Below, one piece after another: positions 1-35,989 of a DNA stretch of 35,989 bases. The translations under genes and the position numbers were made by a program. The notes beneath the pieces are model-generated. The model had not been told where the DNA came from. It did not search any database and saw nothing but the letters and a program-made list of their open reading frames with translations. Source of the DNA: Streptococcus danieliae (GTDB lineage: Bacteria > Bacillota > Bacilli > Lactobacillales > Streptococcaceae). The stretch's first letter is position 1. Each line of letters opens with the position of its first letter. Location of the stretch: assembly GCF_009767945.1 (NCBI RefSeq), contig NZ_WSRS01000006.1, positions 1-35,989 of the forward strand, read 5' to 3'.

Positions 1-381
1 TTGAAACGACGGACTGTTAATTCTAGATAAATAGGCTTATTATCGATTTCTGTTAGCTGAATTTGACGCTTTTTAGGGCACCTCTAAAAACTAAATTTCT
101 GAAAATCTAAATGTTGATTTATCAAGGTTTGAGTGATTAAATTTGAAGAAAAACTGGGGTTTTTAGAGGTCCCCTTTAGGAGTGGTACCATGGGCATAGA
201 CATCTTTAGTAGATTCCCAGATAACTCCACAGGAGGGGCAACAGCTTGGACGTTTTTCCAAAGAACCTTCAATGATTTGGGCAAGACGATTTCGCTTATC
301 TTTACGAAAAGTAAGCCAATTTTCTCTAAAAGTAATGTTTAGGTTTTGAATTCCGAGTAATTTTTGAGTAACATAGTCCAT
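1..381 (-). pseudogene. ISL3-family transposase, interrupted by a MITE-like element
   Basis: The gene starts at ATG 381 (MDYVTQKLLGIQNLN...). It shows the N-terminal CPSCG of the zinc-ribbon region at about residues 48-52 and the HGTTPK segment typical of ISL3 transposases. The reading frame stops at 163 inside an inserted 99-bp element. Removing positions 76-174 and one TTTA duplication rejoins the frame exactly: CCT AAA then AAG CGT CAA, giving TPK-KRQIQLTEIDNKPIYLEL up to the window edge. The insertion therefore destroyed a previously intact gene. The C-terminal DDE catalytic domain lies outside the window. This copy should not make active transposase. Confidence 0.85.
76..174 (-). repeat. 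99-bp MITE-like element, copy 1
   Basis: The element has 16-bp terminal inverted repeats (GGGCACCTCTAAAAAC on the left, the complement of GGGGACCTCTAAAAAC on the right, one mismatch). It is flanked by a TTTA direct repeat at 72-75 and 175-178. It carries no coding capacity and sits inside the ISL3 transposase. A second copy in the other orientation lies at 19958. It is presumably mobilised by a full-length IS elsewhere in the genome, which I do not see here. Confidence 0.8.
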
Positions 382-427
382 ATGAAGCAATTCCTATTCT
401 GATGTTTTTTTTTCACTTATCAGTTTA

Positions 428-1270
428 CTAGGAATTGCTTTTTTTTGCACTCTGAATTACAAAAAAAGTTGCATGGAGAGCAAGCTTTCCACACAACTTA
501 TTATAGAACCTTTTATCATCCCGTGAGCAAGCCTGGCATTGAAAATGGATTAGATTTAATAATTCCATCATCCGGTTTCTGGAAATCGGGTAGGAATAAC
601 CCTTAGGAAACAGCGCTAATCGTAGCTGCCGATCAACCCGCCGAATATTAAAAGGGTTGACCAAAAAGGACCGGTGACAGCTAAAAAGAAAAGGACTTGT
701 GGCTTTGACATCCTGTAAATTTGCAATAACCGACACTTCTTCATCACTGGTAACAATTGAGATATAGTGAGCTCGGAAACTTCGTTCAATATAAAAGACC
801 TTCCGCACCGGTATCTGAATTTGCACCTGCGAATTCCGGATTAAAATCAACTCCTTAGGCGTATCCTGAATAAAATAGCTATGAATCTGCAACAGCACAG
901 TGGCTAGTCGTTGATGAAAGCGGATAGGAGGCAAATCCCGCAAAATATAATCCAAAACACCAACCTGACTTCTAAAAACTTCTTCCATAAACAACAAAGA
1001 ATCTGCCACAATAATAATCGAAGCTAGGGCATCCCGCTTCCGAATTTGAACCACCAAATCAAAAAAAGTTCGACAAGAAGACTCTCCATGAAGAACCAGA
1101 ATAAAGACCTGATGCCTCCCCCTTCTTGACCAAGCATCCAATAAACCCGCACTGGTGGTCCGAATCTCTAACTGCTCCAGCTCCACACCAATTGTCACCA
1201 AAACATGTTGCAGCAAGTCTTCCCACCAAAAATGATCTCGACAAAGCTCTTCATAAACAAAAATATTCAT
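428..1270 (-). CDS. LytTR-type (BlpR/ComE-like) response regulator with degenerate receiver, C-terminus fused to IS end
   Basis: An N-terminal receiver-like domain (about residues 1-125) is followed by a LytTR DNA-binding domain (about 145-245; motifs RKVFYIE, CHRSFLVNP, FPKGYSYPI). The family regulates bacteriocin and competence operons in streptococci by binding paired direct repeats. The receiver is abnormal. Where BlpR has HQLFFLDIE this protein has HQVFILVLH, so the phospho-acceptor Asp is Val59. The N-terminal acidic pair is EEL rather than EDD, and the switch Thr is Ala. The start at 1270 is chosen because MNIFV matches the family start; upstream in-frame ATG and TTG codons exist and no clear ribosome-binding site decides the matter. 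The last about 26 residues (from FYNKL) are encoded by the ISL3 end at 510, so the native tail has been replaced, although the LytTR domain is complete. No histidine kinase is visible. Confidence 0.8.
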   Translation of the reverse strand: MNIFVYEELCRDHFWWEDLLQHVLVTIGVELEQLEIRTTSAGLLDAWSRRGRHQVFILVLHGESSCRTFFDLVVQIRKRDALASIIIVADSLLFMEEVFRSQVGVLDYILRDLPPIRFHQRLATVLLQIHSYFIQDTPKELILIRNSQVQIQIPVRKVFYIERSFRAHYISIVTSDEEVSVIANLQDVKATSPFLFSCHRSFLVNPFNIRRVDRQLRLALFPKGYSYPISRNRMMELLNLIHFQCQACSRDDKRFYNKLCGKLALHATFFVIQSAKKSNS

Positions 1271-1382
1271 AACGCCACGTAAACATTTCCCTTTCATCTT
1301 ATTATTCGAAGAAATTTGGCATAACAATCTCCAAATCCAACCCTCTAAGAATACAGGAAAAAGAACCCATTCAAACTCTCAT

Positions 1383-1414
1383 GTTCTGAAAGGTTATGAA
1401 AACGTTCTGAATGG
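1383..1414 (-). promoter_or_regulatory. Paired LytTR-regulator direct repeats upstream of the regulator gene
   Basis: Read on the reverse strand, CCATTCAGAAC is followed by CCTTTCAGAAC. The two 11-mers differ at one position, with starts 21 bp apart. Two ACC/NTTCAG-type repeats one helical double-turn apart are the binding-site layout of BlpR/ComE-type LytTR proteins. A possible -10 (TATTCT, reverse strand, 1348-1353) lies about 30 bp downstream, towards the regulator at 1270. The placement suggests autoregulation. The site and spacing are seen in the sequence; the binding protein is inferred. Confidence 0.6.
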
Positions 1415-1446
1415 CAGCACAGTCTAGAACCGACTTTTCAAAAACT

Positions 1447-1479
1447 AAAAAAGACAAATCTCACTATGAGATTTGTCTT
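1447..1479 (-). terminator. Rho-independent terminator after rpsA
   Basis: A perfect 13-bp stem (AAGACAAATCTCA at 1451-1463, its complement at 1467-1479) has a 3-nt loop and is followed by a T6 run in the leftward direction. It lies 11 bp past the rpsA stop. A T-rich stretch on the other side could let it act in both directions. Confidence 0.9.
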
Positions 1480-1489
1480 TCGTTTTTGA

Positions 1490-2689
1490 TTAAAGTTCGA
1501 TATCTCCGAAAAGATCTGCCATTGAGAAACCAGTTTGTGTTTCTGGCAATTCGAAGTCACGTTTTTCTTGACGACGTGGACGGCGTGGGCGTGAAGCGCG
1601 TTTTTCTTCTTGTCCTTCAGCTTGTGCTGGACGCTCTTCAAGAGCTTTGATAGAAAGAGATACACGCTCGTCAGCTGCGTTCACATCAAGAACTTTCACG
1701 TTAACCACTTGACCTACTTGAAGTGCATCTTTTGGATTTTCAACACGTTTGTGTGAAATTTGAGAGATGTGAACCAAGCCATCGATACCTGGCAATACTT
1801 CAACAAAGGCACCGAAGTCAGTCAAACGTTTAACAGTTCCTTCGATAACGTCACCCTTAGCCAATTTTTGCTCAACACCGTCCCAAGGTCCAGGAACTGT
1901 AGCTTTAAGAGATAGGGAAACGCGTCCTTCTTCTTCGTTCAAGTCCAAAACTTTAACGTCGATTTCTTCACCAACTGTTACAACAGATTTAGGTGATACG
2001 TTACGCTCATGTGACAATTCAGTCAAGTGAACCAATCCGTCTACACCACCAAGGTCGATGAAGGCACCAAAGTTAGTGATACGAGCAACTTTACCAGTTA
2101 CAACATCACCTACAGAAAGTTTACCAAATACTTCTGCACGAGCTGCAGCTGTTTCAGCTTCTACAACTTCACGACGTGAAAGGATGAAGCGGTTTTCTTT
2201 TGGATCCACTTCTTTAATTTTGGCATCAAATTCTTGACCTACAAAACGCTCAGTGTTACGAACAAAGCGAGTATCAAGCATAGATGCTGGGATGAAACCA
2301 CGAAGTCCTTCAAACTCAACTGCCAAACCACCCTTAACTGCGCGGGTACCTTTAACAGTGACAACTTCTTCTTCACGTCCAACCAATTTATCCCAAGCTT
2401 TGCGTGCTTCAAGACGTTTTTTAGATACAAGGTAGGTAACAGTATCAGTGTCTTTACCTACAACTTGACGAAGTACAAGCAACTCAAGTGTTTCACCTGG
2501 TTTAACCAATTCGTGAATGTCTGCGTCACGATCGTTGGTCAATTCACGAAGAGTCAAGACACCTTCAACACCAGTCCCAGAGATTGCTACGTTAGCTTGT
2601 CCAGCATCAACAGTCAATACTTCAGCTGTCACAACATCGCCTGGCTCAACTTGGCTAACGCTGTTTAGCAAATCTTCAAATTCGTTCAT
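1490..2689 (-). CDS. rpsA: 30S ribosomal protein S1
   Basis: This 399-aa protein has four S1 (OB-fold) RNA-binding repeats, the usual number in low-GC Gram-positives. The last two are the clearest (GDVVTGKVARITNFGAFIDL and the GTVKRLTDFGAFVEV repeat, each ending in an HISQ/HLTE-type segment and VKVLDxN). It ends in a basic linker (RASRPRRPRRQ) and an acidic tail. It binds mRNA during initiation. GGAGGA sits 11 nt upstream of ATG 2689. The gene stands alone, with its own terminator downstream and the tRNA genes upstream on the same strand. Confidence 0.95.
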   Translation of the reverse strand: MNEFEDLLNSVSQVEPGDVVTAEVLTVDAGQANVAISGTGVEGVLTLRELTNDRDADIHELVKPGETLELLVLRQVVGKDTDTVTYLVSKKRLEARKAWDKLVGREEEVVTVKGTRAVKGGLAVEFEGLRGFIPASMLDTRFVRNTERFVGQEFDAKIKEVDPKENRFILSRREVVEAETAAARAEVFGKLSVGDVVTGKVARITNFGAFIDLGGVDGLVHLTELSHERNVSPKSVVTVGEEIDVKVLDLNEEEGRVSLSLKATVPGPWDGVEQKLAKGDVIEGTVKRLTDFGAFVEVLPGIDGLVHISQISHKRVENPKDALQVGQVVNVKVLDVNAADERVSLSIKALEERPAQAEGQEEKRASRPRRPRRQEKRDFELPETQTGFSMADLFGDIEL

Positions 2690-2787
2690 CTAAAAAATCC
2701 TCCAACAATCAAGTCAATACTTGATATACTTATAAAATTTCTTCCTAAGTACCGCACCGCTTCAACCGTCGCCTAGATATAAAGAAA

Positions 2788-2810
2788 TAAAATATCCAAA
2801 GGATATTTTA
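2788..2810 (-). terminator. Probable terminator of the tRNA pair
   Basis: A perfect 10-bp inverted repeat, TAAAATATCC / GGATATTTTA, with an AAA loop is followed leftward by a T-rich stretch. It lies 30 bp beyond tRNA-Gln. The stem is AT-rich and therefore weak, so some transcription may continue into rpsA. Confidence 0.5.
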
Positions 2811-2840
2811 GCTTCCTCTATCCAATAAGTAACCTAAGAA

Positions 2841-2912
2841 CTGGGGTAGCTGGATTCGAACCAACGCATGAGGGAGTCAAAGTCCCTTGCCTTACCGCTT
2901 GGCGATACCCCA
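2841..2912 (-). tRNA. tRNA-Gln (anticodon TTG)
   Basis: A 72-nt tRNA reads TGGGGTATCGCCAAGCGG from its 5' end. Its acceptor stem pairs with TACCCCA and has a G discriminator. The anticodon loop is CTTTGAC (anticodon TTG), and the T-loop contains GGTTCGAATCC. The 3' CCA is not encoded. Confidence 0.95.
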
Positions 2913-2923
2913 ATAATGAGAAA

Positions 2924-3004
2924 TGGAGAGAGAGGGATTCGAACCCCCGAACCCGAAGGAGCGGATTTACAGTCCGCCGCGTTTAGCCTCTTCGCTATCT
3001 CTCC
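2924..3004 (-). tRNA. tRNA-Tyr (anticodon GTA)
   Basis: This 81-nt class II tRNA has a long variable arm. The acceptor stem GGAGAGA pairs with TCTCTCC, the anticodon loop is ACTGTAAAT (GTA), and the T-loop reads GGTTCGAATCC. It lies 11 nt upstream of tRNA-Gln and is presumably cotranscribed with it. CCA is not encoded. Confidence 0.95.
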
Positions 3005-3020
3005 GACATCAACAAAAATT

Positions 3021-3048
3021 ATTATATCACACTATTCTCAGAATGCAA
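3021..3048 (-). promoter_or_regulatory. Promoter of the tRNA-Tyr/tRNA-Gln unit
   Basis: On the reverse strand, TTGCAT, 16 bp, TATAAT, with a TG one base before the -10 (TGATATAAT). The -10 is about 16 nt upstream of the tRNA-Tyr 5' end. Confidence 0.75.
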
Positions 3049-3053
3049 GCCTT

Positions 3054-3284
3054 TTATTTGGATAAATTATAACTTTCGATAACTTTTTCAATTGCTTGCT
3101 CCAATTTTTTGTGAAATTCCTGAACATTTCCATTGGAAACCAAGGCAAACTGGTTCTCCAATTCAGCAATTTCACCAACGACCTGCTTGCCAATCATTAA
3201 TTGATAGCCCTCAAAAGTCTCTGCTCCCACTTTTACCGAGTGGTCCTTTAACTGAATTTCAATTTTTTTCTCTTTCCGACTCAT
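3054..3284 (-). CDS. DUF2969 family protein
   Basis: A 76-aa soluble, highly charged protein (MSRKEKKIEIQLKDHSVKVG...) matches the small DUF2969 family found in lactobacilli and streptococci; no function is established. ATG 3284 is preferred over the in-frame GTG at 3296 because GAGG lies 8 nt before it and the GTG would overlap that site. It stands upstream of the tRNA pair on the same strand, but the tRNAs have their own promoter. There are no membrane segments or cysteines. Confidence 0.75.
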   Translation of the reverse strand: MSRKEKKIEIQLKDHSVKVGAETFEGYQLMIGKQVVGEIAELENQFALVSNGNVQEFHKKLEQAIEKVIESYNLSK

Positions 3285-3366
3285 GATACACCTCACAATC
3301 TTCTATTGATTTTACACAAATCTTTTAAAAAAATCAAATCAGACTTGAAATTTAATAGGTGAAAAT

Positions 3367-3395
3367 TTGACAAAAAGGGCTCTTCCTTTTACTAT
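3367..3395 (+). promoter_or_regulatory. Promoter of the alpha-amylase gene
   Basis: TTGACA (3367-3372), 17 bp, TACTAT (3390-3395). The -10 ends only 6 nt before the ATG at 3402, so transcription would start at or next to the start codon (see findings). No AGGAGG-type site lies between. Confidence 0.65.
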
Positions 3396-3401
3396 AGGGC
3401 T

Positions 3402-4865
3402 ATGGAAAGAAATCAAACACTTATGCAATACTTTGAGTGGTATCTTCCCAATGACGGTCAGCATTGGAATCGGCTGGCCGCAGATGCCCCTCATTTAGCC
3501 GAACTTGGGATTAGCCAGGTTTGGATGCCACCTGCTTTTAAAGCCACCAATGATAGCGATGTTGGTTACGGAATTTATGACCTTTTTGACCTGGGGGAAT
3601 TTGACCAAAAAGGAACCGTACGCACCAAATATGGAACCAAGGATGAATACATTCAGGCCATCCGTATGTTAAAAGACCATGGCATCTCAGCTATCGCTGA
3701 CCTCGTCTTGAATCACAAGGCTTCTGCTGATGGACTGGAGTCGTTTAAAGTCATTGAGGTCGACTCCAAAGATCGAACCAAGGAGTTGACCGAGCCCTTC
3801 AGCATTAAAGGCTGGACTCACTTCTACTTCCCAGGTCGTCGTGGGCATTACAACGATTTCCAATGGCACTGGTACCACTTTACCGGAACAGACTTTGATG
3901 CCGGTCGCAAGAAAACTGGTATCTACCAAATTGTCGGTGACAATAAAGGGTGGTCTGACGATAGTCTTGTGGACAAGGAAAACGGCAACTACGACTATCT
4001 TATGTATGCAGATTTGGACTTCAAACATCCAGAAGTCGTTCAAAATCTCTATGACTGGGTCAACTGGTTCATCCCCACAACAGGAATCTCGGGTTTCCGC
4101 CTGGATGCCATCAAACACATCGATTCCTTCTTTATGAAAAACTTCATCCGCGATATTAAGGACAACCTCTCTGAAGATTTCTATGTCTTCGGAGAATTCT
4201 GGAATCCTGATGAAGAAACCAACACCAATTACTTGGAAGACACAGACTACCGCTTTGACTTAGTTGATGTCAAACTCCACTACAATTTCCAGGAAGCTGG
4301 AGAAAAAGAAGCCGACTTTGACTTAACCACCATCTTTGATGGTAGCCTGGTCAAAAACCATCCCGACTCTGCAGTGACCTTTGTCGAAAACCACGACACC
4401 CAAAAAGGCCAAGCCTTGGAGTCAGTCGTTGCAGATTGGTTTAAACCCCTTGCCTACGGTCTGATCTTACTTCGCCAGCAGGGCAAACCCTGCGTTTTTT
4501 ATGGCGACTACTATGGTGTTCAAGGAGCTCATGCCCAAGCCAGCTTCCAAGAAGTTTTAGATAAGCTCCTCATCCTCCGTAAATACTGGGCCTATGGAGC
4601 AGAAACCGACTACTTTGAAGAGCCAAACACCATTGGCTGGACACGGATTCCGGAAGAATTAGACCGCAGCCCTCTAGCGGTTATCCTCAGCAATAAAGAC
4701 GATGCTACCATCTCCATGTTTGTTGGAACCCAATGGCAGGGACAAAGCTTTAGTGACCAACTAGGCCACCACTCAGATACCGTTCTAGTCGGCGAAGACG
4801 GCTGGGCGAGCTTCCCCGTTCACGGCCGCAGTATCTCTGCTTGGACCCTGACTAGTGATTTATAA
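3402..4865 (+). CDS. Cytoplasmic alpha-amylase (GH13)
   Basis: A 487-aa GH13 glycoside hydrolase that hydrolyses alpha-1,4-glucans or maltodextrins. All four conserved regions are present: DLVLNH near 100, GFRLDAIKH with the nucleophile Asp235, GEFWN with the acid Glu265, and ENHD at 329-332 with the third catalytic Asp332. There is no signal peptide, so it acts inside the cell, as the streptococcal AmyA-type enzymes do. The length is normal for this intracellular group. ATG 3402 is supported by the family start (NQTLMQYFEWYLP); the next Met is residue 8. The gene is monocistronic, with a promoter directly upstream and a terminator directly downstream. No cre site was found near it. Confidence 0.93.
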   Translation: MERNQTLMQYFEWYLPNDGQHWNRLAADAPHLAELGISQVWMPPAFKATNDSDVGYGIYDLFDLGEFDQKGTVRTKYGTKDEYIQAIRMLKDHGISAIADLVLNHKASADGLESFKVIEVDSKDRTKELTEPFSIKGWTHFYFPGRRGHYNDFQWHWYHFTGTDFDAGRKKTGIYQIVGDNKGWSDDSLVDKENGNYDYLMYADLDFKHPEVVQNLYDWVNWFIPTTGISGFRLDAIKHIDSFFMKNFIRDIKDNLSEDFYVFGEFWNPDEETNTNYLEDTDYRFDLVDVKLHYNFQEAGEKEADFDLTTIFDGSLVKNHPDSAVTFVENHDTQKGQALESVVADWFKPLAYGLILLRQQGKPCVFYGDYYGVQGAHAQASFQEVLDKLLILRKYWAYGAETDYFEEPNTIGWTRIPEELDRSPLAVILSNKDDATISMFVGTQWQGQSFSDQLGHHSDTVLVGEDGWASFPVHGRSISAWTLTSDL

Positions 4866-4868
4866 AAC

Positions 4869-4900
4869 AAAGGGATATGACCTCGATGCATATCCCTTTT
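4869..4900 (+). terminator. Terminator after the amylase gene
   Basis: AAAGGGATATG (4869-4879) pairs with CATATCCCTTT (4889-4899) across a 9-nt loop and is followed by T. It begins 4 nt after the stop codon region. Confidence 0.8.
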
Positions 4901-4914
4901 CTGCGTATAAAAAA

Positions 4915-5192
4915 GAGGCTGGGACAAAAGTCTAGCCTCATTGACTTTGTATAACAAAATACCTTTGACACAGTAGCTGATTGGGTCTAATAGCATTGTA
5001 TGCTGTTAGAGAGTACCAAATCTTGTTTGCGAAGCAAACTCCAATCGTTCGCTTTTTAAGCTCGAAAGAGAACCTAATCAGCCTTGCGGGGGTGGGAGTA
5101 AAAAGATCCAGTGGATCTTTTTAGCATGAGCCCAAAATTAAGAAAGCGAATTAACTAAATTTTTTCAAATTTAATTCTGTCCCACTCCCTTT
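4915..5192. repeat. Interspersed intergenic repeat, long copy
   Basis: This non-coding element starts GAGGCTGGGACAAAAGTC and ends TTCTGTCCCACTCCCTTT, so TGGGACA is inverted at the two ends. Shared blocks with the copy at 19556 include ACGCAGTAGCTGATTGG-like sequence, AGAGAACCTAATCAGCCTTG, and AACTAAATTTTTTCAAATTT. This copy is about 100 bp longer. The extra sequence includes short palindromes: AGCAT/ATGCT near 4993, TTTGC/GCAAA near 5027, and AAAAAGATCC/GGATCTTTTT at 5100-5122. It fills the space between the amylase terminator and the permease stop codon, and may act as the permease terminator. Confidence 0.75.
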
Positions 5193-5199
5193 GAAAAGC

Positions 5200-6507
5200 T
5201 TATTTTTCTTTTAAGACTTGGTTCAAAATCAAGGCCACAATGGTTCCTGTTGAAATTCCAGAGGAGAAAATCATTTGTAGGGCCTGAGGCAAATTGCTGA
5301 GCAACTCTGGACGAACCGTTACCCCAATTCCCAAGGCAAAGGCCAGTGAGATAATCAAGAGTTCCCGATCGCCCATTTTGACAGTCGCCAAGGTTTTAAC
5401 CCCTTGAGCTGCTACCAAACCGAACATAATCACACCAACCCCACCAAGTACAGGCTGAGGCATGATTGAAATCAAAGCTGAGATTTTTGGAAAGACCCCT
5501 AACAAGGCCAAGATAATTCCGGCTAAAATCATCACTTGACGGCTGGCAACCTTGGTGAGGGCAATCAAACCAACGTTTTGTGAGAAAGCTGTATTAGGAC
5601 CAGCGCCAAAGATACCTGCTAGGAGAGAGCCAACACCATCGGCTAACACACCGTTAGCTGCTCGTTCAGAAGTCATTTTTTGACCAGATGCTTCACCGAT
5701 CGCCATCATAATCCCCACAGTACCAATCAGCGATACCACATAGGCTGGAATAAAGGCCAAAATAGCAGAGAGTTCAAAGCGGACACCAAAACCAAAAACA
5801 TTTGGAAGGGCTACCCAAGCAGCATCGCTCACAGCGGACAAATCCACTTTTCCAAGAAAGACACAGAGGACATAGCCAAACACCATCCCAAAGAAGACAG
5901 AAGCGGTTTTCAACATTCCTTTACCGTAGTGGTTGAGGAAGAGGGTGAAGAGCATCACGACAAAGGCAATGCTGACATTCTCAACCGAACCATAATCGCT
6001 CGAGCCAACACCTCCGGCAGCCCAGTCCATACTTACAGGCAACAAGGTAATCCCAATCAGGGTAACCACGGTTCCAGTAATTAACGGCGGGAAAAAGCGC
6101 ATCAAGGGTTTGATAAAACGACTAAGGATGATCTCCACAAAGGATCCTGCAATGGTCGCTCCAACCACTCCGGCTAAACCGAATTGACTACCAACGCTAA
6201 TCGCTGGATTGGCAAAGGTAAAGTCCGTTCCCATCATACCAGAAACACGCGCCCCAATCGGTCCCAATCCTTTCGATTGTAGGATGGTTGCTAGACCAGC
6301 GACAAAAATAGCGGCTGAAACGAGGGCTGATGTTTGTTCAACCGGAAGGCCCAAGGCCGAAGCGACGACCAAGGGAACAGCGATAATTCCTGCAAAGGCA
6401 GCCAGAATGTGTTGCAAAGCCAAGAGAATCGCCAGACCTTTGGGAGGTCTATCCTCAACTCCATAAAGCATTATTGCGACTTCTTCTTTTTGGGTGTTGT
6501 GAGACAT
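5200..6507 (-). CDS. NCS2-family xanthine/uracil-type permease
   Basis: A 435-aa membrane protein with about 12-14 hydrophobic segments, from the nucleobase:cation symporter-2 family. Recognisable motifs are LALQHILAAFAG in the first helix, GTDFTFANPAISVG, and QNVGLIALTKVASR, the last matching the xanthine/uric acid branch (PbuX/XanQ motif QNxGxxxxTxVxSR) better than the uracil branch. The likely role is import of xanthine or guanine-type purines. ATG 6507 follows AAGGAGGGG at good spacing. It is divergent from the xanthine phosphoribosyltransferase gene, fitting a shared purine-salvage function, whereas in many Firmicutes the two are cotranscribed. Exact substrate is not certain. Confidence 0.85.
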   Translation of the reverse strand: MSHNTQKEEVAIMLYGVEDRPPKGLAILLALQHILAAFAGIIAVPLVVASALGLPVEQTSALVSAAIFVAGLATILQSKGLGPIGARVSGMMGTDFTFANPAISVGSQFGLAGVVGATIAGSFVEIILSRFIKPLMRFFPPLITGTVVTLIGITLLPVSMDWAAGGVGSSDYGSVENVSIAFVVMLFTLFLNHYGKGMLKTASVFFGMVFGYVLCVFLGKVDLSAVSDAAWVALPNVFGFGVRFELSAILAFIPAYVVSLIGTVGIMMAIGEASGQKMTSERAANGVLADGVGSLLAGIFGAGPNTAFSQNVGLIALTKVASRQVMILAGIILALLGVFPKISALISIMPQPVLGGVGVIMFGLVAAQGVKTLATVKMGDRELLIISLAFALGIGVTVRPELLSNLPQALQMIFSSGISTGTIVALILNQVLKEK

Positions 6508-6542
6508 GGTCCCCTCCTTCTATTTTTAAAAAGAATAGACCT

Positions 6543-6571
6543 AGTGTAACAGAAAAACAAGAGAAATTCAA
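6543..6571 (-). promoter_or_regulatory. Promoter of the NCS2 permease gene
   Basis: On the reverse strand, TTGAAT, 17 bp, TACACT, with TG shortly before the -10. The -10 is about 36 nt upstream of the start codon. Confidence 0.55.
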
Positions 6572-6596
6572 TACATTTCCTGCAATAAGCTTAATG

Positions 6597-6609
6597 AACG
6601 TTCGCTTTT
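6597..6609. promoter_or_regulatory. Candidate PurR box between permease and xpt
   Basis: The reverse strand reads AAAAGCGAACGTT, matching 11 of 13 positions of the lactococcal/streptococcal PurBox AWWWCCGAACWWT. It overlaps the palindrome GAACGTTC (6596-6603). It lies upstream of both divergent promoters. Purine-linked regulation is inferred from the neighbours. Confidence 0.4.
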
Positions 6610-6653
6610 TGCTTATTTTATTCTATAAAAGGAACCATTTTCTTTAAAAAATC

Positions 6654-6662
6654 TGATATAAT
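6654..6662 (+). promoter_or_regulatory. Extended -10 promoter of xpt
   Basis: TGATATAAT at 6654-6662 is an extended -10 element. The -35 region is poor. The leader to ATG 6690 is about 20 nt, too short to hold a purine riboswitch. Confidence 0.6.
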
Positions 6663-6689
6663 GGAAATATCTCATAAATGGAGGCTATC

Positions 6690-7271
6690 ATGCAATTATT
6701 AGAACAGCGTATTTTACAGGATGGAAATGTCTTGGGAGAAAATATCCTCAAGGTCGACTCCTTCTTAACCCACCAGGTCGACTATCAGTTGATGAAGGAG
6801 ATGGGCAAGGTATTGGCCGATGGTTACCGCGATAAGGGAATTACCAAGGTTGTCACTATCGAAGCGTCTGGTATCGCCCCAGCTATCTATGTTGCGGAGA
6901 GCTTAGAAGTTCCGATGATTTTCGCCAAAAAACATAAAAACATCACCATGACCGAAGGAATTTTGACAGCAGAGGTTTATTCCTTCACCAAACAGGTAAC
7001 CTCAACCGTCTCCATTGCCAGCAAATTCCTCAACGAAAATGATCGGGTCTTGATTGTTGATGACTTCCTGGCCAACGGTCAAGCTGCCAAGGGGCTGATT
7101 GAGATCATCCAACAAGCGGGTGCAAGTATTGCCGGTGTCGGAATTGTGATTGAAAAATCCTTCCAAGATGGACGCCAACTAATCGAAGATCTCGATGTTC
7201 CCGTTAGCTCCCTCGCCCGGATTGAAAAATTTGAAAATGGTCAAGTCGTTTTCAAAGAAGCCGATTTGTAA
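6690..7271 (+). CDS. xpt: Xanthine phosphoribosyltransferase
   Basis: This 193-aa type I phosphoribosyltransferase converts xanthine and PRPP to XMP in purine salvage. It carries the PRPP-binding motif [14 protein letters not shown] near residue 126 and the family N-terminus [12 protein letters not shown]. The start is ATG 6690, not the in-frame ATG 6678. GGAGG (6680-6684) lies 5 nt before 6690, overlaps the earlier codon, and gives the normal 193-residue length. It is divergent from an NCS2 purine permease. Transcription ends at a strong terminator just after the gene. Confidence 0.93.
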
Positions 7272-7273
7272 TC

Positions 7274-7311
7274 AAAAAAGAGATTCACTGATTGTCGTGA
7301 ATCTCTTTTTT
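7274..7311. terminator. Bidirectional terminator between xpt and the SPFH gene
   Basis: AAAAAAGAGATTCAC (7274-7288) pairs perfectly with GTGAATCTCTTTTTT (7297-7311) across an 8-nt loop. A-rich and T-rich flanks let it serve both converging genes. Confidence 0.9.
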
Positions 7312-7330
7312 GCTACTAGTAAAGTTCTAT

Positions 7331-8221
7331 TTAACGAGCCTTCAAGGCAGATAGGATCTGTGTTCGAATATCCTCCACTCCTTCTGGTTGCCCTGGTAGG
7401 AAGACCGTTGAATTACCAGCTTCCGCAAAGCTGTTTAGGGTATCCAGGTATTGGTTGGTCAAAAGGATGGACATAATTTGCTCCTCATTTAGACTGACCT
7501 GGGCATCCTTTAATTCCCGGATAGATTCAGCTAAGCCATCCACAATGGCCTTCCGTTGTTGGGCAATCCCGACCCCGTGCAAGCGATCTTTTTCAGCCTC
7601 TGCTTCGGCGGCGGTGACGATTTTAATCTTATCGGCTTCTGCCAATTCTTGGGCTGCAACCCGTTTGCGTTGAGCCGCATTGATTTCGTTCATCGATTGT
7701 TTGACTTCGGCATCTGGTTCAACCTTGGTAATCAGGGTTTTTACAATCTCGTAACCATAGGTAGACATTTCTTCTGCCACTTGATTTTGAACTTCCAAGG
7801 CGATTTCGTCTTTTTTCTCAAACAATTCATCTAGCGTTAATTTAGGAACCGAAGAACGAAGGGCATCTTCAATGTAGGACTTAATCTGGCTAACCGGCTT
7901 GATCAACTTATAGTAGGCATCAATTACATTGGACTCATTCACCCGATACTGAGTGGCAATATTCAAGGTCACAAAAACATTGTCCTTGGTTTTGGTCTCC
8001 ACCACAATCTCACTCTGGAGCAGGCGTAATTCAATCCGCGCAACCAAACGATCAATTCCCAAAGGCAACCGAACATGGATCCCACTCGTCGCCGTCTTCT
8101 GATAACGACCAAACCGCTCAACAATCGCTACCGACTGTTGACGAACCACATAAATCGAACTGAGCACCAACACCAACAGCAGCAATAGGAAAATCACTGA
8201 CAGAATCAAGACTAAAATCAT
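7331..8221 (-). CDS. SPFH/band 7 (stomatin-like) membrane-anchored protein
   Basis: A 296-aa protein begins with one hydrophobic signal-anchor (about residues 1-25). It continues with an SPFH domain (VRQQSVAIVERFGRYQKT...GIDRLVARIELR...) and an alanine/glutamate-rich coiled region (AQELAEADKIKIVTAAEAEAEKDR). The family forms membrane microdomain scaffolds and is often linked to quality control of membrane proteins; the client here is unknown. ATG 8221 follows AAGGAGGG with 7-nt spacing. An in-frame ATG eight codons upstream would include the ribosome-binding site and is rejected. The gene is monocistronic. Confidence 0.88.
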   Translation of the reverse strand: MILVLILSVIFLLLLLVLVLSSIYVVRQQSVAIVERFGRYQKTATSGIHVRLPLGIDRLVARIELRLLQSEIVVETKTKDNVFVTLNIATQYRVNESNVIDAYYKLIKPVSQIKSYIEDALRSSVPKLTLDELFEKKDEIALEVQNQVAEEMSTYGYEIVKTLITKVEPDAEVKQSMNEINAAQRKRVAAQELAEADKIKIVTAAEAEAEKDRLHGVGIAQQRKAIVDGLAESIRELKDAQVSLNEEQIMSILLTNQYLDTLNSFAEAGNSTVFLPGQPEGVEDIRTQILSALKAR

Positions 8222-8273
8222 CTTCTTCCCTCCTTTTCCTACCATTCTATCATATTTCTATCTGGGCTAAAAG

Positions 8274-8293
8274 AAAAAAGGGGGAGTTCCCCC
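8274..8293 (-). terminator. Terminator of the murF-ywaF-PH-GNAT unit
   Basis: On the reverse strand, GGGGGA, loop AC, TCCCCC, then CTTTTTTC. It lies just downstream of the IS1381-like element and is probably the old terminator of the leftward murF unit, now separated from it by the insertion. Confidence 0.75.
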
Positions 8294-8308
8294 TCAAACT
8301 GATTTATT

Positions 8309-9166
8309 AGACTTCCTGCGAAACGTTAACTATCCTTCAAAATTGATAATACCAGCAATCAAATTCATTCGTAAACCAAAGCGTTTCTTACGATTCCGAT
8401 AAGTGGTTGAAAATATTTTAAACACTTTAAATTTTGCAAAGACATTCTCAACCTTAATACGTCTTGAAGATAGAGCTCGATTATAAGATTTTTCCTCTTT
8501 TGTTAGGGGATGTAATTTACTAGATTTTACAGGAGTTTTTGCTTGAGGATAGAGCTTCGTAAGTCCTTGATACCCGCTATCTGCCAATATTTCCTGAGCC
8601 TTAGATAAATTTCGTCTACTAGTTCTAAAAAGTTTCATGTCGTGGCAGTAATTCAGCTGAACATCGAGAAAAAGAATTCGTCCTTGTCCAGTTACGATTA
8701 TTTGCGCCTTGCTTGCATGAATTTTCTTTTTGCCAGAATAGTTTAACTTTTGTTTTTTTGGGGCGTTGAATTCTCACTTCTGTTGCATCAACGATGAGTG
8801 TATCCGTATCTTTGATTTCTCTTTTTCCAATAGCGAAACCATTTTGAACTAAAGTTTCTTCAACCCAATGGCTACGACGAATAAGGTTACTTTCATGTAC
8901 ACCAAAATCAGCCGCAATTTGTTCATAAGTGCGATATTCACGTAGATATTGAAGAGTAGCCATCAAGATGTCTTCTAAACTCATTTTGGGTTTACGGCCA
9001 CCTTTAGAGTGTTTTGCCTGATAAGCAACTGTCAAGATTTCTAACATCTTTTCAAAAGTTATTCTCTCAACACCAACTAGGCGTTTAAAGCGTACATCGG
9101 AAAGTTTTTTACTGGATTCATAATTCATAGCTTTAGTTTATCATATTATAGTTTTGCAGGAAGTCT
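8309..9166 (-). mobile_element. IS1381-like element (IS5 family), complete
   Basis: An 858-bp element is bounded by inverted repeats AGACTTCCTGCGAAAC (left) and the complement of AGACTTCCTGCAAAAC (right). It is flanked by the 3-bp direct repeat ATT at 8306-8308 and 9167-9169, the ANT-type duplication of the ISL2 group of IS5. It carries one transposase gene split in two frames. It sits between the decayed GNAT gene and that operon's terminator. A short non-autonomous relative with the same ends lies at 19246. Confidence 0.9.
8330..9128 (-). CDS. IS1381-like transposase in two frames (frameshifted)
   Basis: The upstream part (8625-9128, MNYESSKKLSDVRFKRLVGVERITFEKM...) holds the helix-turn-helix region (YRTYEQIAADFGVHESNLIRR) and the first catalytic Asp (LIVDATEVRIQRPKK). 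The downstream part encodes NYCHDMKLFRTSRRNL, DSGYQGL and the catalytic Glu region (RRIKVENVFAKFK). The two join if one base is skipped at an A7 run (T7 on the plus strand, 8753-8759): RPKK-QKLNYSGKKKIHASKAQ then continues to MKLFRT. Either this copy gained an A and is inactive, or expression uses frameshifting. The pieces add up to a normal full length. Confidence 0.85.
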
Positions 9167-9188
9167 ATTATGAAATAAGCGTAAGTTC

Positions 9189-9779
9189 CTACAAGTTCTT
9201 GATCAAAGGCTGACCAGCAGAGCTCCAACTGAAACCACAGGTGCGGAAAAATTCTTGAATCTTTGGTTCCAAAGTCTACACTTGTAAGACTGTCCCTTGT
9301 TCCTGCTGTTTGATAAAGACTTCAATGGTTCGGTAGAAATGGACTCACCTACCTTGCCGCAAATACTTTGGTTTGAGAGCTAGAAACAAGTCTAGTTTAT
9401 CTCCTTGTGGCAGGATACGGAAATAGCCTAGTAAGACCCCATTCCAAATCACAACAAAGTACTTCTCCTCACGGGTAGCAGGGGATAAGAGCTCATCTTT
9501 CATCTCCCCTAGAGAAAAAACGAACTCCGCAGGAAATAGCCAATCCTGGGTAATTTCCAAAGCCAAGTCCTGGGGCATGGGCATGACGTAGGTATAGTCC
9601 ATTTTCCGAAAATTCTTGACCAGGTTCTTAATCCGTCGGGCCTGGATATCAACTTTCTTTGTTTGGTAGACATAGTCAAGATAGCCCTGTTGGTAACGAG
9701 GAATCATATCCGCTAAAATAAGTTGCACTTCTGTCGGAAGACGAAGTAGGAAATCGCTAAAACGAGGATTTTCAATCAT
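9189..9779 (-). pseudogene. GNAT-family acetyltransferase, two in-frame stops
   Basis: The open part (144 codons, 9345-9779) starts MIENPRFSDFLLRLPTEV and ends in GNAT strands (KYFVVIWNGVLLGYFRI...LDLFLALKPKYLRQGR) at a TGA (9345-9347). The same frame continues after it: VHFYRTIEVFIKQQEQGTV, a TAG at 9276-9278, then EFFRTCGFSW and a final TAG at 9189. That gives 197 codons, a normal GNAT length. The first stop lies in the acetyl-CoA loop (Q-x-x-G-x-G), so the truncated product should not bind cofactor. The N-terminal 60 residues faintly resemble the YdeI/OmdA tail. Its start overlaps the PH-domain gene's stop (TAATG), showing translational coupling. The IS begins 20 bp beyond. Confidence 0.8.
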
Positions 9780-10162
9780 TATTTTAGCAGTACCGCTGCA
9801 GCCAAGGCTTTTTGAATCGCTACAACGCTGGTGTCACTCTTGAATTGTAGCACTTCTGCTGGTTCAGCCGCAGAAGAGATCCAGATTTTCAACTCCGCAT
9901 CCAAATCAAAATGACCACTGGTTTCAACAGTAAAACGTGAGATAGATCCGTAGGGAATCGATTTATAGGATACTTTTTTACCGGTCATTCCTTGTTTGTC
10001 AACAAGAATCAAACGGCAATCGGTAAAAACAATCAAATCCCGGACGAGGGTATAGGCCATCTCCACTTCTTCCTCTGCTAGGAGGATATTGTCCAACTCC
10101 TCTTTTACTTTTCGACTATCCTTTTCGCTCGCATTTCCCATCAAACCTGAAAAAATTCCCAT
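9779..10162 (-). CDS. Bacterial PH-domain protein
   Basis: This 127-aa soluble protein carries a bacterial pleckstrin-homology-like fold (EVEMAYTLVRDLIVFTDCRLILVDKQG..KVSYKSIPYGSISRFTVETSG.FDLDAELKIWI). The family is common in Firmicutes and uncharacterised. ATG 10162 (MGIFSGLMG) is chosen over 10189 because AAAGGAG lies 7 nt upstream. Its stop overlaps the next gene's ATG by one base. It is third in the murF-ywaF unit, 41 nt after ywaF. No signal peptide is seen. Confidence 0.82.
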   Translation of the reverse strand: MGIFSGLMGNASEKDSRKVKEELDNILLAEEEVEMAYTLVRDLIVFTDCRLILVDKQGMTGKKVSYKSIPYGSISRFTVETSGHFDLDAELKIWISSAAEPAEVLQFKSDTSVVAIQKALAAAVLLK

Positions 10163-10203
10163 TTCTGACTCCTTTAATTTTTTATCCATTATAGCACACT
10201 TAT

Positions 10204-10896
10204 CTAAGCCAACTGTTCTCCAACCTCTTTTCTTTCCTTCAAAGAAAGAAGAGCTTCTTGGACTCCAATGAGGCTGAGAAGTAAAAGTACGGTTAATAAG
10301 AAAAGATTAAACCAGATAGATCTGCTCTCTAAAATCGGCAAGTTCAGCAGAAAACCATAATTACCACCAGTCAGCACTGCCACAACCGCCATGGCTAGTG
10401 TTACCACAAAGGAATAGAAACCTAGATCTCGCTTGGTCAGCCATACATGCTCTGGCTGATGAGAAAGGTAACTGACCGATAGGTAAAAAAGAAATTGGTG
10501 GAGCAGAACAAAACTAAGGTTGGTGATATGGAAAAACGGATAGGGATAGAGTATCGGATATACCAGGGCGACTACCGGACCAAGCACTCCAACATAGGCC
10601 CAAAACTGTTTGAGCTTGGAGCCATCTGGCGAGAGCAATAAAAAAAACATAGCCAGCCGACAATGGTAAAAAGGTAAACTGGTCTTCCAGGAAAAATCGC
10701 GGAGAAAGAAAAATCCATACAAGGCTAGCAGAATCAAAATAAAGAGATTTTTGACAGCCTTCTCCCCCTTACGATTACGCGCTGCCCAAAATAGCAGAGG
10801 GAGGCTCAGCACTAACCCAAAGTGTCCCTGCCAGCCCAAATGAGGAGGGTAATCAAGGGGTCTTGTTGAAAATAGTTGCGTTAATAAATCCCCCAT
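10204..10896 (-). CDS. YwaF/TIGR02206-family integral membrane protein
   Basis: A 230-aa protein with about six to seven membrane segments. It contains the family signature LPFYHCRLAMF in the middle and a HITNLSFVLLHQFLFY helix. The function is unknown; the family is related to eukaryotic TMEM164. ATG 10896 has AAGGAG 8 nt before it, and the start lies only 3 nt after the murF stop, so the two are cotranscribed and probably coupled. Confidence 0.8.
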   Translation of the reverse strand: MGDLLTQLFSTRPLDYPPHLGWQGHFGLVLSLPLLFWAARNRKGEKAVKNLFILILLALYGFFFLRDFSWKTSLPFYHCRLAMFFLLLSPDGSKLKQFWAYVGVLGPVVALVYPILYPYPFFHITNLSFVLLHQFLFYLSVSYLSHQPEHVWLTKRDLGFYSFVVTLAMAVVAVLTGGNYGFLLNLPILESRSIWFNLFLLTVLLLLSLIGVQEALLSLKERKEVGEQLA

Positions 10897-10899
10897 ACC

Positions 10900-12258
10900 T
10901 TAATCTCCTTCTAAAGCCTCCACAATCTTAGCCAAGTTCATGGAGTTGCTGCCTTTTAATAAAATCTGATCCGCAGGTTGAAGATCTGCACAGACCGCCT
11001 GCGATAAGGCTTCGAAATCCTTGGTTGGGTAATACAAAACCGAACCCAAGGGGAAAATCTCCGCAGCCAGTTTGGCCAGATTTTCAATCTCTTGGCCGTA
11101 GAAATAAACACGGTCTAGTTCCTCTGGACTGAGACTTGTAATCATCGACAAATGCAATTGGTCGGATTCCTGCCCCAATTCTTTCATATCTGCCAGGACA
11201 GCCAGCTTCCGCCCGCCCTCTTCTCGGTCCAAGCTCGCAAAGGTCTCAAGAATCAAACGCATGGCTGTTGGGTTGGCATTATAGACATCTGAGAGAATAG
11301 CTGCTCCATTTTGGGCAGTCCGCCATTCTGTCCGGTTTTTAGTCAGGATGAGGCTTTGGAAAGCTTCCGCGATGGCTGCTTCAGACACGCCTTCAGCCTT
11401 GGCTAAGTAGGCCGCGACCATGGCATTGCTGGCATTGTATTTACCCGGTAGAGGAACTTGCAGGGGTTCTTGCAAGAAGTTCGTTTGGAAGCGAAGCCAG
11501 GCCCGGTTTTCTTCCAAATTGCTAAAGCAAAGGTCACCTCCCTCACCAAAGCGCTTAACTTTCACATGATTCGGAAGCAAGTCATCCAACATAGGATCTG
11601 CCGGTACTAATAAGAGGGATCCTGCAGGCATGCCATCCGCAATCTGTAACTTACCTTGGGCAATCTCCCTACGATCTTTGAAAAATTCCAAATGCGCTTC
11701 TGCAACAATGGTAACTGCCGCTGCCTTAGGTTTGGCAATTTTCGACAGGAGCGAAATGTCTCCCAGATGGTCTTGCCCCATTTCTAACACCAGTTTCTCA
11801 GTCCCTGGGGGCATGTGGAGGATGGTGTAGGGAAGTCCAATTTCATTGTTGTAATTCCCTTGGGTTTTATAGGTTGAAAAGGTTGTTACCAGCAGATGCG
11901 CCAACATATCTTTGGTGGTTGTCTTCCCGTTGGAACCGGTGACAGCCAATACATCCACCTGACTTTTCTCTAACACATAGGCCGCCAAAGCCTGCAGAGC
12001 TTCCAATACATCCTCAACCCAAAAATAGATTTCAGGGATGTCCAATTCTCTGTCGGATAGGGTTGCTAAAGCGCCTTGTTGAAAGGCCACATCTATAAAG
12101 TCATGACCATCCCGCGCGCCCTTGAGGGGGACAAATAAATCTCCGATATCCACCAAGCGGCTGTCAAACTCAACCTTTGCAATCGCCTGATCCTCCTCCA
12201 GCACCAGGTGGTTTTTCGGTTTTAAAACTCTTTGAATTTCTTTCAGTGTTAGCATCAT
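10900..12258 (-). CDS. murF: UDP-N-acetylmuramoyl-tripeptide--D-alanyl-D-alanine ligase
   Basis: This 452-aa Mur ligase adds D-Ala-D-Ala to the UDP-MurNAc-tripeptide in the cytoplasm. The ATP loop is TGSNGKTTT at 107-115, followed by TQGNYNNEIGLP. The central-domain region EMGQDHLGDI and C-terminal domain (LSDVYNANPTAM) are normal. The N-terminus has two consecutive Met codons; either 12258 or 12255 may start, with only a weak AGAGAG before them. It follows ddl, whose product it uses, but a strong terminator separates the two, so murF needs its own promoter; I see no convincing one. It heads the murF-ywaF-PH-GNAT unit. Confidence 0.95.
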   Translation of the reverse strand: MMLTLKEIQRVLKPKNHLVLEEDQAIAKVEFDSRLVDIGDLFVPLKGARDGHDFIDVAFQQGALATLSDRELDIPEIYFWVEDVLEALQALAAYVLEKSQVDVLAVTGSNGKTTTKDMLAHLLVTTFSTYKTQGNYNNEIGLPYTILHMPPGTEKLVLEMGQDHLGDISLLSKIAKPKAAAVTIVAEAHLEFFKDRREIAQGKLQIADGMPAGSLLLVPADPMLDDLLPNHVKVKRFGEGGDLCFSNLEENRAWLRFQTNFLQEPLQVPLPGKYNASNAMVAAYLAKAEGVSEAAIAEAFQSLILTKNRTEWRTAQNGAAILSDVYNANPTAMRLILETFASLDREEGGRKLAVLADMKELGQESDQLHLSMITSLSPEELDRVYFYGQEIENLAKLAAEIFPLGSVLYYPTKDFEALSQAVCADLQPADQILLKGSNSMNLAKIVEALEGD

Positions 12259-12289
12259 GTCTCTCTATCTAATCTATTCGCATTTAAAT

Positions 12290-12316
12290 AAAAAGACGGG
12301 GCAAGCCCGTCTTTTT
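12290..12316 (-). terminator. Terminator between ddl and murF
   Basis: AAAAAGACGGG (12290-12300) pairs perfectly with CCCGTCTTTTT (12306-12316) over a 5-nt loop. A second inverted repeat, GCTGGTGA/TCACCAGC, lies between it and the ddl stop. Confidence 0.9.
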
Positions 12317-12382
12317 GCTGGTGATCCTTTTTGAAAAAGATACTGATTCCTCACCAGCTCCTATTCGTGACCGCATCAATCC

Positions 12383-13426
12383 TTAAAAGAAATGCGCTTG
12401 CCGTTTGGCATAAACCTCTTTAGCCAAGTCTACTAGTTTAGAAATCAGATCTTCATAGGAAAGTCCCATATTCTTCCATAGTAACGGGTACATGGACCAC
12501 TGGGTAAAGCCTGGCATGGTGTTAAGCTCATTTAAGAAAATGTCTCCATCTTTTGTATAGAAGAAATCACAACGAGATAAACCAGTTCCACCTAGGGCAT
12601 GGAAGGCTTTACGGGCTTCTTCTCGCATCTTAGCAGCCACTTCTTCAGGGATTTGCGCAGGAATCGCCATCTCAATTTTATTATCAATATATTTAGCTTG
12701 ATAATCATAGAAGGCAACATCTTTGACAACTTCTCCAGGGATGGTAGTTTGGATATCTTGGTTGCCAAGAATAGCCACCTCAATCTCACGCGCATCCACC
12801 CCTTGCTCGATGAGAATACGGCTATCGTAACGCAAGGCTTCGCGGATAGCTGCCTCCAAGGACGCCCGATCTTCAGCCTTGGAAATACCCACACTGGATC
12901 CCATATTGGACGGTTTCACAAAGACTGGATAAGACAAACGTGCCTCTGTCTCATCCAAAGCCAAGCCCAAGTCATCTCCTTCAATAAAGGTCGTATAAGG
13001 CACCTGCGCAATCCCTGCGGATTCCAAAATTCTCTTGGTCGAAATTTTATCCATGGCCATACTAGAAGCTAACACACCAGTCCCCACATAGGGCATGCTC
13101 AAAATTTCAAAAAAGCCTTGAATAGTTCCATCTTCTCCCATTGGTCCATGGAGCAAGGGAAAAATAACGGCCCCCTCTTCATAAAGAAGTCCTGGGTTAA
13201 GGGCTTCTAAGTCAGCCAAGCGGTCATTGGTCATCAATTTCTCGGATGCATCTGGAGTTGAGGTAAACTCCTGAGTCTTATAAAACTTCCCTTCACTACT
13301 AATAAAGTAGGTCTTCACCTGGAAACGGTCATAGTCTACAGCCCGCATCACACTCTCAGCCGTTAATACGGAAACCTCCCGCTCTGCACTCCGACCTCCA
13401 TACAAGAGAATTAATGTTTCTTTCAT
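12383..13426 (-). CDS. ddl: D-alanine--D-alanine ligase
   Basis: A 347-aa ATP-grasp enzyme makes D-Ala-D-Ala for peptidoglycan. Visible motifs are [17 protein letters not shown] at the N-terminus, [14 protein letters not shown], the ATP-grasp lysine region [16 protein letters not shown], and the metal-binding end [12 protein letters not shown]. The active-site loop segment is [13 protein letters not shown]. It starts 9 nt after recR and is the last gene of the pbp2b-recR-ddl unit, ended by the strong terminator at 12290. Confidence 0.95.
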
Positions 13427-13435
13427 GTCTGACTC

Positions 13436-14032
13436 CTATAATTCTGTACGGTTTTCAATGGCCCTCAGTAGGGTCACCTCATCCGCATACTCAATATCAC
13501 TACCAACAGCTAAGCCCCTGGCCAAACGCGTGACCTTGATGCCTGCTGGCTTTAAAATGCGTGAAATATACATGGATGTGGCCTCACCATCTGCGGTCGC
13601 ATCAGTTGCCACAATCACTTCGGTTACCTGACCATCCATCAAACGGCTGATCAGGGATTTGAGATTAATATCATCTGGACTAACCCCGTTCATGGGAGAA
13701 ATCAATCCCCCGAGCACATGGTAACGCCCATGGTACTCTTGAATGTTTTCCATGGCTGTCACGTCCCGACTGTCTTCTACCACTAAAATTTGTGTTTCAT
13801 CCCGTGTTTCATCTCGGCAGATGGCACAAGGGTCATCATCTGTCAGATTACCACAGATGGCACAATATGTCAATTCACGCTTAGCTGCCAAGAGGTTTTT
13901 GGCAAATTCGGCCACCTCTTCATCCTCCATGCTAATGGTATGAAAGGCTAAGCGGGTGGCTGTCTTTTTACCAATTCCAGGGAGCTTGGAATAACTTTCG
14001 ATTAATTTTGCAATGGGTGTGGGATAGAGCAT
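13436..14032 (-). CDS. recR: Recombination mediator RecR
   Basis: This 198-aa protein has a helix-hairpin-helix ([15 protein letters not shown]), a four-cysteine zinc finger (CAICGN...DPCAIC) and a Toprim domain ([26 protein letters not shown]). It loads RecA with RecF/RecO in gap repair. AAGGAGGAGCT precedes ATG 14032. It lies 9 nt after pbp2b and 9 nt before ddl. Confidence 0.95.
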
Positions 14033-14041
14033 AGCTCCTCC

Positions 14042-16072
14042 TTATTTTTTAGAATAATATAAATTCACAATATCTTTAGTGATACTGTGGCTAACGGTGG
14101 AAAGTAAATCGGTATTATGAGGGAAAACCACCGCAACCGCAATTTCTGGCTCACTACTTGGAGCATAGGCGACGACATTGGTATTAACCGCGCGTACCTT
14201 GCCGCGGCTGACAAAGGTCTCAGCTGTCCCGGTCTTAGCCGCAATGCTGACAGCTGCTCCTTGACCAACTGTCGCCCCAGTTGTAAAGGCGGAACCTCCA
14301 TAAACGACCCGATTCATCCCCTCTTGCAAGAGGCTCATATCCTCTTGAGAAATCGACACCTGGTTGAGCAGACGACCAGTCTTTTTCTCAACCTCCGAGC
14401 CTAGGCCACCATTCTCGTCATTCTCATAAATACCTGCCACAATATGGGGCTGGATCCGCTGACCACCATTGGCCAAGGTTGCTGCATATTGGGCCAACTG
14501 CATCGGGGTGTAGTTATCAAACTGACCGAAAGAATTATTCATATAGTCTGCAACCGTAAATTCAGCTGGTAAAAAGCCAAGCGACTCATTGGGCAAGTCA
14601 ATTTCTGTTTTGACCCCCATCCCGTACTGGGCAAAGGCTGAGCGGATTTTCTCCATAGCTGGTTTCACAGCCTCTGGACTATCCAAAAGCGCTGTTCCCA
14701 GTGGACTTCCCAAAATTCGCAAGGCCACCTGAACCATGTAGGTATTGGACGAATATTCCAGAGCATCCAGGGCCGAAATGTCACGTACACTACCTTCGGT
14801 AAACCAGGAATTAATTCCATAAACATTTTGATCAGCTAGGACTTCATTACCTGTCAGGACCCCATTCTGCCAGCCAGCTGTGAGGGTGGCTGGTTTGACC
14901 ACCGAACCTGGTACAAAAACATTGGTAATGGTCCCCAAAGAATCTGTCGCCAGATCATGGCTTTCCAAATCTTGCTTAACTCCAGCCATGGCGAGAACTG
15001 AACCATCTTCTGGATTCAAGACAACAGCATAGGCACCTTCCGTCTCCAGCGCCGCTCCCTTATCCATCTCCGACTGGAGGGCATTGCGTAAGATGTCCTC
15101 TACTCCTTGCTGGAAATCCAGGTCAACCGTCAACTTAAGGTTTTGACCTTTTTCGCCCTCTGACTTGGTCACTACTTTTTCCAGGTTACCATTTTTATCC
15201 AGATACAGTTCTTTTTCCGAACGCTTACCTTGGAGAACCTCTTCGTATTCTTTTTCCAAATAAGAAGTCCCAACTCGGTCATTGAGAGAGTAGCCTTTCT
15301 TTAGGTACTCCTCAACCTCCTCAGCTGGAATCCCGGTTTTCTCACTGGAGACACTACCAACAATGCTGGACAGCGGCGATTCCAAGACCTTCCGTTCCCA
15401 GCTGGTGGAAATGGAAATCCCTGGGATGTCCTGGCTACTGGAGGCCACCAGGGCGACCTGTTCCGGATTCAAATCCTCTGTTCGGAGGTGGCCCGTTCCA
15501 AAACTGGAAATGGCATTAAGCTGGGTGAAGAGCAGGGCGATTTTTTTCTCCTCTGGACTCAGGTCTTCCTGCTTCAAGGTTACTGTCTCTACAGCATTGC
15601 GGTAGAGGTCTTTCTCCTCTAAAGGATTCCCCTCGCCATCCACTTTTTTATCTTTGGGCAGCTGTTCCACCACTTCCCGATAGACAGCTGGATCGGCCAG
15701 GTAGTAGTCTGCTAATTGGCGTTGGCTCAGATCCTCGTCCTTGACCTCCACCAATTGGTCAATTTTTCGAGCTGTTTCCTTCAAAGACTCGGCTGTATCC
15801 TGATTACTGCGGGTATAGGAGACCACTTGCTTGCTTTCATTTTCGACCAAGGGCTTGCCTTGGGCATCATAGATTTGCCCGCGAACCGAACTGGCCTTGA
15901 TGATTTTTTGACTGGCCATATTCATTTTTTCCAAATAAAAAGCCTGGTTAAAAACCTGCATATAGGCTAATCTGGCCCCTAAAATGACAAATATACCAAA
16001 AACCAACCCAAGGATTAAATAGAGTCTTCCAGGGATGGTTTGTTGCTCAATGACGGGCTTTTTTCTTCTCAT
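14042..16072 (-). CDS. pbp2b: Penicillin-binding protein 2B (class B transpeptidase)
   Basis: The 676-aa protein has a short cytoplasmic tail, a single membrane anchor (about residues 17-37), a pedestal/dimerisation domain, and a transpeptidase domain facing out. The active-site triad is intact: SVVK (Ser390), SSN (441-443) and KTG (613-615). It cross-links septal or peripheral peptidoglycan. The residue after SSN is Thr444, the form found in penicillin-susceptible pneumococcal PBP2b. ATG 16072 follows AGGAAGAG. It heads the pbp2b-recR-ddl unit. An extended -10 (TGGTAAAAT, reverse strand, around 16106-16111) may be its promoter. Confidence 0.94.
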   Translation of the reverse strand: MRRKKPVIEQQTIPGRLYLILGLVFGIFVILGARLAYMQVFNQAFYLEKMNMASQKIIKASSVRGQIYDAQGKPLVENESKQVVSYTRSNQDTAESLKETARKIDQLVEVKDEDLSQRQLADYYLADPAVYREVVEQLPKDKKVDGEGNPLEEKDLYRNAVETVTLKQEDLSPEEKKIALLFTQLNAISSFGTGHLRTEDLNPEQVALVASSSQDIPGISISTSWERKVLESPLSSIVGSVSSEKTGIPAEEVEEYLKKGYSLNDRVGTSYLEKEYEEVLQGKRSEKELYLDKNGNLEKVVTKSEGEKGQNLKLTVDLDFQQGVEDILRNALQSEMDKGAALETEGAYAVVLNPEDGSVLAMAGVKQDLESHDLATDSLGTITNVFVPGSVVKPATLTAGWQNGVLTGNEVLADQNVYGINSWFTEGSVRDISALDALEYSSNTYMVQVALRILGSPLGTALLDSPEAVKPAMEKIRSAFAQYGMGVKTEIDLPNESLGFLPAEFTVADYMNNSFGQFDNYTPMQLAQYAATLANGGQRIQPHIVAGIYENDENGGLGSEVEKKTGRLLNQVSISQEDMSLLQEGMNRVVYGGSAFTTGATVGQGAAVSIAAKTGTAETFVSRGKVRAVNTNVVAYAPSSEPEIAVAVVFPHNTDLLSTVSHSITKDIVNLYYSKK

Positions 16073-16180
16073 TCTCTTCCTAGCACTTTCTTGAAAACTC
16101 TCTTCATTTTACCACAGATTCCTCAGCAAGTGGTCATCCCCACTTTAAATATTTCCCCTAAAAAATCGCTCAAAAGAATC

Positions 16181-16212
16181 AAAAAAACGCCCAGGCACAA
16201 AGCCCAGACGTT
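16181..16212 (-). terminator. Terminator after gpmA
   Basis: On the reverse strand, AACGTCTGGGC, loop, GCCTGGGCGTT (G-U pairs included), then T7. It lies about 15 nt after the gpmA stop. Confidence 0.8.
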
Positions 16213-16226
16213 CCCCTCATACAAGA

Positions 16227-16922
16227 TTAGTCTTGTCCAAGGTAATATTCTTTCACAACGTTCAATTTGTCATCCAATTCGAACACAAGTGGTGGGAAGT
16301 TTGGAATTTCAACATCCATGATTTCATCATCTGACAATTGTTTGATGTGTTTTACAAGAGCACGGATAGAGTTACCGTGTGCTCCAACAAAGACATTTTT
16401 ACCGTCTTTCAAAGCTGGCGCAATTTTATCTTCCCAGAAAGGAAGGGCACGTTCCAAGGTAACTTTCAAGTTTTCCGCATCTGGAATTACAGTTCCATCC
16501 AAATGTGCATAACGACGATCAGAGTGAGCAGAATGCTCATCATCACGATCCATGTTTGGCGGTAAGACATCGTAAGAACGGCGCCAAATGTGAACTTGCT
16601 CATCACCAAATTGCTCAGCTGCTTCAGCCTTGTTTTTACCAGTCAAACCACCGTAGTGACGCTCATTCAAACGCCATGATTTTTCAACAGGTACCCACAA
16701 TTGGTCTGCTGCTTCCAAAGCAAGGTTGGTTGTTTTGATCGCACGTTTCAAAACAGAAGTGTAAGCTTGGTCAAATTCGATTCCAGCTTCTTTGATCAAT
16801 TTACCAGCATCAATCGCTTGCTGAGTCCCTTTGTCAGACAAGTCAACATCTGCCCAACCTGTAAAGAGGTTAGCCTTGTTCCATTCTGATTCACCATGAC
16901 GAGCAAAAACTAATTTCACCAT
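16227..16922 (-). CDS. gpmA: 2,3-bisphosphoglycerate-dependent phosphoglycerate mutase
   Basis: A 231-aa cofactor-dependent mutase interconverts 3- and 2-phosphoglycerate in glycolysis. It carries the phosphohistidine motif ARHGESEWN (His9) and the second histidine in [31 protein letters not shown] supplies the substrate pocket. Length is normal. AAGGAGAATTAGAG precedes ATG 16922. It is a single gene with its own promoter and terminator. Confidence 0.96.
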
Positions 16923-16969
16923 CTCTAATTCTCCTTAGGTATTATAAGTACTGCCAAGCAGTCTCCATT

Positions 16970-16998
16970 ATTCTACTACACTTCTGGGTCAAAAACAA
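16970..16998 (-). promoter_or_regulatory. Possible gpmA promoter
   Basis: On the reverse strand, TTGTTT, 17 bp, TAGAAT. A TATAAT closer to the gene has a poor -35, so the choice is uncertain. Confidence 0.4.
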
Positions 16999-17064
16999 GG
17001 GATAAGTGAATTTCATCACGACATATTCACGTCAGGCAGCTCCCCAAATTTATCCAGCCTCCAC

Positions 17065-17487
17065 TTACTGACACTCTGGACAGAGACCGTAGACCAGAAG
17101 TTCTTGTTTTTGCAACTGATAACCAGTCTGGTCTCTGACAAGGTCTGAGATATCCGGCAGTGGCTCTCCTTCAAAATCTGCAATCTTTCCACAATTTTCA
17201 CAAACGATATTGAGGTGCTCATTACCCATAAAATCATAATACCGCGTCTGATCATTTTTTATCTTGATTTCCGTAACCAATCCCTCCTTGAGAAACAGAT
17301 TGAGATTGTTGTAAACCGTTGCCAAACTAATTTGCGGGTAAACATCCATCAGGTCCTGATAAATTTTCTCAGCACTCGGATGCTCATGACTCGTCATTAA
17401 ATACTCCAACATCAAACGACGTGCCTCCGTCACACGAATACCATGATCCCGTAAATCTTCCAATATTCCCTCGAGCTTGTTCACCAT
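17065..17487 (-). CDS. Fur/PerR-family transcriptional regulator
   Basis: This 140-aa protein has the winged-helix DNA-binding half (RVTEARRLMLEYL, LATVYNNLNLF) and the dimerisation half with two structural-zinc CxxC pairs (Cys96/Cys99, Cys136/Cys139). It resembles the streptococcal PerR group, which represses peroxide-defence genes. Two regulatory-metal ligands look altered: the usual HxH before LxxVC is N89-E90-H91, and there is no N-terminal His-x-His as I recall in S. pyogenes PerR. It could therefore sense another metal or respond more weakly. GAGGA precedes ATG 17487. It is a single gene. Confidence 0.82.
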   Translation of the reverse strand: MVNKLEGILEDLRDHGIRVTEARRLMLEYLMTSHEHPSAEKIYQDLMDVYPQISLATVYNNLNLFLKEGLVTEIKIKNDQTRYYDFMGNEHLNIVCENCGKIADFEGEPLPDISDLVRDQTGYQLQKQELLVYGLCPECQ

Positions 17488-17562
17488 ATTCTTCCTCTTT
17501 TTATTCTACTAATTCCATTATATCCTAAATTCCTCTTTTTTGATTATGAAAATAGAAACATC

Positions 17563-17591
17563 TTGCAGTTCCTCCCAGCTAGCTTTATAAT
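17563..17591 (+). promoter_or_regulatory. pepT promoter
   Basis: TTGCAG (17563-17568), 17 bp, TATAAT (17586-17591), about 32 nt upstream of the pepT ATG. Confidence 0.75.
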
Positions 17592-17623
17592 AAAAAGGTA
17601 CATTGAGAAAGGTTGGTACTACT

Positions 17624-18868
17624 ATGAGCAAATACCCGCAGCTCCTCAGCCATTTTCTGGACTATGTCCGGATTAACACCCGATCCGATGAATATGCGGA
17701 TCGCATCCCCTCAACGCAAAGTCAGATCGACTTTGCCCTCAACGTCCTCAAACCAACTATGGAATTTATTGGCTTGGAAGACGTCCACTACCTCGATAAC
17801 GGTTTTATTGTCGGTACCCTACCAGCCAATTCCGATAAATTCCCTTATAAAATTGGCTTCATTTCCCACATGGATACAGCCGATTTCAATGCTGACAATG
17901 TTCGCCCACAAGTGGTCGAAAACTACCAAGGCGGCAGCATTCCACTCGGCGACAGTGGCTATGAATTGAACCCCAACCAGTTCCCACAACTCCAAAACTA
18001 CCTAGGCCAAACCCTCATTACAACCGATGGGAACACCCTGCTAGGAGCCGACGATAAGGCTGGCATTGCCGAAATTCTCTCAGCCGTTGAATATCTAATC
18101 GCTCACCCAGAAATCGAACACGCCGAGCTTCGTATCGGTTTTGGACCAGATGAAGAAATCGGAACCGGAGCCGATCGCTTTGATGCGGCTGACTTTAATG
18201 TTGATTTCGCCTATACCGTGGACGGTGGCCCCCTGGGAGAACTCCAATATGAAACCTTCAATGCGGCCCTAGCCCACATTACCTTCAAAGGACGAAATGT
18301 CCATCCTGGAACTGCCAAGGACCAAATGATCAACGCTCTCCAACTGGCCATGGACTTCCATAGCGTTGTACCAGATGCCGAACGCCCTGAGTACACAGAG
18401 GGTTACCAAGGCTTTTATCACCTCCAAAAACTATCCGGTACCGAAGAAGAAGCCCATGCCGACTATATCCTACGGGATTTTGAAAGCCAGGCTTTGACCG
18501 ACCGCAAAGAAACTCTCCAACGTATTGCCGGTCGCATGAACCGGAGCTGGGGTGAAGAACGCGTCTGCGTCGCTATCAAGGACCAGTATTCCAACATGAA
18601 AGAAGTCATCGAAAAAGATATGCGACCTGTTCTACTAGCTGAGCAAGTCATGAAATCCTTGGACATTACACCGATTATTGAACCAATCCGCGGTGGCACG
18701 GATGGCTCCAAAATTTCCTTCATGGGCATCCCAACCCCAAACATCTTCGCAGGTGGTGAAAACATGCACGGTCGCTACGAATTTGTCAGTCTCCAAACCA
18801 TGGAAAAAGCCTGTGATGTCATTATCGGCATTGCCAGCCAAGAACTCTCACTCCCCCCTAAACCGTAG
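17624..18868 (+). CDS. pepT: Peptidase T (tripeptidase)
   Basis: This 414-aa M20 metallopeptidase removes the N-terminal residue of tripeptides in the cytoplasm. Metal-binding motifs are present: [28 protein letters not shown] (bridging Asp) and [13 protein letters not shown] with the catalytic Glu. The start is ATG 17624 ([23 protein letters not shown]), because the in-frame TTG seven codons upstream lies inside the leader. The stop codon touches the first bases of a transposase remnant, so the final few residues (LSLPPKP) may have been altered by that insertion. Confidence 0.94.
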
Positions 18869-19234
18869 CTAGTAACAACAGCTAATGTGCATAATTCTAA
18901 CCTACTAGCTGAACTTTCGAATCCTCACAAACCTGTTTTTGAGGATCGTTCTTCTATTGGCAAACCTGTACCAGAAGGATATATGTACGATACAGCTCGT
19001 ATCTCCTATCCCAGCACTCCACTTACCGAGATCGACAAGAAGTTTGGTCGTCAGTTAGCCCGTGTTCCTTGTCGGGTAGAACCTGTCTTTGGTGTTATTG
19101 AAAACACTATGAAAAGCAATACTTTCCGAGGTATTGGTTTTAACCCAAATGGTTCATACAGAATTCAAAAAACTTCCAGAAGTCTTGCTATACTAGGGTT
19201 TCTAGGTTCTTTTACTCTTGTGTGGAATCCCTAA
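18869..19234 (+). pseudogene. IS5-type transposase C-terminal remnant
   Basis: An open frame from directly after pepT reads VTTANVHNSNLLAEL, then IGKP-PEG, LTEIDKKFGRQLARVPCRVEPVFGVIENTMKSNTFRGIGF. This is the pattern of an IS5-group transposase C-terminus around the catalytic Glu (R-x-x-VE-x-x-FG). The N-terminal two-thirds are missing and the region around the second Asp is degenerate. No matching inverted repeats were found. It is a dead fragment, distinct from the IS1381-like element at 8309. Confidence 0.7.
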
Positions 19235-19245
19235 AAACTGATAAT

Positions 19246-19389
19246 AGACTTCCTGCAAAACAGTGACAGAACTTGAGATTTATCGGAGTCATCACTTGAA
19301 AAAGACTAAGTTACAAAATATTTCAGTGTGGTTATGCGATCTTTCCTGCTGAGAAATGGGATCCAATACATTAGTTCCGCAGGAAGTCT
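19246..19389. repeat. 144-bp MITE with IS1381-like ends
   Basis: It starts AGACTTCCTGCAAAAC and ends with the complement of AGACTTCCTGCGGAAC, the same ends as the IS at 8309. It is flanked by AAT at 19243-19245 and 19390-19392, again an ANT-type duplication. The inside does not code and does not resemble the transposase. It is a non-autonomous derivative that the IS1381-like transposase could mobilise. Confidence 0.85.
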
Positions 19390-19392
19390 AAT

Positions 19393-19555
19393 CATAGATT
19401 TTGATAATTTTTAGTTTTTAATAACTGTAATGAAGTAGTTTGACCTCTGGCTTCTTTCGAATTTTTATGAGATGCTTGACCTGTGGTGGGGGACGGCAGC
19501 GACCTCTGACGAGTTCCAGGCCTTAGTCGGAAACCGAAGTTTTCCGACTCCCCCG
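19393..19555. other. Gene-free spacer within the IS graveyard
   Basis: No reading frame of note. It holds one clear inverted repeat, AGTCGGAAA (19525-19533) with TTTCCGACT (19541-19549), directly before the interspersed repeat. This may be part of a longer version of that repeat. Confidence 0.5.
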
Positions 19556-19728
19556 GAGGCTGGGACAAAAGTCTAGCCTCGATTATTGTAGTTAGCGAAA
19601 TGACTTTGACGCAGTAGCTGATTGGTCTCTTCGTTCGCTTTTCAAGCTCGGAAGAGAACCTAATCAGCCTTGCGGGGATGGGACTACGAACTAAATTTTT
19701 TCAAATTTAGTTCTGTCCCACTCCCTTT
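19556..19728. repeat. Interspersed intergenic repeat, short copy
   Basis: It begins GAGGCTGGGACAAAAGTC and ends TTCTGTCCCACTCCCTTT, like the copy at 4915 and in the same orientation. It is about 100 bp shorter because the palindromic inserts present there are absent. It carries TCGTTCGCTTTTCAAGCTCG and AGAGAACCTAATCAGCCTTG in common with the longer copy. Confidence 0.75.
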
Positions 19729-19859
19729 ACACCACTGGGTCTTGCATCTCTTTAATTTCTAGAAGCCAGGGTCACATTAATAGCTCCACTGTAAAAATCT
19801 AAAATACTAATAGTTAGTTCAAACCTTCTGTCCCTTCCCTCCTTAGAGGGGAGGGCTCT

Positions 19860-19957
19860 TTAGATAGAGTGGACAGCGGCAGTCTGCATCCAGTAAGTTC
19901 TGGCAAATAGATGCTCATGTTTCCGATAGCCAAAAGCAGAGCGCTTCAGAAGCTTAA
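19860..19957 (-). pseudogene. ISL3-family transposase C-terminal remnant
   Basis: On the reverse strand, about 31 codons read KLLKRSAFGYRKHEHLFAR and on to a TAA at 19860-19862. This matches the ISL3 C-terminal motif (K-RxAFGYRxxxxFxxR). The rest of the gene is absent, and the MITE-like copy at 19958 abuts it. The sequence 19729-19859 probably holds the old IS 3' end; I see no gene there. Confidence 0.65.
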
Positions 19958-20047
19958 GGGCACCTCTAAAAACCCCAGTTTTTCTTCAAATTGAATCACT
20001 CAAACCTTGATAAATCAACATTTAGATTTTCAGAAATTTAGTTTTTA
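19958..20047 (+). repeat. 99-bp MITE-like element, copy 2 (one end lost)
   Basis: It begins GGGCACCTCTAAAAAC and matches copy 1 (76-174, other strand) almost base for base over about 90 nt, with one clear internal difference (TTGAATC against TTTAATC). After AGTTTTTA the match stops, so the right inverted repeat is missing and no target duplication can be read. Confidence 0.8.
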
Positions 20048-20064
20048 TACACTTTATAATTATC

Positions 20065-20103
20065 AAAAAATCACTCCAAGGCATCAACCTCAAAGTGATT
20101 TTT
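20065..20103 (-). terminator. Terminator after prfC
   Basis: On the reverse strand, AAAAATCACT pairs with AGTGATTTTTT across a loop that itself contains a GAGG/CCTT-type pairing, followed by T. It lies 15 nt past the prfC stop. Confidence 0.75.
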
Positions 20104-20117
20104 CAACCTATTTGACC

Positions 20118-21665
20118 TTACATCTTTTCTTCTAGTTCCACATCTGGGTATTTATCCGCAAACCAGCGGAGGGCAAAGTCGTTTTCGAAAAGGAACACGG
20201 GCTGGTCGAAGCGGTCTTTGGCCAGGATATTTCGGCTAGAGCTCATGCGTTCGTCCAAATCTTCGGGTTTGATCCAGCGGACAGTTTTTTTCCCCATTGG
20301 GGACATAACCACTTCCGCCTTGTATTCATTTTCCATGCGGTGTTTGAACACTTCAAATTGGAGTTGTCCAACTGCTCCCAGCATATACTCCCCTGTTTGG
20401 TAGTTGCTGTAGAGCTGAATGGCACCCTCTTGCACCAACTGCTCAATACCCTTATGGAAGGATTTTTGCTTCATCACATTTTTAGCGGAGACTTTCATGA
20501 AAATTTCCGGAGTAAAGGTTGGAAGCGGCTCAAATTCAAACTTATGTTTGCCAACCGTTAAGGTATCCCCAACCTGGTAGGTTCCGGTATCATAGATCCC
20601 GATAATATCTCCTGCCACGGCCGTTTCAACCGTTTCCCGCGACTCAGCCATAAACTGGGTTACATTGGACAACTTGGCTCCCTTGCCTGTTCGAGGCAGA
20701 TTGACAGCCATGCCCCGCTCAAATTCACCTGACACAATCCGGAGAAAGGCAATCCGGTCCCTATGACGTGGATCCATATTGGCCTGAATTTTAAAGATAA
20801 AGCCTGAAAAGTCCGGTGCATCCGGTTGGATCATCTCGCCTTCAGTTGTTTTATGACCATGAGGTTCTGGGGCAAATTCTAAGAAAGTTTCCAAGAAGGT
20901 TTGTACCCCAAAATTCGTAAGGGCTGATCCGAAAAAGACAGGTGTCAGGTCCCCAGCCAAGATAGCCTCCTCTGAGAAGGGATTCCCAGCCTCACTAAGT
21001 AATTCTACGTCTTCTAGCACCTGCTGGTAGAAAGGATTATTCTCTAACCCGTAGCTCTCCGCTTGACCAAACTCGATAAAGCGTTGGTCCCCTTTATACA
21101 ATTCAATACGCCCATGGTGAAGGTCATAGAGCCCTTCAAAACTTTTCCCCATCCCAATCGGCCAATTCATAGGGTAGGAAGCAATGCCTAGAACTTCCTC
21201 TAACTCCTCTAGCAACTCCAAGGGCTCACGGCCATCGCGGTCCAATTTGTTGATGAAGGTGAAAACGGGAATATTCCGGTGCTTGACAACCTCAAAGAGC
21301 TTTTTGGTCTGGGCCTCGATCCCCTTGGCAGAATCCACCACCATCACTGCCGCATCCACGGCCATCAAGGTCCGATAGGTATCCTCCGAGAAATCCTCGT
21401 GCCCAGGAGTATCTAGGATATTCACCCGCTTGCCTAGGTAATCAAACTGCAAAACGGACGAGGTAACGGAGATGCCCCGTTGTTTCTCAATATCCATCCA
21501 GTCAGACTTGGCAAAGTTCCCAGTCTTCTTCCCCTTAACGGTACCCGCCTCGCGAATCTCGCCGCCAAAATAAAGCAACTGCTCCGTAATCGTCGTTTTC
21601 CCGGCATCCGGGTGACTAATAATAGCGAAGGTCCGTCTCCGCTTCATCTCATCAATACGTGACAT
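20118..21665 (-). CDS. prfC: Peptide chain release factor 3
   Basis: This 515-aa translational GTPase recycles RF1/RF2 from the ribosome. GTP-binding motifs are SHPDAGKTT near residue 18, the switch region [25 protein letters not shown] and [10 protein letters not shown]. The later domains are complete and the length is typical. GGAAGGAATT precedes ATG 21665. It is a single gene with its own terminator, beside the IS graveyard. Confidence 0.95.
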
Positions 21666-21774
21666 TTCTAATTCCTTCCGATTTTTTCTGCCTTACTAGT
21701 ATACCATGATAGCTAGAGCGACACAAAACCTCTGTTAAAAATTTCCTGGCCCTCCCCAAAATCCTAAGCATAAC

Positions 21775-21810
21775 AAAAGCCCCCTGATTGCCTTATCAAC
21801 CAGTAGGGCT
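21775..21810 (-). terminator. Terminator after nagB
   Basis: On the reverse strand, AGCCCTACTGGTTG pairs imperfectly with CAATCAGGGGGCT and is followed by TTTTGTT. It begins 7 nt beyond the nagB stop. Confidence 0.75.
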
Positions 21811-21816
21811 AGCTCG

Positions 21817-22527
21817 TTAACCTTCTAGTTCTGCTAGGGCGGCATCATCCGCAAAGATATAAACTTCTGGATGGTTTTGAAGGATGCTGGCTGGTAGCTC
21901 CTCTGTCACTGGCCCCTCTACGGCACCAGCAATAGCTGCTGCCTTGTCTGCTCCATAAGCAAAAAGAATAATAGCTTTGGCGTCCATGATATTCTTAATC
22001 CCCATGGAAATCGCCTTAGTCGGAACATCTTCGATCTTGTCAAAGAACCGAGCATTGGCTTCAATGGTAGACGGTTCTAGCTCAACCACTTGGGTTGTCT
22101 GATCAAAGGAGGTTCCAGGTTCGTTAAAACCAATGTGACCATTTCGACCAATCCCCAGAATTTGCAGATCAACCGGATGTGCTTCAAGAATTTCTTGGTA
22201 ACGACTGAGTTCCGCATCCAGGTCAGCTGCCTCCCCATTAGGTAGGTAGTTGGCTTTAAACGGTTTTGCTTGGAACAGATGTTCTTCCATAAAGTAGCGA
22301 TAAGATTGAGGATTGTCAGCTGCGAGACCCACATACTCATCCAAATTCACACTTGTTAAGTCTGAAAAATCAACATCACTGGCCCGAACAGCTTCATAAA
22401 AGCCCACCGGACTGCTTCCCGTTGCCAAGCCTAAGGTTTGGGCACCCGCCGCTAGTTTTTCCTTCAAAATAGCGAGCGCTTTTTGCCCTCCTTCTGCTTG
22501 ATTCTCCACACGAATTACCTGGATCAT
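21817..22527 (-). CDS. nagB: Glucosamine-6-phosphate deaminase
   Basis: A 236-aa enzyme converts glucosamine-6-phosphate to fructose-6-phosphate and ammonia, feeding amino sugars into glycolysis. Motifs: [25 protein letters not shown] with the catalytic Asp, and [15 protein letters not shown]. It is the short form usual in Firmicutes. AAGGAGGACGG precedes ATG 22527. It is monocistronic. Its promoter carries two dre-type palindromes, so control by the GntR-type repressor NagR is likely. Confidence 0.95.
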
Positions 22528-22557
22528 CGAACCGTCCTCCTTATCTTTTCTAATTCC

Positions 22558-22599
22558 ATTATATGGTCTATACCAATTTTTGTCAACTGGTATAGACCG
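22558..22599 (-). promoter_or_regulatory. nagB promoter with two dre (NagR) operators
   Basis: On the reverse strand, TTGACA, 17 bp, TATAAT, a near-consensus promoter. Two 12-bp near-palindromes lie within: TGGTCTATACCA (22564-22575, inside the spacer) and TGGTATAGACCG (22588-22599, just upstream of the -35). Their centres are 24 bp apart. Both match the dre pattern TGGTMTAKACCA of NagR/DasR-type regulators. Occupancy would block polymerase. Confidence 0.85.
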
Positions 22600-22692
22600 A
22601 TTTTTGCAGAAATTTTCTCTTTCTCTCTTATGAACTACTTCCTCAAGAATTTCCCTGTTCTTTCTTCCCCAAAGAATGCTATAATGGTTGCT

Positions 22693-22872
22693 ATGTTAGA
22701 ACTTGTTGCCTATCTCTTTATAGCTGGGATATTGATCTTCCTGCTACTCTACTTTTGGGGCTTCAAAATCAAGGGTTGGTTGGTCTTTCTTTTAAGCTTT
22801 CTAGCCTTTCTTTTGGTGAGCACTCCTTTTTTGCTCTTGCTCTACTATTTCTTTTTATTTCATCAATTATAA
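22693..22872 (+). CDS. Small hydrophobic membrane protein upstream of queA
   Basis: This 59-aa ORF is almost entirely hydrophobic ([23 protein letters not shown]...). It has two likely membrane helices separated by FKIKGW. No family is recognised. It starts 7 nt after a TATAAT (22680-22685), so its mRNA may be leaderless; no ribosome-binding site is visible. The stop lies 9 nt before the queA ATG, so the two are probably cotranscribed. Confidence 0.55.
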
Positions 22873-22881
22873 GGAACAGAT

Positions 22882-23910
22882 ATGAAAACTAGTGATTTTG
22901 ATTTTGATCTACCCGAAGAGCTGATTGCTCAGGTTCCACTTGAGGATCGCTCTTCTTCGCGCTTACTGGCCTTGGACCGAGAAACCGGGGCGATGGCAGA
23001 CAGCCATTTTGACCAGCTGATTGATTACCTCAACCCCGGTGACGCCCTGGTTCTCAACAACACACGCGTCCTTCCTGCCCGTCTCCACGGGCAAAAAACC
23101 GAAACCGGTGGCCATGTGGAACTCCTGCTTTTACAAAACACCGAAGGCGATCAATGGGAGGTTCTCGCCAAACCCGCCAAGCGACTCAAGGTGGGGGCGC
23201 GTATTGCCTTTGGCGATGGCCGGCTGCAAGCTGAGGTTGTTGAGGAATTGGAGCACGGGGGCCGCATCATCCAATTCCATTATGAAGGCATTTTCTTGGA
23301 AATCCTGGAGAGCCTTGGTGAGATGCCCCTTCCTCCCTATATTCATGAAAAATTAGAGGATCGTGAACGCTACCAGACCGTCTATGCCAAAGAAAACGGC
23401 TCTGCCGCCGCCCCAACCGCAGGACTTCATTTTACACCAGAATTACTGGCAGCCATTGAAGCCAAGGGCGTGCAAATCCACTACCTAACCCTGCATGTTG
23501 GTCTCGGAACCTTCCGACCAGTATCCGTGGACGACCTGGATGCCCACGACATGCACTCCGAATACTACACCATCTCCGACCAAACAGCCCAGGCCCTCAA
23601 TCAGGTCAAGGAAGCTGGTAAGCGGGTCATCGCTGTTGGCACAACTACCATCCGGACCCTCGAAACCGTTGCCCAACAAAACGAGGGCAAACTAGCCGGC
23701 GCCAGCGGCTGGACCAATATCTTCATCAAACCAGGCTACCAATGGCAAATCGTCGACGCCTTCTCGACCAACTTCCACCTGCCCAAATCAACCCTAGTCA
23801 TGCTGGTCTCCGCCTTCGCTGGCCGCGAACAAACCTTAGCAGCCTACCAGCACGCCATCGAAGAAGGCTACCGCTTCTTCAGCTTTGGTGATGCCATGTT
23901 TATTCATTAA
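22882..23910 (+). CDS. queA: tRNA queuosine synthesis: S-adenosylmethionine:tRNA ribosyltransferase-isomerase
   Basis: The 342-aa enzyme transfers and rearranges the ribosyl group of SAM onto preQ1 in tRNA to give epoxyqueuosine. It shows [10 protein letters not shown] at the N-terminus, [34 protein letters not shown] and GTTTIRTLE, all family hallmarks. The length is standard. TAAGGAACAG precedes ATG 22882. It lies directly after the 59-aa membrane ORF and ends at a terminator. Confidence 0.95.
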
Positions 23911-23925
23911 TTTCTAAACATCTTA

Positions 23926-23966
23926 AAGCCTTCATGAGAATCTCCAATCTCGTGAGGGCTTATTTT
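23926..23966 (+). terminator. Terminator after queA
   Basis: AAGCCTTCATGAGA (23926-23939) pairs with TCTCGTGAGGGCTT (23948-23961), then ATTTTT. Confidence 0.88.
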
Positions 23967-23993
23967 TGTAGCCTGAAAAATATCCTTTATTTT

Positions 23994-24022
23994 TTGAGTT
24001 ACTCACCACTATATGTTATAAT
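23994..24022 (+). promoter_or_regulatory. Promoter of the secreted-protein unit
   Basis: TTGAGT (23994-23999), 17 bp, TATAAT (24017-24022), with TG one base before the -10. It leaves a leader of about 100 nt before ATG 24132. I see no LytTR-type direct repeats here. Confidence 0.75.
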
Positions 24023-24131
24023 TATATTGTAAGGGGTTTCAAATTAGAAAGGTTAAAAATTCGGATACGATACTATTTGAAGTCCCAAATCAACATTTCA
24101 TATCCCTTCACCCCAAACAAGGAGGCTCACT

Positions 24132-24707
24132 ATGAAAAAAAGTAAGACAATTATTTCAACAATTCTTTTAACAACCATCTTAGCTTCAACCATAGCCCCT
24201 AATGTTTCAACAGTCTATGCTTTCGAGACGCTACCCCAAGTAACAACTAGTGATACCAACATCACTCCCACTAACTCATTAACAGAGGAACAAATCGACT
24301 TATTAGCAGATGATATTCAAAGCTTACACCCAGATGTTTCGAAAGATTGGATTGAAGAAGTCATTGAACGCCAACTTCAGGGAGATTACAGCCTACCATC
24401 AGATAACTCACCTTTTCGGGTTGCTTGGCAAGGAGTTACAGTTGGACAAATGGGGGCAGCTATCGATACCGCAATTTCTCTTGCTCTAGGAGGTACCGTT
24501 TCTGGACTTGCAAATCTTATTAAAGTTAAGGGGGCCCATGCTGTGAAAAGTGCTATTCGCTCTGCAGTATCCCAATACCTAGGAGGATGGATTGTAAACA
24601 GTGTCTTCATCGACTACGCTGTAAACCTATTCTCCCCAGGAACCTATTTAGCCCAACAATGGGATGCACGAGACTCTGTACCAAATAATGGTCGAATTAA
24701 TTTCTAA
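24132..24707 (+). CDS. Secreted cysteine-free protein with glycine-rich hydrophobic C-terminal region, function unknown
   Basis: This 191-aa protein opens with a Sec signal peptide (KKSK, then an isoleucine/leucine core, likely cleaved after VYA at about 30). An acidic Thr/Asp-rich segment follows (31-90, including EEQIDLLADDIQSLHPDV). From about residue 95 it is amphipathic and hydrophobic: VTVGQMGAAIDTAISLALGG, GLANLIKVKGAHAVKSAI, YLGGWIVNSVFIDYAVNLFS. It ends PNNGRINF. An acidic pro-region before a Gly/Ala-rich membrane-seeking domain recalls secreted bacteriocins, but I recognise no family. AAGGAGG gives a strong start. A 58-aa membrane protein follows after 3 nt. The gene is flanked by its own promoter and a terminator. 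Confidence 0.75.
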   Translation: MKKSKTIISTILLTTILASTIAPNVSTVYAFETLPQVTTSDTNITPTNSLTEEQIDLLADDIQSLHPDVSKDWIEEVIERQLQGDYSLPSDNSPFRVAWQGVTVGQMGAAIDTAISLALGGTVSGLANLIKVKGAHAVKSAIRSAVSQYLGGWIVNSVFIDYAVNLFSPGTYLAQQWDARDSVPNNGRINF

Positions 24708-24710
24708 ACT

Positions 24711-24887
24711 ATGATGAACAAAAAAAAATATTTTCTAATTTTATTGCTAGGAAACCTCCTAACCCTCAGCATCAGCTTTATCCTAACTAGACTCCTATCC
24801 ATGCCCTTTAAATGGTGGAATGTAATCGCCGTTACTTCTTCTGGCTATGTTGTCCACCATTATTTGGAAAAGAAGCGCAATCAATAA
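24711..24887 (+). CDS. 58-aa two-helix membrane protein, possible partner or immunity protein
   Basis: This ORF starts 3 nt after the stop of the secreted-protein gene (TAA ACT ATG ATG), with no separate ribosome-binding site, which suggests translational coupling. The product has a lysine-rich start (MMNKKKY), a helix (FLILLLGNLLTLSISFILT), a second helix (WWNVIAVTSSGYVVHHY), and a basic tail (LEKKRNQ). The layout matches small immunity or anti-holin-type proteins, but I recognise no family. Start could be 24711 or 24714. It ends 5 nt before a terminator. Confidence 0.65.
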   Translation: MMNKKKYFLILLLGNLLTLSISFILTRLLSMPFKWWNVIAVTSSGYVVHHYLEKKRNQ

Positions 24888-24892
24888 ATGAC

Positions 24893-24922
24893 AAAAGAGC
24901 AAGCCACACGGCTTGCTCTTTT
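24893..24922. terminator. Bidirectional terminator between the secreted-protein unit and sodA
   Basis: AAAAGAGCAAGCC (24893-24905) pairs perfectly with GGCTTGCTCTTTT (24910-24922) over a 4-nt loop. It serves both converging transcripts. Confidence 0.92.
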
Positions 24923-24937
24923 CGATAGTCTAGCAGT

Positions 24938-25543
24938 TTATTTTGCTGCTGCGTAGAGTTCTGAAACCTTGTTCCAGTTTACCACGTTCCAGAAAGCTTT
25001 GATGTAGTCTGGGCGAAGGTTACGGTAGCTAACATAGTAGGCATGCTCCCAAACATCCAAACCAAGAAGTGGTTCTTGGCCATTCGACACTGGGTTATCT
25101 TGGTTGGCAGTCGAAACCACTTCCAATTTCCCTTCAGCATTAAGGACCAACCAAGCCCAACCAGACCCAAAACGAGTCGCTGCCGCTGCCGCAAAGGCTT
25201 CTTTGAAGACATCCATAGAACCAAAAGTCGCTTCAAGATCTGCGGCCAGCTCAGCAGATGGCGCTGTTTCTTCTGGCGTCATCATTTCCCAGAATAAAGA
25301 GTGGTTCATATGACCACCACCATTGTTGATGACAGCCTGACGAATATCTGCAGGAATGCTGTCGACATCCTTCAACAAGTCCACAACATCTGCAGTAACT
25401 TCAGGATGTTTTTCCAAAGCTGCATTCAAGTTGTTCACGTAAGCTTGATGATGCTTATCGTGGTGTAGATGCATGGTTTCCTGATCAATATAAGGCTCCA
25501 AAGCATCGTAGGCATATGGCAATTCAGGTACTGTATAAGACAT
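24938..25543 (-). CDS. sodA: Superoxide dismutase (Mn/Fe)
   Basis: This 201-aa cytosolic enzyme dismutates superoxide. Metal ligands are visible in [12 protein letters not shown] (His27), [11 protein letters not shown], and [11 protein letters not shown] (Asp and His). [11 protein letters not shown] and GSGWAWLVL place it in the streptococcal Mn-type/cambialistic group. AAAGAGGTGG precedes ATG 25543. It lies 53 nt downstream of holA on the same strand but has its own promoter. Confidence 0.96.
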
Positions 25544-25571
25544 AATCCACCTCTTTCTTTCTTCTTATCTC

Positions 25572-25600
25572 ATCATACTTAAAAAACGCTGTCATTTCAA
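25572..25600 (-). promoter_or_regulatory. sodA promoter overlapping the end of holA
   Basis: On the reverse strand, TTGAAA, 17 bp, TATGAT. The -35 overlaps the last bases of holA, so sodA can be transcribed independently of it. Confidence 0.65.
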
Positions 25601-26637
25601 TTTTTCTGCTTGAGACCTTGTACCATCTCAATCATCAACAAATCCATGAGGTAAGCCTTGTCATAAAGCCCCGTTTTCATCTCATAATCCGTTTGAATAA
25701 TCTTTTGGTAAATGGTTCGCAGATAAATTGTCGGCAGGTTTTGGCTATCTCTTTGGGCAAAACGGACCCGGTAAGGATTGTAGCTGGTCCCTGTCAACCG
25801 CTTTAATTCAGCGACCAAGTTGGCCTCTGTTAAGGGACTCAAAAACCGCACATAAAGAAAGAGGCGAAAATGGCTTAACAATAGAGCCAAAATTTGGATA
25901 TCATCCTTACCCTGAAGGCGTAGGTCGGCCATCAAAGAACGAGCCGCCTCCAACCGCCCCTGTAAGAGATAATGTGTCAAATCAAAGAGATTATCCTGGA
26001 GTGTTTTAGGCAGCAGTTGCCGGAGTTCTTCAAGAGTCAGGGAAGCCGGAGAGCCATAATTCTCGATAAAAGCCAGATTTTGCCGTAAAAGGCTAATATT
26101 CAGCATCGATTTCTCCAGCAAAACATCCTGTAAATCAGTCCCCAACTGCCAACCGCGAACTTGTAACTCCTCCTGTAAAAAAGTCCGAAAGTCTTTTTCT
26201 TTGAGTTCCTGAGTTTCCAAGAGGAGGGACTGACGCTTGAGTAACTTGACCAAGCGGCGTTTACCATCCAGCTTACCTTCCGCAAAAAGGATCACCTTGG
26301 TAGTCGGACTCGGATTTTGCACATAGTCTTCAAAGCGCTTGAGGTCCTCGTCAGACAAATAGCGCTTGCGGCCGGTTGTCAAGTCCAAAAAGGAATCCAA
26401 TACTACCCATTTGCTGTCGGCGAAAAAAGGCAGGCTCTCCAATTCTTCTTGCACTTGGGCATAGGTAACTTCGCGCATATCCAAGCGACTCATACTTAAA
26501 TCGGCTGGATCAAAACCAATCTTCCTCAGTACCTCTTCTTTTAATAAGGAAAATTGCCCGACATCCTCCCCGGCTACTACCGTTATGACTGGGAAATCGG
26601 CTGCTGTCATTTTTTCTACTTGTCGAATCGCTATCAT
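25597..26637 (-). CDS. holA: DNA polymerase III delta subunit
   Basis: A 346-aa clamp-loader subunit opens the beta clamp at primers. The family N-terminus (VITVVAGEDVGQFSLLKEEVLRK) is present, with SMSRLDMRE and ESLPFFADSKWVVLD, and the C-terminal collar helices (LDLLMIEMVQGLKQ) are complete. AAGGGGG precedes ATG 26637. An extended -10 (TGCTAGAAT, reverse strand, about 26656-26664) is its likely promoter. In other streptococci holA also sits next to sodA. Confidence 0.93.
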   Translation of the reverse strand: MIAIRQVEKMTAADFPVITVVAGEDVGQFSLLKEEVLRKIGFDPADLSMSRLDMREVTYAQVQEELESLPFFADSKWVVLDSFLDLTTGRKRYLSDEDLKRFEDYVQNPSPTTKVILFAEGKLDGKRRLVKLLKRQSLLLETQELKEKDFRTFLQEELQVRGWQLGTDLQDVLLEKSMLNISLLRQNLAFIENYGSPASLTLEELRQLLPKTLQDNLFDLTHYLLQGRLEAARSLMADLRLQGKDDIQILALLLSHFRLFLYVRFLSPLTEANLVAELKRLTGTSYNPYRVRFAQRDSQNLPTIYLRTIYQKIIQTDYEMKTGLYDKAYLMDLLMIEMVQGLKQKN

Positions 26638-26706
26638 ACTGCCCCCTTTTTTTCTATTCTAGCAAAAATTTCGCAAACAGCCCATTTGAAATTTTTTAAA
26701 AAATTC

Positions 26707-26746
26707 TTGTGAAAAACTTTACAAATGAAAGCGAATTCGTTATAAT
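26707..26746 (+). promoter_or_regulatory. adhE promoter with Rex operator and cre site
   Basis: TTTACA (26718-26723), 17 bp, TATAAT (26741-26746). An 18-bp Rex-type operator TTGTGAAAAACTTTACAA (26707-26724) overlaps the -35. ATGAAAGCGAATTCGT (26725-26740) in the spacer matches the CcpA cre consensus WTGNAARCGNWWNCAW at 15 of 16 positions. NADH/NAD+ ratio and carbon catabolite control should therefore both act here. Confidence 0.8.
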
Positions 26747-26785
26747 GTTTAATGTGAAGTAATTAACAAATGTCAGGAGAAGCAT

Positions 26786-29434
26786 ATGACTGAAAAAACA
26801 CTTTCAAAAGAAGAAAAAGAACAATTGGCACAAGCCCACGTTGAGGCCTTGGTCAGCAAGGGCTTGACCGCCCTTGAGGAAATGCGCAAACTCAACCAGG
26901 AAGAGGTGGACTACATTGTTGCTAAGGCTTCTGTTGCAGCCCTAGATGCCCACGGAACCTTGGCCATGCATGCCTTCACTGAGACCGGACGGGGTGTTTT
27001 TGAGGATAAGGCAACCAAAAACCTCTTTGCCTGTGAGCATGTGGTCAACAATATGCGCCACACCAAAACAGTTGGGGTCATTGAAGAGGATGATGTGACT
27101 GGTCTGACCTTGATTGCAGAGCCTGTCGGTGTGATCTGTGGGATCACACCAACCACCAATCCGACTTCTACTGCCATCTTCAAGGCCTTGATTTCCTTGA
27201 AAACCAGAAATCCGATTGTTTTCGCCTTCCACCCATCGGCTCAAGAATCTTCTGCCCATGCGGCACGTGTTGTGCGCGATGCAGCCATCGCAGCCGGTGC
27301 TCCTGAAAACTGTATCCAATGGATTGAACAGCCATCGATGGAAGCCACTGCAGCCCTGATGAATCATGACGGGATCGCCACCATCCTCGCCACCGGTGGG
27401 AATGCTATGGTCCGCGCCGCTTACTCTTGTGGTAAACCAGCCCTAGGAGTGGGAGCCGGAAACGTACCAGCCTATGTTGAAAAATCAGCCAATGTTCGCC
27501 AGGCTGTTCATGACATTGTCATGTCCAAATCCTTCGACAACGGTATGGTCTGTGCCTCTGAACAAGCCGTGATTATCGACCAAGAAGTCTATGACGCTTT
27601 CGTCGAAGAGTTCAAATCCTACCATACCTATTTTGTGAACAAAAAAGAAAAGGCTCTGCTGGAAGAATTTTGCTTCGGAGCCAAAGCTAACGGCAAGAAC
27701 TGTGCCCTGGCCAAATTGAATCCAGCCATCGTAGGTAAACCAGCCAGCTGGATTGCGGAACAAGCTGGTTTCTCAGTTCCAGAAGGAACCAACATTCTCG
27801 CAGCCGAAGTCAGCCAAGTCGGCCCGAAAGAACCCCTAACGCGGGAAAAACTTTCTCCAGTTATCGCTGTTCTCAAAGCCGATTCCCGTGAAGACGGCTT
27901 GGAAAAAGCTCGTCAAATGGTTGAATTCGATGGCCTCGGTCACTCTGCCGCTATCCATACTGAGGATGCAGCCTTGGCCCAAGCATTTGGCAAATTGGTC
28001 AAAGCCATCCGGGTCATCTGGAACTCTCCTTCAACCTTCGGCGGTATCGGGGACGTTTACAACTCCTTCCTACCATCCCTCACCCTTGGCTGTGGCTCTT
28101 ACGGTCGCAACTCGATTGGTGATAACGTCAGCGCTGTTAATCTCTTGAACATCAAGAAAGTAGGAAGACGGAGAAATAATATGCAGTGGTTTAAAGTTCC
28201 TTCAAAAACATACTTCGAACGTGATTCGATCCAATACCTTCAAAAATGTCGGGATGTTGAACGGGTGATGATTGTCACAGACTCCTCTATGGTCGAATTC
28301 GGCTTCTTAGATCGCATCCTGGAACAATTGAATCTTCGCCGTAACAAAGTTGTTTACCAAATCTTTGCTGACGTTGAACCAGATCCAGATATCACAACGG
28401 TCTACAAGGGAACTGAAATGATGCGTAGCTTCAAACCTGATACCATCATTGCCCTTGGAGGAGGTTCGCCAATGGACGCAGCCAAGGTTATGTGGCTCTT
28501 CTATGAGCAACCAGAAGTTGATTTCCATGACCTGGTTCAAAAATTTATGGACATTCGGAAACGAGCTTTCAAATTCCCAGAACTCGGCAAGAAAACCAAA
28601 TTCATTGCCATCCCAACCACATCTGGTACTGGCTCTGAAGTGACACCATTTGCGGTTATTTCCGATAAAGCCAATAACCGTAAATACCCAATTGCCGACT
28701 ACTCCCTCACTCCAACAGTAGCCATTGTCGATCCAGCCTTGGTAATGACCGTCCCAGCTCATGTGACTGCAGACACCGGTATGGATGTCCTCACCCATGC
28801 TACTGAAGCCTATGTCTCAACCGTGGCCAATGACTTCACTGACGGCTTAGCCCTCCAAGCTATCAAACTCGTCTTTGAAAACTTGGAAAGCTCTGTGAAA
28901 AATGCCGACTTTGAATCCCGCGAAAAAATGCACAATGCATCCACAATCGCAGGAATGGCCTTCGCCAATGCCTTCCTAGGTATCTCCCACTCTATGGCCC
29001 ACAAGATTGGTGGTCGCTTCCACACAGTTCACGGCCGTACCAACGCCATTCTTTTGCCATATGTCATCCGTTATAACGGTACTCGTCCATCCAAAACTGC
29101 AACCTGGCCTAAGTACAACTACTACAAGGCCGACGAGAAATACCAAGATATTGCTCGGATGCTTGGACTCCCAGCTGCAACACCAGAAGAGGCTGTGGCT
29201 TCCTACGCCCAAGCTGTCTATGATCTCGGGAAACGGATCGGCATCGAAATGAACCTCAAAGCTCAAGGTATTGACGAAAAAGAACTCAAAGAGTATTCAC
29301 GTGAATTGGCCCTTCTAGCCTATGAAGACCAATGTACCCCAGCCAACCCACGCTTGGCTATGGTGGATCACATGCAGGAAATCATCGAAGATGCTTACTA
29401 CGGCTATAAAGAACGCCCAGGTCGCATCAAATAG
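26786..29434 (+). CDS. adhE: Bifunctional acetaldehyde-CoA/alcohol dehydrogenase
   Basis: The 882-aa fusion enzyme reduces acetyl-CoA to acetaldehyde and then to ethanol, regenerating NAD+ in mixed-acid fermentation. Residues 1 to about 440 form the aldehyde dehydrogenase half, with the nucleophile Cys256 in NGMVCASEQ. From about 460 is the iron-dependent alcohol dehydrogenase, with nucleotide-binding GGGSPMDAAK and iron-binding segments DVLTHATEAY and HSMAHKIGGRFHTVHGR. It assembles into filaments (spirosomes) in other bacteria. AGGAGAAGC precedes ATG 26786. It is monocistronic with a terminator. Length is normal and both halves are intact. Confidence 0.97.
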   Translation: MTEKTLSKEEKEQLAQAHVEALVSKGLTALEEMRKLNQEEVDYIVAKASVAALDAHGTLAMHAFTETGRGVFEDKATKNLFACEHVVNNMRHTKTVGVIEEDDVTGLTLIAEPVGVICGITPTTNPTSTAIFKALISLKTRNPIVFAFHPSAQESSAHAARVVRDAAIAAGAPENCIQWIEQPSMEATAALMNHDGIATILATGGNAMVRAAYSCGKPALGVGAGNVPAYVEKSANVRQAVHDIVMSKSFDNGMVCASEQAVIIDQEVYDAFVEEFKSYHTYFVNKKEKALLEEFCFGAKANGKNCALAKLNPAIVGKPASWIAEQAGFSVPEGTNILAAEVSQVGPKEPLTREKLSPVIAVLKADSREDGLEKARQMVEFDGLGHSAAIHTEDAALAQAFGKLVKAIRVIWNSPSTFGGIGDVYNSFLPSLTLGCGSYGRNSIGDNVSAVNLLNIKKVGRRRNNMQWFKVPSKTYFERDSIQYLQKCRDVERVMIVTDSSMVEFGFLDRILEQLNLRRNKVVYQIFADVEPDPDITTVYKGTEMMRSFKPDTIIALGGGSPMDAAKVMWLFYEQPEVDFHDLVQKFMDIRKRAFKFPELGKKTKFIAIPTTSGTGSEVTPFAVISDKANNRKYPIADYSLTPTVAIVDPALVMTVPAHVTADTGMDVLTHATEAYVSTVANDFTDGLALQAIKLVFENLESSVKNADFESREKMHNASTIAGMAFANAFLGISHSMAHKIGGRFHTVHGRTNAILLPYVIRYNGTRPSKTATWPKYNYYKADEKYQDIARMLGLPAATPEEAVASYAQAVYDLGKRIGIEMNLKAQGIDEKELKEYSRELALLAYEDQCTPANPRLAMVDHMQEIIEDAYYGYKERPGRIK

Positions 29435-29440
29435 TTCTTT

Positions 29441-29469
29441 AAAACAGATCGGTCTTCCGGTCTGTTTTT
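29441..29469. terminator. Terminator between adhE and comEC
   Basis: AAAACAGATCGG (29441-29452) pairs with CCGGTCTGTTTT (29457-29468) around a TCTT loop, then T. The comEC stop lies just beyond, so both transcripts may use it. Confidence 0.85.
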
Positions 29470-29470
29470 C

Positions 29471-31738
29471 TTATTCTTCGAGATCTACCTCCAGGGTGGT
29501 CTTGGCAACTGTTTCCAGTTGCCAAGACCACCAGCCGTAGAAACGGATGGCACCGTCCTGATCGGTTCGGTACCAGGGAATCCCCCTTTCCCGGAGTCGT
29601 TCCAAGGTTTCCTCGTGGGGATGGTGGTAGCGATTGTCTTGGCCAGCTGAGATTAGGGCGAGGCTAGGATGAAGGTGGTCTAAAAATTCCGGGGTCGAGG
29701 AACCCTTACTGCCATGGTGGCCGAGTTTGAGGACGTCAACAGGCAAGTTAGGATAGGTTTCTACCAACACCTTTTCCCCCTCTTTTTCCAAGTCTCCTGT
29801 AAAAAGAAAACGTGTCTGATAAAACTGGCCGTAGAGAACCAAGGAATCATTGTTGTCTCCCTGGCCCTCTTCTAAGGGATAGAGGGCTTGGAGTTGGCTA
29901 TCAAACAGAGGCCAAGTTTGACCAGCTTCAACGAGGTGAATCTGGGCTTGGGTGGCCTGTAATTTTTCCAAGAAGCCGGGCTTGTTGAGGCTACCTGGGC
30001 TGACATAGATATGGGAGATGGGGATGGCCTGATCAACTACCAAAAGATCACCAACATGGTCGGCATCTGGGTGGGTCAAGAAAACCTGGTCTAGGTGGTC
30101 AATCCCTCTGGATTTGAGATAGGGAATCAAGCGGTAGTCGGCATTGGCTTTTTCAGGCTGTTTGGGTTTGGGGCCAAAGCTGACCTTACCTCCAACATCA
30201 ATCAGAGCCTGACGGCCCTGCCAATCCCTAAGAAAAATACTATCGCCCTGACCAATGTTCACAATAGTGATTTCATTGATCAGGGGATATTTGGTCAAAA
30301 ATAAACCGATCAAAAACAGGGACAAATAGAGGTAGACCTGTCTTTTTTGGGATCGTAGGTCCCACATCAAGGCCAGGCAGACCAATAAAAATAGAAAGAG
30401 GGGAAGGGAGGGCTGACCGAGAATAATAGGGCCGGGTAACTGAGCTTGCACCTTTTGTAAAAAACCATCCAAGCCTTGTAAAAAGCCATTAACCTCTTCT
30501 CCTTTTGTCACAGGAACCAAAGCAATCAAGGCTAAAAAAAGCGGCAAGAGCAGGCGGTCAAACAGTAAGGACAAAAGGACGGTCAAAAAAATCCCCAAGG
30601 GTTGGTATTCACTGAAAAACAGACTGAGAATGGGTAGGCTGGCTAAGGCTAGGATTAGGGCTTGTTTCCAACCACTGGCTAAGCGACGATCTTGGGCTAA
30701 AACCTGCAAGATAAAGGTAAAAAGGAGCGACAAAAGGGCGCCCATATCTTGAAAATACTGAGGGGTAAAGGCCGCCATCAGTAGAATCAGGCTCCAAAAT
30801 TGTCGCATGCCCCGCAGGCCCAAGAGGGCAAGCTGTTGCTGCACGAGCGCACGTAAGACAGAAGGACTCCAGCCTGTTAGGCCAGCATAGGCAAAGGAAA
30901 AGAGCCATTGTAGCTGATTGAGGCTCTCCTTGGTTACGCCGAATCTAGCCAAGCAGCGGCGGTAAAGTTTCGTAAAAAAAGCAACCTGCATACCGGAAAG
31001 GGCAAAGAGATGGAAAATCCCCAGCTGACGGTAGACCTGGCCCCGCTCCGCAAAACTGGCCGGCAAGTAGCCTAGAAGCAAACCAGTCATGTAAGAAGCT
31101 AGTTCTGCGGGATAGGTCGCTTGGATCCAATGAATCCAGTTCGCCCGCCAAATCCTTAACTGGTCCACCGGATTCCAAGACTCCTGCCAGACTACACTCT
31201 CTAACCGCTTAATCTTCAGAGTGTGATAAATCCCTTGATTGGCTAGATAGGCCCGGTAATCAAAGCCACCAAAATTCTCCTGTGCCCGTGCTTGTCCCAG
31301 CTCACCTGTAATCCTGACAAGAGGCAGTCCTCCTCCTCTTTGCAAATAGGCTAGATCTTCTCCTTCCTGTAAACGGTAGCTAAAACGATAGAGATGGTCA
31401 TCCCATTTGGCCAGACCTTTTAGGCTATCAGCTTCATACACCAAACTATCAGGGAGCAAGAACACCTGGGCGGGTGCCTCGACTTCTGCTGCCGCCTTTT
31501 GGTGAGCCAACTCCAGTCTCCCCTGCCAGCTTGCAAGTAAAACCAAAAGAAGCAAACCAGTCCCTAGCCAGACCTTTCGCCCCTGATTGCGATAAAGGCA
31601 GCAACAGACCAAGAGCCAGAGGGCTAGGAGCAGAGGATGACCAGTCCACCAGCTGTAATAAGATAAAGCTACCAGCAAAGCTAGGTGAGGCAGGGACAGC
31701 TGCTGGGATAGGTCTTGCAGAATCTGTTTGAAGGCCAT
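29471..31738 (-). CDS. comEC: Competence DNA-uptake channel ComEC/Rec2
   Basis: The protein (755 aa from ATG 31738) forms the membrane pore that imports single-stranded DNA. It has two early membrane helices, an OB-like outer domain (VFLLPDSLVYEADSLKG...), the multi-helix competence domain (GLLLGYLPASFAERGQVYRQLGIFHLFALSGMQ) and a C-terminal metallo-beta-lactamase-type nuclease domain with THPDADHVGD and LGHHGS. ATG 31738 is favoured because AGGGG, overlapping the comEA stop, lies 8 nt before it and the first helix follows at the usual distance. ATG 31765 would overlap comEA. It is the second gene of the late competence comEA-comEC pair and appears intact. Confidence 0.92.
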   Translation of the reverse strand: MAFKQILQDLSQQLSLPHLALLVALSYYSWWTGHPLLLALWLLVCCCLYRNQGRKVWLGTGLLLLVLLASWQGRLELAHQKAAAEVEAPAQVFLLPDSLVYEADSLKGLAKWDDHLYRFSYRLQEGEDLAYLQRGGGLPLVRITGELGQARAQENFGGFDYRAYLANQGIYHTLKIKRLESVVWQESWNPVDQLRIWRANWIHWIQATYPAELASYMTGLLLGYLPASFAERGQVYRQLGIFHLFALSGMQVAFFTKLYRRCLARFGVTKESLNQLQWLFSFAYAGLTGWSPSVLRALVQQQLALLGLRGMRQFWSLILLMAAFTPQYFQDMGALLSLLFTFILQVLAQDRRLASGWKQALILALASLPILSLFFSEYQPLGIFLTVLLSLLFDRLLLPLFLALIALVPVTKGEEVNGFLQGLDGFLQKVQAQLPGPIILGQPSLPLFLFLLVCLALMWDLRSQKRQVYLYLSLFLIGLFLTKYPLINEITIVNIGQGDSIFLRDWQGRQALIDVGGKVSFGPKPKQPEKANADYRLIPYLKSRGIDHLDQVFLTHPDADHVGDLLVVDQAIPISHIYVSPGSLNKPGFLEKLQATQAQIHLVEAGQTWPLFDSQLQALYPLEEGQGDNNDSLVLYGQFYQTRFLFTGDLEKEGEKVLVETYPNLPVDVLKLGHHGSKGSSTPEFLDHLHPSLALISAGQDNRYHHPHEETLERLRERGIPWYRTDQDGAIRFYGWWSWQLETVAKTTLEVDLEE

Positions 31739-31748
31739 CTGCCAACCC

Positions 31749-32387
31749 CTAATCAATCTGGACATGATCCTTGATTTTTTCCAAGGTTTTCTCACCAATG
31801 CCGGATACTTGTTTCAAATCGTCAATCGATTTGAAACCGCCATTTTGGTTGCGAAAGGCTAGGATATCTTCGGCCCGTTTCTTACCAATTCCGGGAATTT
31901 TTTGCAAGTCTTCAGCACTGGCCTGGTTGAGATTGATTTTGCCAGAATCAGCCGAGCTGGCAGTAAGGCCACCAACTGGTCCGACTGGTCCGGCCGAGGT
32001 AGCTGCTGGTATTTCTCCTTGATGAGGGACATAGACAATAGCCTCGTCTTTGAGCAGTTGTGCCAAATTAAGGCCATTGGGATCAGCCTCCGACGTTAGA
32101 CCACCCGCCTTTTGAATGGCTGTCTGAGCACGTGCCGGACTTACTAATTCATAAACCCCCGGCTTCTGCACAGCGCCCTTGACATCCACCGTAATCTTCC
32201 CAGTCTCGGTCCCTACCTGCGCTGAGGCACTGCTGCTTTGTGTCGCCTTCGTCGTCGACAACAAGGGAGTGCTGGCTTGAGATTGGGCCTCCGGTGTCAG
32301 CTGTTTATAGATCAAAAAAGCCACCACTCCCAGGACCAGGAGCAGTGGCAAGGCATTTTGGCGAAGTAGTTCTTTCCAATTGTGCAT
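31749..32387 (-). CDS. comEA: Competence DNA receptor ComEA
   Basis: This 212-aa membrane-anchored protein binds double-stranded DNA outside the membrane. Order: a signal-anchor (about 12-30), a Ser/Thr/Gln-rich linker, an SLBB-type domain (ITVDVKGAVQKPGVYEL), a Gly/Pro linker, and a C-terminal double helix-hairpin-helix (INLNQASAEDLQKIPGIGKKRAEDIL...VSGIGEKTLEKI). ATG 32387 (MHNWKELL) is preferred because GGAGG lies 7 nt before it; the upstream in-frame codons overlap plsC. A SigX-type com box sits 21 nt upstream. comEC follows closely. Confidence 0.93.
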   Translation of the reverse strand: MHNWKELLRQNALPLLLVLGVVAFLIYKQLTPEAQSQASTPLLSTTKATQSSSASAQVGTETGKITVDVKGAVQKPGVYELVSPARAQTAIQKAGGLTSEADPNGLNLAQLLKDEAIVYVPHQGEIPAATSAGPVGPVGGLTASSADSGKINLNQASAEDLQKIPGIGKKRAEDILAFRNQNGGFKSIDDLKQVSGIGEKTLEKIKDHVQID

Positions 32388-32407
32388 GAGCATTCCTCCT
32401 ACTTTTT

Positions 32408-32415
32408 TATTCGGA
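32408..32415 (-). promoter_or_regulatory. Com box (SigX/ComX promoter) for comEA-comEC
   Basis: The reverse strand reads TCCGAATA, matching the relaxed cin/com box TNCGAATA (canonical TACGAATA), preceded by a long T-rich run as is typical. It lies between the plsC stop and the comEA start. Confidence 0.7.
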
Positions 32416-32430
32416 AAAAAAAGAAAAAAA

Positions 32431-33171
32431 CTAATCCACATCAAGATTGGGTTGGTAGACAAAAGAGGCGATCCAGCTAAAGAGGACCGTCAAGAGGATC
32501 AGCACCACAACTAGCAGCAAGACCACAAGACGGATCGGCAGGAGCAACCAGGTTAAAAGGCTGCGTTTTTGCGGTTGAATCTCGGCTTCCAGTTGCTGAA
32601 AAGAGGCTTGGATTCGTTCAGCGACACGGTTGACGCCATCCGCATTCATCCGTTTGATGTCGCTAATGTCCAGACTATCCCCGATCCGAATGGTAACCGG
32701 CTCGCCCTTCAAGAGTCCCCCAATGCTTGTCGGACCTTGGTAAAAGGCCGGTACAATCGGTACCTTGGCTGTTTTGGCAATGACCGCGACACCACCCTTC
32801 AGCTCTGAAGAATGGCGAGATCCTGATGGGAAAAGCATGAGGGAAAAAGCACTTTTGCGCAGCATCCGGACAGGGTATTTGAGGACTTCTTGGCTGGGAT
32901 TCTCCCGATCCACGGGGAAGGCGCCACACATCCGAATCCACCACCCCAGCACACGGTTGCGAAACAATTCCTGCTTGGCCATAATAATAAAACGCTTAGG
33001 CCGGGCTGCAAAGGCCAGATAGACGGGGTCCCAAAGCGTTTTGTGAGGAGCTACCAGCACATAGTTGCTCTCGGGATCGGGTAATTTGTCAAGATTTTCA
33101 TAGCGCGTAGGTCCATTCACAGCCCATAACAAGAGGGCTACCAGACTTCGCAGATAGGCATAAAACATCAT
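32431..33171 (-). CDS. plsC: 1-acyl-sn-glycerol-3-phosphate acyltransferase
   Basis: A 246-aa membrane enzyme acylates lysophosphatidic acid to phosphatidic acid. The catalytic HX4D is APHKTLWDPV; the substrate motif is FPSGSRHS, the streptococcal variant of FPEGTRS; the fourth motif is VPIVPAFYQGP. There is an N-terminal hydrophobic segment and an unusually strong C-terminal helix (LLLPIRLVVLLLVVVLILLTVLF), ending in QPNLDVD. Start is 33171 or the adjacent 33168, with only a weak site before it. comEA follows 43 nt downstream; its com box lies beyond the plsC stop. A structured leader precedes plsC. Confidence 0.9.
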   Translation of the reverse strand: MMFYAYLRSLVALLLWAVNGPTRYENLDKLPDPESNYVLVAPHKTLWDPVYLAFAARPKRFIIMAKQELFRNRVLGWWIRMCGAFPVDRENPSQEVLKYPVRMLRKSAFSLMLFPSGSRHSSELKGGVAVIAKTAKVPIVPAFYQGPTSIGGLLKGEPVTIRIGDSLDISDIKRMNADGVNRVAERIQASFQQLEAEIQPQKRSLLTWLLLPIRLVVLLLVVVLILLTVLFSWIASFVYQPNLDVD

Positions 33172-33278
33172 TTCTGCTCTCTAAAACGTAAACAACCATC
33201 CTAATGATTGAGAAAGAAAGAGAATTTCCTTTCTTAGGCTACCAGCACGAATCCTCTAATAGGAAAAGACTGGCACGA

Positions 33279-33361
33279 GTTCCCTAGGAACCTATCCGCC
33301 TTACGTTTGGCTTTCTGCGGATAGGTCACTTTCCTGATCATTTTATAGGATTCTAGGGAAC
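33279..33361 (-). ncRNA. Structured 5' leader of plsC (candidate cis-acting RNA)
   Basis: Two nested perfect inverted repeats are present: outer GTTCCCTAG (33279-33287) with CTAGGGAAC (33353-33361), and inner CCTATCCGC (33291-33299) with GCGGATAGG (33317-33325). The predicted plsC promoter at 33373-33401 would place all of this in the plsC 5' untranslated region. On the plus strand the outer arm is followed by T7, so it could instead be a rightward terminator, though no rightward gene precedes it. It matches no riboswitch I recognise. Confidence 0.45.
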
Positions 33362-33372
33362 CTTTTTTTGAC

Positions 33373-33401
33373 ATTATACCCCAAGCTTTTACAGCACGCA
33401 A
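33373..33401 (-). promoter_or_regulatory. Probable plsC promoter
   Basis: On the reverse strand, TTGCGT, 17 bp, TATAAT. The start point would be near 33366, giving a leader of about 195 nt to plsC. Confidence 0.6.
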
Positions 33402-33438
33402 ATAGTATTTTTGTACCAAATCTGATAAGATAGGAGGT

Positions 33439-35793
33439 ATGGATAAGAAAGAACAATTGATGGGACTAACGCAAGTCCAAGTTGACGAGCGCCGGGCGCG
33501 CAACCAAGTCAACCAATTTAATGCCGATGCTTCAACCAGCACCTGGGACATTATCAAGAGGAATGTTTTCACCCTCTTTAATGCTCTGAACTTTGCTATT
33601 GCCCTCGCCTTGATGGCCGTTCAAGCCTGGTCCAACCTGGTCTTCTTTGCAGTCATCTGCTTTAACGCCTTCTCAGGAATCGTCACAGAGTTACGGGCCA
33701 AGCACATGATCGATAAACTCAACCTGCTCAATAAAGAGCAAGTTCAAGTCTATCGTGATGGCCAACTCACCGCTATCGATTCAGAAGAATTAGTCCTGGA
33801 TGATGTGATCCTACTGGCAGCAGGTGAGCAGGTCCCCAGTGATGCCCAGGTTCTCTCAGGCATGGCTGAAGCCAATGAAGCCATGCTGACAGGAGAAAGT
33901 GACCTCGTTCCGAAAAATATCGGTGACGAATTACTCTCTGGCTCCTTCCTAGCATCCGGCCAAGTTCATGCGCAGATCATTCGCGTCGGAGCTGACAACT
34001 ATGCAGCCAAATTGATGACCGAAGCCAAGGTCGTCAAACCAATCAACTCCAAAATCTTAGCCGAGTTGAACAAGATCGCCAACTTCACCGGAAAAATCAT
34101 TATTCCCTTTGGACTAATTCTCTTCTTGGAAGCCTTTGTCATGAAGATGCTTCCGCTAAAAGATTCAGTAGTCAATACCTCCACTGCCCTCTTGGGCATG
34201 TTGCCAAAAGGGATTGCTCTTTTAACCATCACCTCCCTCCTAACCGCTGTCATCAAGCTTGGAATGCGTAAGGTCTTGGTTCAGGAAATGTATTCCGTTG
34301 AAACCCTGGCGCGTGTGGACACCCTCTGTTTAGACAAAACCGGGACCATCACCGAAGGTAAAATGACCGTTGAAGACTTGGCAATCCTCTCCGAAGATCG
34401 CTCCCGCCAAGAAATTTTGGAGAACCTAGCCCACTACATGAGCCATTCGGAAGATAAAAATCCGACCTCACGGGCCATTCGCCAATTTGTTACGGAACCA
34501 GAAACTCCCGCTCAATTGGTCGCAACCATCCCCTTCTCTAGCGACCGCAAATGGGGAGCCATTCAGTTTGCCGATAAGGGAAGCTTTTACCTGGGTGCAA
34601 CCGACTTCTTAATCAGCGGAACCAATGATTTTATCCAGGCTGCCCAAGAACGGGGTTCACGGGTCCTTGCCTTTGCCTGGAGCCCAGATGACCTCAACCT
34701 TGAACAGCCGGATCTACCGGACAACCTTGAGGCATTGACTGTTTTGGAAATCTCAGATCCTGTTCGTGAAGGAGCTGCCGAAACCCTCGAGTATCTCCGC
34801 TCCCAAAACGTTGATCTGAAGATTATTTCTGGAGACAACCCCGTTACTGTATCCAATGTGGCTGCCAAAGCCGGCTTCCACAACTATAGACAATACCTGG
34901 ACTGTTCTAAGGTTACAGATGAAGAGTTAGAAGCAGCCGTAGCTCAAACAGCTATCTTTGGTCGCGTCTCCCCTCATCAGAAACGATTGATTATTCAGAC
35001 CCTCAAGGCTGCTGGTCATACCACTGCCATGACCGGAGACGGAGTCAATGACATCCTCGCTCTCCGTGAGGCGGACTGTTCCATTGTTATGGCCGAAGGA
35101 GACCCAGCAACCCGGCAGATTGCCAACCTGGTCCTCCTCAACTCCGATTTTAACGATGTCCCTGAAATCCTCTTTGAAGGGCGTCGAGTGGTTAACAATA
35201 TTGGGTTAATTGCTCCCATCTTCTTTATCAAAACCATCTACTCCTTTGTCTTAAGTTTGATCTGTATGGCAACCATCCTCTTCTTCCGGGCCGATTGGAT
35301 TATGATTTTCCCATTCATCCCGATCCAGATTACCCTGGTTGACCAATTTGTCGAAGGCTTCCCACCATTTGTGTTAACCTTCGAGCGCAACATCAAGCCA
35401 GTTGAGCCTCATTTCCTCAAGAAATCTATGTTCCTGGCTCTACCTAACGCGGTCATGATTATTGTATCTGTCCTCTTTAGTCAAATTTATGGAAGCATTG
35501 TTGGTTGGTCCAGTATGGAGATTGCAACCCTATCCTACTATCTACTCGGAACCATTTCCTTCCTAGCCGTTATTCGAGCTTGCCTTCCGCTCAACCTCTG
35601 GCGTGTAGGTTTAATCATCTGGTCCGTTGGAGGCTTCTTCCTATCGGCTCATTTTCTCAAAGGACTCTTGCATATCGGTAGCCTAACAGCCAACACCTGG
35701 CCAGTCTACCTGGTTCTTGCGACAATCTTTACACTGATTTTCATCCTCTTCTCCAAACGCTACTATCCCAAAGATATGATGGCGACCAGCTAA
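33439..35793 (+). CDS. P-type cation-transporting ATPase (HAD-IC type)
   Basis: This 784-aa membrane pump contains the actuator motif TGES near 151-154, the phosphorylated Asp299 in DKTGTITEG, and the hinge GDGVND near 533-538. Membrane segments come in the usual 2+2+6 pattern. The fourth helix carries MLPKG (about 254-258) instead of the calcium-pump PEGLP, which argues against a standard Ca2+ ATPase. It resembles the pneumococcal Exp7-type ATPases; the substrate is unknown. The start at 33439 lies one base after AGGAGG, too close for normal use, and 7 nt after an extended -10 (TGATAAGAT). ATG 33460 is the alternative. The ISL3 copy begins 21 bp past its stop. Confidence 0.88.
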   Translation: MDKKEQLMGLTQVQVDERRARNQVNQFNADASTSTWDIIKRNVFTLFNALNFAIALALMAVQAWSNLVFFAVICFNAFSGIVTELRAKHMIDKLNLLNKEQVQVYRDGQLTAIDSEELVLDDVILLAAGEQVPSDAQVLSGMAEANEAMLTGESDLVPKNIGDELLSGSFLASGQVHAQIIRVGADNYAAKLMTEAKVVKPINSKILAELNKIANFTGKIIIPFGLILFLEAFVMKMLPLKDSVVNTSTALLGMLPKGIALLTITSLLTAVIKLGMRKVLVQEMYSVETLARVDTLCLDKTGTITEGKMTVEDLAILSEDRSRQEILENLAHYMSHSEDKNPTSRAIRQFVTEPETPAQLVATIPFSSDRKWGAIQFADKGSFYLGATDFLISGTNDFIQAAQERGSRVLAFAWSPDDLNLEQPDLPDNLEALTVLEISDPVREGAAETLEYLRSQNVDLKIISGDNPVTVSNVAAKAGFHNYRQYLDCSKVTDEELEAAVAQTAIFGRVSPHQKRLIIQTLKAAGHTTAMTGDGVNDILALREADCSIVMAEGDPATRQIANLVLLNSDFNDVPEILFEGRRVVNNIGLIAPIFFIKTIYSFVLSLICMATILFFRADWIMIFPFIPIQITLVDQFVEGFPPFVLTFERNIKPVEPHFLKKSMFLALPNAVMIIVSVLFSQIYGSIVGWSSMEIATLSYYLLGTISFLAVIRACLPLNLWRVGLIIWSVGGFFLSAHFLKGLLHIGSLTANTWPVYLVLATIFTLIFILFSKRYYPKDMMATS

Positions 35794-35813
35794 GGAGAGC
35801 ATCTAAAAAAAAG

Positions 35814-35989
35814 GGTTCTATAATAAGTTGTGTGGAAAGCTTGCTCTCCATGCAACTTTTTTTGTAATTCAGAGTGCAAAAAAAAGCAATTCCTAGTAAA
35901 CTGATAAGTGAAAAAAAAACATCAGAATAGGAATTGCTTCATATGGACTATGTTACTCAAAAATTACTCGGAATTCAAGACCTAAACAT
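35814..35989 (+). mobile_element. ISL3-family insertion sequence, right copy (partial)
   Basis: It starts GGTTCTATAATAAGTTGTGTGG and runs out of the window. It matches the left copy (510 to 335, reverse strand) with one difference over 176 bases. A 12-bp perfect inverted repeat, AAGCAATTCCTA (35884-35895) and TAGGAATTGCTT (35928-35939), lies just before the transposase start. Confidence 0.88.
35943..35989 (+). CDS. ISL3-family transposase, N-terminal end only
   Basis: The first 15 codons are visible (MDYVTQKLLGIQDLN), identical to the left copy except D for N at residue 14. The likely ribosome-binding site AGGAA (35929-35933) is inside the right arm of the inverted repeat. Whether this copy is intact cannot be seen. 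Confidence 0.85.
   Translation, partial: MDYVTQKLLGIQDLN

What the first reader, a model, noticed from the sequence alone, without database searches (positions are those of the whole stretch)
24132..24887. Two-gene unit: secreted cysteine-free amphipathic protein plus coupled 58-aa membrane protein
A self-contained transcription unit (good promoter, strong Shine-Dalgarno, bidirectional terminator) encodes two products. The first has a signal peptide, an acidic spacer and a Gly/Ala-rich hydrophobic domain ending PNNGRINF. The second is a tiny basic two-helix membrane protein that begins 3 nt after the first stop. This layout is that of a secreted membrane-active peptide with its immunity or tethering partner. 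There is no double-glycine leader, no cysteines, and no dedicated transporter or modification gene, so it is not a standard class I or II bacteriocin. The core would be long (about 95-160 residues). I recognise neither protein. It lies between housekeeping genes (queA and sodA), where it could be a lineage-specific insertion.
Basis: partly seen in the sequence, partly recalled or inferred. Interest (0 to 1): 0.75.

Follow-up and report, generated by a model that had tools for sequence, protein, structure and literature searches.

The report
Secreted bacterial toxin with immunity gene
A small Streptococcus gene pair makes a secreted protein that most likely kills competing bacteria at their membrane, plus a tiny membrane protein that most likely protects the maker; its killing domain is an unnamed family that also sits at the tip of much larger RHS-type toxins of other bacteria.

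Summary
Gene A (24132-24707, 191 aa) encodes a signal peptide, an acidic spacer and a cationic, cysteine-free Gly/Ala-rich domain ending PNNGRINF. Gene B (24711-24887, 58 aa) is a basic two-helix membrane protein starting 3 nt later without its own ribosome site. A belongs to a family that no Pfam or NCBIfam model recognises, spread through Lactobacillales. A small membrane-protein gene lies directly downstream of 31 of 32 full-length A genes examined (the 32nd B is cut by a contig end), against 15 of 276 control ORFs (6 of 197 without repeats). B stays open beside a decayed A at 7 loci and stands alone beside a TIGR01654 bacteriocin-associated gene at 10 loci. In other Bacilli the same domain ends RHS-type proteins, again followed by a small membrane-protein gene; one such tip is 68% identical to the domain of a Sec-secreted relative. 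Best reading: a Sec-secreted bacteriocin with a membrane-acting toxin domain, plus its immunity protein. It resembles EntV and dysgalacticin in layout but fails the EntV membership tests. Killing, target and immunity mechanism are inferred.

The parts
23994..24022 (+). promoter-like site TTGAGT-17-TATAAT (TG before -10)
   Evidence: number of such sites in the region not above chance
24028..24041 (+). cre-like (CcpA) box TGTAAGGGGTTTCA, 1 mismatch to TGWNANCGNTNWCA, the mismatch being in the central CG
   Evidence: 9 of 31 family members have a site with at most 1 mismatch against 0.48 expected; consensus recalled
24044..24052 (+). SD-like TTAGAAAGG about 80 nt upstream of A, also seen in many relatives; possible short leader ORF
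   Evidence: read; not tested statistically
24120..24125 (+). Shine-Dalgarno AGGAGG of gene A
24132..24707 (+). gene A: secreted 191-aa protein, proposed bacteriocin (toxin)
24132..24221 (+). signal peptide, residues 1-30 (ends VYA)
   Evidence: sequence; helix 3-21 in the model; P23 and A30 nearly invariant in 16 sequences
24222..24407 (+). acidic spacer / pro-region, residues 31-92, two predicted helices (52-65, 71-82)
24408..24704 (+). C-terminal toxin domain, residues 93-191, five main helices, no Cys
24432..24440 (+). predicted short strand 1 (residues 101-103)
   Evidence: residues 10-11 of the domain model
24684..24704 (+). NNGRINF signature; predicted short strand 2 at residues 188-190, the only available partner of strand 1 in the models
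24711..24887 (+). gene B: 58-aa basic two-helix membrane protein with FKWW between the helices, proposed immunity protein
24893..24922 (.). terminator-like stem between the A-B unit and sodA

Best explanation
A-B is a bacteriocin and immunity operon. A is exported through Sec by its cleavable signal peptide. The acidic pro-region probably keeps the cationic, Gly/Ala-rich helical C-domain folded and quiet until it is released or reaches a target cell. The C-domain, whose two ends are predicted to be held together by a short pair of strands (residues 101-103 with 188-190) instead of the disulfide of EntV, then acts on the cytoplasmic membrane of competing Gram-positive bacteria, probably by binding a membrane protein or inserting and disturbing membrane function. 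B, made by coupled translation, stays in the producer's membrane and blocks this. Shown by sequence: the architecture, the A-B linkage, B kept when A decays, B less conserved than A, and the C-domain as the tip of RHS-type proteins with adjacent small membrane-protein genes. Inferred: killing, membrane as site of action, pro-region release, the strand clasp, and B as the protective factor.
For: (1) Linkage: small TM ORF directly downstream of 31 of 32 full-length A genes against 15 of 276 other ORFs in the DNA at hand. With repeats and EntV-type loci removed the control is 6 of 197, one of the 6 being an A gene (L064) that slipped through the filter. (2) B is open beside a decayed A at 7 loci: L007, L008, L014, L015, L020, L095, L097 (L015, L095 and L097 are alike, so not independent events). 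Ten loci carry a stand-alone B directly upstream of TIGR01654 'bacteriocin-associated integral membrane protein', above its cut-off in 10 of 10 (E 5.9e-83 to 1.2e-124). (3) B is less conserved than A in 109 of 113 pairs above 35% A identity (pairs not independent), e.g. L059/L060 A 84%, B 41%; tandem L066 copies A 82%, B 31%. (4) A B gene has moved to an EntV-type locus: in L149 an EntV-like gene with two Cys is followed by an ORF whose 3' part is 91.8% identical over 147 bp to the B region of L013. (5) The C-domain ends RHS proteins L156 (1868 aa, Pfam RHS_repeat E 2e-101) and L157 (799 aa, E 3.1e-62) and an RHS cassette in L158 with Rhs_assc_core just before it. Domain E-values 1.3e-26, 2.2e-11 and 3.1e-28 (set size 10000) with a profile of 29 C-domains from the window's order; reversed sequences no better than 0.35. 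Each is followed by a 60-67 aa TM ORF (overlap 16, +142, overlap 1 nt). 65 of 96 residues identical between the L158 tip and the Sec-type L064. (6) Layout like EntV: spacer acidic in 27 of 29, C-domain cationic in 27 of 29.
Against: No killing, secretion or protection has been measured for any family member found here. Small membrane proteins diverge quickly in general, so point 3 alone is weak. The C-domain shows no sequence relation to the C-domains of EntV or dysgalacticin or to circular bacteriocins, so a membrane mechanism cannot be inherited from them. The AF2 models are of middling confidence (pLDDT 74 and 78) and have no PDB match at E <= 0.001. Two further stand-alone B-like genes, L037 and L040, do not show the TIGR01654-type neighbour. 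One relative, L061, has reversed charges (spacer +1, C-domain -2). A truncated A (L092) has no B nearby. The promoter is not above chance in number.
Confidence: 0.82

Rival explanations
1. A is a secreted bacteriocin, but its C-domain is a receptor blocker or enters the cell rather than permeabilising the membrane; B masks a membrane receptor (for example a sugar permease).
For: Dysgalacticin is reported to act on the glucose/mannose PTS and its immunity factor DysI is membrane-associated (PMC8308785, passages). EntV is described as non-lytic (PMC9562342, passages). cre-like boxes are enriched upstream of A (9 of 31 against 0.48 expected), which may tie production to sugar status.
Against: No receptor evidence for this family; the link from cre control to a sugar-uptake target is only suggestive.
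Confidence: 0.3
2. A is a secreted, membrane-associated signalling or regulatory protein and B its membrane receptor or tether, not a toxin-immunity pair.
For: A has a signal peptide and B is hydrophobic and probably translationally coupled.
Against: Stand-alone B beside TIGR01654, B kept when A decays, B moved to an EntV-type locus, and the domain as tip of RHS-type proteins fit toxin and immunity better.
Confidence: 0.06
3. A is a secreted cell-surface structural or adhesin-like protein and the linkage to B is passive co-inheritance.
For: Signal peptide and hydrophobic domain; no activity data.
Against: No adhesin, anchor or repeat family recognised; I see no LPXTG in A; A-B linkage holds in plasmids (L046, L047) and genomes.
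Confidence: 0.04
4. A is a member of the EntV/enterococcin V583 family that lost its disulfide.
For: Same layout and size, acidic N-part and cationic C-part; a B gene joined to an EntV-type locus; signal-peptide profile similarity.
Against: Profile comparison aligns only the signal peptide; C-domains alone do not align (probability 2.5%); A is not listed for NF058576 at E <= 10 and the window genome's best hit is 12.3 bits, cut-off 130, at another place; no Cys in 29 of 29 C-domains.
Confidence: 0.1

Closest known systems
EntV / enterococcin V583 / enterocin O16 (ef1097; NCBIfam NF058576; PDB 7roa)
   Same: Sec signal peptide, acidic N-part, cationic helical C-part as the active part, ends of the C-part held together (disulfide in EntV, predicted strand pair here). 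Small TM ORFs also lie just downstream of 6 of 11 EntV-like loci inspected (L141, L143, L147, L149, L150, L151); none was seen at L142, L146 and L148, and L144 and L145 were not judged.
   Different: No sequence similarity beyond the signal peptide; no Cys; the NNG[R/W/Y]I ending is absent from the 8 EntV-like sequences aligned.
Dysgalacticin and DysI (pW2580, L050); streptococcin A-M57
   Same: Large Sec-exported bacteriocin with a small membrane immunity factor nearby (PMC8308785, passages); first 31 residues of L045 61% identical to dysgalacticin's, and the family profile matches dysgalacticin over the signal peptide and N-part (E 3e-8). A small basic two-helix ORF near dysA has about the size and layout of B; that it is DysI is my assumption.
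   Different: Dysgalacticin C-domain has two Cys and no NNG signature and is not covered by the profile; the DysI candidate does not match the B profiles.
RHS/YD-repeat (WapA/Rhs-type) polymorphic toxins and their immunity proteins
   Same: The same C-domain occupies the C-terminal toxin position, followed by a small membrane-protein gene.
   Different: The window protein has no RHS repeats or core; it is a 191-aa Sec protein. In the passages seen of the 2012 census (PMC3482391, first 300,000 characters held) one pore-forming toxin domain, Tox-WTIP, is listed and the string NNG does not occur.
Circular bacteriocins (PF09221, AS-48, carnocyclin)
   Same: Gly-rich cationic helical bundle whose ends are joined (recalled); AS-48 and carnocyclin appear as non-significant profile hits (E 2.6 and 1.4).
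   Different: No significant profile similarity; A has a Sec signal peptide and a long spacer.

Membership tests
EntV family bacteriocins (NF058576) | score above the curated cut-off (130 bits) | tested here: not met
   Not listed for A at E <= 10; 5 of 29 family members match weakly, best E 0.012
EntV family bacteriocins (NF058576) | cysteine pair at the ends of the C-domain | tested here: not met
   0 Cys in 29 of 29 C-domains of this family; two Cys near the domain ends in 7 of 8 EntV-like sequences, L142 having one
EntV family bacteriocins (NF058576) | homologous C-domain by profile comparison | tested here: not met
   only the signal peptide aligns
EntV family bacteriocins (NF058576) | same fold as 7roa | tested here: inconclusive
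   fold comparisons of both models do not decide this
Class IIIb bacteriocins (large, non-lytic, e.g. dysgalacticin) | secreted protein above 10 kDa with signal peptide | tested here: met
   by prediction: mature A about 161 aa after cleavage at residue 30
Class IIIb bacteriocins (large, non-lytic, e.g. dysgalacticin) | heat-labile, non-lytic killing | not testable with these tools
   needs assays
Class IIIb bacteriocins (large, non-lytic, e.g. dysgalacticin) | neighbouring membrane-associated immunity factor | tested here: inconclusive
   B fits by position and hydropathy; its protective function was not tested
RHS polymorphic toxins | RHS/YD repeats and core before the C-terminal toxin domain | tested here: not met
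   none in the window protein; L156 and L157 have RHS repeats, L158 has the core
RHS polymorphic toxins | C-terminal toxin domain with a gene of immunity type directly downstream | tested here: met
   domain shared with the L156, L157 and L158 tips; TM ORF downstream of each, at L157 after 142 nt
Circular bacteriocins (PF09221) | match to the family model or profile | tested here: not met
   no such match in Pfam scans; own genome negative; profile comparison not significant
Class I/II bacteriocins | double-glycine leader with dedicated transporter or modification genes | tested here: not met
   read by eye: no GG leader in A; only A and B lie between queA and sodA

The most novel reading that the evidence does not exclude
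The NNG[R/W/Y]I domain is an undescribed membrane-acting toxin domain, a cysteine-free helical bundle closed on itself by a strand clasp between its two ends, that has been traded as a ready-made toxin-immunity cassette between small Sec-secreted bacteriocins of lactic acid bacteria and the tips of RHS-repeat giants of other Bacilli, with a fast-evolving two-helix immunity peptide and, in part of the family, production under carbon catabolite control.
Probability: 0.45. Interest if true: 0.85.

Novelty: new variant of a known kind. Interest (0 to 1): 0.72.

Why it matters
If right, this is a widespread toxin-immunity family that no Pfam or NCBIfam model recognised in the scans made here; the plasmid copies are annotated as 'hypothetical protein'. 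By my count (rows with E <= 2e-7 that reach profile position 195 or beyond) it is clear in 12 of 80 sampled Lactobacillales genera. It links free bacteriocins with RHS-type toxins in Gram-positive bacteria by a domain up to 68% identical, which shows how a toxin can change delivery system. It offers a two-gene system, with no modification gene nearby, for studying how a small membrane peptide gives immunity, and it makes a concrete prediction (a strand clasp in place of a disulfide or circularisation) that one structure would settle.

Tried and rejected
Tried: Pfam, NCBIfam and PDB sequence searches with A, relatives and family profiles: no informative match. PHROGs and PADLOC were not searched. 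A PDB profile hit to RNA 2'-phosphotransferase over a helix pair of the spacer (E 8.5e-4 with A1) fell to 0.067 with the broader A2 and was set aside. EntV homology: rejected at sequence level. Circular bacteriocin homology: score 17.0 against at most 15.6 in 40 column shuffles, but only 8 aligned columns and E 0.018; rejected. Fold searches: whole model, no hit at E <= 0.001 and best Z 3.5; domain model, best Z 6.8, the top rows being mostly carrier-protein-like bundles, which for helical bundles may mean only a common arrangement; EntV 7roa is not in the rows shown, which excludes nothing. DysI homology of B: rejected. Imm17 (two TM helices with WxW between, PMC3482391 passages) was considered for B because of FKWW; the Pfam scan of B at E <= 10 gave only DUF7420 (19.3 bits, cut-off 27) and SxtJ (14.6, cut-off 24.4). 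ComX cin-box (consensus recalled) upstream: no exact site in 29 upstream regions, the window's best having 2 mismatches; not pursued. Viral contigs: no relative. Phage records: one weak, partial hit (E 0.3), set aside. Tallies include weak N-terminal-only matches and fragments and are upper bounds. Choice of the 32 A genes: full-length ones at hand; near-identical pairs were kept (L003/L055/L085, L057/L058); left out were exact or near copies (L005, L010, L045, L054 and others), interrupted or partial ones (L007, L008, L014, L015, L020, L048, L070, L072, L073, L076, L092-L098, second copy in L063). Literature: no paper in the held library contains NNGRIN; 'EntV-like', 'EntV homolog', 'EntV family bacteriocin' and 'dysgalacticin-like' gave one unrelated virus paper. 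These searches cover only open-licence papers, so absence from print is not shown.

Full report
What is there. The window contains two adjacent genes on the + strand between queA and sodA. A (24132-24707) encodes 191 residues without cysteine; B (24711-24887) encodes 58 residues. A has a strong ribosome site; none is visible before B, which starts 3 nt after the A stop. A promoter-like site with a TATAAT box lies at 23994-24022 and a terminator-like stem at 24893-24922. The promoter count in the region is not above chance (3 against 4.1), so the promoter is only plausible. The unit has 38.5% G+C, against 53.7% for queA, 46.0% for sodA and 45.4% for the whole window. The names queA, sodA and nagB are recognised from the sequences, not from a scan.

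No known family. Neither protein matches a Pfam or NCBIfam model above its cut-off. Over the 29 members of the family assembled here the best E-values are 0.0055 in Pfam and 0.0035 in NCBIfam. PDB sequence searches give nothing usable.

A is a family. With A alone, 15 of 197 genomes of the genus have a match, the window's own included. A profile of 16 sequences (A1) finds matches in 28 of 284 genomes of the genus and in 34 of 395 genomes and 18 of 80 genera of the order; these tallies include fragments and weak matches to the signal-peptide end only. Counting rows with E <= 2e-7 that reach profile position 195 or beyond gives 12 of 80 genera. A named relative is in S. acidominimus CCUG 27296 (L044, 71% identity); its protein is identical to that of L054, from a genome of the same genus as the window, so the window is from a Streptococcus (inference). 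Plasmid copies occur in S. dysgalactiae, Enterococcus gallinarum and Lactococcus; the Lactococcus copy in L048 has a stop inside.

Anatomy. The alignment of 29 members (A2) shows a signal peptide, a spacer of variable length, and a C-domain of about 100-120 residues with the signature SPG...A...D..D...NNG[R/W/Y]I. The spacer is net acidic in 27 of 29 (not in L061 and the truncated L092) and the C-domain net basic in 27 of 29 (not in L058 and L061); none of 29 C-domains has a cysteine. AF2 models (whole protein pLDDT 74, pTM 0.66; C-domain alone pLDDT 78, pTM 0.66) give five main helices in the C-domain and only two short strands, at residues 101-103 and 188-190. As these are the only strands in the models they must pair with each other, so the domain's two ends are predicted to be clasped. 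That is an inference from middling models. Neither model matches a PDB entry at E <= 0.001; the best VIA-align Z values, 3.5 and 6.8, are within the range of common helical arrangements.

A and B go together. A small ORF of 45-130 residues with a transmembrane stretch starts within about 35 nt of the stop of 31 of 32 full-length A genes examined; the 32nd, L013, has a B that runs to the contig end. The same rule is met by 15 of 276 other ORFs of at least 150 residues in the window and loci. That control repeats overlapping loci and contains EntV-type genes; with repeats and those loci removed it is 6 of 197, one of the 6 being an A gene (L064) that passed the filter. The 32 include near-identical pairs and exclude interrupted or truncated A genes. 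B sequences fall into several groups; the window's group, 11 of 31, carries F[KR]WW between two hydrophobic helices.

B behaves like an immunity gene. At seven loci A is truncated or interrupted while B is open: L007, L008, L014, L015, L020, L095, L097; three of these (L015, L095, L097) are alike. At L094 A is broken and the B profile finds nothing, and the truncated A of L092 has no B nearby. Ten loci in the genus carry a stand-alone B with its own ribosome-site-like sequence directly upstream of an ORF that scores above the cut-off of TIGR01654, bacteriocin-associated integral membrane protein, in 10 of 10. These ten are closely related loci, not ten independent events. Two other stand-alone B-like genes (L037, L040) do not have that neighbour. 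In the window's own genome a frame-broken B lies near a Gly-rich bacteriocin-like ORF without a family match (L043). B is less conserved than A in 109 of 113 pairs, but pairs are not independent and small membrane proteins change fast in general. In L149 DNA 91.8% identical over 147 bp to the B region of L013 is fused behind the start of the small ORF that follows an EntV-like gene.

The C-domain is also the tip of RHS proteins. A class-wide search (12 of 319 genomes, 10 of 124 genera, weak matches included) found the domain outside the order. In L156 it ends a 1868-residue protein with a signal-peptide-like start and RHS repeats (Pfam RHS_repeat E 2e-101); in L157 it ends a 799-residue RHS protein (E 3.1e-62); in L158 it ends an RHS-core cassette (Rhs_assc_core E 3.9e-12 on residues 2-47) that stands among other RHS cassettes. 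L159 is another small secreted form. With a profile of the 29 C-domains (A4, all from the window's order) the E-values are 1.3e-26, 2.2e-11, 3.1e-28 and 2.9e-13 for a set size of 10000; reversed sequences give nothing better than 0.35. The L158 tip is 68% identical over 96 residues to the Sec-type protein L064, the L156 tip 55% over 99 to L063. All four genes are followed by a TM ORF of 59-67 residues: overlap 16, +142, overlap 1 and +6 nt. This is the classical position of a toxin domain and its immunity gene in polymorphic toxins (Zhang et al. 2012, PMC3482391, passages, and general knowledge).

How it most likely works. A is exported by Sec, its acidic pro-region shields the cationic C-domain, and the C-domain acts at the membrane of competitors; B protects the producer from within its membrane. 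Layout and charge pattern match EntV, whose C-terminal 68 residues are active after protease cleavage and whose disulfide joins the ends of that part (PMC9562342 and PMC6606811, passages), and dysgalacticin, which is reported to affect sugar PTS and membrane potential, with the membrane-associated immunity factor DysI (PMC8308785, passages). Killing, site of action and protection are not shown for this family.

Relation to known bacteriocins. EntV-like genes were collected with NF058576 (15 of 395 genomes, 3 above the cut-off). Profile comparison aligns only the signal peptides. The circular bacteriocins do not align either. Dysgalacticin has a similar signal peptide (61% over 31 residues to L045) and matches the A1 profile over the signal peptide and N-part (E 3e-8), but its C-domain is different, with two cysteines. 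So A works like these but is not a member of the EntV or circular families by the tests made; a shared N-terminal part with dysgalacticin remains possible.

Regulation lead. Within 200 nt upstream of A, a cre (CcpA) consensus with at most one mismatch is found in 9 of 31 genes, 0.48 expected from 60 shuffles each; three are perfect. The window's site has its one mismatch in the central CG. Some of the nine are close relatives, so the excess counts fewer independent events.

Location. Of 30 queA loci inspected one is the window's own; nagB lies near queA in 19 of the other 29, as in the window, but only one, L125, has sodA next to queA, and it has no A or B between them. Each locus held only 1.5 kb on either side, so a more distant sodA would not be seen. 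The S. acidominimus homologue shares no other window protein (E <= 1e-8) in its 10.6 kb locus. A-B therefore looks like a mobile cassette that entered a queA-sodA junction; the direction is inferred from one empty site.

Noticed in passing
window 24028-24041; upstream of A in L044, L002, L060 and others: cre-like (CcpA) boxes are enriched upstream of A genes: 9 of 31 with at most 1 mismatch against 0.48 expected.
   Followed up: partly
window 24044-24052; L044, L002, L009, L018, L019, L059, L061: An extra SD-like element lies upstream of many A genes, in some followed by a short ORF (e.g. MNIDILEIIWWIGGILKKN in L061); possible leader peptide control (read).
   Followed up: no
L149 (revcomp) about 1998-2294: EntV-like gene followed by a 98-aa ORF that joins a small TM-protein start to the B gene of this family; recombination joint near 2136.
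   Followed up: partly
L043 (window genome, contig C191): Frame-broken B copy near a Gly/Ala-rich ORF ending CWW that looks like a class II bacteriocin; no Pfam or NCBIfam match.
   Followed up: partly
L142: Member of the EntV family above the cut-off that has only one of the two cysteines and ends GGINF.
   Followed up: no
L045 3385-3891 (minus): Second secreted-looking hypothetical protein on the same S. dysgalactiae plasmid, weakly matching the A profile; no family match; possibly another bacteriocin.
   Followed up: partly
L158: Array of RHS C-terminal cassettes with different tips and small TM ORFs between them.
   Followed up: no
L050 (pW2580) 1969-2181 minus strand, record 863-1075: A 70-aa ORF (57 aa from an inner Met), basic and hydrophobic, convergent with dysA, is a candidate for DysI; layout like B but no profile match.
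   Followed up: partly
L025 742-1281: A different 179-aa secreted-looking protein ending HCFG is followed by a small TM ORF and, further on, a broken B of the FKWW group; possibly another bacteriocin type.
   Followed up: partly
A residues 55-91: The spacer helix pair gives a weak profile hit to RNA 2'-phosphotransferases (E 8.5e-4 with A1, 0.067 with A2; 9 of 29 members hit NF002013 weakly); unexplained, probably chance.
   Followed up: partly
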